A stretch of 57,787 bases of DNA from Moraxella sp. (GTDB lineage: Bacteria > Pseudomonadota > Gammaproteobacteria > Pseudomonadales > Moraxellaceae): positions 1 through 57,787 of the forward strand of contig JAUMYZ010000013.1 in the NCBI GenBank assembly GCA_030528385.1. Direction: 5' to 3'. Under the pieces are notes generated by a model. That model saw only the letters and a program-made list of their open reading frames with translations, was not told where the DNA came from and ran no database searches. Made by a program: the position numbers and the translations under genes. This document shows positions 1 to 57,787 of this stretch, one piece after another (within the stretch, counting starts at the first letter, position 1; every line of letters starts with the position of its first letter).

Positions 1-48
1 TATGGTGGCGCTATCCATATTGATTGTGGCGGTGAAACATGCGCTTAA
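1..48 (+). CDS. 3' end of a phage tail gene, probably minor tail protein L (partial)
   Basis: Frame 1 is open from the window edge and ends at a TAA at 46-48. The last 15 residues include two cysteines (IDCGGETC). It overlaps the start of the gpK-like gene by a few bases, as tightly packed tail genes do. In lambda-like phages gpL, a Cys-rich tail-tip protein, directly precedes gpK. The gpL assignment therefore rests on gene order and the cysteines only, because too little of the protein is present to recognise it. Confidence 0.5.
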   Translation, partial: YGGAIHIDCGGETCA

Positions 49-815
49 CTAAACAACTAAAATCCGCCATACACGCCCATGCCAAATCAGTTTATCCCAA
101 TGAGTGCTGTGGGCTGATTGTGAACGCCACTTATTATCCCTGCGACAACATCGCTGCCAATCCTGCTGACAGCTTTGAGATTGCACCAGCGGACTTTGTC
201 AATTTGTCTGAACTTGGCGAAGTGCAAGCGATTGTCCATTCCCACCCCAATGGCAATGCCGAGCCTTCCGAGATTGACCGTGTGCAAATGGGTTTGCATG
301 GCGTGGATTGGGTGATTTGTGGCTTTGGCATTCACGCCGATGGGGAAGAATACTGCGACATCAAACGCCATAAGCCCGCCGCCTACACCGCCCCACTGAT
401 TGGGCGTGAATATCATCATGGCACACAAGACTGTTATTCACTGGTGCGTGATTATTATCAAAGAGAGCTGGGCATTGGCTTAAACGACTATCCAAGAGCG
501 GACGCATGGTGGGAAGACAAGGACAGCGACAGCTTGTATTTAAGTAATTTCAAAAAAGAGGGCTTTGTACCTGTGCCTATGGACAAATTACAAAAGCATG
601 ACGTGCTGATTTGCCGTGTTGGTCGCACCCATCACCCCAATCATGCCTTGATTTATATGGCTGATGGCAGATTACAAAGCGAGCCAAACACGGACGTGGT
701 CGGTAGCCCACTAATCCTACACCACCCCTACGGCGAGCTATCACGCCAAGAATTGTTTGGTGACAGCTGGCAGAGGCGGGTGGTGCTGGTGCTTAGGCAT
801 CAATCGCTAGGCTAA
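39..815 (+). CDS. Phage tail assembly protein K-like: JAMM/MPN + NlpC/P60 hydrolase
   Basis: 258 aa with two domains. The N-terminal half has a JAMM metalloprotease motif (VHSHPNGNAEPSEID, about residues 66-80) with the H-x-H and the later Ser and Asp zinc ligands. The C-terminal half is an NlpC/P60 domain with the catalytic Cys in GTQDCYSLVRDYY (about residue 131) and a His in HPNHALIYM. This architecture is typical of lambda gpK, a tail-tip component thought to process the tail or cut peptidoglycan during entry. It lies between the gpL end and the gpI/gpJ genes. Its 3' end overlaps the end of hicB, which runs the other way. Confidence 0.9.
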   Translation: MRLTKQLKSAIHAHAKSVYPNECCGLIVNATYYPCDNIAANPADSFEIAPADFVNLSELGEVQAIVHSHPNGNAEPSEIDRVQMGLHGVDWVICGFGIHADGEEYCDIKRHKPAAYTAPLIGREYHHGTQDCYSLVRDYYQRELGIGLNDYPRADAWWEDKDSDSLYLSNFKKEGFVPVPMDKLQKHDVLICRVGRTHHPNHALIYMADGRLQSEPNTDVVGSPLILHHPYGELSRQELFGDSWQRRVVLVLRHQSLG

Positions 816-1214
816 ATCACGACTAGCCAGCTGTGCCAAATAATTGCTACGGCTTTTGTACAATGATTTGTGGGCTTTGACCTTTGCGTCAATCTTGGCA
901 ATCAAGCGACTTGGTAAGGTTACGTTAATTTTTTCGGCTTTGCCCATATAAGCAGATAAATCCACTTCCACCAATGCCCAAATCACGCCTTGATAATCAG
1001 GGTCATCTTGATGGTTGGCGATACTGGTTGCTTGGGGAATGTCATCACCATCATTTGCCAACATATCTAAGTGTAAGCTGATGGCTTCATGGGCATTTTT
1101 TACCGCTTCGTCTAGGGTATCGCCTGCACTAAAACAGCCTGCCACATCGGGCACAATTACGCCATAACATTCATTGGCATTGGCGGGTTTTTCAATGGCG
1201 ATGGGATATAACAT
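807..1214 (-). CDS. hicB: HicB-family antitoxin
   Basis: 135 aa. The N-terminal 70 residues match the degenerate RNase H-like HicB fold (YPIAIEK, YGVIVPDVAGCFSAGDTLDEAVKNA). The C-terminus (INVTLPSRLIAKID, SRSNYLAQLA) is a ribbon-helix-helix DNA-binding domain. It should neutralise the HicA RNase and repress the shared promoter. It follows hicA on the same strand with a gap of about 30 bp. The pair sits in reverse between two tail morphogenesis genes, so it behaves as a moron cargo cassette, and its end overlaps the end of gpK by 9 bp. Confidence 0.9.
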   Translation of the reverse strand: MLYPIAIEKPANANECYGVIVPDVAGCFSAGDTLDEAVKNAHEAISLHLDMLANDGDDIPQATSIANHQDDPDYQGVIWALVEVDLSAYMGKAEKINVTLPSRLIAKIDAKVKAHKSLYKSRSNYLAQLASRDLA

Positions 1215-1246
1215 GGTTGTCTCCTTAGATGATAGCCAAGGCTGGG

Positions 1247-1429
1247 TTATTTTAACCCAGCTTGTTGTAAGATTTTATTGACTGTGCCAGCTGGTAGGTC
1301 TTTTTTAGGGTGGGGTATGGTTACCTTACCCTTTTTGGTGGGGTGCTTGTAATGATGATGACTGCCCACCGTTGCCACATGATACCAACCGTCGTCGCTA
1401 ATCATCTTAATCAATTGACGGCTATTCAT
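1247..1429 (-). CDS. hicA: HicA-family mRNA interferase toxin
   Basis: 60 aa, the usual HicA length. It is a double-stranded RNA-binding-fold toxin with the characteristic GSHHHYKHP segment, which carries the catalytic His, and the basic KKGKVTIPHP strand. It is predicted to cleave mRNA unless bound by HicB, encoded just downstream. The ATG is preceded by an AAGGAATTTAAG Shine-Dalgarno region. All features look intact, so the module is probably functional and may stabilise the prophage or act in anti-phage defence; that role is inferred. Confidence 0.9.
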   Translation of the reverse strand: MNSRQLIKMISDDGWYHVATVGSHHHYKHPTKKGKVTIPHPKKDLPAGTVNKILQQAGLK

Positions 1430-1454
1430 CTTAAATTCCTTGATTGGTTAAGAT

Positions 1455-1489
1455 AGAGTTATTGTAACTCTAATTATAAATCTGGTCAA
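1455..1489 (-). promoter_or_regulatory. hicAB promoter with palindromic operator
   Basis: On the - strand a -35 TTGACC (complement of 1484-1489) lies 17 bp from a -10 TACAAT (complement of 1461-1466). A perfect inverted repeat AGAGTTA-N3-TAACTCT (1455-1471) covers the -10. A site there would block RNA polymerase, which fits autorepression by the HicB ribbon-helix-helix domain. Confidence 0.7.
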
Positions 1490-1541
1490 GAGTTATCGGG
1501 GTTATTTTTAATTGTTATTGACATTATTTTAGGAAAAAACC

Positions 1542-2135
1542 ATGAAAACCATCCACCTTCACGGCATTCTTGCTAAAAAGTTTGGACGCTTTTTTAAACT
1601 AGATGTCCAAAGTGCCAAAGAAGCCTGCCATGCTTTAGCTTGCCAACTCCCTGCCTTTGGGCGGTTTATGATGGACAGCGAAAGTCTGGGTTATCGTTTT
1701 GCGGTGTTTAATGGCAAAAAGAAAAACCAAACAACCAACATCGGTCAAGATGAGCTAGACAACATCACCACCGCCAACCATATTCATATCGTGCCAAGGG
1801 TTATCGGTAGTGGCGGCAAAGCAATGGGCTGGCTGCAAGTGGTGGCGGGCGCTGCCTTAATTGCGGTGGGCGCACTTGGTACCTTTGCCACCGCTGGTCT
1901 ATCAACAGCACTTATCGGCGCAGGCGCAGGCTTAATGGTGGGTGGTGTGAGCAGCTTACTGATGCCCACCCCTAAAATAGACAATCCCAATGATGACGGC
2001 AACCGCCCCAACAACGGCTTTGGCGGGGCAATTACCACCGTGGCGCAAGGCAACCCTGTACCCATTTTATACGGTGAGCGAGATGTGGGCGGGTTTATCG
2101 TCTCGGCGGGGATTTATACGGAGGACAAAGCCTAA
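1542..2135 (+). CDS. Phage tail assembly protein I
   Basis: 197 aa. The N-terminal 85 residues resemble the ubiquitin-like fold of lambda gpI (MKTIHLHGILAKKFG, ANHIHIVPRVIG). A Gly/Ala-rich hydrophobic stretch follows at about residues 95-145, and the end has the conserved QGNPVPILYGERDVGGFIVSAG segment. It acts in tail-tip assembly with gpJ. The start has an AGGAAAAAA Shine-Dalgarno. The stop overlaps the gpJ start as TAATG, implying translational coupling. It is separated from gpK by the reversed hicAB cassette. Confidence 0.85.
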   Translation: MKTIHLHGILAKKFGRFFKLDVQSAKEACHALACQLPAFGRFMMDSESLGYRFAVFNGKKKNQTTNIGQDELDNITTANHIHIVPRVIGSGGKAMGWLQVVAGAALIAVGALGTFATAGLSTALIGAGAGLMVGGVSSLLMPTPKIDNPNDDGNRPNNGFGGAITTVAQGNPVPILYGERDVGGFIVSAGIYTEDKA

Positions 2136-5100
2136 TGCAAATCATCGGCGCAAAAAAAGGCAACAAAGCCTCTAAAAAGCCCCATATCCAAAAAGACACC
2201 ACCGCTTCTGTCGCCTTTTTTAAGGGGCTGCATGGTTTGTGTGAAGGTGAGATTGCAGGTCTGGCGGACGGGGGTAAATCCATTCGCCTTGACGGCACAC
2301 CCATCATCAATGCCAATGGCACGCCCAACTTTGAAGAGGTGAAGTGGTCGTTTCGTTCAGGCACACTAAGGCAAGAACACATTGCAGGCTTTCCCAGCGT
2401 AGAAAACGAAACAGCGGTCAATGTTGAGCTTCGCCACGACCGCCCCTTTATCAAGTATTTTAACAACACCCAACTGTCGGCAGTGCGTGTGCGTCTAAAT
2501 TGGAATGCTCTGCGCCAAGCCCACGACAACGGCGATGTAACAGGCTATCGCATTGATTATGCCATTGATGTGCAGAGCGATGGGGGCAGCTTTGTGCAGG
2601 TGCTTAACACCTGCATCAATGATAAAACATCACAAGGCTATAAGCGCTCGCACCGCATTGACTTGCCCAGTGCCAAGCGTGGCTGGAGCGTGCGCGTACG
2701 CCGTCTGACTGCCAATGCCGACAGCGAGCTTATCAGTGATAAAATGACGGTGGACGCCGTTACTGAAATCATTGACGCCAAGCTCACTTATCCTTGCACG
2801 GCACTTTTAGGGCTTGAGTATGACGCTCAAATCTTTAGCAGCATTGCCAAATTGGCAGTGCGTTTAAGGGGCAAGCTTATTCAAGTGCCAACGAACTACA
2901 ATCCCGAAACCCGTCAATATACAGGGCTGTGGGATGGCACCTTTAAACTTGAGTATTCTAATAACCCTGCGTGGGTCTATTATGACCTTTGCACCCACAA
3001 ACGCTATGGGCTGGGCGAGCGTCTGGCGGGACTGGTGGATAAATGGTCGCTTTACCGCCTTGCCCAATACTGTGATGCGCTGGTGGACGATGGTAAAGGC
3101 GGCACTGAGCCCCGCTTTACTTGTAATGTCTATCTTCAAAAGGCAGAAGACGCCTATCAAATTCTGCAAAACATCGCGTCCATCTTTCGGGCAATGAGCT
3201 ACTGGAATGGTGAGCAGATTGTTGTGGACAGCGACGTGCCCAAAGAAGCGGTTTATACCTTTAGCCGTGCCAATGTGGTGGGTGGTGAATTTAGTTACAC
3301 AGGCACACGCACGCGCGACCGCCACAGCGTCATACAAGTGGGCTGGGACAATCCTGATAATGACTTTAAAACCGAATATGAGTTTGTCCGCGATGAAGCA
3401 GCGATTGCCAAATACGGCATTAAAAAGCGAGAAATCAACGCCTTTGGCTGTACTTCTCGTGGGCAAGCCACTCGGGTGGGAAAATGGGCACTGTTGTCTG
3501 AGCAACTAGAAACCCGCACCGTGCAATTTAAAACAGGATTGATGGGCTTTATTCCGCAAGTGGGACAGGTGATTAACATTGCCGATGATGTCTTTGCTGG
3601 GCGTGCCATCAGCGGGCAGGTGCTGGCAGTGAGTAGCAACCAACGCCAAATTACCCTTGACAGACCCGCTGGCAAAGCGGGCGATACGTTGATGGTTAAT
3701 GGGGCAGACGGCACGCCCAAGCAAGCCATTGTTACTGCGGTGCGTGATAATGTACTAAGTGTTGCCATGCCCCTTGATGTTGATGTTGGGGCGATTTGGG
3801 CAATTGTCAGTGATGATTTACGCCTGATGCAGTTTCGTGTCATGGCTATTAAGCAAAATGACGATGCCAGCTTTGATATTAGCGCGCTACAATACGAGCG
3901 CAGCAAATTTGGCGCAGCAGATACGGGCGCGCGCCTTACCCAAACCCCCTATAGTGTATTAAAGCCTGAACCCATCCAAGCCCCACAAAATGTCAGCCTA
4001 AGCGCACACAGCCGTGTACATCAAGGCATAAGCATCACCACCCTAAACATCGCTTGGACGCAAGTCAAAGGCGCGGTTGGCTATATTGTCCAGTGGCGCA
4101 AAGACGATGGCAATTGGGTGAGCGCAGGCAAAATCACAGGGCTTAGCCACGACATTGAAGGCGTCTATGCAGGCAATTATATGGCGCGCGTACGTGCACT
4201 AGATGCCTTTGACAATGAAAGCCTTGCCACATCAAGCCAATTAACCCACATTGCAGGTAAAACAGGCAGACCGCCCCGCCTTGCTCGCTTAACCGCCACA
4301 GGCTTGCTGTTTGCCATGCGTTTAGAGTGGGTTTTCAACAAAGGCTCAGGCGATACCGCTTACACAGAAATCCAAGTATCGCCTGATGGCAGAAGCAACA
4401 TCGCCACATTGGGGCAATTTGCCTACCCCACCAACAGCCACACCATCAATGGCTTGCAAGGCAACTTAACTCAGCACTACCGCGCGCGCATTGTTGATAA
4501 GCTTGGCAATACCAGTGAGTGGACAGCTTGGGTGTCTGGCACCACTGACGCGCAAGCCGATAAAGTATTAGATTTACTACAAGGGCAAATTAGCCAAAGT
4601 CAGTTGCACAAAGACTTATCCACGCCGATTGGCAAAATCTTACCGCTTGAGCAAAGATTGGGGCAGCAAATCGGCAGGGTTGGCAGTCTAGAGCAATCAA
4701 TTACGAGTGCAAGAGATGAATTAAATCAAAATATTACAACTTTGCAAAGCAATTTAACAGCTGCAAAAAACACACTTGAGCAGTCAGTACAAAATGTGAA
4801 TAGACAACTAGGCACACTCAATCAAAGCCTATCTGCGGCGCAAAATAACATCACAACAACGCAGCGTGAATTAAACACCACCAAACAACATCTGACCACC
4901 GCTCAAAACACCCTAAACACGGCTGTTGCCAATATCACCACAGAACGCAATCGCATCAGCTCGGCAATCCGTGATATTGGTGCTTTGCAATCTGCCAATA
5001 ATGCCAAAACGCAACAGATTGCCAATTTAACCCAAACGGTGAATGGTCATACTTCGTCAATCCGTGAGCTTGGTGTAACCACTGGCGATTTATCACAAAA

Positions 5101-8100
5101 ATACAGCCAAATCAAAACCCAAGCGGATAAATCCACCAGCGAGATTACGGCGATTAAGCAGACCCAAAGTGGGCAGGCGACCAGTATTGAGCGGTTGGGG
5201 GCAAGCTTTGATGGGCTTAGTGTGGGTGGGCGTAATTTGTTGCGCAACTCGCAAGCAGAACGGACGGTTGCCAATGCCACCACACGAGAAAACTTTGTGC
5301 CAGCTTACGCACTAACCAAGCCCCTAGAGCCAAATACCGCCTATGTCTTATCTTATGAGTACAAAACAACGGATAATGCCAAAACCGCACAAGTGGGCTT
5401 TGTCAGCAGTGTCGGTCAGCATAAATTTAAAAGCAATTTAACCAAGACTGTAACTTGGCAAAAAGGTGTGTTTAAATTTACCACAGGCAACAATACCAAC
5501 CAAAACGGACACATCAGATTTGACAATGAAGGCACAGCCAATGGGCAATCAGCCAGCCTTTGGGTGAAAAATGTCAAACTGGAATTAGGGAGTGTACCCA
5601 GTGATTACACCCCTGCTCCTGAAGACGTGCAGACCGACATTGACCAAAAGGCAAGCAGTGCTAATCTTGAAATCTTACGTCAAACCCTAAGCAATGCCGA
5701 TACCGCCCTAAGCCAACAAATTACGGCAATGGACACGGCTTATAAGTCTGCTGACCGTACTTTGAGCACTAATTTGGCAAGTGAAATTAGTGCTCGTACA
5801 AGTGCAGATACTGCTCTGGGGCAACGCATTGACCGCTTGCAATCTGACTACAACGGCAACAAAGCAAGTGTGGCTAATCAGCTTAAAACATTGACCGATA
5901 AAGACACAGCAACAGCAACACAAATCAGTCAAATCACAGCGAACGTTAACACCGCAACAACCAAAGCCGATGACGGCATCAGACGAGCCAATAACGCTCA
6001 AAGCACAGCCAATACAGCAAATACCCAAGCCACACAAGCCAAAGCGGATATTGTGGCTGAACAAAAAGCAAGGTCTAATGCTGATAGTGCTTTATCAAGT
6101 CGCATTAACGCCCTAGACAGCAAATTCACCACTGCCGACAACACCATCAAAGCCAGCATTGCCACCGCCCAACAAACAGCGACTAATGCCCAACAAGCCC
6201 TAGCAACCGCCCAAAGTCAGCTAAACGCACGCTTTGACAATCTAAACATCGGCGCGCGCAATTACTTATCAGACAGCAAAAACTTGACTGACAGCAAATT
6301 GTGGCTGTGGGGCAAATCTGGCGATGAGACGTTGGGCAAAGCCACGCAAACAGCGGGTATGTTGTCTTTGCAAGGGCGGGTCAATGGCAAATGGAAGCAG
6401 TGGTGTCAGATTGCCAAAGTGCGAAATCAAGTAGCCAATGCCAAAGCCAGCGATGTGCTTGCTAAAATGGAAGTTGGCAAAACTTACACCTTGTCTTTTG
6501 AAGCCAAAGCCAGTAATGATAGCGACAGCTTGCGGACAGATTTTAGAGAGCATTACGCACACAACGGCAATAAAGCAAAAAATCATCTTAGCAAGACTTG
6601 GCAAATCAGCAATCAATGGGTGCGTTATCATGCCACTTTTGTGTTTAACCCCATCAACATCAGCGGAGCAACGTTGCAATACTGGGGACTGTATTTTATC
6701 TATTTTGGTACATCGGAAATCTTTATCAGAAAACCTAAACTAGAGCTTGGCAATACCCCCACAGACTATACAGAAGCCCCAGAAGACATTCAAACCGACA
6801 TCAATGCCGCCAAGAGCGAAGCGGCGGCAAACTTAAACACCATGCGTGAAACTTTGGCAACTGCTGACAGCGCACTGGGACGCAGAATTGACGCGGTGTC
6901 AGCTGAATTTAAACAAGCTGACAATACCATCAAGGCAAGTGTGCAAGCGGAAACACAAGCGCGCACCAATGCTGACAACGCCCTAAGCCAGCGGATTAAT
7001 GCTTTAGACAGTGCCTATAAAACTGCCGACAACCAAGCCAGCGCTAGAATAAGCCAGCTTGAACAAAGTCTAGCCAGTAAAGACGCTGCCATGGCTCGCC
7101 GCGTTGATGGCTTGCAGGCAAATTATACGCTACTTGACAACCGCAGCAAGTGGACAGAGCTCACCAGTACGCAAGACTTAAATAACCTAACCACACAGGG
7201 GAATTATTTTATCCGTGCAACTAACAACACCAATGCCCCACACAACGGCTGGCTATATGTTAGGGTTGATGTACCGCGCGCTGACCGCTTAACACAAACC
7301 GCTTGGGCGGATAATAACCCATCACTGCGTTATATGCGCACCAGAAGTGGCACAACATGGCATGGCTGGCAAAAACAAGCAACAGGCTCAGAGCTTGACA
7401 GCAAAGCCAGCAGTGCCAGCCTTACCGCTGAACAAAAAGCAAGGGCGGACGCTGATAGTGCTTTATCAAGTCGTATCACAGCGCTGGACAGCGCTTACAA
7501 AGCCGCTGACGCTGCCATGCGCGCCAGTATCACCAATGCCCAACAAACCGCAACCAATGCCCAACAAGCCCTAGCCACCGCCCAAAGTCAGCTTAATGCT
7601 AAGATTGATGGAATAAATGTAGGTGGTCGCAACTTGTTAATCGGCAGTCATGCCACCCGCAGCACGCACGGCACAACTGCCCTAAATGTTAGCCAGAATA
7701 TTGACTTTGTCAATGTGCGTCAGTTGGTGTTGTCTTGTGATGTTAAATACACCAATGCCCGCCGTGCCAGCACACAAGGGGCAAAATGGTTTAGGATTGG
7801 CGCAGAAATTCGCCTTGTTTGGACAGATGGCACCAGTAACTGGTACGGGGCTTGGCGAGCCAATGTGGCAAACGCAGGCAGCTTTCATGGCAGAGTGGCT
7901 TTAAAAATCAGTGTGCCAGCAGGCAAAACCATTAAAGCCATTGACAATGCCAAAATCCAAATTTGGGACATCTTAGGTGATGGCATGCTGGTAAAAAATG
8001 CCAAACTGGAAATCGGCAATGTGGCAACAGACTGGACACCCGCACCAGAAGACACAAGCACTGCCACCAGTGCGCTACAAGCCAAATTAGATGAGTTTAA

Positions 8101-9172
8101 ATCTGCCCAAGCGACTAAAGATAATGCCACCACCGCCAAGCTCTCCCAACTTGAAAGCAATTTAAATAGCAAAGCCAATGCCAGTGCCCTAAACCAAACC
8201 AACACCAAAGTGTCGCAAGCAGAAGGGCGTATCACGGCAGAAGCCAATAAAGTGAGTACATTACAAACCACGGTCGGACAGCACACTGCCAGCATCCAAC
8301 AGCAAGCCCAGTCCATCAATGGCTTGCGCGCGCAGTGGACACTCAAAGTAGAAAGCGGTGGCATTGTCTCAGGCATCGGCTTGGCAAGCGCTAATGGTAA
8401 GTCTGCCTTTGCCATCCGTGCCAATCAGTTTTATGTTGCCGACCCTACAGGCACCGCCAAGCGTCCGATGTTTAGTGTACTAACCAGCCCACAAACAATA
8501 AACGGCGTTACTGTGCCAGCAGGGACTTATATCAGTTCTGCTTATATTCAAAACGGCTCAATTACCACTGCCAAGATTGGTCATGCGCAGATTGACACGT
8601 TGCAAGTCAAAGACGGCGCAATCATTGTGCCGCGCGTGCAGTACAATGCAGGCTTTAGAACTTTTCATCAAAGTAATGAAATAGAAGTTGGCAGAATCAC
8701 AATTGATGCCAAAGGTGGTAATGTGATGATTGGCTTCGGTTTTCAAAGGTTGTTCTCACTGCCTAACGGAGCCTATTCGTGGGGAGCTTTCGTCCCCGCC
8801 ATTGATGAAACAAATCTGCACAATTTTGTACACGGTCATGTTTATGACAATACTTACAACAGGGTTGGCAATGTCAGCTTTCACATCAGAAGAAATGGTG
8901 TGGACATACACAATGTGTTCTTTAGACCAAATTATACAAAAAATGACAGCACAGCACTCAGCTGGCTTAATATCAACAGAGAAACACCCATCTTACTGTA
9001 TGACCAATATTCATCTCCAGCAATTGTAGATAATCCGCCATCTGGAAACACAACTTATACACTATTGATGGTGGTGTTCTCTAGCGCGGAGCACTTCAAT
9101 AATGACAGGAATGTGTCAAGACGCACCATTTTAAAGGGTCTGTCATTTAGTGTCATGGGCGTGAAACGTTAA
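2135..9172 (+). CDS. Phage host specificity protein J (tail tip/central fibre)
   Basis: 2345 aa, about twice the length of lambda gpJ. Residues 1-600 are the conserved tail-tip J region (start HIQKDTTASVAFFKGLHGLCEGEI). Two fibronectin type III-like domains follow at about 611-706 and 710-806. Then comes a long Ala/Gln/Thr-rich coiled-coil shaft broken by three related beta-rich modules at about 1029-1169, 1369-1552 and 1827-1971. Each module opens with a NIGARNYL/VGGRNLL-type motif and closes with LE(L/I)G-x-x-x-(S/T)-D-(Y/W)-T-x-A-P-E-D. A DUF1983-like region (about 2078 on) leads to a unique C-terminal tip, likely the receptor-binding end. The repeats are probably carbohydrate-binding; this is inferred from their shape. 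Confidence 0.92.
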   Translation: MQIIGAKKGNKASKKPHIQKDTTASVAFFKGLHGLCEGEIAGLADGGKSIRLDGTPIINANGTPNFEEVKWSFRSGTLRQEHIAGFPSVENETAVNVELRHDRPFIKYFNNTQLSAVRVRLNWNALRQAHDNGDVTGYRIDYAIDVQSDGGSFVQVLNTCINDKTSQGYKRSHRIDLPSAKRGWSVRVRRLTANADSELISDKMTVDAVTEIIDAKLTYPCTALLGLEYDAQIFSSIAKLAVRLRGKLIQVPTNYNPETRQYTGLWDGTFKLEYSNNPAWVYYDLCTHKRYGLGERLAGLVDKWSLYRLAQYCDALVDDGKGGTEPRFTCNVYLQKAEDAYQILQNIASIFRAMSYWNGEQIVVDSDVPKEAVYTFSRANVVGGEFSYTGTRTRDRHSVIQVGWDNPDNDFKTEYEFVRDEAAIAKYGIKKREINAFGCTSRGQATRVGKWALLSEQLETRTVQFKTGLMGFIPQVGQVINIADDVFAGRAISGQVLAVSSNQRQITLDRPAGKAGDTLMVNGADGTPKQAIVTAVRDNVLSVAMPLDVDVGAIWAIVSDDLRLMQFRVMAIKQNDDASFDISALQYERSKFGAADTGARLTQTPYSVLKPEPIQAPQNVSLSAHSRVHQGISITTLNIAWTQVKGAVGYIVQWRKDDGNWVSAGKITGLSHDIEGVYAGNYMARVRALDAFDNESLATSSQLTHIAGKTGRPPRLARLTATGLLFAMRLEWVFNKGSGDTAYTEIQVSPDGRSNIATLGQFAYPTNSHTINGLQGNLTQHYRARIVDKLGNTSEWTAWVSGTTDAQADKVLDLLQGQISQSQLHKDLSTPIGKILPLEQRLGQQIGRVGSLEQSITSARDELNQNITTLQSNLTAAKNTLEQSVQNVNRQLGTLNQSLSAAQNNITTTQRELNTTKQHLTTAQNTLNTAVANITTERNRISSAIRDIGALQSANNAKTQQIANLTQTVNGHTSSIRELGVTTGDLSQKYSQIKTQADKSTSEITAIKQTQSGQATSIERLGASFDGLSVGGRNLLRNSQAERTVANATTRENFVPAYALTKPLEPNTAYVLSYEYKTTDNAKTAQVGFVSSVGQHKFKSNLTKTVTWQKGVFKFTTGNNTNQNGHIRFDNEGTANGQSASLWVKNVKLELGSVPSDYTPAPEDVQTDIDQKASSANLEILRQTLSNADTALSQQITAMDTAYKSADRTLSTNLASEISARTSADTALGQRIDRLQSDYNGNKASVANQLKTLTDKDTATATQISQITANVNTATTKADDGIRRANNAQSTANTANTQATQAKADIVAEQKARSNADSALSSRINALDSKFTTADNTIKASIATAQQTATNAQQALATAQSQLNARFDNLNIGARNYLSDSKNLTDSKLWLWGKSGDETLGKATQTAGMLSLQGRVNGKWKQWCQIAKVRNQVANAKASDVLAKMEVGKTYTLSFEAKASNDSDSLRTDFREHYAHNGNKAKNHLSKTWQISNQWVRYHATFVFNPINISGATLQYWGLYFIYFGTSEIFIRKPKLELGNTPTDYTEAPEDIQTDINAAKSEAAANLNTMRETLATADSALGRRIDAVSAEFKQADNTIKASVQAETQARTNADNALSQRINALDSAYKTADNQASARISQLEQSLASKDAAMARRVDGLQANYTLLDNRSKWTELTSTQDLNNLTTQGNYFIRATNNTNAPHNGWLYVRVDVPRADRLTQTAWADNNPSLRYMRTRSGTTWHGWQKQATGSELDSKASSASLTAEQKARADADSALSSRITALDSAYKAADAAMRASITNAQQTATNAQQALATAQSQLNAKIDGINVGGRNLLIGSHATRSTHGTTALNVSQNIDFVNVRQLVLSCDVKYTNARRASTQGAKWFRIGAEIRLVWTDGTSNWYGAWRANVANAGSFHGRVALKISVPAGKTIKAIDNAKIQIWDILGDGMLVKNAKLEIGNVATDWTPAPEDTSTATSALQAKLDEFKSAQATKDNATTAKLSQLESNLNSKANASALNQTNTKVSQAEGRITAEANKVSTLQTTVGQHTASIQQQAQSINGLRAQWTLKVESGGIVSGIGLASANGKSAFAIRANQFYVADPTGTAKRPMFSVLTSPQTINGVTVPAGTYISSAYIQNGSITTAKIGHAQIDTLQVKDGAIIVPRVQYNAGFRTFHQSNEIEVGRITIDAKGGNVMIGFGFQRLFSLPNGAYSWGAFVPAIDETNLHNFVHGHVYDNTYNRVGNVSFHIRRNGVDIHNVFFRPNYTKNDSTALSWLNINRETPILLYDQYSSPAIVDNPPSGNTTYTLLMVVFSSAEHFNNDRNVSRRTILKGLSFSVMGVKR
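6055..7610 (+). repeat. Internal repeats in the gpJ coiled-coil shaft
   Basis: Near-identical coding stretches recur at about 6055-6235 and 7430-7605. Both encode AEQKAR, DADSALSSRI and QQTATNAQQALATAQSQLNA. A shorter related copy lies near 6955-7020. The DNA similarity is high enough for recombination to remove or duplicate the module between them. Confidence 0.75.
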
Positions 9173-9181
9173 GGAGTTAAT

Positions 9182-9352
9182 ATGTTAGTTAAACTTTATG
9201 TTTATGATAAACAAAGCAATATCTTTTTATATGAAGACACAGGACATCCTGATTTTATTGTAGAAGATTTGGGCGATGATAAAGACTTTACACTCACCCC
9301 GCCGCCTGACAGCTCAAAGCAGTGGCGGTGGGTGAACAACAAATGGGAGTAA
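9182..9352 (+). CDS. Small phage protein downstream of gpJ
   Basis: 56 aa, starting MLVKLYVYDKQSNIFLYED and ending in an aromatic QWRWVNNKWE tail. An AAGGAGTTAAT Shine-Dalgarno precedes the ATG, and the gene fits exactly between gpJ and the next ORF. The C-terminal W-rich ending resembles the ends of tail-fibre proteins and small fibre-assembly factors, but I do not recognise a family. Position suggests a tail accessory or chaperone. Confidence 0.7.
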   Translation: MLVKLYVYDKQSNIFLYEDTGHPDFIVEDLGDDKDFTLTPPPDSSKQWRWVNNKWE

Positions 9353-9355
9353 TCT

Positions 9356-9745
9356 ATGATTAATATACAGGAGCTAACCGCTCCTTTTTTATCATCTTGG
9401 ACAGCCGTTTGGCTGTTTGCTTTTTTGGGCGGGCTGGCAAGTGCCTTTATTCGTATTGCTGATATTGATAAACGACTACTCTATCCTTTTATTGCCAAAC
9501 CCTTAATTGGCATGGCAACAGGGCTGGCGCTTTGTCTGCTCATCAACGGCGATAGCGACCCGCCCAGCATTAGCCTTGCCTTTTGGGGCTTTATCGGCAG
9601 TTTGTGTTCTGCGCCCATCACCACAGGGTTTTTAATCTTTATTTCTGACCAAGACAGACAAAACCAAATCTATAGCGCCGCCAAAGACAAGTTCTTACCA
9701 TTTCACAGCAAAGACAAACAAGGGGGTAGCAATGATAACCACTAA
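9356..9745 (+). CDS. Phage membrane protein, holin candidate
   Basis: 129 aa. Three hydrophobic segments at about residues 15-33, 45-63 and 72-95 suggest an inner-membrane protein with a charged C-terminal tail (DQDRQNQIYSAAKDKF, SKDKQGGSNDNH). It lies between the tail genes and the endolysin, the usual place for a holin. It overlaps the next membrane ORF by 14 bp, like a holin/antiholin pair. No family-specific motif is visible, so the role is inferred from topology and position. Confidence 0.6.
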   Translation: MINIQELTAPFLSSWTAVWLFAFLGGLASAFIRIADIDKRLLYPFIAKPLIGMATGLALCLLINGDSDPPSISLAFWGFIGSLCSAPITTGFLIFISDQDRQNQIYSAAKDKFLPFHSKDKQGGSNDNH

Positions 9746-10058
9746 TTTTATCATTTGCTTACTTGGCACATTACTTGGTTTTGTGATGCTTATTAAGCAC
9801 TTAAAAATATTTAGCACCGATAAAACCCCCACCGTAGATGCTTGGCTGGTGGCAGTGGGCACGCTGGCTTGGACATTGTTTTTGTATTCTGCCTATGACA
9901 GCTTGACTGTTAATACAGCGTGGGTAGATGAAGCAACAGACCAATATACCGCCACGGTGCTTGCTCGTGCGTTGTTCTTGGCGTATTGGGCGGGGGATAT
10001 GCTGAAAATCAAAAGGCATTGTTTGACTTTATTAAAACGTAAAAAGCGTTTTGGTTGA
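9732..10058 (+). CDS. Phage membrane protein, second holin/antiholin candidate
   Basis: 108 aa with an N-terminal membrane segment (residues 5-22, FIICLLGTLLGFVML), a second at about 38-55 and a weaker third near 80-92, then a basic tail (KRKKRFG). It has a good Shine-Dalgarno (AAGGGGGTAGCA) and overlaps the upstream membrane gene. With the endolysin gene 40 bp downstream, this makes a three-gene lysis cassette. Which of the two membrane proteins forms the hole cannot be told from sequence. Confidence 0.6.
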   Translation: MITTNFIICLLGTLLGFVMLIKHLKIFSTDKTPTVDAWLVAVGTLAWTLFLYSAYDSLTVNTAWVDEATDQYTATVLARALFLAYWAGDMLKIKRHCLTLLKRKKRFG

Positions 10059-10099
10059 TTTTTTTTAACCGCCCTACAAGGGCTTTATTGGAGTAAATT

Positions 10100-10645
10100 A
10101 TGGTAAAACAACTTGAACTCAAATGGCTAGAATATGGGCGTAAGCTCATCGGTACGACAGAAATCAAGGGAGTAAAGCACAATGAGACTGTATTGGCGTT
10201 GTGGCAATCCGCCTTTGAAGCGACAGACCAGCCTATCCCTGCCGTTTTTAAAAATGATGAAACCGCATGGTGTGGTGGCTTTGTTGGTGGGGTGCTGGCT
10301 GATGTGGGCTTGGGTAAACATATTCCCAAAACCTTTGCGATGGCTCGTTCATGGACAAAGGCAGGCACAAAGCTAGACAAACCCGCTTATGGCTGTGTGG
10401 TGGTGTTTTGGCGTGGCAACCCCAAAGGTGCAAGCGGTCATGTCGGCTTTGTGGTGGGCAAAGATAAATTTGGTAATTTGATGGTGCTTGGTGGCAATCA
10501 GTCTGACAAAGTCAGCATTGTACCCTTTGCCAAAACCCGCGCCATCGCCTACCGCTGGTGTGGCACACAATCACACCCTGCACCACAGCGCTATGAGTTG
10601 CCACTGCTTAATAGTGATGGCAGGGTGAGTAAGAATGAGACTTAA
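10100..10645 (+). CDS. Phage endolysin, TIGR02594/CHAP-like cysteine peptidase
   Basis: 181 aa. The catalytic Cys is in ETAWCGGFVGGVLADVGL (about residue 57), and a His in GASGHVGFVVG (about residue 114) completes the NlpC/P60-CHAP-type pair. The domain matches the TIGR02594 family of phage lysins, which cut peptidoglycan peptide bonds at lysis. There is no signal peptide, so it needs a holin for export, consistent with the two membrane ORFs just upstream. A GGAG Shine-Dalgarno precedes the ATG. It is the last + strand phage gene before the anti-CRISPR island. Confidence 0.85.
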   Translation: MVKQLELKWLEYGRKLIGTTEIKGVKHNETVLALWQSAFEATDQPIPAVFKNDETAWCGGFVGGVLADVGLGKHIPKTFAMARSWTKAGTKLDKPAYGCVVVFWRGNPKGASGHVGFVVGKDKFGNLMVLGGNQSDKVSIVPFAKTRAIAYRWCGTQSHPAPQRYELPLLNSDGRVSKNET

Positions 10646-10690
10646 GCAAAGCATTTTAAATTTTTTAAGTGTTTTATATTAAACCATTAA

Positions 10691-10715
10691 AAACCCCAGC
10701 GCTTGGCTGGGGTTT
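10691..10715. terminator. Bidirectional intrinsic terminator between lysis and accessory genes
   Basis: A 10-bp perfect stem AAACCCCAGC/GCTGGGGTTT with a 5-nt loop is flanked by A- and T-rich sequence on both sides. It lies between the + strand endolysin and the - strand orf96, so it can end both converging transcripts. Confidence 0.8.
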
Positions 10716-10728
10716 GGTTTCTTAATAA

Positions 10729-11019
10729 TTATTCAAGACTGTCGCAATCTTGTGCATCAAAAGTATCGCGAAGTGTTATGTATAAATCACCATCTTCGCC
10801 ATCTTCGCCATCTTTAATAGCATTGATGACTTTTTCATTGAAGTCTTCAGAATTTGACAAACAGTCAAGTTGCAAATCGTAGTCAACAATCTCACCAGTG
10901 CTGGGGTGAATGTTGTTCCAATATACAACAAAATCTTGTTGTCTTTCTAAATCGCGGTACATAACACATACTTCGTTTTCAGTAGTACGAAATGCTTTAA
11001 TCAATTTAAACTTAACCAT
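10729..11019 (-). CDS. Unrecognised small acidic protein (orf96), anti-CRISPR candidate by position
   Basis: 96 aa from MVKFKLIKAF. I prefer this start to a longer frame that begins 120 bp upstream inside orf152, because an AAGAGAGAAAT Shine-Dalgarno precedes it. The N-terminus reads as beta strands (VCVMYRDLERQQDFVVYW). The C-terminal third is strongly acidic (DGEDGEDGDLYITLRDTFDAQDCDSLE), a DNA-mimic-like charge pattern shared by several known Acr proteins. I recognise no family. It is the last gene of a probable two-gene operon with orf152, ending at the terminator at 10691. An anti-CRISPR role is only guilt by association with the AcrIF11-like gene upstream. Confidence 0.65.
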   Translation of the reverse strand: MVKFKLIKAFRTTENEVCVMYRDLERQQDFVVYWNNIHPSTGEIVDYDLQLDCLSNSEDFNEKVINAIKDGEDGEDGDLYITLRDTFDAQDCDSLE

Positions 11020-11083
11020 TCTATTTCTCTCTTGATATACATATACCAAGTGCATCTGCACTTGGGTTTGGATTAATCTTACG

Positions 11084-11542
11084 CTAACCAAAGTAAGCAT
11101 AAGCCATTTTTTTGCCTTTTTTGGCATAAATTTTGCCAAAGTTTAGAACTGGGATGCCATCAATTAAATCACCCAATTTGACTTCGTCCACGCATACTTC
11201 AATGCGTTTTTTGCTGCTATCACCAACAATTTCGTTAGTGATGACCATTGACTTAATTAAGTCATTTTCTACATTCAGCTCATTAACTGTTAATAATGAG
11301 CCGACCGCCAAATCGTGCTCTTTTTTCATAGCACGATAAGTTTCATTTGTTGCTACATCAATCAAGCGAAAGCTGTAGCCTTTGAATTCCTTGACTAGCA
11401 ATGTTTTCATAAAGTCGGTCTCTTTAGTTTGTTGATAGATAACTTTTAAGCAGATAGCAAAAGTGGCAGAGTAACTATCACCAGTACGCACTGTTGCTTT
11501 TGTTAGTGCGTGTGCTTTTTTGAAAAGTTCTGATTTAGTCAT
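11084..11542 (-). CDS. Unrecognised phage protein (orf152), anti-CRISPR candidate by position
   Basis: 152 aa. The first 38 residues (MTKSELFKKAHALTKATV, GDSYSATFAICLKVIYQQ) form a helical module that I remember seeing at the N-terminus of many unrelated small phage proteins. The remainder, from MKTLLVKEF, is predicted alpha/beta and unfamiliar. It has an ATG with GGTGAAAT upstream and its own promoter with a palindromic operator at 11574-11618. Orf96 follows on the same strand. An internal Met near residue 45 could be an alternative start. The function is unknown; the location beside acrIF11 makes it a candidate Acr. Confidence 0.65.
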   Translation of the reverse strand: MTKSELFKKAHALTKATVRTGDSYSATFAICLKVIYQQTKETDFMKTLLVKEFKGYSFRLIDVATNETYRAMKKEHDLAVGSLLTVNELNVENDLIKSMVITNEIVGDSSKKRIEVCVDEVKLGDLIDGIPVLNFGKIYAKKGKKMAYAYFG

Positions 11543-11573
11543 TTTATTTCACCGCTGCTGTCTATATGTCGCT

Positions 11574-11618
11574 ATTATATATAATATTAAAAAGTATTGC
11601 AATACTTTTTAATATTAT
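11574..11618 (-). promoter_or_regulatory. orf152 promoter with a 38-bp perfect palindrome
   Basis: On the - strand a -35 TTGCAA (complement of 11597-11602) lies 17 bp from a consensus -10 TATAAT (complement of 11574-11579). Positions 11581-11618 form a perfect 38-bp palindrome centred on GTATTG|CAATAC, covering the -35 and spacer. The palindrome also contains the acrIF11 stop codon, so it may double as a terminator hairpin. The same GTATTGCAATA core recurs in the promoter at 16144-16172. Confidence 0.75.
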
Positions 11619-12085
11619 TTTTTAAAAGCTGAGATTTCTGGGTTCACTATTAAATAACTTGTGCCATGCTCATCTAAGCATTCTACAGCGTCATAGCCCA
11701 AATTTCTGGCAATTACGCCGCGCAAGCGCTGCATCTCCCAGCCTAAATCATCTGCGTCAAACGCAGAGCGTGGGTCAAGGTATTCGGCATAATCGGCTAG
11801 ACTTGCTTCATCAGCAACAGCTTCGGCAATCTCACTTGCCAAGCTCAAGTCTGTGATGCATAACTCGTCAGCGATGATTTTGATGGCGTCATCGCAATGA
11901 AGGTCTCGGCTGCAAGCAATGCTTTGCACTTCATATGCATACACATGCTCACCGTGGCTTTCAGCAACCGAACTTCTGTCGGAAGCAAAGATGCCATCAA
12001 ATACATTATCTGCAGCACCAAGAGCATATACTCCGATTTTCACCCTTGGTGCATCTTCTTCGTATGAGCCGTGAAATAATTGCAT
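11615..12085 (-). CDS. acrIF11: AcrIF11-family anti-CRISPR, ADP-ribosyltransferase-like
   Basis: 156 aa. It matches AcrIF11 in pattern along its whole length: an N-terminal LFHGS, a GIFASDRSSVAESHGEHVYAYEV segment, an acidic middle (about residues 76-113), then WEMQRLRGVIARNLGYDAV followed by CLDEHGTSYLIVN. The last segment aligns with the QDEQGACYMI stretch of Pseudomonas AcrIF11, whose Asp is reported to be active-site; here it is Asp138. AcrIF11 proteins ADP-ribosylate Cas8f (Csy1) and block DNA recognition by type I-F Cascade. The gene has its own strong promoter (12117-12145) carrying a palindromic operator shared with the csy2-like gene. The type I-F target is inferred from the family. 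Confidence 0.85.
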   Translation of the reverse strand: MQLFHGSYEEDAPRVKIGVYALGAADNVFDGIFASDRSSVAESHGEHVYAYEVQSIACSRDLHCDDAIKIIADELCITDLSLASEIAEAVADEASLADYAEYLDPRSAFDADDLGWEMQRLRGVIARNLGYDAVECLDEHGTSYLIVNPEISAFKK

Positions 12086-12116
12086 AACATAACCTACTTA
12101 TTCTCTCTATGTGTAT

Positions 12117-12145
12117 AGAATAGTACGCAAAGCGTACTATGTCAA
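12117..12145 (-). promoter_or_regulatory. acrIF11 promoter with palindromic operator (TACGC-N3-GCGTA)
   Basis: On the - strand there is a perfect -35 TTGACA, a 17-bp spacer and a -10 TATTCT. The spacer is almost filled by a perfect inverted repeat TAGTACGC-N3-GCGTACTA (12121-12139). The -35 overlaps the stop codon of the upstream HTH gene. A near-identical layout with half-sites TATGC/GCATA is found before the csy2-like gene, so one repressor probably controls both. Confidence 0.85.
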
Positions 12146-12408
12146 GAGTTTTTTGAAAAAAAATCTGATAAATTTTCATAACCCAGCCGTCTTGCTTCTA
12201 GCTCATACAACAGCATATTCCACATTACAGTGTGGGGCTGGCGATAATTTGCGGTGCTGGGCTTACTCTGCCAACCTTTATATGTCTGCAAGCCAATGCC
12301 CAAAATCTGGGTAACTTGTGCTTGTGTCAAGCCACTTGCTTTATGTACAAGTTTAATATTATCAAAGCTGGGGTTGTTTAAATAGTCTAAAAAACTAAAA
12401 GTTGTCAT
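12142..12408 (-). CDS. HTH transcriptional regulator, candidate anti-CRISPR-associated (Aca) repressor
   Basis: 88 aa from MTTFSFLDYLNNPSF. I chose this ATG over a GTG 21 bp upstream because AAGGAAAC lies just before it. A helix-turn-helix is visible at about residues 18-45 (HKASGLTQAQVTQILGIGLQTYKGWQ). The gene overlaps the end of the csy2-like gene by 14 bp, so they are co-transcribed and coupled. Small HTH proteins ending acr operons are typically Aca repressors. The matching operators in the promoters of its own operon and of acrIF11 fit that. I do not recognise it as one of the named Aca families. DNA target assignment is inference. Confidence 0.75.
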   Translation of the reverse strand: MTTFSFLDYLNNPSFDNIKLVHKASGLTQAQVTQILGIGLQTYKGWQSKPSTANYRQPHTVMWNMLLYELEARRLGYENLSDFFSKNS

Positions 12409-13561
12409 TGCTGTTTCCTTGATTGCCACGCCATATGATATGATTTTCTGCCAAGTGCCTATGCCACCAAGCCTTTTTTGTAAATGATGACTGCTTTGTC
12501 ATGATGTAGATGGGTTCAGCCCATGCGTGTTTATAGCTATTTCTTGAGTTTTTACGCTCTTTTGGTGTTTCTAAAAGTGCATATCCTGCCTGATTTAAGC
12601 TATAGATGGACGGAGTGCTGGCGTGCAAGAATAGAGCTTGACTAAGCACGTCCCTTTTGTCATCAGTTTGTATATCACAGGTTGCATCTATTAAATAGTT
12701 GGCAACGGGTGGGGCGTCGGTAGCAAATACTTTGTAATCCCAAATACTACCACCTGCAAAACGTAAAATGGGAGTTTCTAACAAACATTGTTGTAGTTTT
12801 GGTAAATTATCCGACTTGAGCAATAACCTAATTTCTAGTGTTGCTGTCAATTCATTGGTAATCCCCCAAATTGTCTTTTTCTTGACTTTATTATAGCTAT
12901 TGTAGCGTTTTTGGTTTTCGGGAATGATACTACGAATGCCGATAGCAAATTTTATATCATCTCCCACCGCCCGTTCAAGTGTATGTACAAGACCACCGAT
13001 GGCGGTGATGGCAGGGTGTCCATAAGTTACAAAGCCACTTGTGATATTTGCCCCTTGAGCCATAAAAGACACACAAATCATCTCTTCTGTATCATTTTCA
13101 CTAACGATATTCGCAAGTCGGCGTTGTAGCAAATACAATCTGCCTTTTTGCTCAACCATAAGCTCACCATGATTACCCCATGCGGGCACGTTGGGTTCAA
13201 GTAAGAAACGTTTGAATTTAATGCTGTCATTATCTTTTAGACGCAAATATAATTCGTGCAGTAGCCCCATGCTTTCAAGTGGTGTAATGCTAATGTAATT
13301 ATCGTTACGCCAGTCTTGAGTGGGGATAAGTAGCTGTTTTATTGCCCGCCCATCTTGTATGTTGGGCAGGTGTTCAGCTGGCTGGGTGTCTTTAAAGTGC
13401 TTGATGTTGGCGGAGCTTCGTGGGCACGACCAATATTTTTTTGTCATCTCAATAGATTGTGATGTCAAATAACGTTTGTCTAGTTCATCAATAATTTGAG
13501 AGCATACGGCATCTTGTTGTGCTTTAGCATTGATGAGCTTGACTGAATGAGTGGCAAGCAT
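12395..13561 (-). CDS. csy2: Solo Csy2/Cas5f-like protein with N-terminal extension
   Basis: 388 aa, against about 327 for Pseudomonas Csy2. From about residue 160 it follows the Csy2 pattern: GHPAITAIGGLVHTLER (compare GFPSPGAFTGFVHALQR), then ELTATLEIRLLL, then ILRFAGGSIWDYKVF (compare MRLAGGSILPW). In type I-F Cascade, Csy2 binds the crRNA 5' handle together with Csy1. Residues 1-150 (KKYWSCPRSSANIKHF, NDNYISITPLESMGLLHEL) are not part of ordinary Csy2 and I cannot place them. No other cas gene is nearby, so it cannot form a working system. It lies among acr genes, next to I-F-like repeats, under a consensus promoter with the acrIF11-type operator. Likely role: Cascade assembly decoy. Confidence 0.75.
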   Translation of the reverse strand: MLATHSVKLINAKAQQDAVCSQIIDELDKRYLTSQSIEMTKKYWSCPRSSANIKHFKDTQPAEHLPNIQDGRAIKQLLIPTQDWRNDNYISITPLESMGLLHELYLRLKDNDSIKFKRFLLEPNVPAWGNHGELMVEQKGRLYLLQRRLANIVSENDTEEMICVSFMAQGANITSGFVTYGHPAITAIGGLVHTLERAVGDDIKFAIGIRSIIPENQKRYNSYNKVKKKTIWGITNELTATLEIRLLLKSDNLPKLQQCLLETPILRFAGGSIWDYKVFATDAPPVANYLIDATCDIQTDDKRDVLSQALFLHASTPSIYSLNQAGYALLETPKERKNSRNSYKHAWAEPIYIMTKQSSFTKKAWWHRHLAENHIIWRGNQGNSNDNF

Positions 13562-13596
13562 ACTAATTTCTTAATTTATAAAAGAAACGACCTTTA

Positions 13597-13625
13597 ATAT
13601 AGTATGCAACGCATATTTTGTCAAG
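13597..13625 (-). promoter_or_regulatory. csy2-like/HTH operon promoter with palindromic operator (TATGC-N3-GCATA)
   Basis: On the - strand there is a perfect -35 TTGACA, a 17-bp spacer and a -10 TATATT. The inverted repeat TATGC-AAC-GCATA (13604-13616) occupies the spacer at exactly the same offset from the -10 as the acrIF11 operator. The two operators share the form TAYGC-N3-GCRTA. Confidence 0.85.
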
Positions 13626-13652
13626 CTATTGTCTTGGAATTTGTACACGCTA

Positions 13653-13681
13653 TTAACTGTGCCAAGTTTTTAAAGTAAAAT
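13653..13681 (+). promoter_or_regulatory. Possible + strand promoter for the repeat-containing small RNA
   Basis: TTAACT (13653-13658) and TAAAAT (13676-13681) are separated by 17 bp, matching 4/6 and 5/6 of the sigma-70 boxes. Transcription would start near 13688, about 28 bp before the first repeat. A second weaker option is TTGTCT-16-TATTAA at 13629-13656. Neither is strong. Confidence 0.4.
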
Positions 13682-13715
13682 CGGGTCGTATCTTATGAGA
13701 AATTGTAAGTTGCCT

Positions 13716-13836
13716 TTGTTCCACCGTGTAGGTGGCTTAGAAATGATTGTAAATCACGTTTTCCACCGTTGAGGTGGCTTGGAAGTATTTATTAGTGATT
13801 TATAATCTTGTTTCCATCGTTGAGGTGGTTTATGAA
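13716..13836 (+). CRISPR. Three degenerate type I-F-like repeats, not a normal array
   Basis: Three 28-nt units: 13716-13743, 13758-13785 and 13809-13836. Each has 5 nt, a 5-bp stem, a 5-nt loop, the other stem arm and an 8-nt handle, exactly the I-F repeat geometry. Stems and loops are CCACC-GTGTA-GGTGG, CCACC-GTTGA-GGTGG and CCATC-GTTGA-GGTGG; the third keeps pairing through a G-U. Handles are CTTAGAAA (identical to the I-F handle), CTTGGAAG and TTTATGAA. The spacings of 14 and 23 nt are too short for I-F spacers (about 32 nt), and there is no leader or cas1. Confidence 0.75.
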
Positions 13837-13861
13837 AAAAGCCCCAAATGGGGCTTTTTTC
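13836..13861. terminator. Bidirectional intrinsic terminator shared by acrVA2 and the repeat RNA
   Basis: GCCCC-AAAT-GGGGC is flanked by A6 on the left and T6 on the right, so it is a strong intrinsic terminator read from either strand. It directly follows the third repeat on the + strand and directly follows the acrVA2-like stop codon on the - strand. Confidence 0.9.
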
Positions 13862-14863
13862 TTAGGCATTCACAAACATAGCTGGCAACCATTTCACTTT
13901 AAATTCTTTTGCTTGTCCTGAGCCATACCAGTAACCATGCCAGTGTCCACGTCTGATGTGTGGACGCTTGCGACTGGGTTTGCGTGTCTTGTCGCTTTCG
14001 GTGATTTGTTGATTGAATGTGCGTATCTCACCGCCCAAGCGTTCACCAATTTTGTAGATGGTTGGCTCGCTTGGTACAATGAATACCCCTGTTTTTGGGT
14101 GTTGTGTGTGTTTAGGCTTGGATAGTTCGCTTCGGCTGACAGGCTCACCGATAACATTGCTGATGTCTGGCTCTTCAACACACAGCCACAGCAGTGCCGA
14201 CAGCAGACTTGTTGCCATCTTATAATCGGTTTGCATAAAGATGTTGGTGGCAATCCCATCGCCCATCGCTGTACTGTACGTTTTTCGCACGGCTTGTTCA
14301 ACCGTTAGTCCATCATCAATCACAATGGAAATGGGGTGCAACTGTGTGTAACTGATGTCTAGCCCATCGTCAAGATTTGGTACTAAATTTAGTACCTTCT
14401 TGCCCTTTTGCCAATCAAACAATGCCCAAAAGCCCAAAAGGTCGGTGGTGGTATTGCCCGATTTTAGGGTTGTTAAACCCTTTGGCAATTCAAGATAGAT
14501 GCACCACTCTGGCAGATGATTAAAAATGCTGACAGGGGTGTCGTTGGGTATCGGTGATTGCAAAACACTTTCGGCAATGTCTGGGTTTAGCACATAGATA
14601 CCAAGTGTATTACGCCATGCCCCAAATAAATGCAACCCATAAAAATAACGAATTGCATCTAAATCTAGGGGGTTGTTTTTATTTTTTGACCCCATGACGA
14701 TAAGCTGTGCCATTTTGGCACTCATGCTAAATAATTGCTGGGCTGGACAAAACACCCCAGCTTGGGGGTTTTTTATTGCCCATGCTTGCATTTTTTTATA
14801 GACATCTTTGGCGTCTGGGTTGGCACGATTAAAGTCTATCATTTTTTTAAATGCTGGGTGCAT
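13862..14863 (-). CDS. acrVA2: AcrVA2 homologue, anti-CRISPR against Cas12a
   Basis: 333 aa, against about 322 for the M. bovoculi protein. Recognisable AcrVA2 segments occur throughout: YKKMQAW (about 24-30), GAWRNTLGIY (about 81-90), LP-W-C-Y near 120, LLWLCVEEPDI, then SRSELSKPKHT, IYKIGERLGGE, and the hallmark C-terminus RPHIRRGHWHGYW, SGQAKEFKVKW. AcrVA2 is reported to bind the N-terminal part of Cas12a as it is made and to cause loss of its mRNA, so it blocks type V-A immunity before protein appears. An AAGGAAACACC Shine-Dalgarno precedes the ATG, and the stop is followed at once by the shared terminator. It is the last gene of the - strand operon that begins near 16120. The Cas12a target is inferred from family identity. 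Confidence 0.92.
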   Translation of the reverse strand: MHPAFKKMIDFNRANPDAKDVYKKMQAWAIKNPQAGVFCPAQQLFSMSAKMAQLIVMGSKNKNNPLDLDAIRYFYGLHLFGAWRNTLGIYVLNPDIAESVLQSPIPNDTPVSIFNHLPEWCIYLELPKGLTTLKSGNTTTDLLGFWALFDWQKGKKVLNLVPNLDDGLDISYTQLHPISIVIDDGLTVEQAVRKTYSTAMGDGIATNIFMQTDYKMATSLLSALLWLCVEEPDISNVIGEPVSRSELSKPKHTQHPKTGVFIVPSEPTIYKIGERLGGEIRTFNQQITESDKTRKPSRKRPHIRRGHWHGYWYGSGQAKEFKVKWLPAMFVNA

Positions 14864-14911
14864 GGTGTTTCCTTATTTAAAATAAAACGAAAAGACAGTT
14901 TAACGCCGTGT

Positions 14912-14998
14912 CTAGGGCGGGGTATCTGCTCCGCAGTGGGGGCAGTAATACACGGCGATGGCAGTGTCATCGGTAGCAAGGTAGGTGTAAATTTTCAT
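14912..14998 (-). CDS. 28-aa microprotein with a Cys-x-x-Cys knuckle
   Basis: 28 codons starting MKIYTYLATDDTAIAVYYC and containing CPHCG, half of a zinc ribbon. GGAGAAA lies at good distance before the ATG. It fits between the DUF1874-like gene and acrVA2 on the same strand, so it would be part of the operon. The length is below usual gene-calling limits. It may be a real small metal-binding protein or a remnant of a larger one. Confidence 0.45.
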   Translation of the reverse strand: MKIYTYLATDDTAIAVYYCPHCGADTPP

Positions 14999-15036
14999 AG
15001 CATTTCTCCATTGATTAAAGTTAAATTTACTTACTG

Positions 15037-15070
15037 CTTGCACCTGCCGATGGGGCTGGCAAGTGCAAGG
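15037..15070 (-). other. Stem-loop in the intergenic region after the DUF1874-like gene
   Basis: CTTGCACCTGCC can pair with GGCAAGTGCAAG across a 10-nt loop with one mismatch. No T-tract follows on the - strand, so it is not a standard terminator. It may be a processing or mRNA-stability element within the operon. Confidence 0.45.
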
Positions 15071-15085
15071 ATAAATAAACTTGTC

Positions 15086-15436
15086 TTATGCTTGCACGGT
15101 GTACAAGCTAAAAACAAAAGTGGCGGACGCAATTTCGTCGTTTGTGTACTCGTGGCGCGTCGCGTCTAAGCGTGGCAAGCCACGCACTCCCATCACTAGC
15201 AGGCTATCGCCTGCTTGGAGTAGCACTTTTGGTGCTACTTCAGGGATAGCAACATGAATATCAAAGCGACTATTCATGGCATTGATGGTTGCTTGGTGGC
15301 TTGGGTTTAAGCAAGGCTCAACACCCTTGCTGATGATGACTTTCGCTTCATCAGCAGTTAAAGATTTGCGGGTGATAGTGCAGTCGCTTGCAAACATGCT
15401 ATCAGCGATAGCGAAACCGAAAAATGTTTTTGACAT
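15086..15436 (-). CDS. DUF1874 / AcrIII-1-like protein (viral ring nuclease fold), catalytic Glu apparently missing
   Basis: 116 aa, the size of DUF1874 proteins such as STIV B116 and SIRV1 gp29 (AcrIII-1). The core matches: an N-terminal strand, NPSHQATINAMNSRF with His47, KVLLQAGDSLLVMGVRGLP with Arg85, and the C-terminal DEIASATFVFSLYTV. AcrIII-1 degrades cyclic tetra-adenylate and silences type III CRISPR signalling. His47 and Arg85 fall at the same numbers as reported there, but the R-L-P-E-G motif that supplies Glu88 reads R-G-L-P-R-L. It may therefore bind rather than cut its ligand, or act on something else. Its neighbours are acr genes on the same strand. The assignment is from fold-level motif matching only. 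Confidence 0.6.
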   Translation of the reverse strand: MSKTFFGFAIADSMFASDCTITRKSLTADEAKVIISKGVEPCLNPSHQATINAMNSRFDIHVAIPEVAPKVLLQAGDSLLVMGVRGLPRLDATRHEYTNDEIASATFVFSLYTVQA

Positions 15437-15486
15437 AATAAGCTCCTTTGCTTAAAAGAATAATAAAATTGTCGGGCTGTCAGTCC

Positions 15487-15520
15487 AACAACTAAACAAA
15501 CCGTGATTTGCTTAGTTGTT
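15487..15520 (-). other. Long stem-loop in the leader of the DUF1874-like gene
   Basis: AACAACTAAACAAA pairs with TTTGCTTAGTTGTT (one mismatch) around a 6-nt loop. It lies between orf171 and the DUF1874-like gene, about 50 nt before the latter's start. A structured leader could set the relative expression of the two genes. Confidence 0.5.
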
Positions 15521-15567
15521 AAACCCACAAGGGGTAAGCAGTTTTGAGCCATGCTTAGGGCTTTGAT

Positions 15568-16083
15568 TTAGAAAAATACCAACCAAATTTCATTATCTTT
15601 GGTATTTTCTATGGCAATAAATGGTAAATCTAGTGTAACTGAGCGATTGTAATAACTCACACTATTGCTTGGATAAGAGCAAGTGTGTGAGTATTCACGC
15701 TCTAGCTTGCCATAAACCGCTTCATTTAGGCGGTTTGACTTCCGCCCGCTCCAAGTATTGCTCTCTTCGCTGACGGTTTTTGTGTTTTTATCATAGCGAA
15801 TATGGTTATCGCCAAAGAATGGGTGGCGACTATCTATCGCCGACCATATTTTAATATCTTTGAAAGCAAAGCGTGGGTCTTTTTCAAGCGTGCTAATGAC
15901 TTGCACAATGATTTTTTCACGTTCGGTTTCAGAAGGATTGTTCATGCTTTCCCACCACACATTCATCATGCGTGGGTGGTATTCATATTCATGATTTTCT
16001 TGCGTCATGTATTTACGCACGGCTTGACGATTGATATTAACATCAACAATACGGTCAGCTTTTTTAACGATAACTTGTGTCAT
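15568..16083 (-). CDS. Unrecognised protein (orf171), first gene of the acrVA2 operon
   Basis: 171 aa and soluble, with mixed charge. Distinct stretches are MTQVIVKKADRIVDVNINRQAVRKYM, NVWWESMNNPSETEREKIIV and a middle part rich in polar residues (DSRHPFFGDNHIRYDKN). I do not recognise it. Its promoter (16144-16172) carries the same palindromic operator core as the orf152 promoter. The DUF1874-like gene, the microprotein and acrVA2 follow on the same strand with no visible terminator until 13861. Co-regulation with known acr genes makes it a candidate new anti-CRISPR or an Acr helper. This is association only. Confidence 0.65.
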   Translation of the reverse strand: MTQVIVKKADRIVDVNINRQAVRKYMTQENHEYEYHPRMMNVWWESMNNPSETEREKIIVQVISTLEKDPRFAFKDIKIWSAIDSRHPFFGDNHIRYDKNTKTVSEESNTWSGRKSNRLNEAVYGKLEREYSHTCSYPSNSVSYYNRSVTLDLPFIAIENTKDNEIWLVFF

Positions 16084-16143
16084 GGCGATACTCCGATTAA
16101 ATTTAACTTTGATTTATAGACATCTTGTCTGTCTATGGGTGCT

Positions 16144-16172
16144 ATTATACATACTATTAAAAATAATTGCAA
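16144..16172 (-). promoter_or_regulatory. acrVA2-operon promoter with TTGCAA-centred operator
   Basis: On the - strand a -35 TTGCAA (16167-16172) lies 17 bp from a consensus -10 TATAAT (complement of 16144-16149). The -35 sits in an imperfect palindrome sharing the TTGCAATACTTTTTAATA arm with the 38-bp palindrome at 11581. This implies a common repressor for orf152 and the acrVA2 operon. Confidence 0.75.
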
Positions 16173-16193
16173 TACTTTTTAATACTAAAATTG

Positions 16194-16225
16194 AAAATAA
16201 TTGCAATTATTTTTTGTGTTATAAT
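16194..16225 (+). promoter_or_regulatory. Promoter of the 79-aa HTH gene with a 20-bp palindrome
   Basis: An extended -10 (TGT + TATAAT at 16217-16225) is preceded by the perfect 20-bp palindrome AAAATAATTG|CAATTATTTT (16194-16213). The palindrome covers the -35 region. It is a variant of the operators at 11581 and 16167, as expected for an autoregulated repressor. Confidence 0.7.
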
Positions 16226-16257
16226 AGCAGTTGATTTAGTGATAATGGTAACACAAC

Positions 16258-16497
16258 ATGAGTGTAAAAAATGATATTGTAAGCTTGCGAAAAAAAGCTG
16301 GCTTATCTGTCTATGAGCTGTCTAAACGCTGTGGCTTTATAAGCAATGGTCATGTCCTTAGTCAGCACGTCAAAAAAGCAGAAGCAGGACATCAAGTCAA
16401 AATTGAAACCGCCCTAAAAATCTACAGAGAGCTTAAAAAAGCTGGTGTGTGTGAGAATTTTGAAGATGTGTTTTGGTTGTCTGATGACGCTGAATAA
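16258..16497 (+). CDS. Small HTH regulator (79 aa), second candidate Aca/operon repressor
   Basis: 79 aa with a Cro/C1-type helix-turn-helix at about residues 7-45 (LRKKAGLSVYELSKRCG followed by HVKKAEAGHQVKIETALKIY). It is transcribed divergently from the acrVA2 operon. The 110-bp divergent region carries two palindromes centred on TTGCAA, one over each promoter. This is the layout of an autoregulated repressor that also silences the operon after early expression, as Aca proteins do. The Shine-Dalgarno (GGTAACAC) is weak. It is the last recognisable prophage gene before dusB. Confidence 0.75.
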   Translation: MSVKNDIVSLRKKAGLSVYELSKRCGFISNGHVLSQHVKKAEAGHQVKIETALKIYRELKKAGVCENFEDVFWLSDDAE

Positions 16498-16749
16498 TAA
16501 CAGTATATATGACAGTATATTTGGTTATTATTTTTTAAAAAAATTTTTAATATCAATATATTACAATTAGAATTTGGTAAAGACCACTGGTACCATTCTG
16601 CTTTGTCAAAGCATTTCAGAAGGCTCTTAAAACCCGTGATGGTGTTTTGGGGCTTTTATTTTTTCTGTGGCTGTTAGCGTTCTTTACAATCTGTGATGTA
16701 ACAGCATAATGAGCAGTATCAAGCAAAAAAGAAGCTCAGTTTTGATTGT
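16498..16749. other. Prophage-chromosome transition, attachment site not resolved
   Basis: About 250 bp without a convincing gene. The first third is very AT-rich and phage-like. A hairpin-like segment pairs AAAAC with GTTTT (about 16623-16660) and is followed by a T-rich run. The prophage end must lie between the HTH gene and the dusB stop. The left attachment site is outside the window, so the core repeat cannot be identified, and no tRNA is present here. Confidence 0.35.
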
Positions 16750-17787
16750 TTAAGTTTGGTTTAAAAAATGCTCAACCGCGCTGTATTGTTTGCTGGTGCT
16801 GTTTTCTTGATACATCGCTTGGCGAAAAGCGTTGGAATTGGGCAAGCCACCTGTATACCATGCGATGTGTTTGCGGGCAATACGACAGCCTAAATACTCA
16901 CCATAAAAACGGTACAACTCGTCCAAATGCGTCAAGACAATCTTGGTCAACGTGGGCAAATCTGGCGCATCAAACAGCTCACCTGTTTGTAAATAATGAA
17001 TGATGTCCCTAAAAATCCAAGGTTGACCTTGAGCGGCGCGCCCTATCATAATGGCATCTGCACCCGTCATTTCGTACACTTGTTTGGCTTTTTGGGGACT
17101 GTCAATATCGCCATTGACAATCACAGGAATGGACACTTGTTCTTTGACTTGTTTGATGAGTTCATAACGTGCCTGCCCTGCATAAAAATCTGCACGAGTG
17201 CGCCCATGAATGGCGATGGCGGCAATGCCTGCGTTCTCGGCGATTTTGGCAACGGTCAGGATGTTTTCTTTGCCATTTTCAAAGCCCAAACGGGTCTTTA
17301 GTGTTACGGGCACATTGACTGCGCTCACCGCGCGCTCTAGCAGTGTTTTGACCAATGGCAAGTCTTGTAACAGTGCTGAGCCTGCCAATTTTTTACAAAC
17401 TTTTTTGGCGGGACAACCCATATTGATGTCCACAATCTGCGCACCATTTGCCACTTGAAACCGTGCCGCTTCTGCCAGTTTGTCGGGTTCTGAACCAGCA
17501 ATTTGTGCCGAAATGGGGGCAATCTCACCATCAAAATTGGTGCGATACAAAGACTTTTTGCGCGCATATAACGCCGTGTCGGCAATAATCATCTCACTGA
17601 CAGCGTGTCCTGCGCCAAAAGATTTGCACAATCTGCGAAAAGGGTTGTCGGTAACGCCCGCCATCGGCGCAAGCATTAAGCGATTGTCTATTTTTAAGCC
17701 TTTGATGTATAAAGGGTTTAGTAAAGGGTGTTGGTCTTTATTGGGTTTGTTAATGTCGTTTATAACGTCAGGTGTTTTTTGTTGCAT
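16750..17787 (-). CDS. dusB: tRNA-dihydrouridine synthase B
   Basis: 345 aa from the ATG at 17787. A TTG at 17835 would extend it by 16 residues, but the FMN-barrel opening (NRLMLAPMAGVTDNPFR) already lies 40 residues in. Catalytic Cys is in NMGCPAKKVCKK, the DusB-type signature. HGRTRADFYAGQA, VNGDIDS and ADAIMIGRAAQGQPWIF complete the barrel. The enzyme reduces uridines in the tRNA D-loop using NADPH and FMN. The GspE/PilB-type ATPase gene is immediately upstream on the same strand. The prophage end adjoins its 3' end. Confidence 0.95.
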   Translation of the reverse strand: MQQKTPDVINDINKPNKDQHPLLNPLYIKGLKIDNRLMLAPMAGVTDNPFRRLCKSFGAGHAVSEMIIADTALYARKKSLYRTNFDGEIAPISAQIAGSEPDKLAEAARFQVANGAQIVDINMGCPAKKVCKKLAGSALLQDLPLVKTLLERAVSAVNVPVTLKTRLGFENGKENILTVAKIAENAGIAAIAIHGRTRADFYAGQARYELIKQVKEQVSIPVIVNGDIDSPQKAKQVYEMTGADAIMIGRAAQGQPWIFRDIIHYLQTGELFDAPDLPTLTKIVLTHLDELYRFYGEYLGCRIARKHIAWYTGGLPNSNAFRQAMYQENSTSKQYSAVEHFLNQT

Positions 17788-17835
17788 GGTTTGGGGACTT
17801 TTTATTTGTATCAAAAATGTTAGTGTTGTTGCCAA

Positions 17836-19605
17836 TTAGTTTAAGGGCACAACCCGAAGCACTTCTTCTAAGGTGGTCATGCCTTCGGCGACGCGTTTTG
17901 CGCCTTCTATGCGCAGCGGAAACATGCCTTCACTGTAGGCTTGGCGTTTTAGGTCATCAAGACTGGCATCTTTGGCGATGAGTTTTTTTAATTCGCCAGA
18001 TATGGGCATGATTTCATACAAGCCAATTCTTCCTTGATAGCCTGTGTTGCGACATTCATCACAGCCAACCGCGCGATAAATTTGCTTGGGCACAGGCGCA
18101 TTCCAAGGGCTCACCAGTTCGTGCCACTGCTGGGTCAGTGGTGAATGTTCGTCAAGCGCTTGAGCAGATTTGCAATGAACGCACAGCGTACGTACCAATC
18201 TTTGTGCCATGACCCCCAAAATGGTCGCTGATGTCAAAAATGGCTGCACCCCCAAATCGTGTAAGCGTGTTAAGGAGCTGGGTGCGTCGTTGGTGTGCAG
18301 GGTTGATAACACCAAATGCCCCGTCAAGCTGGCTTGCACCGCCATGTCTGCCGTCTCATTGTCGCGGATTTCACCCACCATAATAATGTCAGGGTCTTGA
18401 CGCATGAGCGAGCGAATGCCATCGGCAAAATGCAAACCAATGCTGGCATTAATTTGCATCTGATTAAACGACGGCTCAATCATCTCAATCGGGTCTTCAA
18501 TGGTGCAAACGTTCACTTTTTCGGTGGCAAGCTGTTTTAGTGTGCTGTAGAGCGTGGTGGTTTTGCCACTGCCGGTTGGCCCTGTTACCAAAATAATGCC
18601 ATTGGGGTGGGCGGTCAGTTCGTGCCACACTTCTAAATGTCTGCCTGTAAGTCCAAGCTGGTTAAAGGTTCGCACCAACACTTCTGGGTCAAACACGCGC
18701 ATGACCAATTTTTCACCAAAAGCGGTTGGCAGGGTGGACAAGCGCAACTCGGTTTCTATGCCTTTGGGAGTGCGCGTTTTTAGGCGACCGTCTTGGGGTT
18801 TGCGTTTTTCGGCAACATTTAAGCGTCCCAAAATCTTGATACGTGCCGTTACTGCCGTCATAATCACTGCTGGCATTTCGTACACTGTGTGCAGCACCCC
18901 ATCAATACGAAAGCGTACTTTGCCCACTTCACGGCGTGGCTCAAGGTGAATGTCGCTGGCGCGCTGCTCAAAGGCATACTGAAGCAGCCAATCCACCACC
19001 TTGACAATATGTTGGTCATTGGCATCGGGGTTGTTGTTATCACCCAGTTGCAATAAGGCTTCCACGTTGGTAACATCGGCATTGGCGCGCTTTTGGATGT
19101 GGTTGGCTCCAGCAATGGCGCGGGTTACTTGATAAAATTCATGGCGATAACGGTTGATTTGCTCAGGATTAAGATAAACGATTTTGATGGATTTGGGTCT
19201 GACAATTTGGCCGACGTTGTCATACCAATCGCGATAAAACGGTTGGTCTGTGCCAATGACGATGGTTTGCTCACCCACTTCAATGGGCAAAATACAATGG
19301 TTTTTGGCGTATTCAAAAGACATGATTTTGGTGATGGCGGGCACATCAACTTTGAGTGGGTCAATACGCACAAAGGGCACATTGGCTTTTTGGGCAAGCC
19401 ACGCATTAAGGCGTTCTGGCGTCCAGATTTGATGGTCAAGGGGATTGACCAGTTGAAATTTGGCGATGGTTTGTATGGGGTGTGCGTGCAAATCTTTACG
19501 ACTGGTCATCACCAAATTGTATGATTTTTGGTCAATTTTATGCTCCTGCAGCAGCTCGTCCAAACACCACCTTAAGTCCACCATCAGCGAAAAATTTGTC
19601 AGCAC
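17836..19605 (-). CDS. GspE/PulE/PilB-family secretion or pilus ATPase
   Basis: 589 aa from a GTG preceded by GGGTGG; an ATG seven codons in is an alternative. Order of motifs: N1E-like domain (about 1-150), the DIHLEPRREVGKVRFRIDG segment, Walker A GPTGSGKTTTLYSTL, Asp box, Walker B DIIMVGEIRD, His box TGHLVLSTLHTND. A zinc-binding CxxC pair follows (CVHC and CDEC). It is a hexameric motor powering type II secretion or type IV pilus extension. No pseudopilin or secretin genes are nearby, so PilB or GspE cannot be decided. Confidence 0.85.
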   Translation of the reverse strand: MLTNFSLMVDLRWCLDELLQEHKIDQKSYNLVMTSRKDLHAHPIQTIAKFQLVNPLDHQIWTPERLNAWLAQKANVPFVRIDPLKVDVPAITKIMSFEYAKNHCILPIEVGEQTIVIGTDQPFYRDWYDNVGQIVRPKSIKIVYLNPEQINRYRHEFYQVTRAIAGANHIQKRANADVTNVEALLQLGDNNNPDANDQHIVKVVDWLLQYAFEQRASDIHLEPRREVGKVRFRIDGVLHTVYEMPAVIMTAVTARIKILGRLNVAEKRKPQDGRLKTRTPKGIETELRLSTLPTAFGEKLVMRVFDPEVLVRTFNQLGLTGRHLEVWHELTAHPNGIILVTGPTGSGKTTTLYSTLKQLATEKVNVCTIEDPIEMIEPSFNQMQINASIGLHFADGIRSLMRQDPDIIMVGEIRDNETADMAVQASLTGHLVLSTLHTNDAPSSLTRLHDLGVQPFLTSATILGVMAQRLVRTLCVHCKSAQALDEHSPLTQQWHELVSPWNAPVPKQIYRAVGCDECRNTGYQGRIGLYEIMPISGELKKLIAKDASLDDLKRQAYSEGMFPLRIEGAKRVAEGMTTLEEVLRVVPLN

Positions 19606-19702
19606 AACCCACCCATCATAAAATAAATAAACCTTTTATCAAGTTTTAACACCCAAGAAAAAACCGCAACGCCATAGCACTGCGGCTTGTTTGTCAGGCG
19701 TC

Positions 19703-19903
19703 TTATTTCGGCTCGCCTGTGATGTTGCTCATTTTTTTGGTAACCGTCAAGGCAATTGGCAAGCTGAGCAACGCACCGACCACCACCGAACCAATCACAA
19801 AAGGCGCCGTTGCCAATTCATTGACAAACAAAATGACCATCAATACCCCAATCAGCACAGTTGCTGCAATAGAAAAAATGGCACTAAACAAAGGTACATT
19901 CAT
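19703..19903 (-). CDS. Small two-span inner-membrane protein
   Basis: 66 aa from MNVPLFSAIFSI, preferred over a longer frame because GGGGGATTGTT precedes this ATG. Two membrane helices lie at about residues 5-25 and 31-53, with a short polar tail. Similar small proteins are often labelled CTP synthetase in databases, without basis in function. It has its own promoter region and no obvious operon partner. Function unknown. Confidence 0.65.
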   Translation of the reverse strand: MNVPLFSAIFSIAATVLIGVLMVILFVNELATAPFVIGSVVVGALLSLPIALTVTKKMSNITGEPK

Positions 19904-20102
19904 AACAATCCCCCACTTGGATTTACAAAAATAATCCCATTTATACACTGCGCTAAAATTATTTAACCAACAAAATCAATAAGTTAAGTAAATTTGGCAT
20001 AAAGTGTAACTGTATTTAGCCAGCTAAAAATTAAAATTTTGTTACAAGTTAGTATAGCAAATTTTATTCCAAATTTGAATACTCGTCAGTATAAACTTCA
20101 TC

Positions 20103-20852
20103 TTAGCCGTTTGATTTGTTTTGTGGATTGTCCTTTTCGGTGATGATGTCAGCATTGGGGTCGCCAAAACTTAAAATATCGCCAAAATTGGGCTGTACCC
20201 TTAACACCAGTTGTTCTTTTTGTGTGTCGCCGCCGTTGATTTGTGCTTTTTTAAGGTGAGCTTTGATATCATCAGGCAGCCAGCGCCCAATTTCCAAATA
20301 AATGATGTTGCCCTTGTATTCCACAAAGGGCAGTCCGCGCAGTTTTGGAGATAAACTTAGCAAAAATGGCAATGGGTCTTTTTTTAGCAGCGCTCTGTAG
20401 GCATTGATGGCAAAGGTGATGACAGGGGCTTTGTACCACGCTTTGGTGTGCAGACTGAGCACGTCGGTTGGGCTGATTTGTTGTAAAACCAGTCTTTGGA
20501 CGTGCCTGTCTAAACGAATTTGTATCAATTTAAAGTTGCTGGCAACAGACAGGTGCATGCCCAGCAGATTGGCGGTGCAATGTAGGCGCAAATGCTCATC
20601 AAACAATTCAAGCTCTAGTTTTAACAAAAAACTGACATTTTTGACCACAAAATTGTGTAAGGCGTCGTTGATTTGTTCTTGGCTGACTGTTGCCAAAATC
20701 TCATCAATCCAAGTGTCGGCGGTGATGGCATAACTGTGTTTGATGCTGCCTAATGCGTGTTGCCAGCGCGCAAAAATGCTCTCTAAAAAAGTGGCGGTGG
20801 CGCTGTCATAAACGCCATCAAAGTTTGTCGGATAAGAAGGCTGATTAGTCAT
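20103..20852 (-). CDS. Conserved hypothetical protein (249 aa)
   Basis: 249 aa, no signal peptide and no membrane span. It is mixed alpha/beta with a hydrophobic middle (VVKNVSFLLKLELELF, DRHVQRLVLQQISPTDV) and a polar C-terminal tail (DPNADIITEKDNPQNKSNG). I do not recognise a family. It is downstream of lysA on the same strand with a gap of about 70 bp, so it may be co-transcribed. Nothing visible ties it to lysine synthesis. Confidence 0.75.
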   Translation of the reverse strand: MTNQPSYPTNFDGVYDSATATFLESIFARWQHALGSIKHSYAITADTWIDEILATVSQEQINDALHNFVVKNVSFLLKLELELFDEHLRLHCTANLLGMHLSVASNFKLIQIRLDRHVQRLVLQQISPTDVLSLHTKAWYKAPVITFAINAYRALLKKDPLPFLLSLSPKLRGLPFVEYKGNIIYLEIGRWLPDDIKAHLKKAQINGGDTQKEQLVLRVQPNFGDILSFGDPNADIITEKDNPQNKSNG

Positions 20853-20920
20853 AAATCACAAATGAATGCTAATTTGTTATTGACAGCATTGTAGCAAATT
20901 TTGGCGCGCTTGGTGTGTTT

Positions 20921-22261
20921 TTATGTGAAAGATTGGCATTCGTTGCGCCATAAGTCTTCCAAAGTCTCGCGCTGACGGATAAGTTGGTGTTTGCCAGTGT
21001 CGCACAACACTTCGGCAGGACGCGGGCGGCTGTTGTAGTTGCTTGCCATCGTAAAACCATAAGCACCAGCGCCTGTGATTGCCAGCATCTCACCCACGCA
21101 CAAAGCAAGGCGGCGATTTTTGCCCAAGAAATCACTGGATTCACAAACAGCGCCGACAACGTCCCAAGTTTTGGTGGCTGTGCTGTTTTGTAAGACGGTT
21201 GGGATAATTGCCATTTCTGATTCATAAAGGGCGGGGCGAAGCAGCTCAGACATGGACGCGTCAACAATGGCAAAGTTTTTGTGCTCGGTGGGTTTTAAGA
21301 CGTCCACTTGGGTGAGTAACACGCCAGCGTTGGCGCAGATGTTGCGACCAGGTTCTAAGTGCAAGCTTAGTCCGTATTTTGTTTGTAAGGCGGTTAACTT
21401 GGGCAACAAAGCGCTGGCAAATGTTTGTACGCTGGCGGGATTTTCATCAATGTAGCGCACGCCCAAGCCGCCCCCCAAATCCAAATGCTGCAGTTTGATG
21501 CCAAGCGCGGACAATTCATCAATGATGTCAATCATTTTGTCTAGGGCATCAACAAAGGGCTGGGTATCGGTCAGTTGTGAACCGATATGACAATCAATGC
21601 CAATAACATCAAGATTGGGCAAGGATTTGGCAAGCTGGTAGGCGCTGATGGCTTGGTCGTGGCTGATACCAAACTTGTTGTCTTTCATGCCTGTGGAGAT
21701 GTAAGGGTGGGTTTTGGCGTCCACATCTGGATTGATGCGCAGAGCAATCGGCGCGGTTTTGTTGCAGGCACTTGCCACCCGACTGATGAGTTCTAGCTCA
21801 CTGATGGCTTCTACATTAAAGCAGCCAATACCAGCGTCAAGCGCCGTTTGAATGTCTTGGGCGGTCTTGCCTACGCCAGAATAAACAACCTTTTGGGCGT
21901 GTCCACCTGCTTTTACTACGCGTGCCAGCTCACCCACAGAGACGATGTCAAAGCCACAGCCAGCGCCAGCGAGTACAGATAAAATGGTAAGATTGGAATT
22001 GGCTTTGACCGCATAACAAATTTGTGTGCCTGCCAGCGCAGCAAAACCGTCAACATAAGCCCGATAGTTGTCAAGCAAGGCATTTTTGCTATAAACATAC
22101 AGTGGCGTGCCGTAATGCTGCACAAGCGTTTGGCTGCTTACTCCGTCTATCAACAAAATGCCATCTTGATAGCCGATAAAGGGCAGGGCGTTGGTCAGCG
22201 TAATGGGGTCAATGGTCAAAGCGTCATCAATGACAGAGCTGGCGGGAGTAAAAGTCATCAT
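20921..22261 (-). CDS. lysA: Diaminopimelate decarboxylase
   Basis: 446 aa. A PLP-dependent fold III decarboxylase that converts meso-diaminopimelate to lysine, the last step of lysine synthesis. The PLP lysine is in YAVKANSNLTIL, and GCFNVEAISELELI, HIGSQLTDTQPF, GGGLGVRY and EPGRNICANAG are all in place. The C-terminal domain carries VGAVCESSDFLGKNR with the catalytic Cys and the AGAYGFTMASNYNSRPRPAE signature. Length matches the family. Either of two adjacent ATGs at the start could be used. Confidence 0.96.
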   Translation of the reverse strand: MMTFTPASSVIDDALTIDPITLTNALPFIGYQDGILLIDGVSSQTLVQHYGTPLYVYSKNALLDNYRAYVDGFAALAGTQICYAVKANSNLTILSVLAGAGCGFDIVSVGELARVVKAGGHAQKVVYSGVGKTAQDIQTALDAGIGCFNVEAISELELISRVASACNKTAPIALRINPDVDAKTHPYISTGMKDNKFGISHDQAISAYQLAKSLPNLDVIGIDCHIGSQLTDTQPFVDALDKMIDIIDELSALGIKLQHLDLGGGLGVRYIDENPASVQTFASALLPKLTALQTKYGLSLHLEPGRNICANAGVLLTQVDVLKPTEHKNFAIVDASMSELLRPALYESEMAIIPTVLQNSTATKTWDVVGAVCESSDFLGKNRRLALCVGEMLAITGAGAYGFTMASNYNSRPRPAEVLCDTGKHQLIRQRETLEDLWRNECQSFT

Positions 22262-22382
22262 AATATCTTGGCAAAAACTCTATTCTAGCTAAAATAGGAG
22301 AAATTTACCACGATTTTTTGGGGCAATGTGTCGCTTTTGTTTGTGTTACAATAAGTCAATTTTGTGCAATCTGCTAACAACA

Positions 22383-23279
22383 ATGTTAAACAAAGAAAAA
22401 ATCATCGCTTGGATACAACTGACCCGCTTTGATAAACCGATTGGTACAGAACTCTTGTTATACCCCACCTTGTGGGCGCTGCTGCTGGCACATCAAAGCG
22501 TGGGCATGTCGTCTTTGCCAAGTTTAAGGCTGATGGTGGTTTTTGCGCTGGGGGCAGTACTGATGCGTGCAGCAGGCTGTGCCATCAATGATTTTGCCGA
22601 CCGCAAAGTTGATGGCAAGGTCAAACGCACCCAGTCGCGTCCACTGGCAGATGGCAGATTGTCCGCCAAAACCGCCGTAATTACTTTTGTGGGATTGTCC
22701 TTGCTGGCAGCAAGTTTGCTGATGTTGCTGCCTGTGCAGGTGTTTTATTGGTCGTTTGTGGCGCTGGCGCTGGCATTTATTTATCCATTTATGAAGCGTT
22801 ATACACACTTGCCCCAAGTGGTGCTGGCAATGGCGTTTGGGTGGGCGGTGCCGATGGCGTATGTGGCGACCATTGGCAGGGTGGACATTTGGGGTTGGCT
22901 GGTGTTTTGGGCTTATATGTGCTGGACGGTGGCGTATGATACCCAGTATGCGATGTGCGACAGAGACGATGATGTGCTTATCGGGGTAAAATCCACGGCA
23001 ATTTTGTTTGGGCGCTGTGATGTGATGATTGTGATGTTGTTGCAGGCGTGTTTTGTGGTGTTGATGGCATTGGTGCTGTGGCACTATTTTTATGATGAGC
23101 TGGGCATATGGTCTGTGCTGGGCTTGCTGCCTGTTGTGGCGATGATGGTTGGGCAATATCAGTTGATTAAACACAGACAGCGTTTAGAATGCTTTAGGGC
23201 ATTTTTGGCAAATGCGTGGGTGGGGCGGTATGTGTTATTGTTGGTCGTGGGATATGCTTTTGGCACTGCCATGACATAA
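22383..23279 (+). CDS. ubiA: 4-hydroxybenzoate polyprenyltransferase
   Basis: 298 aa from [21 protein letters not shown]; the frame is open 57 bp further up, but that part does not resemble the family. An integral membrane prenyltransferase with about eight spans. The two Asp-rich metal sites are [15 protein letters not shown] and [13 protein letters not shown]. It joins the polyprenyl tail to 4-hydroxybenzoate in ubiquinone synthesis. It is divergent from lysA, and no ubiC is adjacent. Confidence 0.95.
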
Positions 23280-23289
23280 ACAATACTCA

Positions 23290-23333
23290 AAGAAAATAAG
23301 GAAAAGCAACCACTCCCCTATTTTCTTCTTTTT
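23290..23333 (+). terminator. Intrinsic terminator after ubiA
   Basis: AAGAAAATAAGG pairs imperfectly with CCCTATTTTCTT and is followed by a T-rich run on the + strand. It lies between the convergent ubiA and ilvD genes. Confidence 0.6.
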
Positions 23334-23344
23334 TCAGATTTGCT

Positions 23345-25243
23345 TTATTCTACCTGTCCCACATCACGCACCGCCCCTGTGTCGGCACTGGTTGCCATGG
23401 CGGCGTAGGCTCGCAAGGCTTGGCTGACGTGGCGTTCACGGTTTACAGGCTTCCACGCTTGTTTGCCACGAGCCATCATCGCTTCACGGCGACGGGCAAG
23501 TTCATCGTCTGATACGTCCAAATGGATTTTGCGATTGGGAATGTCAATGTTGATGGTGTCAAACTCTTCTACCAAGCCAATCGCACCGCCTTCGGCAGCT
23601 TCGGGGCTGGCGTGTCCGATTGACAAGCCTGATGTGCCACCACTAAAACGCCCATCGGTCAGCAAGGCACAGGCTTTACCCAAGCCTTTGGATTTTAGGT
23701 AACTGGTGGGGTAGAGCATTTCTTGCATACCAGGTCCGCCTTTGGGGCCTTCGTAGCGGATAATGACGATGTCGCCTGCCGCAATCTTATCGGCTAAAAT
23801 GGCTTCCACTGCGCTGTCTTGGCTTTCAAAGACCCTTGCTCGCCCTGTAAAGATCAAAATGCTTTCGTCCACACCTGCGGTCTTGACCACACAGCCCCGC
23901 TCGGCAATGTTGCCAAACAGCACCGCCAAACCACCATCTTGACTGTAGGCAAATTCTTTAGAGCGGATACAACCACTTTCACGGTTTAAGTCCAAATTGC
24001 TCCAAACTTTGTTTTGGCTAAAGGCTTGGGTGGTACGCATGCCTGCAGGGGCAGCAAGGTATAAATCTTTGGCGCTTTGGTTGTCAGGGTTCATCACGTC
24101 CCATGTGTTTAAAGCGTCTTTTAAGGTGGGGGCGTGGACGGTGGGCACATCCGTGTTTAACAGTCCTGCTCGGTCAAGCTCCGCCAAAATGCCCATGACG
24201 CCCCCTGCACGGTGGACATCTTCCATGTGGTATTTTTGGGTGGCAGGGGCAACTTTGGACAGACAAGGCACCTTGCGAGACAAGCGGTCAATGTCCGCCA
24301 TTTTAAAGTCCACGCCTGCTTCGCTTGCAGCTGCCAACAAATGCAAAATAGTGTTGGTGCTGCCGCCCATGGCAATGTCAAGGCTCATGGCGTTTAAAAA
24401 AGCGTCTTTGGTGGCGATACTTCTTGGCAAAACAGAATAATCGTCCCCTTCATAATGGCGTTTGGCAAGCTCAACAATCATTCGCCCTGCGGTCAAAAAC
24501 AACTCTTTACGCTTGGCATGGGTGGCAAGCAGTGAGCCGTTACCCGGCAAAGAAAGCCCCAAGGCTTCGGTTAGGCAATTCATAGAATTGGCGGTAAACA
24601 TACCCGAGCAAGAACCGCAAGTCGGACACGCCGAACGCTCCACATTGGCAACGTCATTGTCCGAAATCAAATCGTCGGCGGCGTCAATCATCGCATCCAC
24701 AAGGTCAAGTTTGCGTATTTTTTGCCCTTGTTCGTTGATGACGGTTTCGTGGGTCATATGACCTTCGCCGATGTTGCTTGCCAAGACTTTGCCTGCTTCC
24801 ATCGGGCCACCTGACACAAAAATGGTGGGAATGTTGAGACGCAGTGCCGCCATCAGCATACCGGGGGTGATTTTGTCGCAATTAGAAATACACACCAAAG
24901 CGTCGGCACAATGGGCGTTTACCATGTATTCCACGCTGTCGGCAATCAAATCACGGCTGGGCAGTGAGTAAAGCATACCACCATGACCCATGGCAATGCC
25001 ATCGTCCACGGCAATGGTGTTAAATTCTTTGGCAACGCCGCCACACTTTTCAATCTCACGGGCGACCAGTTGCCCCAAGTCTTTTAAATGCACATGCCCT
25101 GGCACAAACTGGGTAAAGGAGTTGGCAATGGCAATGATGGGCTTGTTAAAATCGTCATCGGTCATCCCCGTGGCACGCCATAGGGCTCGCGCCCCTGCCA
25201 TGTTGCGACCAGCGGTAGAAGTTTTGGAGCGATAAATTGGCAT
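23345..25243 (-). CDS. ilvD: Dihydroxy-acid dehydratase
   Basis: 632 aa from [26 protein letters not shown], where AGGAAAAC precedes the ATG; the frame continues open upstream without family similarity. Iron-sulfur cluster cysteines are visible in [12 protein letters not shown] and [17 protein letters not shown]. The C-terminus has [12 protein letters not shown] and [13 protein letters not shown]. It makes the 2-oxo acid precursors of valine and isoleucine. The downstream branched-chain aminotransferase of the same pathway (ilvE) is 30 kb away at 54255. Confidence 0.96.
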
Positions 25244-25603
25244 AAGTTTTCCTAAAATTGGCGGTTGGCTACAAATAAAAGCGTTATTGTAACATTTTTT
25301 GGGTGTTGCGATGACCAAGATTTATGGCGAATTGTTTGTATATGAAAAACTTATGGTTATCAATTTTGTCATAAAAATCAAAACACGGTCATTGTATGAC
25401 AAAATTGTATGACAAAAATGCTCAAAATACCAACAAGACATATTTTGACATAAATTTTTCTCCCAATATACCCTTGTAATTTTTTGTAAAATTTTAGATA
25501 ATATCATACTGATAATCGTTCTCGTTTATATTTTCTTTGTTGTTTTCAAGAGATATAACAGATTGTTTTATAATAAGATTTATTGTTAAGAGTTGTTTTA
25601 TTT
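25244..25603. other. Intergenic region between ilvD and tonB with repeats
   Basis: No convincing gene. It is AT-rich and holds a perfect 13-bp tandem repeat TTGTATGACAAAA (25392-25404 and 25405-25417), with an inverted partner TTTTGTCATA at 25364-25373. The right part carries a Fur-like box. Divergent promoters for ilvD and tonB are expected here. Confidence 0.6.
25505..25523 (+). promoter_or_regulatory. Fur-like box upstream of tonB-exbB-exbD
   Basis: CATACTGATAATCGTTCTC matches 15 of 19 positions of the Fur consensus (GATAATGATAATCATTATC). It lies about 80 bp before the tonB-like start, consistent with iron repression of the energy-transduction operon. Confidence 0.7.
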
Positions 25604-26692
25604 ATGGGCGAAAATTCTACAGGTCAATTTACTGTGTTGGCGGTTGGCGTGGCGCTGACATTGCATGGTTTGGCGGGCTTTGGGTTGGCAAATATGGCAA
25701 TGCTGAGCATTGAAGCACCCAAAATCACCCCACCCATAAAAATTGAGATGATTAAACTCAATAACGAAGAATCGCCTGAGCCACCCAAACCAGAGCCTGT
25801 ACCAGCACCTGTGCCCAAACCTGTGGTAAAACCAGTCAGTCAGCCCAAGCCTGTTATTGCGCCAATGGCAGCGCCTGCGCCCAAAAAGACAGTGCCTGAA
25901 CCACCTAAGCCTAGCGAACCTGTGGTCAAACCCAAAGCGCCCGAACCACCCAAAAAGGTGTCAGAGCCACCAAAACCCAAAGACATCACACCCCCAAAGC
26001 CACAAGAGATGCCCAAGCCTATAAAAACGCCAGAACCTAAGGTTGATGATGAAGTGCTGGCTCAACAGCAGCGCCAAGCAGCCTTTGAAGCGCAACAAAA
26101 GGCACGTGAACAACAAGAAAAAGAAGCCAAAGCGCGTCAAGAGCAAATTGAGCAAGAGCGCGCAAGGGCAGAAGCTGCCAGAGCAGAAGCAGAGCGTCAA
26201 GAAAAAGCCAAAGCAGAAGCCGAGGCCAAAGCAGAAGCCGCTGCAGCCGCTAAGGCACAAGCCGATGCCAAACGCAGCAAAGATGGTGAAGGCAAGGGTG
26301 GCAGCGGCAATGACACCGCCAGCAAAAACACCAGTGATAAAGGGGGTAAGGGCGATAATGATAAAGGCGCCAAAGACGGTGATAAAGACAAATCAAGCGC
26401 AGGCGGGGTTTTAACAGGTCAAAACTTGGGTGTGGTCTCCAATGCAGACTGGATAGTGGCGCCCAATTTTAGCGGCATTGCATCGTCTGGCGCCGAACTT
26501 AGAACACGCTTTACAGTAACCTTAACCGTTGATGCCAAAGGCAATATTAAAAAGGTGTCTGGCATCAATTCAGGCGATGCAGACGTCAACAGACAAATCA
26601 GAGCGGCAATTTTAAGTGCAAAACTGCGTCCTTTTAAAAAAGGAAACCAAACTCTGGAAGGTTCTGCAAATTTTACAATACGCTTAGAATAA
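25604..26692 (+). CDS. tonB: TonB/TolA-family energy transducer
   Basis: 362 aa from MGENSTGQFTVLAV; an upstream TTG in frame is less likely. One N-terminal membrane helix (about residues 8-34) is followed by a Pro-rich PEPVPKP-type region (about 50-145), an Ala/Lys/Glu/Gln-rich helical stretch (about 150-225) and a Gly/Lys/Asp-rich linker. The C-terminal domain (about 280-362) has the TonB/TolA fold (LTVDAKGNIKKVSGINSGDADVN). It transmits proton-motive energy from ExbB-ExbD to outer-membrane receptors. The Pro-rich part favours TonB and the Ala/Lys helix TolA; the following exbB and exbD genes and the Fur box support TonB. Confidence 0.8.
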   Translation: MGENSTGQFTVLAVGVALTLHGLAGFGLANMAMLSIEAPKITPPIKIEMIKLNNEESPEPPKPEPVPAPVPKPVVKPVSQPKPVIAPMAAPAPKKTVPEPPKPSEPVVKPKAPEPPKKVSEPPKPKDITPPKPQEMPKPIKTPEPKVDDEVLAQQQRQAAFEAQQKAREQQEKEAKARQEQIEQERARAEAARAEAERQEKAKAEAEAKAEAAAAAKAQADAKRSKDGEGKGGSGNDTASKNTSDKGGKGDNDKGAKDGDKDKSSAGGVLTGQNLGVVSNADWIVAPNFSGIASSGAELRTRFTVTLTVDAKGNIKKVSGINSGDADVNRQIRAAILSAKLRPFKKGNQTLEGSANFTIRLE

Positions 26693-26742
26693 TTTTTGAG
26701 CATTTTTAATCACAATATCTTATTCTTATCATAAGGGCTTTT

Positions 26743-27294
26743 ATGTTTGCACATTATTGGCAATATACTGACGCGGTCAGTAAGACGTTGTTTTTTATTT
26801 TGTTTGCTTTGTCCTTGGCGTCTTGGGTGGTGGCGATTGTGCGCTTATTACAATCACACAAAATTGTCAACACCATCAGTCGTGAGCTGAGCGACAAAAT
26901 CCATCACGACAGCAAAGATTTTTCGCACTTAGAATTTGCTCAGCGCAAAACGGTTGCCGAACAGTTGTTATTACAATACATCTCTGGCTATCGTTTTGAG
27001 CTAGAAAAGGGTTTGCCAGTGCTGGGCACCACCGCCGCCATTGCACCGTTTATTGGGCTGTTTGGTACGGTGTGGGGGATTTTTCATGCGCTACATTCCA
27101 TCGCCAAAAGTGGTCAAGCTGGTTTGGCTCAGGTGGCAGGACCAGTGGGCGAAGCCTTGATTATGACAGGCTTGGGTCTGGCGGTTGCCATTCCTGCGGT
27201 GGTGTTTTTTAACATCATCACGCGCATGAACAAAAGAGCTTTGCACAACGCCAATAACACTGCCCATCAGCTGTTGGCAAGCATTGTGCGTTAA
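26743..27294 (+). CDS. exbB: ExbB/TolQ-family proton channel protein
   Basis: 183 aa with three membrane segments. The N-terminal one is at about residues 13-35. The conserved pair has PVLGTTAAIAPFIGLFGTVWGIF and PVGEALIMTGLGLAVAIPAVVFFN. It is shorter than enteric ExbB (about 240 aa), as in lineages where tonB precedes exbB. It forms the pentameric channel with ExbD at the inner membrane. It lies 50 bp after tonB and 9 bp before exbD. Confidence 0.9.
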   Translation: MFAHYWQYTDAVSKTLFFILFALSLASWVVAIVRLLQSHKIVNTISRELSDKIHHDSKDFSHLEFAQRKTVAEQLLLQYISGYRFELEKGLPVLGTTAAIAPFIGLFGTVWGIFHALHSIAKSGQAGLAQVAGPVGEALIMTGLGLAVAIPAVVFFNIITRMNKRALHNANNTAHQLLASIVR

Positions 27295-27303
27295 GGGGGC
27301 GAC

Positions 27304-27705
27304 ATGGCGTTTGAATTAGGTGATAATGACAATGGTGGCATGAATGAGATGAACCTAATCCCACTCATTGACATCATGTTGGTGCTGATGATTATTTTTT
27401 TGGTAACGGCAACGGTGCTCAATCCAACCGTGCCCCTTGACTTGCCCAAGACGTCCGCCAACGTCAATGACATGCCACCCCAAGTGCTACAAATCAGCAT
27501 TGATGCCCAAGGCGACATTTATTGGGACCAAGAAAAAATACCCCTAAGTGAGCTTGAAAAACGTTTTAAACAAGCAGCTGCCAAGGACGAAGACCCACAA
27601 GTACATTTGCGCGCCGACAAAGAAGGCAAATACGACATGGTGGCACAAGTGTTGGCAGCAGCCAGCAGCACAGGGCTGACCAAGATTGCGTTTGTCAGCG
27701 AATGA
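27304..27705 (+). CDS. exbD: ExbD/TolR-family protein
   Basis: 133 aa. One membrane helix at about residues 15-38 carries the proton-translocating Asp in MNLIPLIDIMLVLMIIFLVT. The periplasmic domain ends with ADKEGKYDMVAQVLAAASSTGLTKIAFVSE, as in ExbD. It partners ExbB to energise TonB. It is the last gene of the tonB operon, followed by a terminator. Confidence 0.92.
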   Translation: MAFELGDNDNGGMNEMNLIPLIDIMLVLMIIFLVTATVLNPTVPLDLPKTSANVNDMPPQVLQISIDAQGDIYWDQEKIPLSELEKRFKQAAAKDEDPQVHLRADKEGKYDMVAQVLAAASSTGLTKIAFVSE

Positions 27706-27715
27706 CCCAGCCATG

Positions 27716-27737
27716 CCCCACGTCGTGTGGGGTTTTT
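27716..27737 (+). terminator. Intrinsic terminator after exbD
   Basis: CCCCAC-GTCGT-GTGGGG followed by TTTTT on the + strand, 10 bp after the exbD stop. Confidence 0.9.
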
Positions 27738-27829
27738 AACAACAATTAAATTGAGAATTTGGCAGATTTGACTGGGTTTTTTGGCATGGTTTGTGATACA
27801 CTTAGCCATCTTTTGTGATGTGGTTTGTT

Positions 27830-28423
27830 ATGCGTATCCGAAAACTCTTTAAATTTGAAAATGCCCATATCGTGCGCAATTGCACATCAGAGCGCTGCAG
27901 CCGCTCCATACATGGGCACAGCTATCAGGTGGAGTTGATTTTGCAAGCCCATGCACTGGATAATGGACAGATGGTGTACGATTTTGGTTTGTTAAAAGCA
28001 CACATCAAAGATTTGATTGACAGTTTTGACCATGCCATCACTTTTTGGAACAAGGACGACCCAGCTTATATCCAAGCCTGCAAGGAGTTTTCGGCGCGCT
28101 GGGTAAGTTTGCCTGTGTCGCCGTCGGCCGAGCAGTTCAGTCGGGTGATTTTTTATTGGGCAGACAAGGTGCTACAAAACACCCAGACCCAAAACGGCGA
28201 ATGCGACATCAACGTTTATTCGGTGATTGTGCACGAAACTGCCACAGGTTATGCCCAATGTTTTAAAGAAGACATAAAAAACCCACAGATGGGTTTGTTG
28301 AGCCTTGAAGATTTTGAGTTTAGCCAACAGGTCAAAAACGAATGGGGCGACCCTAAGATGTTTGACAAACTCAAACAAGGCCAACCTTTTATCAACCCCA
28401 AACCACAACAACAAGTCAAGTAG
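27830..28423 (+). CDS. queD: 6-carboxy-5,6,7,8-tetrahydropterin synthase/PTPS family
   Basis: 197 aa from MRIRKLFKFENAH; a GTG five codons up is possible. Zinc-binding histidines are in FENAHIVRN and SIHGHSYQVE; Cys residues in NCTSERCSR precede the His pair, and the C-terminal HETATGYAQC completes the site. QueD makes the pterin precursor of queuosine. The protein is longer than E. coli QueD (about 120 aa), with inserts and a C-terminal extension of about 45 residues. A related PTPS-type role cannot be excluded. It sits 2 bp before tsaE. Confidence 0.75.
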   Translation: MRIRKLFKFENAHIVRNCTSERCSRSIHGHSYQVELILQAHALDNGQMVYDFGLLKAHIKDLIDSFDHAITFWNKDDPAYIQACKEFSARWVSLPVSPSAEQFSRVIFYWADKVLQNTQTQNGECDINVYSVIVHETATGYAQCFKEDIKNPQMGLLSLEDFEFSQQVKNEWGDPKMFDKLKQGQPFINPKPQQQVK

Positions 28424-28425
28424 CC

Positions 28426-28857
28426 ATGCATCATCTGATAAACAGCGAACAAGACACCCAAAAATTGGCTCAAGCCCTTGCCCAAAAAGCGCCCACAGGC
28501 AGCATTTGGCTAGCAGGTGAGCTGGGTGCGGGCAAGACCACGTTCACGCGTTATTTGCTGCAAGCACTGGGGCATACAGGGTCAGTAAAGAGCCCCACTT
28601 ATACTTTGGTTGAACCTTATATGATTAACAATCAAGCGGTTTACCATGCCGATTTGTACCGCTTACAAGACCCCGAAGAGCTGGAATTTATCGGTTTTTT
28701 TGAGTATTTTGCCGACCCCAAAGCGCTCATCATCATTGAGTGGGCAAGCCGCGCCAGTGAGCTTTTGCCAGCACCCGACATCAGCATTGACATCAGCAAG
28801 CTAGACAACGACAACCGCCAAGTGATCATCAGTGGCATTGAGCTTGGCACAGCATGA
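28426..28857 (+). CDS. tsaE: tRNA threonylcarbamoyladenosine biosynthesis ATPase TsaE
   Basis: 143 aa, typical length. Walker A is in LAGELGAGKTTFTRYLLQALG, and SPTYTLVEPY and HADLYRLQDPEELE are diagnostic. TsaE is the ATPase that resets the TsaBD complex making t6A on ANN-decoding tRNAs. Its stop overlaps the miaA start by 4 bp, linking two tRNA modification genes in one operon. Confidence 0.95.
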   Translation: MHHLINSEQDTQKLAQALAQKAPTGSIWLAGELGAGKTTFTRYLLQALGHTGSVKSPTYTLVEPYMINNQAVYHADLYRLQDPEELEFIGFFEYFADPKALIIIEWASRASELLPAPDISIDISKLDNDNRQVIISGIELGTA

Positions 28858-29981
28858 AGCAGCTGTTTTATAAAAACCTTCCTGAGCATACCGTGTTATC
28901 GCTGATAGCGCCCACCGCCAGTGGCAAGACCGATTTGGCGTTTTTGCTTTATGACACGGGCAGATTTGAGCTTATCTCGGTGGACAGTGCGCTGATTTAT
29001 CGCGACATGAATATCGGCACCGCCAAACCAACCACCCAAGAATTGACCCAATATCCGCACCATTTGGTGAACATCATTGACCCTACCCAAAGCTACAGCG
29101 TTGCCAATTTTGTCAACGATGTCAAGCACTTGATTTATCAAAGCCATCAGCGCGGCAAAATTCCATTGCTGGTGGGGGGCAGCATGATGTACTATATGGC
29201 GCTTTTTGATGGCTTGTCGGCGGTACCAGAGACCCAAGCCCACATTCGTGCGCAGGTCATGGACTGGCTGAGCGAACAAGGCATTGGTGATTTGTACGCC
29301 TATCTGAAAAGCCATGACCCCGTCATCTGCCAACGTCTAAGGGCGAGCGACACTCAGCGCATCACGCGTGCAGTAGAAGTGCACTTACAAACTGGCGTGC
29401 CAATGAGCGTGTGGCAAAGCACCCCCAAAACCGCTTTATGCCACAACAAAGACCAATATTGGCTTGCTTTGTCGGTTGAGCCAGACAGGGCGTGGTTGCA
29501 CCAAAGGATTGAACAGCGCCTTGAGTTGATGTGGCAAGCAGGCTTTGTTGATGAAGTGATGGCGTTGATACAAACATACCCGCTTAGCCCTGACATGCCA
29601 TCAATGCGCTGCGTGGGTTATCGGCAGGTCTTGGAATTTTTAATCGCTCAGCATTATGTTGTACAAGATAATACTAATCTAGAAAGAAATCTGAGTAAAA
29701 GATTACCGTTTTGTAGGCTTTCTGTAGCGATTGGCGCTACCAATGTTTTAAATGGTAGTCAAAAAACGACCAATAAACCTTGCCAAGACATGAAAAATAA
29801 GGCATTATATGCCACAAGGCAGCTTGCCAAACGTCAATCCACATGGCAACGGCAGCTTTTAAGCCTGAATCATAAACCAACAATAATAGATACAAGTCAG
29901 GAAGCACTTTTACATCATATTTCACCTGTGATTGTATCCTTTGATAGCATAAAACAAGTAAAACATCAGTTATTGTCTTAA
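28854..29981 (+). CDS. miaA: tRNA dimethylallyltransferase with an internal insertion
   Basis: 375 aa, about 60 longer than E. coli MiaA. It has the P-loop [11 protein letters not shown], then [17 protein letters not shown], the substrate-binding [10 protein letters not shown], and [13 protein letters not shown]. It adds the dimethylallyl group to A37 of tRNAs reading UNN codons. The conserved [16 protein letters not shown], which normally follows VGYRQ after some 20 residues, is displaced by an extra 35-40 residues at about 265-312, with AT-rich codons. The frame stays open, so the protein may still work. It is co-transcribed with tsaE, with hfq just downstream. Confidence 0.92.
29650..29790 (+). 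repeat. In-frame insert within miaA
   Basis: A stretch more AT-rich than its surroundings, with the inverted repeat GTAGCG-ATTGG-CGCTAC (about 29723-29739) and another imperfect one (ACCA...TGGT) beside it. It encodes residues that other MiaA proteins lack. It looks like a small inserted repeat element that kept the frame, but no second copy is seen in the window. Confidence 0.4.
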
Positions 29982-30046
29982 TCTTATGCCTAAATACCAA
30001 AGTCATTGTTTGGTTGTTTCTTATTATTTATTCTTGGGAGATTTTC

Positions 30047-30598
30047 ATGTCAAAAGGGCAAAGTTTGCAAGACCCATTTCTAAATTCCTTGCGCAAAGAC
30101 CGTATCCCTGTTTCCATTTTTTTGGTCAACGGCATCAAACTGCAAGGTCAAATTGAATCGTTTGACCAGTATGTGGTACTGCTAAAAAACACCGTCAGCC
30201 AAATGGTTTACAAACATGCCATCTCAACCGTTGTTCCAGCCCGCAACCCCCGTTCTGACAACGTTTCTGCTTCCACATCGGGCTACGCTGGTTCGCCAGT
30301 GGGTGTCATGAGCAGCAGCAGTTACCAAGGTGGCTACACAACTCAAGGGTTTGAACGCCAATCGGGTTTTGCTGGCACACGTCCCATCGGTGGCTTCACC
30401 AGAACACAGCCAAACTTTGAACGCCAATCGGGTTTTGAGCGCGGTTTTTCGGGCGGTTTTGGCTTTGAACACCGTCAAGGTTTTGACCGCTCAAGCTATG
30501 AAGAGCGCGGCTTTGATGGTCAAAATTTTGAAAAAAGCGACAATCGCAGCTTTGATGGCAAAGAATTTGACGCCCCCAACAACGACAGCGAACAATAA
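30047..30598 (+). CDS. hfq: RNA chaperone Hfq with a long C-terminal tail
   Basis: 183 aa from [20 protein letters not shown], with GGGAG before the ATG. Residues 1-67 are the Sm core ([27 protein letters not shown] and the YKHAIST Sm2 motif). Residues 70-183 are a low-complexity tail with repeated FERQSGF and GF-D/E-R units rich in Gly, Phe, Arg and Ser. E. coli Hfq is 102 aa; long Gly-rich tails are known in Moraxella and Acinetobacter. Hfq pairs small RNAs with mRNAs. It follows miaA, the conserved order. Confidence 0.96.
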
Positions 30599-30614
30599 TT
30601 TAAGTTGTCCACCC

Positions 30615-30639
30615 AAAAACCCGCCCAGTGTGGGTTTTT
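30615..30639 (+). terminator. Intrinsic terminator after hfq
   Basis: AAAAACCC pairs with GGGTTTTT around a short loop; a second T-run follows. It lies 16 bp after the hfq stop. Confidence 0.85.
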
Positions 30640-30715
30640 GATTTTTTGGACACAAAAATCCCCCAAAAAATCTTTGGTTGTGATATGATAACTTTTTTGT
30701 TTTTGTACAATCACC

Positions 30716-31696
30716 ATGAATGCTCAGCACTCTGACCAAAATACCGACTTTATTGCTGTGGCGATTGCTGCCATTGACACCGAACAACATGCTTTGGAAT
30801 TGTTAAAAGCTCAGCTAGACCAGCGCTTTGTTGGTGCTTGCCAAACCATATTGGCGTGTCGCGGTCGCGTTGTGATTACAGGCATGGGAAAATCTGGGCA
30901 CATCGGGCGCAAAATTGCCGCCACTTTTGCTTCTACGGGCACGCCTGCTTTTTTTATGCACCCTGGCGAAGCGGGGCATGGCGATTTGGGCATGCTGGTG
31001 GCAGGCGATGTGTTGATTGCCATCTCCAATTCTGGTGAGTCTGACGAGATAAAAATGCTCATACCTGTGGTCAAACAACTGCAAATTCCGCTGATTAGCA
31101 TCAGTCGTGATGGACGTGGGTTTTTGCCAAAATCGGCCGACATCGCACTCACTTTGGGGCAATTTAACGAAGCCTGCCCGTTGGGTCTTGCGCCCACATC
31201 AAGTACCACCGCCACTTTGGCCTTGGGAGACGCTTTGGCGGTGGCGCTGCTGCACGCGCGCGGCTTTACCAGCGAAGATTTTGCCTTGTCGCACCCAGCG
31301 GGCGCTTTGGGTCGCAAGCTGCTGACGCGCGTTGTTGACCTAATGCACACCGAAAATCTGCCCATCATCAAGCACACCCTAAGCCTGTATGATGCGCTGT
31401 TTGTGATGACAGGTGGGCGCTTGGGGCTGGCGATTGTGGTTGATGAGCATGACGATGTGGTGGGCATTTTTACCGATGGTGATTTGCGCCGCAAACTTGC
31501 CAGCAATGTGGCGCTGTCCACGCCCATTGCTCAAGTCATGACCAAAAACCCCAAATTCACCCACACAAACATGCGCGCATCAGATGCGCTGACCTTGATG
31601 AATGAACATAAAATTGGACAACTATTGGTGTTGGACGAACAAAAACTTTTGGGCGTGATTAGCCTGCACGACATGTTAAAAGCGGGGGTAAAATAA
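30716..31696 (+). CDS. kdsD: D-arabinose 5-phosphate isomerase
   Basis: 326 aa. The SIS sugar isomerase domain (about 40-175) has VVITGMGKSGHIGRKIAATFASTGTPAFF, EAGHGDLGM and ISNSGESDE. Two CBS domains follow (about 205-260 and 270-326). It makes arabinose 5-phosphate for Kdo, the inner sugar of lipooligosaccharide. It is the first gene of the kdsD-kdsC-lptC-lptA-lptB operon; kdsC begins at the next base after its stop. Confidence 0.96.
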   Translation: MNAQHSDQNTDFIAVAIAAIDTEQHALELLKAQLDQRFVGACQTILACRGRVVITGMGKSGHIGRKIAATFASTGTPAFFMHPGEAGHGDLGMLVAGDVLIAISNSGESDEIKMLIPVVKQLQIPLISISRDGRGFLPKSADIALTLGQFNEACPLGLAPTSSTTATLALGDALAVALLHARGFTSEDFALSHPAGALGRKLLTRVVDLMHTENLPIIKHTLSLYDALFVMTGGRLGLAIVVDEHDDVVGIFTDGDLRRKLASNVALSTPIAQVMTKNPKFTHTNMRASDALTLMNEHKIGQLLVLDEQKLLGVISLHDMLKAGVK

Positions 31697-32233
31697 ATGA
31701 ACACTCTAAAAGTGCATTTGTTGTATCAAAAAGCACGACATATCAAACTTTTTGCCATGGACGTGGACGGCGTGCTCACCGACGGTCAGCTGATTTATGA
31801 TGCCCAAGGCGTTGAAAGCAAAGCCTTTTTTGTGCAAGATGGGCTTGGGCTAAAACTGCTACAAAAAGCGGGTATCACCTTGGCAATCATCACCGGCAGA
31901 AGCTCGCCTATGGTGGAGCGCCGAGCAGCAGAGCTTGGCATTGACCATGTTGTCCAAGGGCGCGATGATAAATTTGTGGCACTAAGTGAGTTGGCGCAGT
32001 CTTTGGGCTTGTCGCTTGATGAGTGTGCTTATATGGGGGACGATTTGCCAGACTTAAAAGCCATCAAGTATGCAGGTTTGGGCATGAGTGTGCCCAATGG
32101 CTGCAACCAAGCGCGCGAAGCGGCGGTGTTTGTTACTTCAAAAAAGGGCGGGGAAGGCGCGGTTCGCCAAGCGTGCGAAGTCATTTTAATGGCCAAAGGT
32201 GTGTACGAACAGTTTGTGGCACAATTTACTTAG
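31697..32233 (+). CDS. kdsC: 3-deoxy-D-manno-octulosonate 8-phosphate phosphatase
   Basis: 178 aa, a HAD-family phosphatase. The nucleophile Asp is in LFAMDVDGVLTDG, and IITGRSSPMVERRAAELGI and YMGDDLPDLKAIKYAGLGMSVPNG supply the other motifs. It removes phosphate from Kdo-8-phosphate, the step after KdsD and KdsA. Confidence 0.96.
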   Translation: MNTLKVHLLYQKARHIKLFAMDVDGVLTDGQLIYDAQGVESKAFFVQDGLGLKLLQKAGITLAIITGRSSPMVERRAAELGIDHVVQGRDDKFVALSELAQSLGLSLDECAYMGDDLPDLKAIKYAGLGMSVPNGCNQAREAAVFVTSKKGGEGAVRQACEVILMAKGVYEQFVAQFT

Positions 32234-32242
32234 GAAACAATC

Positions 32243-32827
32243 TTGAACGCAAAAATTTTGGCGGTGCTGGGTGTGATGGCGCTGGCTGTGGCGACGTGGT
32301 TTTTTTATCAAGAAGACGTTGAGATAAAGCCTGCCACTCCTAGTGCGCCCGACGTTTCTTTTGAAGTTACTGGGATTAAAGCCACACAAACCAACCCTGA
32401 AACTGGACAAATTGAATACACTTTGACGGCAGAGTCTTTGGTACAACGCGATGGACAAGAGTATATGCACAACGCCCAAATGGATTGGCAACCCCCCACA
32501 GGCGAGCGCTTTCACATCCAAGCCAGCTACCTAAGTTTGAACCAACAAACGGGTGAAATGACCATCACACAAGGCTTCACCTTTGGCAGAAAAAACAAAG
32601 ACGATGACCCAAAGCACGAGTTGCTCATTCGTGGCGAAAGCCTTGCTGGCAACACCAAAACCAAAATCATCACCAGCGAGCAAGCCGTCAGCATTACCCA
32701 AGCCAATAACAGCTTCGATGCTCAAGGTTTTGTTGCCAATTTACAAGATGGCGAGTATGAATTCAGACAAATTGCCATACAGTTTGACCCCCCCAAACGC
32801 ACAGACGCGCCTTTGTTTTCGCACTAA
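32243..32827 (+). CDS. lptC: LPS export protein LptC (TTG start)
   Basis: 194 aa. One N-terminal membrane helix (about residues 3-20) is followed by a beta-jellyroll periplasmic domain (ADDQ-like repeats: YTLTAESLVQRDGQEYMHNAQ, ITSEQAVSITQANNSFDAQGF). The start is TTG, supported by AGGAAACAATC directly before it and the lack of a suitable ATG. LptC links the LptBFG extractor to LptA. It lies 9 bp after kdsC. Confidence 0.9.
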   Translation: MNAKILAVLGVMALAVATWFFYQEDVEIKPATPSAPDVSFEVTGIKATQTNPETGQIEYTLTAESLVQRDGQEYMHNAQMDWQPPTGERFHIQASYLSLNQQTGEMTITQGFTFGRKNKDDDPKHELLIRGESLAGNTKTKIITSEQAVSITQANNSFDAQGFVANLQDGEYEFRQIAIQFDPPKRTDAPLFSH

Positions 32828-32832
32828 GATTG

Positions 32833-33363
32833 ATGGATAAGTTTATGAATGTAAAAACAACCAACGTATTGATGATGATGGGCATGATGGCGATGACAAC
32901 CGTCAGTTGGGCACTGCCATCAGACGCCAACCAACCCATTCGTCTGCTGGCTGACCGCGCCACTTATGTTGAGCGCACTGGCGTTACCACCTATTCAGGC
33001 AACGTCAGCATTGAACAAGGCACACTCAAAATCACTGCCGACAACATCGTGCTAAACCTAGACAATAAGCGCAGTATCAAATCGGCGGTGGCCACAGGTC
33101 GCCCTGCCACCATGCAACAGGTTGTTACCCAAGAAAAAGGACTTGCCAAAGGTCAAGCCAACAAAATTGATTATAACGCCGCCACAGGGATTGTTACACT
33201 GACAGGCAACGCCAAACTCACCCAAGCTGGTGCAAGTTTTGTGGGCAACACCATTCGTTACAGTCTTAAACTTGGCGACGTAGAAGCCAATGCGGGCAGT
33301 GGTCGGCGCGTGGAGCTGGTGTTTCCGCCCAGTGGTGGTGATGGACATCAAGGAATTCGTTGA
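32833..33363 (+). CDS. lptA: LPS transport periplasmic protein LptA
   Basis: 176 aa from the first ATG; an ATG at 32845 preceded by GGATAAG is equally plausible. A signal peptide rich in Met ends near VSWA-LPSD. The mature part is the OstA-type beta-taco ([38 protein letters not shown] and [24 protein letters not shown]). It forms the periplasmic bridge for LPS. Its stop overlaps the lptB start (TGATG). Confidence 0.92.
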
Positions 33364-34112
33364 TGTCAGAGATTGTCTTGAGCATGCGCCATTTGGGCAA
33401 ACGTTATGGACAGCGTTGGGTGGTCAAAGATGTCTCCTTTGAGATTAAACAAGGACAAGTGGTGGGGATTTTAGGGCCCAATGGCGCAGGCAAAACCACC
33501 AGCTTTTATATGGTCATTGGACTGGTGGCAATGGACAAGGGCACAGTAATGTTTGGCGATACCGATTTGTCCAAAAAAAGCATGCACCAGCGCGCCAGAT
33601 ACGGCATTGGTTATTTGCCCCAAGAAGCGTCCATTTTTCGTAAATTGAGCATTGAACAAAACATCTTGGCTGTGTTACAAACGCGCAAAGATTTAAGCCA
33701 TGCTGCTCAGCGTCAAGAACTGGAGCAACTGATTGCCGATTTTCATCTTGAACACGTTCGCCATTCGCTGGGCATGAGCGTCTCTGGTGGTGAAAGAAGA
33801 CGCTGTGAAATCGCCAGAGCTTTAGCAAGCAACCCAAAGTTTATTTTGCTTGATGAGCCTTTTGCTGGCGTAGATCCCATTTCTGTGGGCGACATCAAAG
33901 ACATCATCACCACCTTGCAGCAACGCAAAATTGGCGTGCTCATCACCGACCACAATGTGCGCGAAACCTTGTCCATTTGCCAAAAGGCTTATATCGTCTC
34001 AGAAGGCAACATCATCGCCCAAGGCGTGCCAGCAGAGATTTTGGACAACGAGCTGGTACAAAAGGTTTATCTTGGTCGTGATTTTATGGCGTCGTTTGAC
34101 AAACCAAAGTGA
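33363..34112 (+). CDS. lptB: LPS export ABC transporter ATPase LptB
   Basis: 249 aa. Walker A is in [16 protein letters not shown], the Q-loop in [16 protein letters not shown], the signature in [18 protein letters not shown], and Walker B is [13 protein letters not shown] with [10 protein letters not shown] after it. It powers LPS extraction from the inner membrane with LptF and LptG, which are not in the window. Its end overlaps the end of nudC on the other strand by 29 bp. Confidence 0.96.
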
Positions 34113-34863
34113 TGAGCCGATGAGCAATGCTGCCTTTGGGCGGAATGGCTGGCAGCCGATTGATGTCAAAAAAGTCGGCCGTTATCAGCTCGTCGTCTTG
34201 CACTCTAAGACTTCCTGACTGATACTGCGCCACAAAACCCACCATCAAATTGGCAGGATATGGCCAAGGTTGACTGGCTATATAAGTTGGCGGAGTGATA
34301 GATAACCCCGTTTCTTCAAAAACTTCGCGATGTACCGCCATTTCTAGGGTTTCGCCAACTTCCACAAAGCCTGCAATCAGACCATAAATGCCAGTGTTTT
34401 TGTGGCGATGGTGCCGAGCAAGCAAAATTTGTGGTTGGTTGGTGTTGGGGCACACTCGGGTGATGGCAACAATGACACAAGGCTGTATCGGCGGATAAAA
34501 ACTGCGTGAGCAGACCACGCAATGATGAACGTAACTGTTTGATGACAAAAACTTGCTGCCACACCCACCACAAAAGCGATGGTTTTGTTGCCAAGCCAAC
34601 AGCCAAATCGCCAACAGCAAATGATGGGCGTCCAAGCTGTTCAATCTTGACAACAAATGACGATAACTCAAAAACTCCCCGAATGCCAAATTCCAATTTA
34701 AGGCGCTGGCCGCTTGCTGGCTGATGGCGTATCGTTTGGCGCCAAGCAAAAACCCCCAAGCGCCCAAGCAGTCAGGCGAGCTGACAAAAGCGTGTGGCAG
34801 ACCTTGATGGCTGCAGTACACCTTATCGTCATCAATCACCCAAACTTGGCAGTCGGCGCTCAT
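34084..34863 (-). CDS. nudC: NADH pyrophosphatase / NAD-cap decapping enzyme NudC
   Basis: 259 aa. A four-Cys zinc ribbon (FCGGCG and CVVC) sits at about residues 97-118. The Nudix box is [23 protein letters not shown], and the NudC signature [14 protein letters not shown] follows it. It cleaves NAD(H) and removes NAD caps from RNA. The upstream FimL-like gene ends at the base where nudC begins, so they are probably co-transcribed. The 3' end converges on lptB. Confidence 0.94.
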
Positions 34864-36575
34864 CAGCGATCTTCTGCGCCCATCAATAATTGATTAAGAC
34901 TGTGCTCGCTGACCAACAAAGATGGTCTGTTTGATGGGCGATTTTTGGCAAAATCATCAAAAGCCATCTCAGCGGATATGAGTACATCTGCCCAAGCGCT
35001 GGCTATTTTTGCTTGTGTTGCTGCGTTGGCATCATGGATTTCTTGCAACAAACCAGCTTCTAGGTGTTTGGCTAGGCGGGTCAGCTGTCTGGCGGTGATT
35101 GGCATGCGCAAAAATGCGGCGGCGCCTGCCACTTGGTGCATCATCTCTGGCGTGTTTTGCAGGCTTAAGATGTCTTGTTGTTCATCAAATATATAGTCGT
35201 CCAAAGCTGTTGCAATGGCTGCTAGGCTGTTTTTGGCTTCTTTGATAAGCACAGTATAAGCGCCATCTAAACGGTGCAAAGAAATGTTATGATTGTGCAA
35301 GGGCAGTTTGATTGTGCTAAAGGTGTGCGCCTTTGCCAGTTCAATGATGGCATTTTCGGCAACCATCAATCTGTCCAACAAACCGTCCAGCTCTTCTAGG
35401 GTGGGTGTTTGCCAAGCATTGACTTGACTGGCAGCGTTTTGCAAAGACTGACTGGCGTCTCTTAGCTCCAGCAAATACAAAACGCGCGCCAAATCAAGCA
35501 AAGCGTCTGAGATGTCGGCCGTGCTGACTTGTGTGCCAAGGCTGTTGTCATCACCGCGCACCAGTGTGTCCACGTCTTGTTTGATGTGTTCTATTTGTTC
35601 TTGGATAAGCAGGTTTAGGGTGTGGGTCATTTCATGATTGGGACCCAACAAAAAACGCTGCATTTGCTTAAAATCTTGCTCACTGATGCTGTTGAGTTGA
35701 TATTTTTGGTTGGCAATGGTGGCAAATTGGTCGTCCTTGGCACAGGCAAGACGCACCAGTTGCGCAAAACGTCTGTCAGCAACGGGCAAATAATCAAAAA
35801 ACTGTTGTTCTAAATAAATCAAAATGCGCTGCTTGTTATAACTGACGGGCAAATCGTTGGCAATATTTTTGGTCAAAACGGCAGCCGCTTGCCAAAACAA
35901 GCTGTCCGATTCTTGGGCAATGAGTGCGCAAGCCTGCGCCATGCCAGCAAGTTTTTGTTGTTCTTCGTCGGTCAGTGCATTGTTTTGATAAGACAACACC
36001 ACTTCTAGCCCAGCCCGATAGGCTTTGGAAAGTTTGTTGCCGTCTGTTGGCAAACGCGCAATGCTGGCGTAGTTGGCGGCTGGGTGGTGAATGATGGTGC
36101 TTTGGCTGTGCTTTCTGAGCGACGCTTCATCAAGCGCTGCTTTGCCCAAGTGCCCATAGAGTTTGTTGATGATTGCCAGCAGTAATGTTGGTTCTGGCAC
36201 AGCCTTTAATAACACAAACTCCACATAACGCTCAAGCAACATCACCGCTTCTGAGATGTCAGTCATCAAGATTTCGTCGGTGGCGCTGCGATTGTCTGCC
36301 ATTTGATGCAATTTGCCATAAGTCAAGGACAAAGCGTGCACCAAAATATCCGCGCCATCAAAAGCGATGAGTCTAAAAATTGCCCCCAGTTGCTTTAAAT
36401 TTTCAGCCGAATCCAGCAACAAAGGCGCTTGTTTTTTGTCGTCATAAAACTGACACAAATGCAACTCTGCTTCTTTTAGGACGGCGTGGATTTCATCACA
36501 CAACACATGCAGCGAAAGCAAATCAAAATCGGTGGCGCTTTGGGGGTCTGTCGTTGGTATGCTTGTTTGGGTCAT
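34863..36575 (-). CDS. fimL: FimL-like scaffold protein (ChpA N-terminal homologue)
   Basis: 570 aa, almost entirely helical, with two HPt-like bundles at about residues 20-130 and 380-540 but no kinase, CheW or receiver domain. The length and make-up match FimL of Pseudomonas and Acinetobacter (about 556 aa). FimL resembles the N-terminal HPt region of ChpA and links polar localisation, cAMP and twitching motility. The assignment rests on length and architecture rather than a signature motif. It lies upstream of nudC. Confidence 0.6.
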   Translation of the reverse strand: MTQTSIPTTDPQSATDFDLLSLHVLCDEIHAVLKEAELHLCQFYDDKKQAPLLLDSAENLKQLGAIFRLIAFDGADILVHALSLTYGKLHQMADNRSATDEILMTDISEAVMLLERYVEFVLLKAVPEPTLLLAIINKLYGHLGKAALDEASLRKHSQSTIIHHPAANYASIARLPTDGNKLSKAYRAGLEVVLSYQNNALTDEEQQKLAGMAQACALIAQESDSLFWQAAAVLTKNIANDLPVSYNKQRILIYLEQQFFDYLPVADRRFAQLVRLACAKDDQFATIANQKYQLNSISEQDFKQMQRFLLGPNHEMTHTLNLLIQEQIEHIKQDVDTLVRGDDNSLGTQVSTADISDALLDLARVLYLLELRDASQSLQNAASQVNAWQTPTLEELDGLLDRLMVAENAIIELAKAHTFSTIKLPLHNHNISLHRLDGAYTVLIKEAKNSLAAIATALDDYIFDEQQDILSLQNTPEMMHQVAGAAAFLRMPITARQLTRLAKHLEAGLLQEIHDANAATQAKIASAWADVLISAEMAFDDFAKNRPSNRPSLLVSEHSLNQLLMGAEDR

Positions 36576-36690
36576 GAGTGTCCTTATGATTAATCATCAA
36601 AAAATCTATCACCACAATTTGTCAATGATAAACGCCTTGTCTTTACCAATTTACTGATTGCAAGTATGATACCAAAATGACGATAAGCGG

Positions 36691-38082
36691 TTAATTTTTT
36701 AGTACCAAAGTGCGCCATGCTTGGTCGGCGTCATTGTCTGCCTTTGATTTGACCAGCGCAGCAGCGTGTTGGCTCAAGTTTAAAAATGTCAAGGCTTGTT
36801 CTTGGGTGCTTTCGTCTTTTTCTTCTTCAATGGCAAGCGCGATTTGCCCACCAGTCATTGCCAAATAAACTTCGGCCAAAATCTCAGAGTCTAGCAAAGC
36901 GCCGTGAAATGTACGGTCTTTTTGCCCCACGCCCAGACGCCTGACCAGCATGTCCAAAGAGTTTTTTTGACCAGGATATAGCTGCCGCGCCAGCGCCAAT
37001 GAATCGGTAACTTGCACCTGCTGGCTAAAATCGGTCAGTCCAACCTTGTCAAATTCCATCTTCAAAAAACGCATATCAAAGGTGGCGTTGTGGGCAATAA
37101 TCTCAGCACCTTTCATGAACTCATAAACATACTGGGCAACGTCAGCAAACCGCGGCTTGTCTGCCAAAAAGTCGTTGGAAATGCCATGAACTTTGATGAC
37201 TTCATCGTCCATCAGTTTGTCGGGGTTTAGATAAACATGCAACTGCTGACCGGTGGGCTTTCTGCCAATGAGCTCAATGATACCAATCTCTACAATGCGG
37301 TCGCCTTTTTGGTCTTCAAAACCGGTGGTTTCTGTGTCCATAATCAGTTGGCGCTCTGCTTTGCCTTGGTTGATGGGGTCGGGCAGTACCGCCCAAAAAT
37401 TGGCATTGACTCCCGATGTGTCGCCGTCGTAATCGGGGTTTTGTTGGTGATGACGCTGCAATGTTGGGGGGTGTTTGGGGATGCTGGCAACTTTGTTGGT
37501 GGGCAACGCGCGCTCTGGCACAAACTCGGCAATCAAGTCGTCGCTGTCAAACTGCGCCAGATTTTCAAAATATTGCGCTTCGCTCATGGGCGCTTGTTCG
37601 TTTTGGGTTTGCTTTTGGTGTGTAATCCGTTGTTCTCCTTGCTCGCTGACGCCCAAGTTTGCCAATTTATCGGCCATCTCATTGCCCACATGACCTGCAT
37701 GACCCTTGACCCATCGCCAATCAATAACACGGTTTTGGCTCAAGGCATCCAACCTTTGCCAAAGCTCTTGATTGAGCACTGGTTTGCCATCGGCTTTGCA
37801 CCAGTTTTTTTGTTTCCAGCCCAAGAGCCATTTGCTGATGCCATTTTTGACGTACGTTGAGTCTGTCCAAAGCTGCAAGGGCAACTCAGCAGGCGTGCGC
37901 TCCAAAGCGGTGATGGCAGCTTGCAGTTCCATGCGGTTGTTGGTGGTGCTGCCATCGCCACCCCAAATATTGAGCACATCGCCATTGGGGTATACAATAT
38001 GCACGCCATAACCACCAGCGCTGGTGCCTTTTTGACCATTGCCTTTGCAAGCGCCATCTGTATAAGCAATCAGTTGCGTCAT
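36691..38082 (-). CDS. rnhA-dnaQ: RNase HI - DNA polymerase III epsilon (DnaQ) fusion
   Basis: 463 aa in one frame. Residues 1-148 are RNase HI ([57 protein letters not shown]). A linker of about 85 residues follows. Residues 235-420 are a DEDDh exonuclease: [20 protein letters not shown] and [24 protein letters not shown]. It joins RNA-DNA hybrid removal with replicative proofreading. In most gammaproteobacteria rnhA and dnaQ are adjacent, divergent genes; fused forms are known in Moraxellaceae. Its start overlaps the aroQ stop (ATGA). Confidence 0.95.
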
Positions 38083-38549
38083 ACTTTTTTACCATATAAA
38101 TGCCATAAAAACCACGACAACGCCATGTCGTATCCTTTGTCGCCAAGCCCACAAATCACCCCAACGGCTTTGTCAGAAAAATAAGAATGCCGACGAAAGG
38201 CTTCGCGCGCATGGATATTGGACAAATGCACTTCAATAAAGGGTTTGTTGCTGGCAAGCAATGCGTCTCTTAGGGCAACCGACGTGTGCGTAAAAGCGGC
38301 AGGATTGATAATCACCCCATCAAAGGATGACGCGCCTGCCAACACACCACGCCTGCCCAGCTCATCAACAAGCACGCCTTCGTGGTTGGACTGCACACAT
38401 TCAAGCGTTACGCCGTGCGCTTTGGCTTGGTTGGTCAGTCGCTGCTCAATGTCTTGTAAGGTGGTTGTCCCATAAATGTGCACTTCACGTTTGCCCAGCA
38501 GGTGCAAATTTGCGCCATTTAACAACAATAGTTGATGAGTGTTGCTCAT
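38079..38549 (-). CDS. aroQ: Type II 3-dehydroquinate dehydratase
   Basis: 156 aa, typical of the dodecameric type II enzyme. [21 protein letters not shown] (with the catalytic Tyr and Arg), [17 protein letters not shown] and [31 protein letters not shown] are the family signatures. It performs step three of the shikimate pathway. It overlaps the downstream rnhA-dnaQ gene by 4 bp. Confidence 0.96.
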
Positions 38550-38677
38550 GATAAAGGTCCGTGTTTTTGGTTATTGTAGCAAATTGCCCCATATTTTTTA
38601 AGCAATTTCTTGTGCGGTCGTTATGTTTAACAAAAATTATGATACAATGAGATTTTACGATTTATTTTGGATAATTC

Positions 38678-39076
38678 ATGAAACACGGTTTGCACGCTTT
38701 GTTTGTGATGAGTGCTTTGGCGCTGGGATTTGGCACAGCGCACGCCAGCACTCAGGTGCTTGATGCTGTAGAAGAAATCAACACTGGCATTTGTTTGTTG
38801 GTCAGTCAAGGGGCTTATACCGCTGCCGTTGAGCGTCAAGCTGGCACCCCCAAAAAACAAGCGCAAAAAGTGCTGGAAAAAGAGTTAAAAACCGTTGAAA
38901 AAAACTTTAGCGACAAGCAATTTGTGCGCTCTTTGCAGTCCATTTGGTTAAGTGGCTTGGACATTGTGTATCAAGCGCCAATACAACAAACCCAAGCCGA
39001 CAAACAAGCCTTTATTGAAGAAGTGGTCAGTGCGTCTTTAATGGCTTGCTTAGACGATATGGAAAGTGGTTTTTAA
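38678..39076 (+). CDS. Secreted hypothetical protein
   Basis: 132 aa. A signal peptide (MKHGLHALFVMSALALGFGTAHA) with a clear A-x-A cleavage site at about residue 23 is followed by a helical, charged mature part with two Cys. No family recognised. It is divergent from aroQ and runs into rhlB, whose start lies 19 bp after its stop, so the two may share a transcript. Probably periplasmic. Confidence 0.75.
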   Translation: MKHGLHALFVMSALALGFGTAHASTQVLDAVEEINTGICLLVSQGAYTAAVERQAGTPKKQAQKVLEKELKTVEKNFSDKQFVRSLQSIWLSGLDIVYQAPIQQTQADKQAFIEEVVSASLMACLDDMESGF

Positions 39077-39095
39077 TAAGGATAAGGAACACATC

Positions 39096-40295
39096 TTGAC
39101 CCAATCAACGCCCACAACAGACGACGCTTTGCTTTTTGAATCTTTTACCGATTTGCCGTTGTCCAAAGAAACTTTGCAAGCGCTCAGCACCCTAAAATTT
39201 AGCACACTGACGCCCATTCAGGCGCAAATTTTGCCGCACACTTTGGCGGGTCAAGACGCCATCGGGCAAGCCCAAACAGGCACAGGAAAAACCGCCGCCT
39301 TTTTAATCACTGTCATTGAAGCCTTGTTAAAAAGACCATTTTTGTCCACAGAGCAGCGCTTTTTGGCAGAGCCGCGCGCGCTGATTTTGGCGCCCACCAG
39401 AGAGTTGGCTCAGCAGATTTTTGCCGATTGCCGAGAATTGGTGCGTTTTAGTCGTTTGCACGCTTTGTGCATGACAGGTGGCGCAGATTTTGACCATCAA
39501 GAGATGCAACTGTACAAACAACCCCTAGACATTTTGATTGGCACGCCTGGCAGAATCATTGATTGGGCAAAACGCGGCGAGCTGTTTTTGGATCGCATTG
39601 AACTTTTGGTGCTTGATGAAGCCGACCGCATGTTGGACATGGGCTTTATTCCAGCGGTAAAATACTTGATTGGCAAAATGCCTGCCAATACCCATCGGCA
39701 AAGTTTGTTGTTTTCGGCAACTTTTAATCCTGATGTGATGCACTTGGCGTATCGCTGGTTGTATCAGCCCAGCTTTGTTGAAATCACCCCAGAGCGCAAA
39801 ACCAACCAAGACATTGAGCAGCGTTTTTATTTGCTTGCCGAAAAAGAAAAACTGACCGCGCTTAAGACCTTGCTACAACAAGACGACGTCAAAAAGGCGA
39901 TTGTTTTTGCCAATCGCAAAGACCAAGTCAAGCGCCTGTATGACAATTTGCGCCGCTATGTTGACGTCAGCATGCTGTCAGGAGATGTTGCCCAGCAAAA
40001 AAGAGAACGTTATTTGCAGCGCTTTAAGGACGGTGTGGTCAAGGTGCTGGTGGCCACCGATGTGGCAGGGCGCGGCATTCATGTGGACGACGTTTCGCAT
40101 GTCATCAACTTTAATTTGCCTGAATTGCCTGACGATTATGTGCATCGCATTGGGCGCACAGGTCGCGCTGGACAACAAGGCATCTCCATCAGCTTTGTCA
40201 GCGAAAACGACGCCTTTAACTTGCCCGCTTTGGAAAAGCACTTGGGCGCTTCGCTCAAACTTCAGCAATTTGACGCGCCAGTGAGTGAGCGATGA
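39096..40295 (+). CDS. rhlB: DEAD-box RNA helicase RhlB-like (TTG start)
   Basis: 399 aa from a TTG at 39096 with AAGGAACACATC before it; no ATG fits. Motifs in order: Q motif, AQTGTGKTAAF, APTRELAQQ, TPGRIIDW, VLDEADRMLDMGF, SATF, ATDVAGRGIHVDDVSHVINFNLP and HRIGRTGRAG. RhlB-type helicases unwind structured mRNA in the degradosome. The gene overlaps the hemW start by 4 bp. Confidence 0.85.
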   Translation: MTQSTPTTDDALLFESFTDLPLSKETLQALSTLKFSTLTPIQAQILPHTLAGQDAIGQAQTGTGKTAAFLITVIEALLKRPFLSTEQRFLAEPRALILAPTRELAQQIFADCRELVRFSRLHALCMTGGADFDHQEMQLYKQPLDILIGTPGRIIDWAKRGELFLDRIELLVLDEADRMLDMGFIPAVKYLIGKMPANTHRQSLLFSATFNPDVMHLAYRWLYQPSFVEITPERKTNQDIEQRFYLLAEKEKLTALKTLLQQDDVKKAIVFANRKDQVKRLYDNLRRYVDVSMLSGDVAQQKRERYLQRFKDGVVKVLVATDVAGRGIHVDDVSHVINFNLPELPDDYVHRIGRTGRAGQQGISISFVSENDAFNLPALEKHLGASLKLQQFDAPVSER

Positions 40296-41482
40296 ACGAA
40301 CATCAATTGGTGCTTGACCCTGCCAACGTCCCTTTGTCGCTGTATGTGCACATTCCGTGGTGCGTCAAAAAATGCCCTTACTGCGATTTTAATTCGCACG
40401 CACTGTCTGCCGACCATCAGCCGTCATTTGCTCAGTATACCCAAGCGTTGATGGCAGACATCAAAGGACAGCTTGATTTTGTCCAAGGGCGCAGCATTGG
40501 CTCTGTTTTTTTTGGCGGCGGAACGCCATCGGTATTGCCTGTTGAGTATTTGGCAAAGCTTTTGGGAGTATTGCAAGAAGTTTTGGTGTTTGATGACGAC
40601 GTAGAAATCACCCTAGAAGCCAATCCTGGCACGTTAGAGCACGCACCTTTTGCCAAGTACTTAGCATTGGGCATTAATCGCCTGTCCATTGGGGTGCAAA
40701 GTTTTAATGACGCCGCTTTAAAGGCGCTAGGACGCATTCATAACAAAGACGAAGCCACCAGCGCCATCAAAAAGGCCGTGCAAGCAGGCTTTAAACGCGT
40801 TAATGTGGATTTGATGTATGGCTTGCCCAACCAAACACCACAACTGGCGTTGCAAGACATCAATACCGCCATTGCTGCTGGCGCAACGCATCTTTCATGG
40901 TATCAGCTTACCATTGAGCCCAACACCAATTTTTATCGCACACCACCAACCTTGCCCGACGAAGACACTCTTGGCGCAATTGAAGAGCAGGGCAAGCGCT
41001 TATTGACGCAGGCGGGCTTTTGCAATTATGAAGTCTCAGCTTGGGTGGGGGCAAACGACGTTCCATGCAAACACAACGTCAATTACTGGCAATTTGGCGA
41101 TTATTTGGCGATAGGAGCGGGCGCTCATGGCAAAGTAACCTTGCGCCATCACCCCCAATTTGCCGATGGTGTCTATCGCTTTTATAAGTCGCGTTTGCCC
41201 AAAGATTATTTGACTTACGACACCCACCCTAAAATGGTAAAATTTGCCAAAGTCGCCGAAGAACATTTGCCATTTGAATTTATGATGAATGCCCTTAGGC
41301 TTGCCAACGGGGTGTCAGTGGCAACCTTTGAAGCGCGCACCGGACTGCTAATTAGCACCATTGATAACGAGCTCTTACCCTTGCAACATCAGGGTTTTAT
41401 GGTGTTTGACCCTGCTATCTTAGCGCCCACCAAGATGGGTTTTCGCTACGTCAATCATCTGGTGAGCGCGTTTTTAAATTAA
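40292..41482 (+). CDS. hemW: Radical SAM heme chaperone HemW
   Basis: 396 aa. The cluster motif is WCVKKCPYCDFNSH (CxxxCxxC with Phe after the third Cys), followed by FFGGGTPSVLP and INRLSIGVQSFNDAALKALGRIHN. The C-terminal HemN-like domain is present. It lacks the N-terminal CxxxCxxCxC form of HemN, so HemW, which delivers heme, fits better than coproporphyrinogen dehydrogenase. It ends convergent with ybeD, overlapping by 4 bp. Confidence 0.9.
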   Translation: MNEHQLVLDPANVPLSLYVHIPWCVKKCPYCDFNSHALSADHQPSFAQYTQALMADIKGQLDFVQGRSIGSVFFGGGTPSVLPVEYLAKLLGVLQEVLVFDDDVEITLEANPGTLEHAPFAKYLALGINRLSIGVQSFNDAALKALGRIHNKDEATSAIKKAVQAGFKRVNVDLMYGLPNQTPQLALQDINTAIAAGATHLSWYQLTIEPNTNFYRTPPTLPDEDTLGAIEEQGKRLLTQAGFCNYEVSAWVGANDVPCKHNVNYWQFGDYLAIGAGAHGKVTLRHHPQFADGVYRFYKSRLPKDYLTYDTHPKMVKFAKVAEEHLPFEFMMNALRLANGVSVATFEARTGLLISTIDNELLPLQHQGFMVFDPAILAPTKMGFRYVNHLVSAFLN

Positions 41483-41766
41483 ACCACCGTCTTGACGGTT
41501 TTGGCGTTGTCCAAGGCGGCGTACAAGCGATTGACCTGCTCGGCTGATGTGATGTGCAGTCTTAGGCGCAGCGAATGAAAACGCCCTGTTTTTGACGCTT
41601 TTACCGATATGCTTGCTGGGTCAAACTCAGGAAACAACGCCGCCAAAATCAAAACAACTTCGTTTTTTAGGTCGTCTTTGGCGCCTTCGTTGCCGATAAT
41701 ACTGAGCGGATAATCCATCGGAAATTGCCACAGCTGTGGGTTTTGGATTTTGGTGTGTTCGTGCAT
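41479..41766 (-). CDS. ybeD: DUF493 family protein (YbeD-like)
   Basis: 95 aa. The ferredoxin-like DUF493 pattern is visible: LWQFPMDYPLSIIGNEG, LILAALFPEFDPASISVKASKTGRFHSLRLRLHITSAEQVNRLYAALDN. The family's role is not settled; in enterics it lies between dacA and lipB. Here it is just downstream of rpoD with a structured gap between them. Confidence 0.88.
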   Translation of the reverse strand: MHEHTKIQNPQLWQFPMDYPLSIIGNEGAKDDLKNEVVLILAALFPEFDPASISVKASKTGRFHSLRLRLHITSAEQVNRLYAALDNAKTVKTVV

Positions 41767-41770
41767 GATT

Positions 41771-41805
41771 GCCCCTTATTTGTCCAAAAACAATAAATAA
41801 GGGGC
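41771..41805 (-). other. Stem-loop between rpoD and ybeD
   Basis: GCCCCTTATTT pairs perfectly with AAATAAGGGGC around a 13-nt loop. There is no T-run on the - strand after it, and it ends 5 bp before the ybeD start. It is more likely an attenuator or mRNA-stability structure than a simple terminator. Confidence 0.5.
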
Positions 41806-41831
41806 AAGTTGTTAAAATTCAAGCACAACCA

Positions 41832-43682
41832 TCAATCATTTTCCAAAAACGAACGCAAATGCTCGGAGCGTGATGGGTGGCGCAGTTTGCGCAGGGCTTT
41901 GGCTTCAATCTGACGAATGCGCTCACGCGTTACATCAAACTGCTTGCCCACTTCTTCAAGGGTGTGGTCGCTTGCCATGTCAATGCCAAAACGCATTTTG
42001 AGCACTTTGGCTTCACGCTCGGTTAGGTTGTCTAGCACTTCTCGGGTGGCTTCGCGCAGACCTTCGGCGGTGGCGCTGTCCACAGGGCTTGAGATGGTGC
42101 TGTCTTCAATAAAATCTCCCAAGTGGCTGTCTTCGTCATCGCCGATGGGTGTTTCCATAGAGATGGGTTCTTTGGCGATTTTGAGCACTTTGCGCACCTT
42201 GGATTCTTCCATGTCCAAGCGCTTGCCCAACTCTTCGGGCGTTGGCTCGCGTCCCATTTCTTGGAGCAGCTGGCGACTGACACGGTTGATTTTGTTAATT
42301 GTTTCAATCATGTGCACAGGAATGCGAATGGTGCGTGCTTGGTCGGCGATGGAACGGGTGATGGCTTGGCGAATCCACCATGTGGCATAAGTAGAAAACT
42401 TGTAACCGCGGCGATATTCAAACTTGTCCACCGCTTTCATCAAGCCAATGTTGCCTTCTTGGATTAAATCCAAAAACTGCAAGCCACGATTGGTGTACTT
42501 TTTGGCGATAGAAATCACCAAACGCAAGTTGGCTTCCACCATGTCTTTTTTGGCGCGGCGCGCTTTGGCTTCACCGATGGCCATTTGTCTGGCGACCGAC
42601 TTCATGTCGCGTATGTTCATCTGCAAACGCTCTTCGTGCGCCAAAATTTTTTCTTGTAGGGCGACCACTTTTGGCAACACTTCTTCTAGGGTTGGGGCAA
42701 AAGCAGGTTTGCCTTCAATGCGCAAAGGCAACCATTGAAGGTTGGTTTCGTTGCTGGGGAAGGTTTTTTTGAATTCATCAAGGGGCATTTTGCCGTATTT
42801 GACCACCAGTTTCATGATTTGACGTTCGTTTTGGCGGACATCGTCATACACTTCGCGCATTAAGGTCATCACTTGGTCGGACAAACGATTGTTGAGCTTG
42901 ATAAGCATAAAACGCGTGGCAAGTTCGTCATAAGCGGCTTTGGATTTTTGGCTGTCGCGACCATGTTCTGCTAAGGTTTTTTTGACTTTGGCAAACAAGC
43001 TTTGAATCTCTTCAAAGCGCTGGCGCACTTCTTCTGGGTCAAGACTGCTGTCATCGGCTTCGGTGGCTGCGCCATCGTCTTCATCGTCTGCGTCTTCTAG
43101 GTCGTATTTGGGCATGCTGCTGGAAGCTTTGATTTCTAATTCTTCGTCTTCTTTGAGCTCAAAATCGCCATCTTCGGCGCCCAAAAACCCCGTTACCACG
43201 TCGGAGATTTTTTTCTCGCCTGCCAATACTTGTGCATATTCATCAAGCACAAATTTTACCGTGCCTGGCCAGTACGCCATGATGTATTGCACTTCGCGAG
43301 TGCCTTCTTCAATGCGTTTGGCAATGCCAATTTCGCCATCGCGAGTGAGCAAATCTACCGTACCCATCTCACGCATGTACATCCGCACAGGGTCGGTGGT
43401 GCGACCTGGTTCGGTTTCAACGCTTGCCAGTACCGCCGCTGCTTCGTCGGCTGCCATGTCGTCGTCATTGCTGGTGTCGGTAAGCAAGATGTCGTCTTCA
43501 TCTGGAGCAACTTCATAAATGGGAATGCCGACGTCGGTGAGCATTTGTATGATGTCTTCAACTTGGTCGCTGTCAGTAACCGAATCGGGCATTTGGTCGT
43601 TAATCTCGGCATAGGTCAAATACCCTTGTTCCTTGCCAAGTTGAATGAGTGCAGGCAGTTGGGAAGTGGTGTGTTCGCTCAT
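41832..43682 (-). CDS. rpoD: RNA polymerase sigma-70 factor
   Basis: 616 aa from [19 protein letters not shown]; the frame is open another 111 bp up without family similarity. Region 1.1 is at the N-terminus. [18 protein letters not shown] is region 1.2, a long acidic non-conserved insert follows (about 175-240), region 2 has [39 protein letters not shown], and region 4.2 ends [24 protein letters not shown]. This is the housekeeping sigma factor. Confidence 0.97.
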
Positions 43683-43776
43683 AGGTTCTCGCTTTGGGAC
43701 TTGGTGCCAAACAGTTGCTAAACGCTGCATTATAGCACAGCTTGTTTGGCTTAGACATGGGGGTGTTCTTGTGTAT

Positions 43777-44541
43777 TTAAAGAGTGGCGGCAAAATAATC
43801 GGTCGTCAACAAATACACAACCATGGTGATGGCGTTATTGACGATGTGCAAAAACATCGCCAACAGCAGTCCATAGCGAACTTTGACATAGCTAAAAAAT
43901 AAGGCGATGACAAAAATCAGCAGCAGCCCATACCAATCATACTGAAAATGCACCAAGGCAAACAAGGCGCTGCTGACAATGCCAGCGCCAATGATTGAGT
44001 GCCGACTGGGCTTGTCGGAGCGGGGTTTTGGGCGCGCCAACACTTCAAAAATCACCCCACGAAAAATCAGCTCTTCGTAAATGGGCGCGACCACCACCAC
44101 CGCAAACACCATCGGCCACAACGAGTGTGTGTCAAGCAAAGCGTCCATAAATGCCATCGGTTCTTTGTTGAGCAGCTCGGTCGTGTGCTTGATGATGAAC
44201 AACAAAACCAGCAACAACAACAAAGCAGCACAGCCTTGTTGTGGCATAAATGCGCGTATGCCCAAAAATTGCTTGCTTTTTGTCCAAGTTTTTGTTTTAA
44301 GAGCCACCCCAAACAAAGAAATACCACTTAAGATGATGGCACTGAATAAGACCGAACAAGCAACCACCGTGCCATTTTGGCTGCCTTGTGATAATAGGCT
44401 TTCTGTGTCCAGCGCGCCAAAATACAAACGCGCCGCCAAATAAACGCCTACAGACTGTAAGACGACCATCAAGACCACATACATGGCGCAGATGGCGGTC
44501 ATGGACAGCATAGAAAAAGTTGGCAAAGTTTGGTTTTTCAT
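43777..44541 (-). CDS. CPBP-family intramembrane metalloprotease
   Basis: 254 aa from [11 protein letters not shown]. About seven membrane segments. The glutamic protease motifs are [16 protein letters not shown] (EExxxR), [10 protein letters not shown] and [11 protein letters not shown]. The family (Abi/CAAX-protease-like) includes bacteriocin self-immunity proteins and membrane quality-control proteases; the substrate is unknown here. The start overlaps the stop of the upstream hydrolase gene, implying co-expression. Confidence 0.85.
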
Positions 44542-45401
44542 GTGCTGTGCTGACAAATTGTCTTTAAAACCAGTTTGGCGGTCGCTTGCGGGTATTCAAG
44601 AGCAAACATGTGCGAGCCTTGAGTATAAAGCACAGCAATGCCCCAGCGCTGTTGGGCTTTTTGATAGGCGCCACGATGGGTAAAATAGCTGTCCTTGCCT
44701 GCGATGATGGTGCTCGGGCGATAAATGATGGGTTTGTGCAGCCAATACACAGATGGAATGGTGCGAAAAATCGCCAGTTCGTATTTTTTGGCGATGGCAA
44801 GGGTGAATGCGTCGTCTTGCTCAACAAAACCGTGCTGAATATACAAGTCAAAACAGCGTTTATCAAAACGAGTAAACAAGGTTTTGTGTTGTAGGTTTTG
44901 CTGGGCACTGTGGCGCGAGCCAAACACATCGCGGCGGTGTTTGGATTTGCCTGCAGGGTTGATTTTGTCCACAAAATAATGGGCATTGATGAGCGTGTCG
45001 GCAAGTTTGGCGCCTTGACAAAGCAAACTGTCTTTGCCCATCAATAAAGATGGGTCAAGCAGCACCGTTTGAGCGATGTGGGTGGGGTCTTTGTGCATGG
45101 CTTGTAAGGTGGTCATTGCGCCCACAGAGTGCCCAACCGCCACCAGTTTGGTTATACTGTGTTTTTGACAAACGTTCTCAATATTGTCAAGAACTTGCTG
45201 AGTCAATCCTTGCCAATGCTCATCAATGGGGTAGTTGGTATTTGTGCCCAGCAGTTCAATCGTCTCAATGCTAAAATACGGCTGCCAAAGCTCAAACAGT
45301 GGGGTATAAACTTTGGCAGGAAAGCCGTTGGCATGCACAAAATGCAAAACAGGTTTGTTGGTCAATGCAGACTTTGGCAAAGAATCAAGATGACGCAACA
45401 T
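44538..45401 (-). CDS. Alpha/beta hydrolase
   Basis: 287 aa from MLRHLDSLPKSALTNKPVLHFVHANGF; the frame runs on upstream but into a tRNA gene, so the upstream part is not coding. HFVHANGFPAKVY is the oxyanion-hole region. The nucleophile Ser is in VAVGHSVGAMT, and the late GSHMFALEYPQ supplies the His. A serine hydrolase or esterase of unknown substrate. It is followed closely by the CPBP protease. Confidence 0.85.
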   Translation of the reverse strand: MLRHLDSLPKSALTNKPVLHFVHANGFPAKVYTPLFELWQPYFSIETIELLGTNTNYPIDEHWQGLTQQVLDNIENVCQKHSITKLVAVGHSVGAMTTLQAMHKDPTHIAQTVLLDPSLLMGKDSLLCQGAKLADTLINAHYFVDKINPAGKSKHRRDVFGSRHSAQQNLQHKTLFTRFDKRCFDLYIQHGFVEQDDAFTLAIAKKYELAIFRTIPSVYWLHKPIIYRPSTIIAGKDSYFTHRGAYQKAQQRWGIAVLYTQGSHMFALEYPQATAKLVLKTICQHST

Positions 45402-45432
45402 GGCAATCCTTTTTGTGTGTTGTTTCGTCAAA

Positions 45433-45465
45433 CAAAAAACCTGCCATAAAGCAGGTCTTTTTTGG
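45433..45465 (-). terminator. Intrinsic terminator after tRNA-Leu
   Basis: ACCTGC-CATAAA-GCAGGT flanked by A6 and T6, so it terminates on the - strand just downstream of the tRNA. Confidence 0.85.
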
Positions 45466-45466
45466 A

Positions 45467-45551
45467 TGGTGGGGACGGAGAGACTCGAACTCTCACGGGT
45501 CGCCCCGCTGGAACCTAAATCCAGTGCGTCTACCAATTTCGCCACGTCCCC
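45467..45551 (-). tRNA. tRNA-Leu (UAG)
   Basis: 85 nt including an encoded CCA. The acceptor is GGGGACG paired with CGTCCCC. The anticodon stem CTGGA/TCCAG holds the loop TTTAGGT, so the anticodon is UAG (reads CUN). A long variable arm, the mark of a class II tRNA, and GTTCGAGTC in the T loop are present. Confidence 0.95.
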
Positions 45552-45625
45552 AAAGATAGCCACATTATAAAGCAAAAAATCTTAATGTCAAGGGGTTGAT
45601 AAATCAAGCCCCTTGGTTGTGGGTT

Positions 45626-47734
45626 TTAATAAGTGAAGTTTAGCCCAAGACGAAAATCTCTTCCTGCGCCTGGCAAAGCGTTAATCCCAGCGCGTTGCGC
45701 GTGGGGTTTGTAGTTTTTGTCAAAGGCGTTATTGATGGCAAAATTGACGTTCATGTTGTCTTTGCCATAGGGCTTATAATTGACATAAAAATCGTGTACG
45801 TCGTAGCCATCTCGCGTGATTTGGGCGCTGCCACCAGAAAGACGGCTTGGGGTGCCAACGGCTTCTTCTACCAAACGGCCACGCCAACCAAGCTCTATAT
45901 TTGGGTTGGCAAGCTGATAAGACAAGCCAGCCGTCCAGGTGCGCCCAGTTTGTACAGCCAGTGTGATATTGTCATGAACGCTGCCATAAATGTTGGGTTC
46001 ACTGTACGCCACCCCAATCCTTGCGGTCAGTGCTTGCTGTTTGTAAGCGGCGCCCAATTCATAGCCTTGATTTTTTAAAGAGCCACTATTGACAATAGCG
46101 CCATTTGCCACCCCAAAGGCGTTGTCCACTTTTTGCCAAAAATAACTGCCATTTGCCGAAAATTTGTCGCCATGATAATTAAAGCCAATCTCGGTATTGC
46201 GAGCCTTTTCAGGTTTAATGTTGCTGGCAATTTTAAGGGGGGCAAAACTTAAGGCGGCTTCTCTCATGCGCGCAGAACGCGTGGCGTAATACAAATTGGT
46301 GTTCAAGCTCAGGTTTGGGGTTGCTTGATAAATAAAGCCCAAACTTGGATTGAATTGACCATGTGAAGCACGATTGCCAAGACTGGGTTTAAAATTAAAA
46401 TAATCATAACGCAATCCTGCCGTTGCCGTAACAGCGCCCACATCGGCAATGCCTTCAAGATAAAGACCGGCGTCTGTTTTTTCTTGATGAACAACGCCTG
46501 CGGTCAGCTTATTTGGTTCAACCTTTTGATGGCGGTAATTCACGCCATATTTTAAGAAATATTTGTTGTCAATATTGCTGTCTAAATTGATATTGGCGCC
46601 ACGCGTCATGATTTTTGATGTGCCTGCAAGGCGTGGGTGCGAGTCTGGGGCAAACTGAGTGGCAACCGTCATCTGATAGACATTGGCTTGGGCTTTTTGC
46701 ACAAAACCCAGTTCTTTGGCTGCCCATTCAAGGTTGGTGGATTTGGTGGTATTTTTGCGATGAGTGGGGCTGTTGATGGCATCGTTTGATATGGCATTGC
46801 CGTTGGCGTCCAACAGATAATATGTGTCTTCTCCTTGTCTTTTTCCAGCAAATGCGCCCAATTTATAGCCAAGCGCTTTTTGTTCAGGACTCAAAGCAGA
46901 AACCACCGAGCTGCTTTGGCTAAAATCAAATTCTTCACGCAAAGCGCGGTTGCCTTTAATCAATTCATTGCGATGGGTGAGTACAAAGCGATGATTGTGC
47001 ACATCAACACCGACCTTTGCCAACAAACTGTGTTGGTCTTGGGCAGAGTTTTTTACAACGTTACTGCCCGCCAAATTGGCATAGCCACTGCCACCTTTAT
47101 AATTGCGACTGCTTACCCAGTTGCTTGCAAGCAGCGCATCAATATTTATCACCCCTTGTGTTTTGCCAAAGAGTGCCGCGCCATAAGAATGACCGGCATT
47201 GCTGCTATAACCTGCATTGACTTTGCCACCAAAGTTTTCATGCTTGCTATTTTCAAGCAAATCTTGCGCGTCCACAGTTTTGGCGATGATGGCGCCGCTG
47301 GTGGCGCCAATGCCAGCAGACGCAGAGCCTGCGCCTTTTTGTACGCTGACAATCTTAATCAACGCAGGGTCAAGCATGAATCTGCCTTGATGATGAAAAA
47401 TGTGTGAGTCGTGATAAGTATTGTCCACTTTTAGGTCAATTTGGTCTTGACCCATGCCGCGGATTGTCCACCACTGTGCCACACCCGTGCCACCACCAAA
47501 ATTGATGGCAGGCTCTTCATTGAGCAGACCACGCAAATCTGTCTCAGTACGCTTATTGGCAGTTTGTACAGTAACCACGTTGGTTTTGGCTTTGCTGCCT
47601 TGTCGGTCAAGTTTGATTACAAGTGTGTCCAGCTCCACATTGGGTTGGTCGTCAGCAATGGCGGCTTGAGAAATACAAATGCCTGTTATGGCTGCAACTA
47701 AGGGCAATTTTTTAATAAAAAGGTTGTTGTGCAT
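45626..47734 (-). CDS. frpB: TonB-dependent outer membrane receptor, FrpB/FetA/CopB family
   Basis: 702 aa. Signal peptide to about ISQAAIA-DD. The TonB box region is VELDTLVIK. The plug has LLNEEPAINFGGGTGVAQWWTIRGMGQDQIDLKVDN and GRFMLDPALIKIVSVQKGAGSASAGIGATSGAI, which closely follow neisserial FetA/FrpB. The barrel ends GAGRDFRLGLNFTY with the C-terminal aromatic. FetA takes up ferric enterobactin-type siderophores, and Moraxella CopB is the related surface antigen. A Fur-like box lies 80 bp upstream. The exact ligand cannot be read from sequence. Confidence 0.88.
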   Translation of the reverse strand: MHNNLFIKKLPLVAAITGICISQAAIADDQPNVELDTLVIKLDRQGSKAKTNVVTVQTANKRTETDLRGLLNEEPAINFGGGTGVAQWWTIRGMGQDQIDLKVDNTYHDSHIFHHQGRFMLDPALIKIVSVQKGAGSASAGIGATSGAIIAKTVDAQDLLENSKHENFGGKVNAGYSSNAGHSYGAALFGKTQGVINIDALLASNWVSSRNYKGGSGYANLAGSNVVKNSAQDQHSLLAKVGVDVHNHRFVLTHRNELIKGNRALREEFDFSQSSSVVSALSPEQKALGYKLGAFAGKRQGEDTYYLLDANGNAISNDAINSPTHRKNTTKSTNLEWAAKELGFVQKAQANVYQMTVATQFAPDSHPRLAGTSKIMTRGANINLDSNIDNKYFLKYGVNYRHQKVEPNKLTAGVVHQEKTDAGLYLEGIADVGAVTATAGLRYDYFNFKPSLGNRASHGQFNPSLGFIYQATPNLSLNTNLYYATRSARMREAALSFAPLKIASNIKPEKARNTEIGFNYHGDKFSANGSYFWQKVDNAFGVANGAIVNSGSLKNQGYELGAAYKQQALTARIGVAYSEPNIYGSVHDNITLAVQTGRTWTAGLSYQLANPNIELGWRGRLVEEAVGTPSRLSGGSAQITRDGYDVHDFYVNYKPYGKDNMNVNFAINNAFDKNYKPHAQRAGINALPGAGRDFRLGLNFTY

Positions 47735-47810
47735 GTTTTTACCTTAAAAATGAAACATAAGTAAACCAAGATGACATTTAAAAGAAACATTATAACATAA
47801 CATATTTTAA

Positions 47811-47827
47811 ATGAAAATTATTTTCAT
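47811..47827 (-). promoter_or_regulatory. Fur-like box upstream of the iron receptor
   Basis: ATGAAAAT-T-ATTTTCAT is a perfect inverted repeat with Fur-box character, in an AT-rich promoter region about 80 bp before the receptor start. It supports iron repression. Confidence 0.7.
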
Positions 47828-48092
47828 TCATATTGTATGGTGCGTGGGCAATACTCGCGTACTGATAAAAGGCTCTGGCATCATGTTGCCCATTCTTTTG
47901 GCGAGTGTGGTTCAAAAATCAATTTTAAGGGGGCTTCTAAGACAAAAAGGCTCAAGATAATACTTGACAAAAAATGCCGATTTTAGGCGTTTTTAAAAAC
48001 ACGGTTAATTTTTATTCAATTTTTTGACTTTTTGTATGATATCTAATAAAGTAATATTTTTAATTTTTAATCACAATATAAGAGTGTATGAA

Positions 48093-48128
48093 ATGACTGC
48101 ATCTGTAATGAATGCAAGCGATTTTTAG
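48093..48128 (+). pseudogene. 11-codon ORF, possible remnant of a deleted gene
   Basis: MTASVMNASDF then TAG. It follows a promoter-like pair (TTGACT-17-TAAAGT) and a 5' leader of some 40 nt. It is too short for an ordinary protein. It may be a leader peptide or the surviving 5' end of a lost gene. Confidence 0.25.
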
Positions 48129-48187
48129 GCTTTGTTCAAGGATTTTTGGCTTGCCGATTGGCACAGACTTTCATATGACAAGAAGCA

Positions 48188-48220
48188 AAAACCCTTGAAA
48201 TGCTTATATTTCAAGGGTTT
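48188..48220 (-). terminator. Intrinsic terminator after tRNA-Gly
   Basis: AAACCCTTGAAAT pairs with ATTTCAAGGGTTT around a 6-nt loop, followed on the - strand by TTTTT. Confidence 0.85.
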
Positions 48221-48225
48221 AAATT

Positions 48226-48301
48226 TGGAGCGGGAAACGAGATTCGAACTCGCGACCCCAACCTTGGCAAGGTTGTGCTCTACCAACTGAGCTATTCCCG
48301 C
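48226..48301 (-). tRNA. tRNA-Gly (GCC)
   Basis: 76 nt with encoded CCA. Acceptor GCGGGAA/TTCCCGC, D arm TAGCTCAGTTGGTAGAGCA, anticodon arm CAACC-TTGCCAA-GGTTG giving GCC, T loop GTTCGAATC. Confidence 0.96.
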
Positions 48302-48360
48302 ATGTGTCATGGCTGCGTATTATACCAATTTTTTGACATAGGTCAAGCGATTTTTAAAAA

Positions 48361-49035
48361 TCAGTTATTAAATACTTGTGTTATCCATTGTCCGATGTCC
48401 AACAGTTGTTGATTGCTCAGATGGTGCATGGCAGGATAGCTGCTAAAGACTGGTCGCAAGCCAAGCGCTTCTAAATGGGTTTTTGCCTGAACGCCCAGCG
48501 CCATCGGTACGACATCGTCATACATGCCATGGTCTATTTTAATGGCGATGTTTTTATTGATGATGGGTTGGTGAACTTGTTCTTTGGTGGCAAAGTAAGT
48601 GGACAATGCCAACAAACCCGCCAGTTTTTTGTTGTTGGTCAGCACGTTGTGATAAGCCACCGCACCACCTTGAGAAAAACCAGCGACGATGATGTTGGTG
48701 CTGGGCACGCCTTGTTGGATTTGTATGTCAATCAAAGTGTTGATGGCATTGCTTGACCAAACAATGTGGTCAATGTCCACTTGGCGCTCAACGCTCATTT
48801 CCAAAATGTCATACCAAGCGGGCATCACATAGCCACCATTGATGGTAACCGGCATTGATGGGGCTTGTGGAAAGACAAAGCGCACCGCCAAATCTTCGGG
48901 CAACTTTAAAGCTGGCACAAAAGGCACAAAATCATTGGCGCTGGCGCCTAGCCCATGCAATAAAATCACCGCCTTGTCAATGGGCTGCTGGCGGGGGTTG
49001 TGCTCTACGATGATGTGTTTTAGGGGACTTTGCAT
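48361..49035 (-). CDS. Carboxylesterase / acyl-protein thioesterase family hydrolase
   Basis: 224 aa, standard for the family. AVILLHGLGASANDFVPFVP forms the oxyanion region. The nucleophile is in IIVAGFSQGGAVAYHN, the Asp in DHGMYDDVVPMALG and the His in YPAMHHLSNQQ. It hydrolyses short-chain or acyl esters; the natural substrate is not known. A single gene between tRNA-Gly and the thiolase. Confidence 0.92.
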   Translation of the reverse strand: MQSPLKHIIVEHNPRQQPIDKAVILLHGLGASANDFVPFVPALKLPEDLAVRFVFPQAPSMPVTINGGYVMPAWYDILEMSVERQVDIDHIVWSSNAINTLIDIQIQQGVPSTNIIVAGFSQGGAVAYHNVLTNNKKLAGLLALSTYFATKEQVHQPIINKNIAIKIDHGMYDDVVPMALGVQAKTHLEALGLRPVFSSYPAMHHLSNQQLLDIGQWITQVFNN

Positions 49036-49134
49036 GGCGTTGGCTCAAAAATAACACTATTGTAACAAGTTTTGTTTGATTTACCAATCAAAAACACAAG
49101 CGGTTACACTTGTGTTGTTGGCAACTGGCTGGGT

Positions 49135-50421
49135 TTAGCGTGTCAAAATGCACGTTACGCCTTGTCCGCCTGCGGCGCAAATAGAAATCAGCGCACGCCC
49201 TGAGCCTTTTTGGGCAAGCAGTTTGGCAGCCGTTGCCAAAATACGCCCACCTGTGGCAGCAAAGGGGTGTCCAGCCGCCAGACTTGAGCCATTGACGTTG
49301 AGTTTGCTGCGGTCTATTGCGCCAAGTGCCTTGTCTAGCCCCAAGCGGTGCTTGCAAAAATTGGTATCTTCCCACGCCGCCAAAGTGGACAACACTTGCG
49401 AAGCGAAGGCTTCATGGATTTCATAAAAATCAAAGTCTTGCAGGGTTAAACCCGCTTTGGCGAGCATTTTGGGCACGGCATAAGTGGGCGCCATCAATAA
49501 GCCTTCGGTCAGTCCTTGTTTGCCCACAAAATCCACGGCGGCGGTTTGTTGGTGCGTCAAATACGCCAAAGGCTCATAACCATGCTGTTTTGCCCACGCG
49601 TCATTGGCAAGCAGCACCACAGACGCGCCATCGGTCAGGGGCGTGGAGTTGCCTGCGGTCATGGTGGGGTTGGCGTTTTTTTTGCCAAAAGCAGGTTTGA
49701 GTGCTGACAGTTTTTCAAGTGTGCCATCGGCGCGCAAATTGTTGTCGCGCGTCAAGCCTTTGTAAGGGGTCATTAAATCGTCAAAAAACCCTGTTTCATA
49801 AGCCCGATAAAGGTTTTTGTGGCTGGCTAGGGCAAGTTTGTCTTGGGCGGCTCGTGAAATGTTCCACTCAAGAGCGGTGATGGCTTGATGTTCGCCCATA
49901 GAAAGGTTGGTGCGCGGCTCACCATTTTGTGGAAAAGCCAACAAATCTTTGGGGTTGATGGTCGCCAACGCCGCCAAACGTTCTTTTAGATTTTTGGCGC
50001 TGCCCAAGCGCAGCAAAGATTTTCTTAGCCCATCGCCGAGTGCAATGGGCGCATCAGAAGTGGTGTCTGTCCCGCCTGCAATGCCACTGTCAATGATGCC
50101 CAATGCGATTTTATTGGCAACACAAAATGCCGCTTGCAAGCCTGTGCCACAGGCTTGTGAGATGTCATAAGCAGGTGTGGTGGGCGCAAGTTGAGTATTT
50201 AACAGCGCTTCTTTGCTTAGGTTCAAATCGCGACTGTGCTTAAGAACCGTGCCTGCCACCACTTCACCAATGTCTTTGTTTGCCAAATCAAAACGCGCCA
50301 CCAACCCTGCCAAAGCGGCACTTAACATGTCAATGTTGCTGGCGTCTGCATACACGCCATTGGAGCGAGCAAAAGGGATGCGATTGGCGCCGATGATGGC
50401 GACTTTGTGTGGTTGTTGCAT
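49135..50421 (-). CDS. Acetyl-CoA C-acyltransferase (thiolase)
   Basis: 428 aa. The acylated Cys is in ISQACGTGLQAAF, then EIHEAFASQVL, NVNGSSLAAGHPFAATGGRI and the second active Cys in ISICAAGGQGVT. The length and spacing fit FadI/acetyl-CoA acetyltransferase. It is divergent from a FabG-type reductase and a MaoC-type protein, a grouping seen in Acinetobacter and Pseudomonas. It probably works with them on beta-ketoacyl or hydroxyacyl thioesters. The direction of the pathway cannot be decided. Confidence 0.9.
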   Translation of the reverse strand: MQQPHKVAIIGANRIPFARSNGVYADASNIDMLSAALAGLVARFDLANKDIGEVVAGTVLKHSRDLNLSKEALLNTQLAPTTPAYDISQACGTGLQAAFCVANKIALGIIDSGIAGGTDTTSDAPIALGDGLRKSLLRLGSAKNLKERLAALATINPKDLLAFPQNGEPRTNLSMGEHQAITALEWNISRAAQDKLALASHKNLYRAYETGFFDDLMTPYKGLTRDNNLRADGTLEKLSALKPAFGKKNANPTMTAGNSTPLTDGASVVLLANDAWAKQHGYEPLAYLTHQQTAAVDFVGKQGLTEGLLMAPTYAVPKMLAKAGLTLQDFDFYEIHEAFASQVLSTLAAWEDTNFCKHRLGLDKALGAIDRSKLNVNGSSLAAGHPFAATGGRILATAAKLLAQKGSGRALISICAAGGQGVTCILTR

Positions 50422-50668
50422 GGCAGTTCCTTATTTGTCAAGTTTGCATTTGTTTTAAGCCAATGATTTTGATTGGGTTTTTATCAAAAATTGGCGTCTT
50501 GGTTTGGGTTTAGCTTATCATCATTTGTTGCAAAAAAGCAAAGGTTTGCTTAATTTATAGAAAATTGTTTTTTGAAAAATTTTTTGATAAACTTATTATT
50601 ATATATTGACTGCCATTTATTGGCTTTTATGGTAGAATATGGCAAGGTTAGTAACATAGGGAAGAAAA

Positions 50669-52027
50669 ATGAGCGACCGTTATGGCGAACTTGTACAATC
50701 GGGTTTGGGCAAGACTGTGGCAAAAAACCTTGGGTTGCCCATGCCAAGCAAACTTGACCGCTTTGAAGTGGGGCAACCTGTGCTTCGCGGCGAAGTGGTT
50801 CTTGGTGTCAGCGTGGGCAAAGACAAAGCGGTACAAAATGCGCTTTTGGCGGTATTAAACCGACTTGATGCCAAAATCACCACCCAAGACACATTGGCAC
50901 ATAAGCTCAGCGATGACAATGCGCGCTTTAAGGTGGTTATTTTTGATGCAACCAACATGACAAATGTCCAAGATTTGGCACAAGTGTATGAGTTTTTTCA
51001 TGCCATTGCTGGGCGCATTAAATCATCAGGACGCGTGGTGATTATTGGTCGGTCTGCGTGCTCTACAGGCTCAGACATTGGCTTTAGCCTTGCGCAGCGG
51101 GCACTGCTTGGTTTTGTCAAATCGCTTGCCAAAGAACTTAAAAAAGGCATCAGTGCCAACCTTTTATACACTCAAGTGGGCGCAGAAGCGCATCTTGAGC
51201 ACAGTTTGCACTTTTTGTTGTCTGCCAAATCGGCTTATGTGTCAGGTCAGCCCATTTATTTGCAACAAGGCGGCAAATCTGTTGCCGTGATTGACGATGC
51301 AAAACCGCTGAGCAGCAAAAAAATCTTGGTTACAGGTGCCAGTCGCGGTATTGGCAAAGCCATAGCCACGGTGTTGGCGCGCGATGGGGCGATTGTTTAT
51401 TGTTTGGACGTACCAGCCAATTTGGGGGAGTTACAAAAAGTCGCTGGCGATTTGGGGGGTCAAGCATTGCCTTTGGACATTGGCGATGATGGCGCGCCCG
51501 AGCAAATATTCAAAGCCTGTGGCGTGCTTGATGGGGTGGTGCATAACGCTGGCATCACGCGCGACAAAACCCTTGCCAAAATGAGCGCTGAGCAATGGCA
51601 CGCGGTGCTGGACATCAATTTGGGAGCGGTATATCGCATCAACGCACATTTGCTAAACAATCAAGGTCTGGCCGATGATGCGCGCGTCGTGTGTGTGTCG
51701 TCCATCTCAGGCATTGCTGGCAATTTGGGACAAACCAACTACGCTACCAGCAAAGCAGGCGTGATTGGATTGGTTGAAGCCACCGCCAAGGTTTTTGCTG
51801 GCTCAAAGCGTTGCATCAATGCCGTCGCCCCTGGTTTTATTGAAACCAAAATGACTGGCGCCATTCCTTTTGCCATTCGTGAAGCGGGCAGACGCATGAA
51901 CGCCATGAGTCAAGGCGGCGACCCTGTAGACGTTGCCGAAACCGTTGCTTGGTTGATGTCCCCCAAAGCAGGCGGACTAAATGGCAATGTCATTCGTGTG
52001 TGCGGGCACAGCATTTTGGGCGCATAA
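50669..52027 (+). CDS. FabG4-like 3-oxoacyl-ACP/CoA reductase
   Basis: 452 aa with two Rossmann-like halves. The N-terminal half (about 1-205) lacks an obvious catalytic triad. The C-terminal SDR half has ILVTGASRGIGKAIATVLARDG, VHNAGITRD, SSISGIAGNLGQTNYATSKAGVIGL (Ser-Tyr-Lys triad) and AVAPGFIETKMT. This double-length layout matches FabG4-type high-molecular-weight reductases. It reduces beta-ketoacyl thioesters. It is followed 37 bp later by the MaoC-like gene. Confidence 0.9.
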   Translation: MSDRYGELVQSGLGKTVAKNLGLPMPSKLDRFEVGQPVLRGEVVLGVSVGKDKAVQNALLAVLNRLDAKITTQDTLAHKLSDDNARFKVVIFDATNMTNVQDLAQVYEFFHAIAGRIKSSGRVVIIGRSACSTGSDIGFSLAQRALLGFVKSLAKELKKGISANLLYTQVGAEAHLEHSLHFLLSAKSAYVSGQPIYLQQGGKSVAVIDDAKPLSSKKILVTGASRGIGKAIATVLARDGAIVYCLDVPANLGELQKVAGDLGGQALPLDIGDDGAPEQIFKACGVLDGVVHNAGITRDKTLAKMSAEQWHAVLDINLGAVYRINAHLLNNQGLADDARVVCVSSISGIAGNLGQTNYATSKAGVIGLVEATAKVFAGSKRCINAVAPGFIETKMTGAIPFAIREAGRRMNAMSQGGDPVDVAETVAWLMSPKAGGLNGNVIRVCGHSILGA

Positions 52028-52064
52028 GAACCAAATCATCAACCAGCCAACAAAAAGGAATGTT

Positions 52065-52925
52065 ATGGCAAACCAGATTTTTAAAGAATTACCAAAAATG
52101 CACACCACGTATGCCAACGTGATAAGAAGCCTGATTCCCATTGGTGACAAACAAGCCAGCAGTTTGCCAACGACGGTCTATCAAGTTGAGCGACTGACCA
52201 TTGATGACGGTAATCTAAAAGAGTACAGAAAAATCTGTCAGTTTATTGACGATGGACGGGTGCCCGTTACCTATTTTGCGGTGTTGTCGCAGACCTTGCA
52301 GATGAATATGATGGCAAAAGAAGACTTCCCCTTTGCGATGTTGGGGCTGGTACACGTCAATAACAGCGTTACTCAGTATCGTCCTGTTTTTGATACCGAA
52401 ACTGCCAGCATGTCGGTTTGGCTTGAAAATCTTTTGACCCACGACAAGGGGCAGACCTTTGATTTTGTTACTCAAGTTATGGTTGATGGTGAATTGGTTT
52501 GGCAGGGCGTCTCTACGTATTTGTCGCGACAAAAGAGCAAAACGCGCTCCAAGCCCACCAGTCAACCCACAACGCAGGAGTTGCCACAGACATTGATGGG
52601 CTTCATTGATGTGCCCGAAGACATTGGCAGGCGTTATGCTTTTATTTCTGGGGATTTTAATTTGATTCATCTGCACCCACTGCCCGCCAGAGCGTTTGGC
52701 TTTGCCAGAGCCATTGCGCATGGCATGTGGTCAAAGGCGCGCAGTTTGTCGCAGTTTCATGAACTGCCCCGCGCTTATCGGGCAGATGTGGCATTTAAAT
52801 CGCCCATCTTTTTGCCAGCAAAAGTGGCTTTGTTTGCCCAAGACACCAGCAACGGCAAGGAATTTGCACTGTGCCACAGTGGGGGCGACAAAGTGCATTT
52901 GCTTGGCACAATCACCCATTTATAG
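52065..52925 (+). CDS. MaoC-like hotdog-fold dehydratase
   Basis: 286 aa from MANQIFKELPKM, with AAAGGAATGTT before the ATG. The C-terminal half has the hydratase 2 motif ISGDFNLIHLHPLPARAFGFARAIAHGMWS (Asp and His catalytic). The N-terminal half is a degenerate hotdog repeat. It is expected to hydrate or dehydrate enoyl thioesters after the FabG step. Second gene of the fabG-maoC-hydrolase operon. Confidence 0.88.
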   Translation: MANQIFKELPKMHTTYANVIRSLIPIGDKQASSLPTTVYQVERLTIDDGNLKEYRKICQFIDDGRVPVTYFAVLSQTLQMNMMAKEDFPFAMLGLVHVNNSVTQYRPVFDTETASMSVWLENLLTHDKGQTFDFVTQVMVDGELVWQGVSTYLSRQKSKTRSKPTSQPTTQELPQTLMGFIDVPEDIGRRYAFISGDFNLIHLHPLPARAFGFARAIAHGMWSKARSLSQFHELPRAYRADVAFKSPIFLPAKVALFAQDTSNGKEFALCHSGGDKVHLLGTITHL

Positions 52926-52933
52926 GCGCAGTG

Positions 52934-54202
52934 ATGACATCTTGGCAAACGCTAAGTGATGTGTGGACGTCGCTACAGTTTGATGACACGCCTGCAGGCG
53001 GGGCATTGGTGGTTTATCATCGTGGCAAAAAAGTGGTGGACAGTGCCATCGGTCAGGCATTGCCTAACATGGCTTGGTCTGCCCATACTTTGTCGGTCAA
53101 TTTTTCTGTTGGCAAGGGAGTGATGGCGACGCTGATTGCCATTTTGGTGTCCAAGGGGTTGTTGGCTTATGACAAGCCCATCAGCCATTTTTGGCGCAGT
53201 TTTGGGGCAAATGCCAAAGCACACATCACCTTACAAGACGTGCTCACACATCGCGCGGGCTTGTTTAATGTCAGTCAGCTGACCAGTTCGTCAGACGACT
53301 TGTTAGACTGGCAAACGATGATTGACAAAGTTGCTGCCATGTCAGCAGATGTGCCCCAAGCACAAGAAAGTCATCACTACGTCAGTGCATACAGTGCGCT
53401 TGTGTCAGGTTGGGTATTGGGTCAGGTGGTGTGCCTTGCCACAGGACTGAGTTTGCAACAAGCGTTAGACACTTATTTGGCAGAACCTTTGGCGGTGGCA
53501 GGCGAGCTTTTTTATGGTTTGCCCAGCGCCCAGCTGGGAAAAGTTGCCAAACCTGTTAGGTATTTTGACCAGCGCGTCCCAACCAAGCAAAAACCCACCT
53601 TAAAGCCAGACACCCCAAAGATGATTCAAACACTGTCTTGCTTGCCCATCAGTCGTCTGTGGCAAGAAAGGTTGTCCACCAAAGCATTGTCCACTGCTGC
53701 CATCAATAAGCTGTATTTTAACGGCGCTGGCATGAACATGCAAAATTATAAAAACGCACTTATGCCCAATGGGCGCGATGGTTTGGCATATCATCGTGAT
53801 GAAGTCATGCAAGCCTTAATTCCTGCTGCCAATGGCGTCTCCAGTGCCAATGCCCTTGCCAAACTCTATGCCATGCATGCCAATGACGGAGTTTGGCAAG
53901 ACAAGGTGCTGATTGACGTTCACACCCTACAAAAAATGCGCCAAGTCTCCGCAGATGGGCTTGACGCGGTGATGCCTGCCAATATGCGTTGGCGTTTGGG
54001 CTTTCATCGCTTGTTTAGCTTGCAACACACGCCCAGCGCCTATGGACATATGGGTTATAACGGCTCGGTGGCTTTTGTTGACCCAGCGCGCCAGCTTGCT
54101 TTGGCGTTTATTCATAATTTTGACACCACCATGCTAAACGATGTGCGCCAGTTTGCCATCATAGAAACCGCCATTGAGCTGGCAAACCAAAAACTGTCAT
54201 AA
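52934..54202 (+). CDS. Serine beta-lactamase-family hydrolase (class C-like esterase)
   Basis: 422 aa from MTSWQTLSDVWTSL. The catalytic tetrad is in FSVGKGVMATLIA (S-x-x-K); the Tyr is likely in HYVSAYSALVSG, and the late GHMGYNGS stands for the KTG/HxG strand. No signal peptide, so it is cytoplasmic and an esterase or peptidase rather than a resistance beta-lactamase. It starts 9 bp after the MaoC stop and completes this operon. Confidence 0.85.
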   Translation: MTSWQTLSDVWTSLQFDDTPAGGALVVYHRGKKVVDSAIGQALPNMAWSAHTLSVNFSVGKGVMATLIAILVSKGLLAYDKPISHFWRSFGANAKAHITLQDVLTHRAGLFNVSQLTSSSDDLLDWQTMIDKVAAMSADVPQAQESHHYVSAYSALVSGWVLGQVVCLATGLSLQQALDTYLAEPLAVAGELFYGLPSAQLGKVAKPVRYFDQRVPTKQKPTLKPDTPKMIQTLSCLPISRLWQERLSTKALSTAAINKLYFNGAGMNMQNYKNALMPNGRDGLAYHRDEVMQALIPAANGVSSANALAKLYAMHANDGVWQDKVLIDVHTLQKMRQVSADGLDAVMPANMRWRLGFHRLFSLQHTPSAYGHMGYNGSVAFVDPARQLALAFIHNFDTTMLNDVRQFAIIETAIELANQKLS

Positions 54203-54254
54203 AAACAAAAACGATGTTATAATCGCTTATTTTTTAAATACAAGGAACAAAGCA

Positions 54255-55187
54255 ATGAACATGGCAACCAAACAAGGCAAACTGTGGCTGGACGGTCAAA
54301 TCATTGACCAGCCTGACGCCAAGATTCATGTGCTGACGCACAGTCTGCATTATGGCTTGGCGGTGTTTGAAGGCGTGCGCGCTTACCAAACGCCCGATGG
54401 ACGCACGGCGATTTTTCGTTTGGCGGAGCATACCGAGCGCTTGTTAAACTCTGCCAAGATTTTTCAGCTTAATGTGCCTTATCCTTTTGATGAGCTTGTC
54501 CAAGCCCAAAAGGACGTGGTGCGTGAGAGTGGCTTGACTTCGGCTTATATTCGTCCGCTCATTTGGGTGGGTTCAGAAAAGTTAGGCATTTCTGCTCGAG
54601 ACAATACCGTGCATGCGGCGGTGGCAGCTTGGCAGTGGGGGGCATATTTGGGCGAAGAAGGCATTAAAAATGGCATTCGCGTCAAAACATCAAGCTACAC
54701 TCACCATCACCCCAACGTTACCATGTGCAAAGCCAAAGCCGCCAGCAATTATCCTGTGTCCATTCTCGCCAATCAAGAAGTAACCCGACATGGTTATGAT
54801 GAAGCCATTTTAATGGACACACAAGGTTATGTGTGTCAAGGCTCTGGCGAAAATCTGTTTTTGGTCAAAGATGGTGAGCTACACACACCAGATTTAGCGG
54901 GTGGGGCGCTTGACGGCATTACGCGTCGTACCATTATCCAGTTCGCGCACGATTTGGGCATTAAAGTGATAGAGCGGCGCATCACGCGTGATGAGTTTTA
55001 TTTGGCGGACGAAATTTTTATGACTGGAACAGCCGCAGAAGTTACCCCCATTCGTGAATACGACGACCGAGTCATTGGCACAGGCACGCGCGGTGTCATC
55101 ACCGAAAAGTTACAAAGTCTTTATTTTGACGTGGTACAAGGTCGCAACGACACTTACAGACATTGGCTCAGCTTTGTTGATGAATAA
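54255..55187 (+). CDS. ilvE: Branched-chain amino acid aminotransferase
   Basis: 310 aa from MNMATKQGKLWLDGQ, with AAGGAAC before the ATG. Class IV PLP fold: LTHSLHYGLAVFEGVRAY, SAYIRPLIWVG, then the PLP Lys in CKAKAASNYPVS, EAILMDTQGYVCQGSGENLFLVK and DGITRRTIIQFAHDLG. It performs the last step of valine, leucine and isoleucine synthesis. A terminator follows. Confidence 0.96.
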   Translation: MNMATKQGKLWLDGQIIDQPDAKIHVLTHSLHYGLAVFEGVRAYQTPDGRTAIFRLAEHTERLLNSAKIFQLNVPYPFDELVQAQKDVVRESGLTSAYIRPLIWVGSEKLGISARDNTVHAAVAAWQWGAYLGEEGIKNGIRVKTSSYTHHHPNVTMCKAKAASNYPVSILANQEVTRHGYDEAILMDTQGYVCQGSGENLFLVKDGELHTPDLAGGALDGITRRTIIQFAHDLGIKVIERRITRDEFYLADEIFMTGTAAEVTPIREYDDRVIGTGTRGVITEKLQSLYFDVVQGRNDTYRHWLSFVDE

Positions 55188-55213
55188 CAATCAACTGCAA
55201 ATCCATCATCAAG

Positions 55214-55237
55214 CCCAATGAATTCATTGGGTTTTTT
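55214..55237 (+). terminator. Intrinsic terminator after ilvE
   Basis: CCCAATG-AATT-CATTGGG followed by T6 on the + strand. Confidence 0.9.
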
Positions 55238-55300
55238 GTTTGAAGATTTACCATAAAATTTTTCAATTTTTTTATTATAAAATATCAATTCACACTTGAA

Positions 55301-55319
55301 AATAAGAATAATTATTGTT
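55301..55319 (+). promoter_or_regulatory. Fur-like box upstream of bfd
   Basis: AATAAGAATAATTATTGTT matches 13 of 19 Fur consensus positions and lies 38 bp before the bfd start, where it would cover the promoter. Confidence 0.6.
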
Positions 55320-55356
55320 ATTATGTAACGCAAAGAGAGTACAAATAGGGGTCGTT

Positions 55357-55551
55357 ATGTACGTTTGTATTTGTCATGATGTTAAGGACAGCCAAATCAA
55401 AACCGCCATGCAACAGGGCGTGGACAGCATGCATGCCTTACAAGACACTTTATTGGTGGGCAGCTGTTGCGGCTGTTGTGTGCCAATGGTGCAAGATTTG
55501 GTTGACGAACATCACGCCAAATATGCGTCCGTAGGAGCGATTGCTGTATAA
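55357..55551 (+). CDS. bfd: Bacterioferritin-associated ferredoxin
   Basis: 64 aa from MYVCICHDVKDSQIKTAM; the frame is open 42 bp further up, but family members begin here. The [2Fe-2S] cysteines are Cys4 and Cys6 (VCIC) and the CCGCC group near residue 38. Bfd reduces bacterioferritin heme to release stored iron and is typically induced by iron starvation, which fits the Fur-like box. The two bacterioferritin genes are 400 bp downstream. Confidence 0.93.
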   Translation: MYVCICHDVKDSQIKTAMQQGVDSMHALQDTLLVGSCCGCCVPMVQDLVDEHHAKYASVGAIAV

Positions 55552-55935
55552 TTTGTTAATTTTTGTAAATTTGTTACCAGAATATACAGGGTCTTTAAAC
55601 AAAAACAAGCAAAGTGCACATTTTGTTTATATGACAGCAGGGCAGGTGTCTGCCCAACAGAAGAACAATTCATAAGCCCCGCACCCCAACACCAGAGCAT
55701 CTATAATAAAAAACAAATAAAATCATAAACTTAATCAAGGAAGTCAAATCAACTTCTCCACTTCACCTAAGAAACATTCTTGGGTGAAAATTTTTTTTAT
55801 TGTGATAGCCATTCTCATGGTGTGAGTCGTTCGCAGTTCTTTATCCCTACAAAAATGGACTTCATTGGTTGTTGTCTTGTGTTACCATAAGCACAAGTCA
55901 ATAGGGCGGTCGCCCAACATCAACAGGAGTCATTT
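55552..55935. other. Intergenic region between bfd and the bacterioferritin genes
   Basis: No gene seen in about 380 bp. It contains a strong intrinsic terminator CACC-T-AAGAA/TTCTT-G-GGTG plus T8 (about 55776-55810), likely ending bfd, and a short GC-rich hairpin GGGCG-GT-CGCCC at about 55903. The bacterioferritin promoter should be in the right half. Confidence 0.6.
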
Positions 55936-56430
55936 ATGCAATCTTCTCAAAAAGTCATTGATTATCTAAATTTTTTGCTCGGTGGTGAGCTTGGCGCCAG
56001 AGACCAATACTTGATTCATTCACAAATGTATGCCGAATGGGAATTGGGAAAGTTGCACGACCGCATTTATCACGAAATGGAAGATGAGACCTTGCACGCA
56101 CGCCTTATCATCAACCGTATTTTGATGCTTGGCGGCACACCAAATATGCAAGTATCTGCCATCAATATTGGCGCTGATGTGCCAAGCATGCTAAAAAACG
56201 ACTTAGACACCGAATACAGCGTACAAGCGCATCTTAAAGAAGGGATTGCTTTGTGCGAAACAGAACGCGATTATGTAACGCGCGATTTGTTGGTGCAACA
56301 GCTGGCAGACACCGAACAAGACCACGCACATTGGTTAGAAAAACAGTTGCGTTTAATTGAGCTGATGGGCTTGCAAAATTACTTGCAAAGTCAAACTGCT
56401 GCTCCAATCATGACCAGTGCAGGACATTAA
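55936..56430 (+). CDS. bfrA: Bacterioferritin subunit with intact ferroxidase site but no heme ligand
   Basis: 164 aa, four-helix ferritin fold. The ferroxidase residues are present: Glu18, Glu51, His54, the Glu at 93 (94 in E. coli numbering), Glu127 and His130. The heme-ligand Met52 is Thr. It can oxidise iron but should not bind the intersubunit heme by itself. The next gene has the opposite set, so the two probably co-assemble, as BfrA/BfrB of Neisseria do. The labels A and B are arbitrary here. Confidence 0.92.
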   Translation: MQSSQKVIDYLNFLLGGELGARDQYLIHSQMYAEWELGKLHDRIYHEMEDETLHARLIINRILMLGGTPNMQVSAINIGADVPSMLKNDLDTEYSVQAHLKEGIALCETERDYVTRDLLVQQLADTEQDHAHWLEKQLRLIELMGLQNYLQSQTAAPIMTSAGH

Positions 56431-56439
56431 GGAAATAAG

Positions 56440-56904
56440 ATGAAAGGAGATAAAGAAGTCGTTCGTGCGCTTAATGGCGTTCTGGCACAATCGTTGGTTG
56501 CCATTAACCAGTATTTTTTGCACGCGCGCATTGTCAAAAATTGGGGGGTTGAAGCGCTTAATAAAGCCTTTTATCAACAATCCATCCAAGAGATGAAGTG
56601 GTCGGATGAGTTGATTGAGCGCATTTTGCTCCTTGAAGGTTTGCCAAATTTACAAGACTTGGGTAAATTGTTGATTGGCGAAGACATTCAAGAGATTTTG
56701 ACGTGTGATTTGCACCTTGAACAGCGCAAACATGACGTGCTGACAGCAGCCATCGCATTGTGTGAACAAAAACACGATTTTGTGTCTCGTGAACTGTTGG
56801 TTAAGCTCAAAGATGGCAATGAAGAGCACGCCGATTGGCTACAAACTCAGCAAGAAATGATAGAAAGCATGGGATTGCCAAACTATATCCAACTACAATC
56901 CTAA
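56440..56904 (+). CDS. bfrB: Bacterioferritin subunit with heme ligand but broken ferroxidase site
   Basis: 154 aa, starting [30 protein letters not shown], very close to E. coli Bfr overall. Met52 is present (QEMKW). Ferroxidase residues are changed: Glu18 to Ser, His54 to Trp and Glu127 to Asn. It thus provides the heme path for reductive release via Bfd while relying on the partner subunit for oxidation. It lies 9 bp after bfrA in one operon. Confidence 0.92.
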
Positions 56905-56910
56905 CAAAAA

Positions 56911-56932
56911 ACCCACCGTGTCGGTGGGTTGT
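56911..56932. terminator. Bidirectional terminator between bfrB and mipA
   Basis: ACCCACCG-TGT-CGGTGGGT with A6 on the left and TTGTTATT on the right; stronger on the - strand (T6). Confidence 0.8.
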
Positions 56933-56944
56933 TATTGTCCATTT

Positions 56945-57712
56945 TTAAAATTGGTAGGTCAGTCCAATATGGGTGGTGCTTTTGGTATTGCTGTCTGTCA
57001 AGGGGCTGTTTTTTTGGGCAGCAGAAAGCCAGTCTATGCGTTGGTGGGCAAACACCCCCAAATGCTGACCCAATTTGTATTTGGCGCTGATGGCAACAAA
57101 GGGAGAATAGCCAGACTTGGCGGTATAGGAGTTTGTGCTTGAGTTGGCGGCTTCTTGGACGGAAATCCCATAATAGTAATTATGATATTTGGCGCTGTGC
57201 CACGCCACACCAAGTTTGGGGTAAAGGGTGAGTTTATCGTCCAACAAATCAAACTTGCTGCGGTGGGCAACAGTGATGCTTTGCCCATTGCTATGATTGA
57301 GTACATCTGTTGACACTTTTAATTCAAAACCACCGATGGGTGTGATATACATATAACTGGCATGGGCATTGACAGACGTTTTGCGCCGTTGCAGACCTTG
57401 CAGATTTTGTGTGGCGTCATTAGGGTCAAAAGAGCGACCATCATAAGTCAGACCACCACATAACCAGTGCTTATTGTCTTTATAGGCATAAAAACCGGCT
57501 TCTGTGCCTTCTATATATAAACGATTGTTGTCATACAAAAATAATGGCAGGGCGCCAACCTTGTTTTTGGTGGCATAATCGCTGTCATTAAATGTGGCCA
57601 ATGCACCGATGGTGAATGTTTCGTTTTTGTTGATAGGTAGGCTTTGAGCAAAGGCCAGTGGTGAGATCAGACTGATGGTGATGATTGGGGCAAGATAGGT
57701 CGTTGTCTTCAT
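56945..57712 (-). CDS. MipA/OmpV family outer membrane protein
   Basis: 255 aa from MKTTTYLAPIITISLISPLAFA, a good signal peptide with cleavage near AFA-QS; an ATG 12 bp up is possible. The mature part is a beta barrel with alternating strands (FTIGALATFND, ALPLFLYDNNRLYIEGTEAGFYAY, LTLYPKLGVAWHS) and a C-terminal Phe in GLTYQF. MipA scaffolds murein enzymes in E. coli; OmpV proteins are general porin-like barrels. The role here is unclear. Confidence 0.88.
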   Translation of the reverse strand: MKTTTYLAPIITISLISPLAFAQSLPINKNETFTIGALATFNDSDYATKNKVGALPLFLYDNNRLYIEGTEAGFYAYKDNKHWLCGGLTYDGRSFDPNDATQNLQGLQRRKTSVNAHASYMYITPIGGFELKVSTDVLNHSNGQSITVAHRSKFDLLDDKLTLYPKLGVAWHSAKYHNYYYGISVQEAANSSTNSYTAKSGYSPFVAISAKYKLGQHLGVFAHQRIDWLSAAQKNSPLTDSNTKSTTHIGLTYQF

Positions 57713-57787
57713 GAAACTTCGCATAATATAGCTTATGTTAAATAGCGCCAAGCCGTGCCAATGTGCATTTTTGCACGGCTTGTCCTT

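Follow-up and report, generated by a model that had tools for sequence, protein, structure and literature searches.

Why should a Moraxella prophage carry a gene related to type I-F Cas proteins, with I-F-like repeats on the opposite strand, between acrIF11 and acrVA2? The locus lies in a 57,787-nt stretch of contig JAUMYZ010000013.1 (the window), to whose positions all coordinates refer (Table 1). The answer we favour, with a probability of roughly 0.6, is that the acr cluster of the prophage includes a module against type I-F with two parts, a Cas8/5-like subunit and a repeat RNA.

Table 1 Features of the locus and of the prophage in window positions.
Feature	Position	Strand	Support or details
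Protospacer of host spacer 30	3812..3843	-	perfect match, CC PAM
Protospacer of host spacer 20	8764..8795	+	perfect match, CC PAM
AcrIF11, anti-CRISPR ADP-ribosyltransferase family	11615..12085	-	NF052490 E 1e-29; PDB 6kyf E 2e-12
acrIF11 promoter	12117..12146	-	TTGACA-17-TATTCT, 10/12, second operator copy
Small HTH repressor-like protein	12142..12429	-	phrog_7950 E 5e-7; overlaps the end of the fusion gene
Compact Cas8f-Cas5f fusion gene, 388 aa	12395..13561	-	open frame, profile matches
Fusion-gene promoter	13596..13625	-	TTGACA-17-TATATT, 11/12, inverted repeat between hexamers
Repeat-RNA promoter-like site	13653..13681	+	TTAACT-17-TAAAAT, 9/12, weak
Repeat R1	13716..13743	+	hairpin CCACC-GTGTA-GGTGG, handle CTTAGAAA
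Linker 1	13744..13757	+	14 nt
Repeat R2	13758..13785	+	hairpin CCACC-GTTGA-GGTGG, handle CTTGGAAG
Linker 2	13786..13808	+	23 nt
Repeat R3	13809..13836	+	hairpin CCATC-GTTGA-GGTGG, handle TTTATGAA
Symmetrical terminator-like palindrome	13831..13864	+	common to the RNA and convergent acrVA2
AcrVA2	13862..14863	-	PDB 7ci1 E 1.6e-75

The protein matches the PADLOC models Cas5f (E 3e-14) and Cas85f (E 1e-13), and passes the cut-off of Pfam Csy2 (E 2e-7, 30.9 bits against 25) without reaching that of the NCBIfam Csy2 equivalog (E 2e-6, 27.3 bits against 154.1). Residues ~2–110 correspond to Cas8f from its THxxK motif and ~165–377 to Cas5f; in profile-profile comparison, 2–110 fall on Cas8f 78–223 (E 5e-6, probability 86) and 165–377 on Cas5f (E 1e-10). 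The family profile has as its top PDB match the Cas8/5 fusion of a CAST I-F3 system (6pig, E 3e-18, 80–388 on 185–502). Against the 640-aa chain 6lnb, 80–126 and 149–388 are aligned with 198–242 and 366–622, and ~243–365 is skipped. The profile alignments show neither the N-terminus of Cas8f nor its C-terminal part or bundle, and the whole family stops short of that C-terminal part. In addition, the TKPQN lysine, to which we assign a functional role as we do to the helical bundle, is replaced by A, S or D in 9/9 family members. The Cas85f and Cas5f models each match all eight members searched, and the Cas8f model five of the eight.

An earlier sequence-only reading had proposed a solo Csy2/Cas5f gene. 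The Cas5f likeness stands, and no further cas gene is found among the seven neighbours with Pfam and NCBIfam (and, for six, with PADLOC and PHROGs as well), but judged by its profile alignments the protein is a trimmed, co-opted Cas8f-Cas5f fusion rather than a lone Csy2. As to structure, all 23 Foldseek matches with E <= 1e-3 are type I-F Cascade/Csy entries; their TM-scores are low, and since the AlphaFold2 model from a 7-row alignment is poor (pLDDT 44.5), they give weak support.

The repeat RNA agrees with its first description as three I-F-geometry repeats on the other strand that run into a terminator. R1 starts ~155 bp from the fusion start codon, and a terminator-like palindrome follows the repeats. 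The tandem copies start at 13719, 13761 and 13812 (spacing 42 and 51 nt), each with a 5-bp stem and a 5-nt loop in I-F register. The palindrome folds as a 12-bp stem with a T run; it is missing from the terminator-scan list, probably because the T run forms part of the stem. Within 12000–15000 the top Rfam match is R1 (CRISPR-DR4, 24.3 bits, E 0.03, under the gathering score of 35). An Rfam-family repeat search of the same genome, with 150 of 1019 candidates scored, gave R1 alone and missed the host array, and is not relied on.

The same genome has a type I-F array of 62 repeats and 61 spacers. As had been claimed, the R1 handle is the exact I-F one, identical to that of this array; in the stem, the array's CCATC/GATGG is replaced by CCACC/GGTGG, which is a compensatory change. 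The handle had also been regarded as the key part, which the comparison does not support: those of R2 and R3 deviate, handles and loops drift, and the exact form is confined to R1, being degenerate in the other copies and in the relatives. What is conserved across relatives is the Cas6f-type hairpin. This retention of the hairpin and not of the handle fits the mutation results for RacrIF1, where changes of the stem-loop abolish inhibition and changes of the handle still permit it, according to an excerpt of PMC10651486.

Could the RNA be a viral CRISPR mini-array aimed at rival phages, for which the host supplies the Cas proteins? Phage-borne tandem I-F-like repeats would suit this, and such mini-arrays are known (PMC11656645, in excerpt). 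However, the phage repeats are not identical to those of the host, and linkers measure 14–28 nt in place of 32–33. Like-position linkers are also nearly identical in the three Pasteurella-type loci compared, so that no sign of spacer turnover is seen. We therefore regard a mini-array as hardly probable at all.

Relatives of the fusion, 25–35% identical and 382–434 aa long, occur in phages and plasmids, the annotated ones as hypothetical proteins. Hairpins of I-F geometry adjoin the gene in 4/5 phage-borne lineages and in none of three plasmid lineages, with four layouts. In the window, three hairpins lie on the opposite strand at the start side of the gene. Five Pasteurella-type loci (L004, L005, L034, L035 and L037, some of them near-copies) have 4–5 hairpins behind the gene, L038 has three immediately past it on the opposite strand, and L033 has one upstream. 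None was found near the gene in the phage-borne lineage L036 or in the six plasmid loci examined out of 28 plasmid records (five of the six also in unfiltered searches), which means that the protein can occur without the RNA. On the other hand, L054 and L048 have tandem hairpins and no gene.

Two of the three L038 copies (E 8e-6 and 1e-4) are recovered by a repeat model built without the rows of L038, L033 and L048, as is each of the 62 repeats in the host array (1.5e-4). The single L033 hairpin reaches E 8e-5 with repeat model R1 and 0.039 with the leave-out model, and has no Rfam repeat match. For Pm86 the rows of repeat model R1 omit the units with 7-nt loops, and for L034/L037 and L035 the first units and the near-copies; the model recovers these omitted units. 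Stem covariation is 0.444 against 0.252 +/- 0.035 in shuffles and at most 0.226 in slid versions, in an alignment where many units are near-copies; two of five covariation measures are not above shuffles (both-side changes 3, reached in 93/500 shuffles; further pair types 5, reached in 499/500).

Known acr genes (AcrIF11, AcrVA2) adjoin the fusion gene in 4/8 lineages, namely the window, L036 (AcrIF11), Pmp12 (AcrVA2-like, E 4e-14) and a M. osloensis plasmid (AcrVA2-like). AcrIF11 next door had been named before and is confirmed by both its matches (Table 1). A phage-borne Cas-like subunit with a repeat-like RNA beside known acr genes holds as described, and other phages, only distantly related, show the same pairing. 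To AcrIF11 and AcrVA2, the direct neighbours in the same cluster, no sequence relation was seen.

It is possible, though not our choice, that two separate anti-CRISPRs, a tandem Racr and a Cascade poison, are merely clustered and form no joint complex. The two parts are indeed found apart, the protein only in L036 and the plasmids and the RNA only in L054 and L048, and acr and racr genes cluster generally (PMC10651486, in excerpt). However, adjacency in four of five phage-borne lineages with four layouts makes random clustering less likely. Moreover, neither gene nor hairpins were found in the 9–12 kb stretches of the Moraxella catarrhalis phages Mcat1, Mcat4 and Mcat5, apart from one weak Mcat5 match (E 0.011), yet Mcat1 and Mcat4 carry AcrVA2 and AcrIF11, and Mcat5 AcrVA2. 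This alternative overlaps with the two-part module, which leaves joint action open.

A single-protein search for close relatives returned nothing in genome contigs or viral contigs, nor did a second scan of genome contigs with a family alignment; with either of two family alignments, viral contigs gave the same six loci. Order- and class-wide searches gave a full-length match in its own genome only, of 390 and 369 genomes; matches in six and four other genomes were short and lay in open frames of 316–379 aa, the ordinary Csy2 size. By DNA, the locus is present only in its own genome among 22 of the genus, and in one other the hit is a 24-nt part of the terminator palindrome.

The claim of one regulated unit is only partly sustained: the gene shares a promoter-operator with acrIF11, but the RNA has its own divergent promoter-like site, of the 9/12 grade that is frequent by chance, without this operator. 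A 26-nt stretch (13600–13625) including the -35 hexamer is common to the fusion-gene and acrIF11 promoters. Searched as such, a form derived from those same two sites, -35 hexamer included, it gives two matches against none in 100 shuffles. Exact matches of the 16-nt palindrome are confined to the two promoters, and loose ones (<=3 mismatches) stay at chance level (38 against 35 expected). The HTH protein is a candidate regulator of the shared operator.

These observations also bear on whether the locus is what is left of a captured I-F3 (CAST-like) system, decaying and now without function. The nearest solved relatives are CAST Cas8/5 fusions, with the same domain order, the repeats are degenerate, and in an A. 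baumannii plasmid record (CP061542) the match extends over roughly half the gene only. However, all 14 aligned gene copies are open, the stems covary, the promoter-operator is common with acrIF11, and the gene recurs beside acr genes; we regard a remnant as very improbable. The family proteins are fused as in CAST, but they are far from the 640 aa of the latter and lack the central helical part (~243–365), and no Tn7-like genes (tniQ, tnsABC) are seen among the seven neighbours with Pfam and NCBIfam.

The host should give such a module its target. Its genome has an open and complete I-F operon, with cas1, cas3 and csy1–4 over their cut-offs, and 5/61 spacers match the prophage, all with a CC PAM and two of them perfectly (shuffled, 0/305). 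Given that the operon is complete and that two spacers match the prophage perfectly, next to a CC PAM, type I-F must be blocked or silent. Actually, AcrIF11 by itself could be enough to explain the surviving self-targeting.

Between csy1 and cas3, the host operon also has an element of two hairpins that resembles CreR, a cas-regulating RNA (PMC12737573, PMC13131331 and PMC12948488, in excerpts). Over 11 nt its guide agrees with CC-TATTTATAGTT, which lies in the csy1 promoter region. The R1 hairpin equals its second hairpin at 15/15 positions, and the array repeat only at 12/15. The first seven nucleotides of linker 2 (TATTTAT) equal the guide and its CC-PAM site. Of the two longest matches of linker 1 in 20 kb of host cas-locus sequence, one (9, sixth position free) lies in the csy1 promoter region. 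Shuffled linkers reach both matches together at 0.0001, and AT-rich control segments in 0/43 cases. Cas-promoter repression is thereby a live alternative, in which the RNA would be processed like a crRNA and load into host Cascade, and its short guide would bind the csy1 promoter without cleavage and lower cas expression, in imitation of the host's CreR-like element.

However, this resemblance was noticed post hoc. The CC-PAM seed match of linker 2 is just 7 nt, which shuffles reach at that site in 1036/200000 cases and, when both linkers and every CC site in the region are counted, in 941/100000, and linker 2 has a higher-scoring CC site 10 kb off. The linker 1 site has a GT PAM, the two linkers pair together over 13 bp (1/20000 shuffles), and common ancestry with the CreR-like locus would yield equal likeness. 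Like CreR, the RNA has paired hairpins and a short AT-rich guide, and one of its hairpins is the host CreR-like one; it differs in being phage-borne, in having three hairpins and in the shortness of its seed match to the promoter. Such piracy of CreR seems unlikely to us. A combination is improbable too, in which the CreR copy would steer host Cascade to the csy1 promoter and hold the cas operon down, while the trimmed Cas8/5 protein would prevent killing by whatever Cascade is left; if true, a single module would hit I-F transcription, RNA processing and assembly.

For the two-part module, we suggest that the protein, once expressed, would most likely bind into host Cascade in place of both Cas5f and Cas8f, and a Cascade with the phage subunit should neither sense the PAM nor recruit Cas2/3. 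The RNA, with several Cas6f-type hairpins and short linkers on one transcript, would titrate Cas6f and Cas7f, as a tandem version of RacrIF1. Phage RNA, phage subunit and host Cas6f and Cas7f may meet in one complex, or the parts may inhibit side by side; we lean towards protein and RNA acting on the same complex.

Both parts have known counterparts. Racrs, including RacrIF1, are likewise phage mimics of I-F repeats with a Cas6f-type hairpin, acr neighbours and a I-F host, and here too the hairpins correspond to the host subtype in geometry, in the R1 handle, and in that a phage-derived model finds the array. However, Racrs are solitary, without a repeat within 100 bp, whereas 3–5 tandem hairpins with short linkers occur here (one in L033), paired with a Cas8/5-like gene. 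For the protein, AcrIB3 takes the place of Cas5 in type I-B; viral Cas homologues, AcrIB3 and AcrIB4 among them, are phage versions of Cascade subunits (Cas5; Cas8 C-terminus), the work of Katz et al. 2024 as excerpted from PMC13131331. The fusion is likewise an orphan homologue of a Cascade subunit, carried by a mobile element along with acr genes, but of type I-F, with Cas8 and Cas5 parts in one trimmed protein and a repeat RNA alongside.

Overall, going by sequence comparison, the paired module probably jams type I-F immunity, and several phages that are only distantly related have recruited both a Cas subunit and repeat RNAs, as neighbours. Since SRUFinder drops a repeat if it has near neighbours or matches in its flanks within 100 bp (PMC10651486, in excerpt), the criteria of that published screen do not admit the tandem form, and more may be hidden. 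The natural gene-only, RNA-only and paired variants make joint action directly testable.

The sequence-only reading had placed an open reading frame and three hairpin repeats in the window, and both are present at the positions listed in the table. It had taken the gene product for a solo Csy2/Cas5f. In the family libraries, the 388-aa protein mainly resembles type I-F Cas5f and gives a weaker additional Cas8f signal at residues ~72–110; PHROGs gives no match for it. Together with hhalign, this upholds the Cas5f likeness but not a lone Csy2, since a Cas8f part is also present. Searched against solved structures, the family profile scores best with the Cas8/Cas5 fusions of I-F3 transposons (E 3e-18); its alignment to a 640-aa I-F3 Cas8/5 chain leaves out the stretch ~243–365. 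Compared with Cas8f of seven Moraxella genomes, the fusion protein starts with a THxxK motif near Cas8f residue 80 and has kept KQLL..P..Y..ITPL (hhalign E 5e-6, probability 86). In the MAFFT alignment, the Cas8f likeness runs on through N.S.L..GR.YLL and stops before the Cas8f C-terminal part; the Cas5f part gives a profile match at E 1e-10. At the TKPQN lysine, all nine family members have A, S or D, and five of the seven Cas8f rows have K. From Csy1 structures, we take this lysine and the asparagine of TKPQN to be the PAM readers, and the C-terminal bundle is presumably the Cas2/3 recruiter.

A tblastn search of 50,697 phage records and 72,556 plasmid records found relatives in two of the former, Pasteurella phages Pm86 and Pmp12, and in 28 of the latter (Acinetobacter 23, Burkholderia 3, Moraxella 2); 27 of the plasmid matches cover at least 80% of the query. 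The relatives show 25–32% identity to the fusion protein and, where annotated, are labelled hypothetical. The family profile has added six viral contigs (30–35% by tblastn), three of them Pasteurella-type. In two A. baumannii conjugative plasmids of ~77.5 kb (L010, L011), the relatives, annotated as hypothetical, lie directly after parA/parB. DNA likeness to window 11600–16100 is confined to five Moraxella catarrhalis phages among the 50,697 phage records, a likeness from which we infer the genus.

If near-identical phages are taken as one lineage, four of the five phage-borne lineages have same-register hairpins adjoining the fusion gene, in differing arrangements (table); none lies near the relative in the viral contig L036. 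Six plasmid loci examined of the 28 records (Burkholderia L006, L007; M. osloensis L008, L009; A. baumannii L010, L011) have no hairpins, likewise by unfiltered search of all but L011, and some of these loci end at the end of the record. Natural variants separate RNA from gene: L054, a Pasteurella-type prophage variant, has its array directly behind the operon leader without a cas8/5-like gene, a loss that may be an assembly error, and L048, a 56-kb viral contig, has hairpins with no cas8/5-like gene within the 2.2 kb examined.

Coordinates and arrangement of features in the window and the comparison loci
Locus	Feature	Position	Strand	Arrangement
Window	Tail protein (phage gene)	2135–9172		left side of window
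Window	Protospacers of host I-F array	1153, 3812, 7327, 7593, 8764		CC PAM each
Window	Fusion gene	12395–13561	−	
Window	3 hairpin units (R1, R2, R3)	13716–13743, 13758–13785, 13809–13836	+	upstream of fusion gene, divergent
Window	dus-like gene	16750		right side
Window	pilB-like gene	17836		right side
Pasteurella-type phages	4–5 hairpin units			same strand; first overlaps stop codon; then terminator-like hairpin
L038 (viral)	3 hairpin units			opposite strand, beyond gene end; then terminator-like hairpin
L033 (viral)	1 hairpin unit			same strand, just upstream of gene
L054 (viral)	Four-hairpin array, terminator-like hairpin	~7900–8160		
L048 (viral)	Two tandem I-F-like hairpins	1945–2031	−	59 nt apart
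L036 (viral)	Inverted repeat	4427–4454		ahead of AcrIF11
L031 (G000:C4:84001-104000), host cas locus	CreR-like two-hairpin element	13520–13592	+	target 13464; between csy1 and cas3

The model built from 17 phage units has a stem of 5 bp, in which 97.6% of cells are paired. Its stem covariation is 0.444 against 0.252 in shuffles and at most 0.226 in slid controls, although the units are highly related, the shuffles ignore kinship, and two of five covariation measures are not above shuffles. A leave-out model, built without the L038, L033 and L048 rows, recovers two of three L038 units (E 8e-6 and 1e-4), both L048 units (E 2e-6, 2e-5) and all 62 host-array repeats (E 1.5e-4), the L033 unit reaching only E 0.039. 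Against Rfam CRISPR-DR4, the L034 and L038 units score best (0.007, 0.008), followed by one L048 unit (0.06), all below the gathering score, and the L033 unit has no match. The 8-nt I-F handle is exact in R1, as had been claimed, but drifts in all other units. The linkers measure 14 and 23 nt in the window, 25–28 in the Pasteurella type, and 18 and 23 in L038, against 32–33 in the host array. Across the three Pasteurella-type loci compared, the linkers are almost constant. Acquired spacers do not behave in this way. Linkers 1 and 2 (window 13744–13808) pair over 13 bp (1/20000 shuffles), with R2 enclosed in a long stem.

The neighbouring AcrIF11 is borne out by family and PDB matches, and AcrVA2 also adjoins the fusion gene. 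Searching for these two acr families only, by tblastn, we found at least one of them beside the fusion gene in four of eight lineages: both in the window, AcrIF11 in L036, and AcrVA2 relatives in the M. osloensis plasmids and near the gene in Pmp12, though not in other Pasteurella-type loci. A 26-nt stretch (palindrome plus -35 hexamer), a pattern derived from the very two sites it then finds, occurs exactly twice in the window and in none of 100 shuffles. One copy lies in the acrIF11 promoter and the other in that of the fusion gene; the HTH protein (phrog_7950) encoded between them is a candidate repressor acting on this operator. By eye, L036 shows ACCGCACAGCGTGCGGT, an inverted repeat flanked by hexamers that resemble -35 and -10 elements; it has the window operator's layout and a different sequence. 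The dus-like and pilB-like genes, named from reading of translations, we take to be host-like.

The host genome has a complete I-F operon and a 62-repeat array, of whose 61 spacers five match the prophage, two of them perfectly, another two with a single mismatch and the last with four; no shuffled spacer does so with a CC PAM (0/305). Judged by these matches, the array is strongly self-targeting, and I-F must therefore be either blocked or silent. This could be the work of AcrIF11 alone, and self-targeting does not point to the gene–RNA module specifically.

Within the host operon, the leave-out model also matched the csy1–cas3 gap, at E 5e-4 and 0.09. The two-hairpin element there has, by its sequence, the anatomy of CreR, and its guide agrees over 11 nt with the site CC-TATTTATAGTT that lies upstream of csy1. 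Passages of PMC12737573 describe CreR as an autorepressing guide RNA of type I and V-A systems, and passages of PMC13131331 name it for I-B, I-E and V-A. Possibly similar elements are seen in four of seven other Moraxella cas loci (L056, L057, L058, L061), as a hairpin with CTTAGAAA and, 43–65 nt from it, a CC-flanked guide match with every sixth position free. This match spans 14 nt in L058 and 7 nt in each of the other three, the 7-nt ones being one common guide counted without shuffle control. Neither L055 nor L059 gave such a hairpin and guide match, and the matches in L060, and those at another two places in each of L056 and L061, were only chance-like.

The R1 hairpin agrees with the second hairpin of the host element at 15/15 positions, and with the array repeat at 12/15. 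Linker 2 starts with the first 7 nt of the host guide, though its score is higher at a CC site 10 kb away. Linker 1 has two equally long best matches in 20 kb of the host cas locus, of which one falls in the csy1 promoter region, without a CC PAM. In tests selected after the matches had been seen, the rate at which shuffled linkers achieve both matches is 0.0001, or 0.003 for linker 1 and 0.023 for linker 2 taken singly. Of 43 AT-rich control segments, none achieves both and one achieves the linker 2 match, and the CC-PAM match on its own is achieved by 0.5–1% of shuffles. This likeness may mean that the phage RNA represses cas genes, or it may reflect common ancestry only. Among open-licence papers, search listings show neither a phage CreR copy nor a pairing of solo Cas8/5f with tandem repeat RNA.

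As had been stated, there are known RNA anti-CRISPRs (Racrs) and, separately, known viral Cas homologues. According to excerpts of PMC10651486, RacrIF1 tolerates handle changes, Cas6f–Cas7f complexes form with it in the absence of Cas5f and Cas8f, and the published Racr screen discarded repeats with near neighbours. AcrIB3 is a Cas5 mimic that displaces Cas5 (Katz et al. 2024, as described in part of PMC13131331). By analogy, we favour a two-part inhibitor made of a trimmed Cas8/5 protein and a tandem Racr RNA, in which the protein would occupy the Cas5f/Cas8f place and the RNA would tie up Cas6f and Cas7f.
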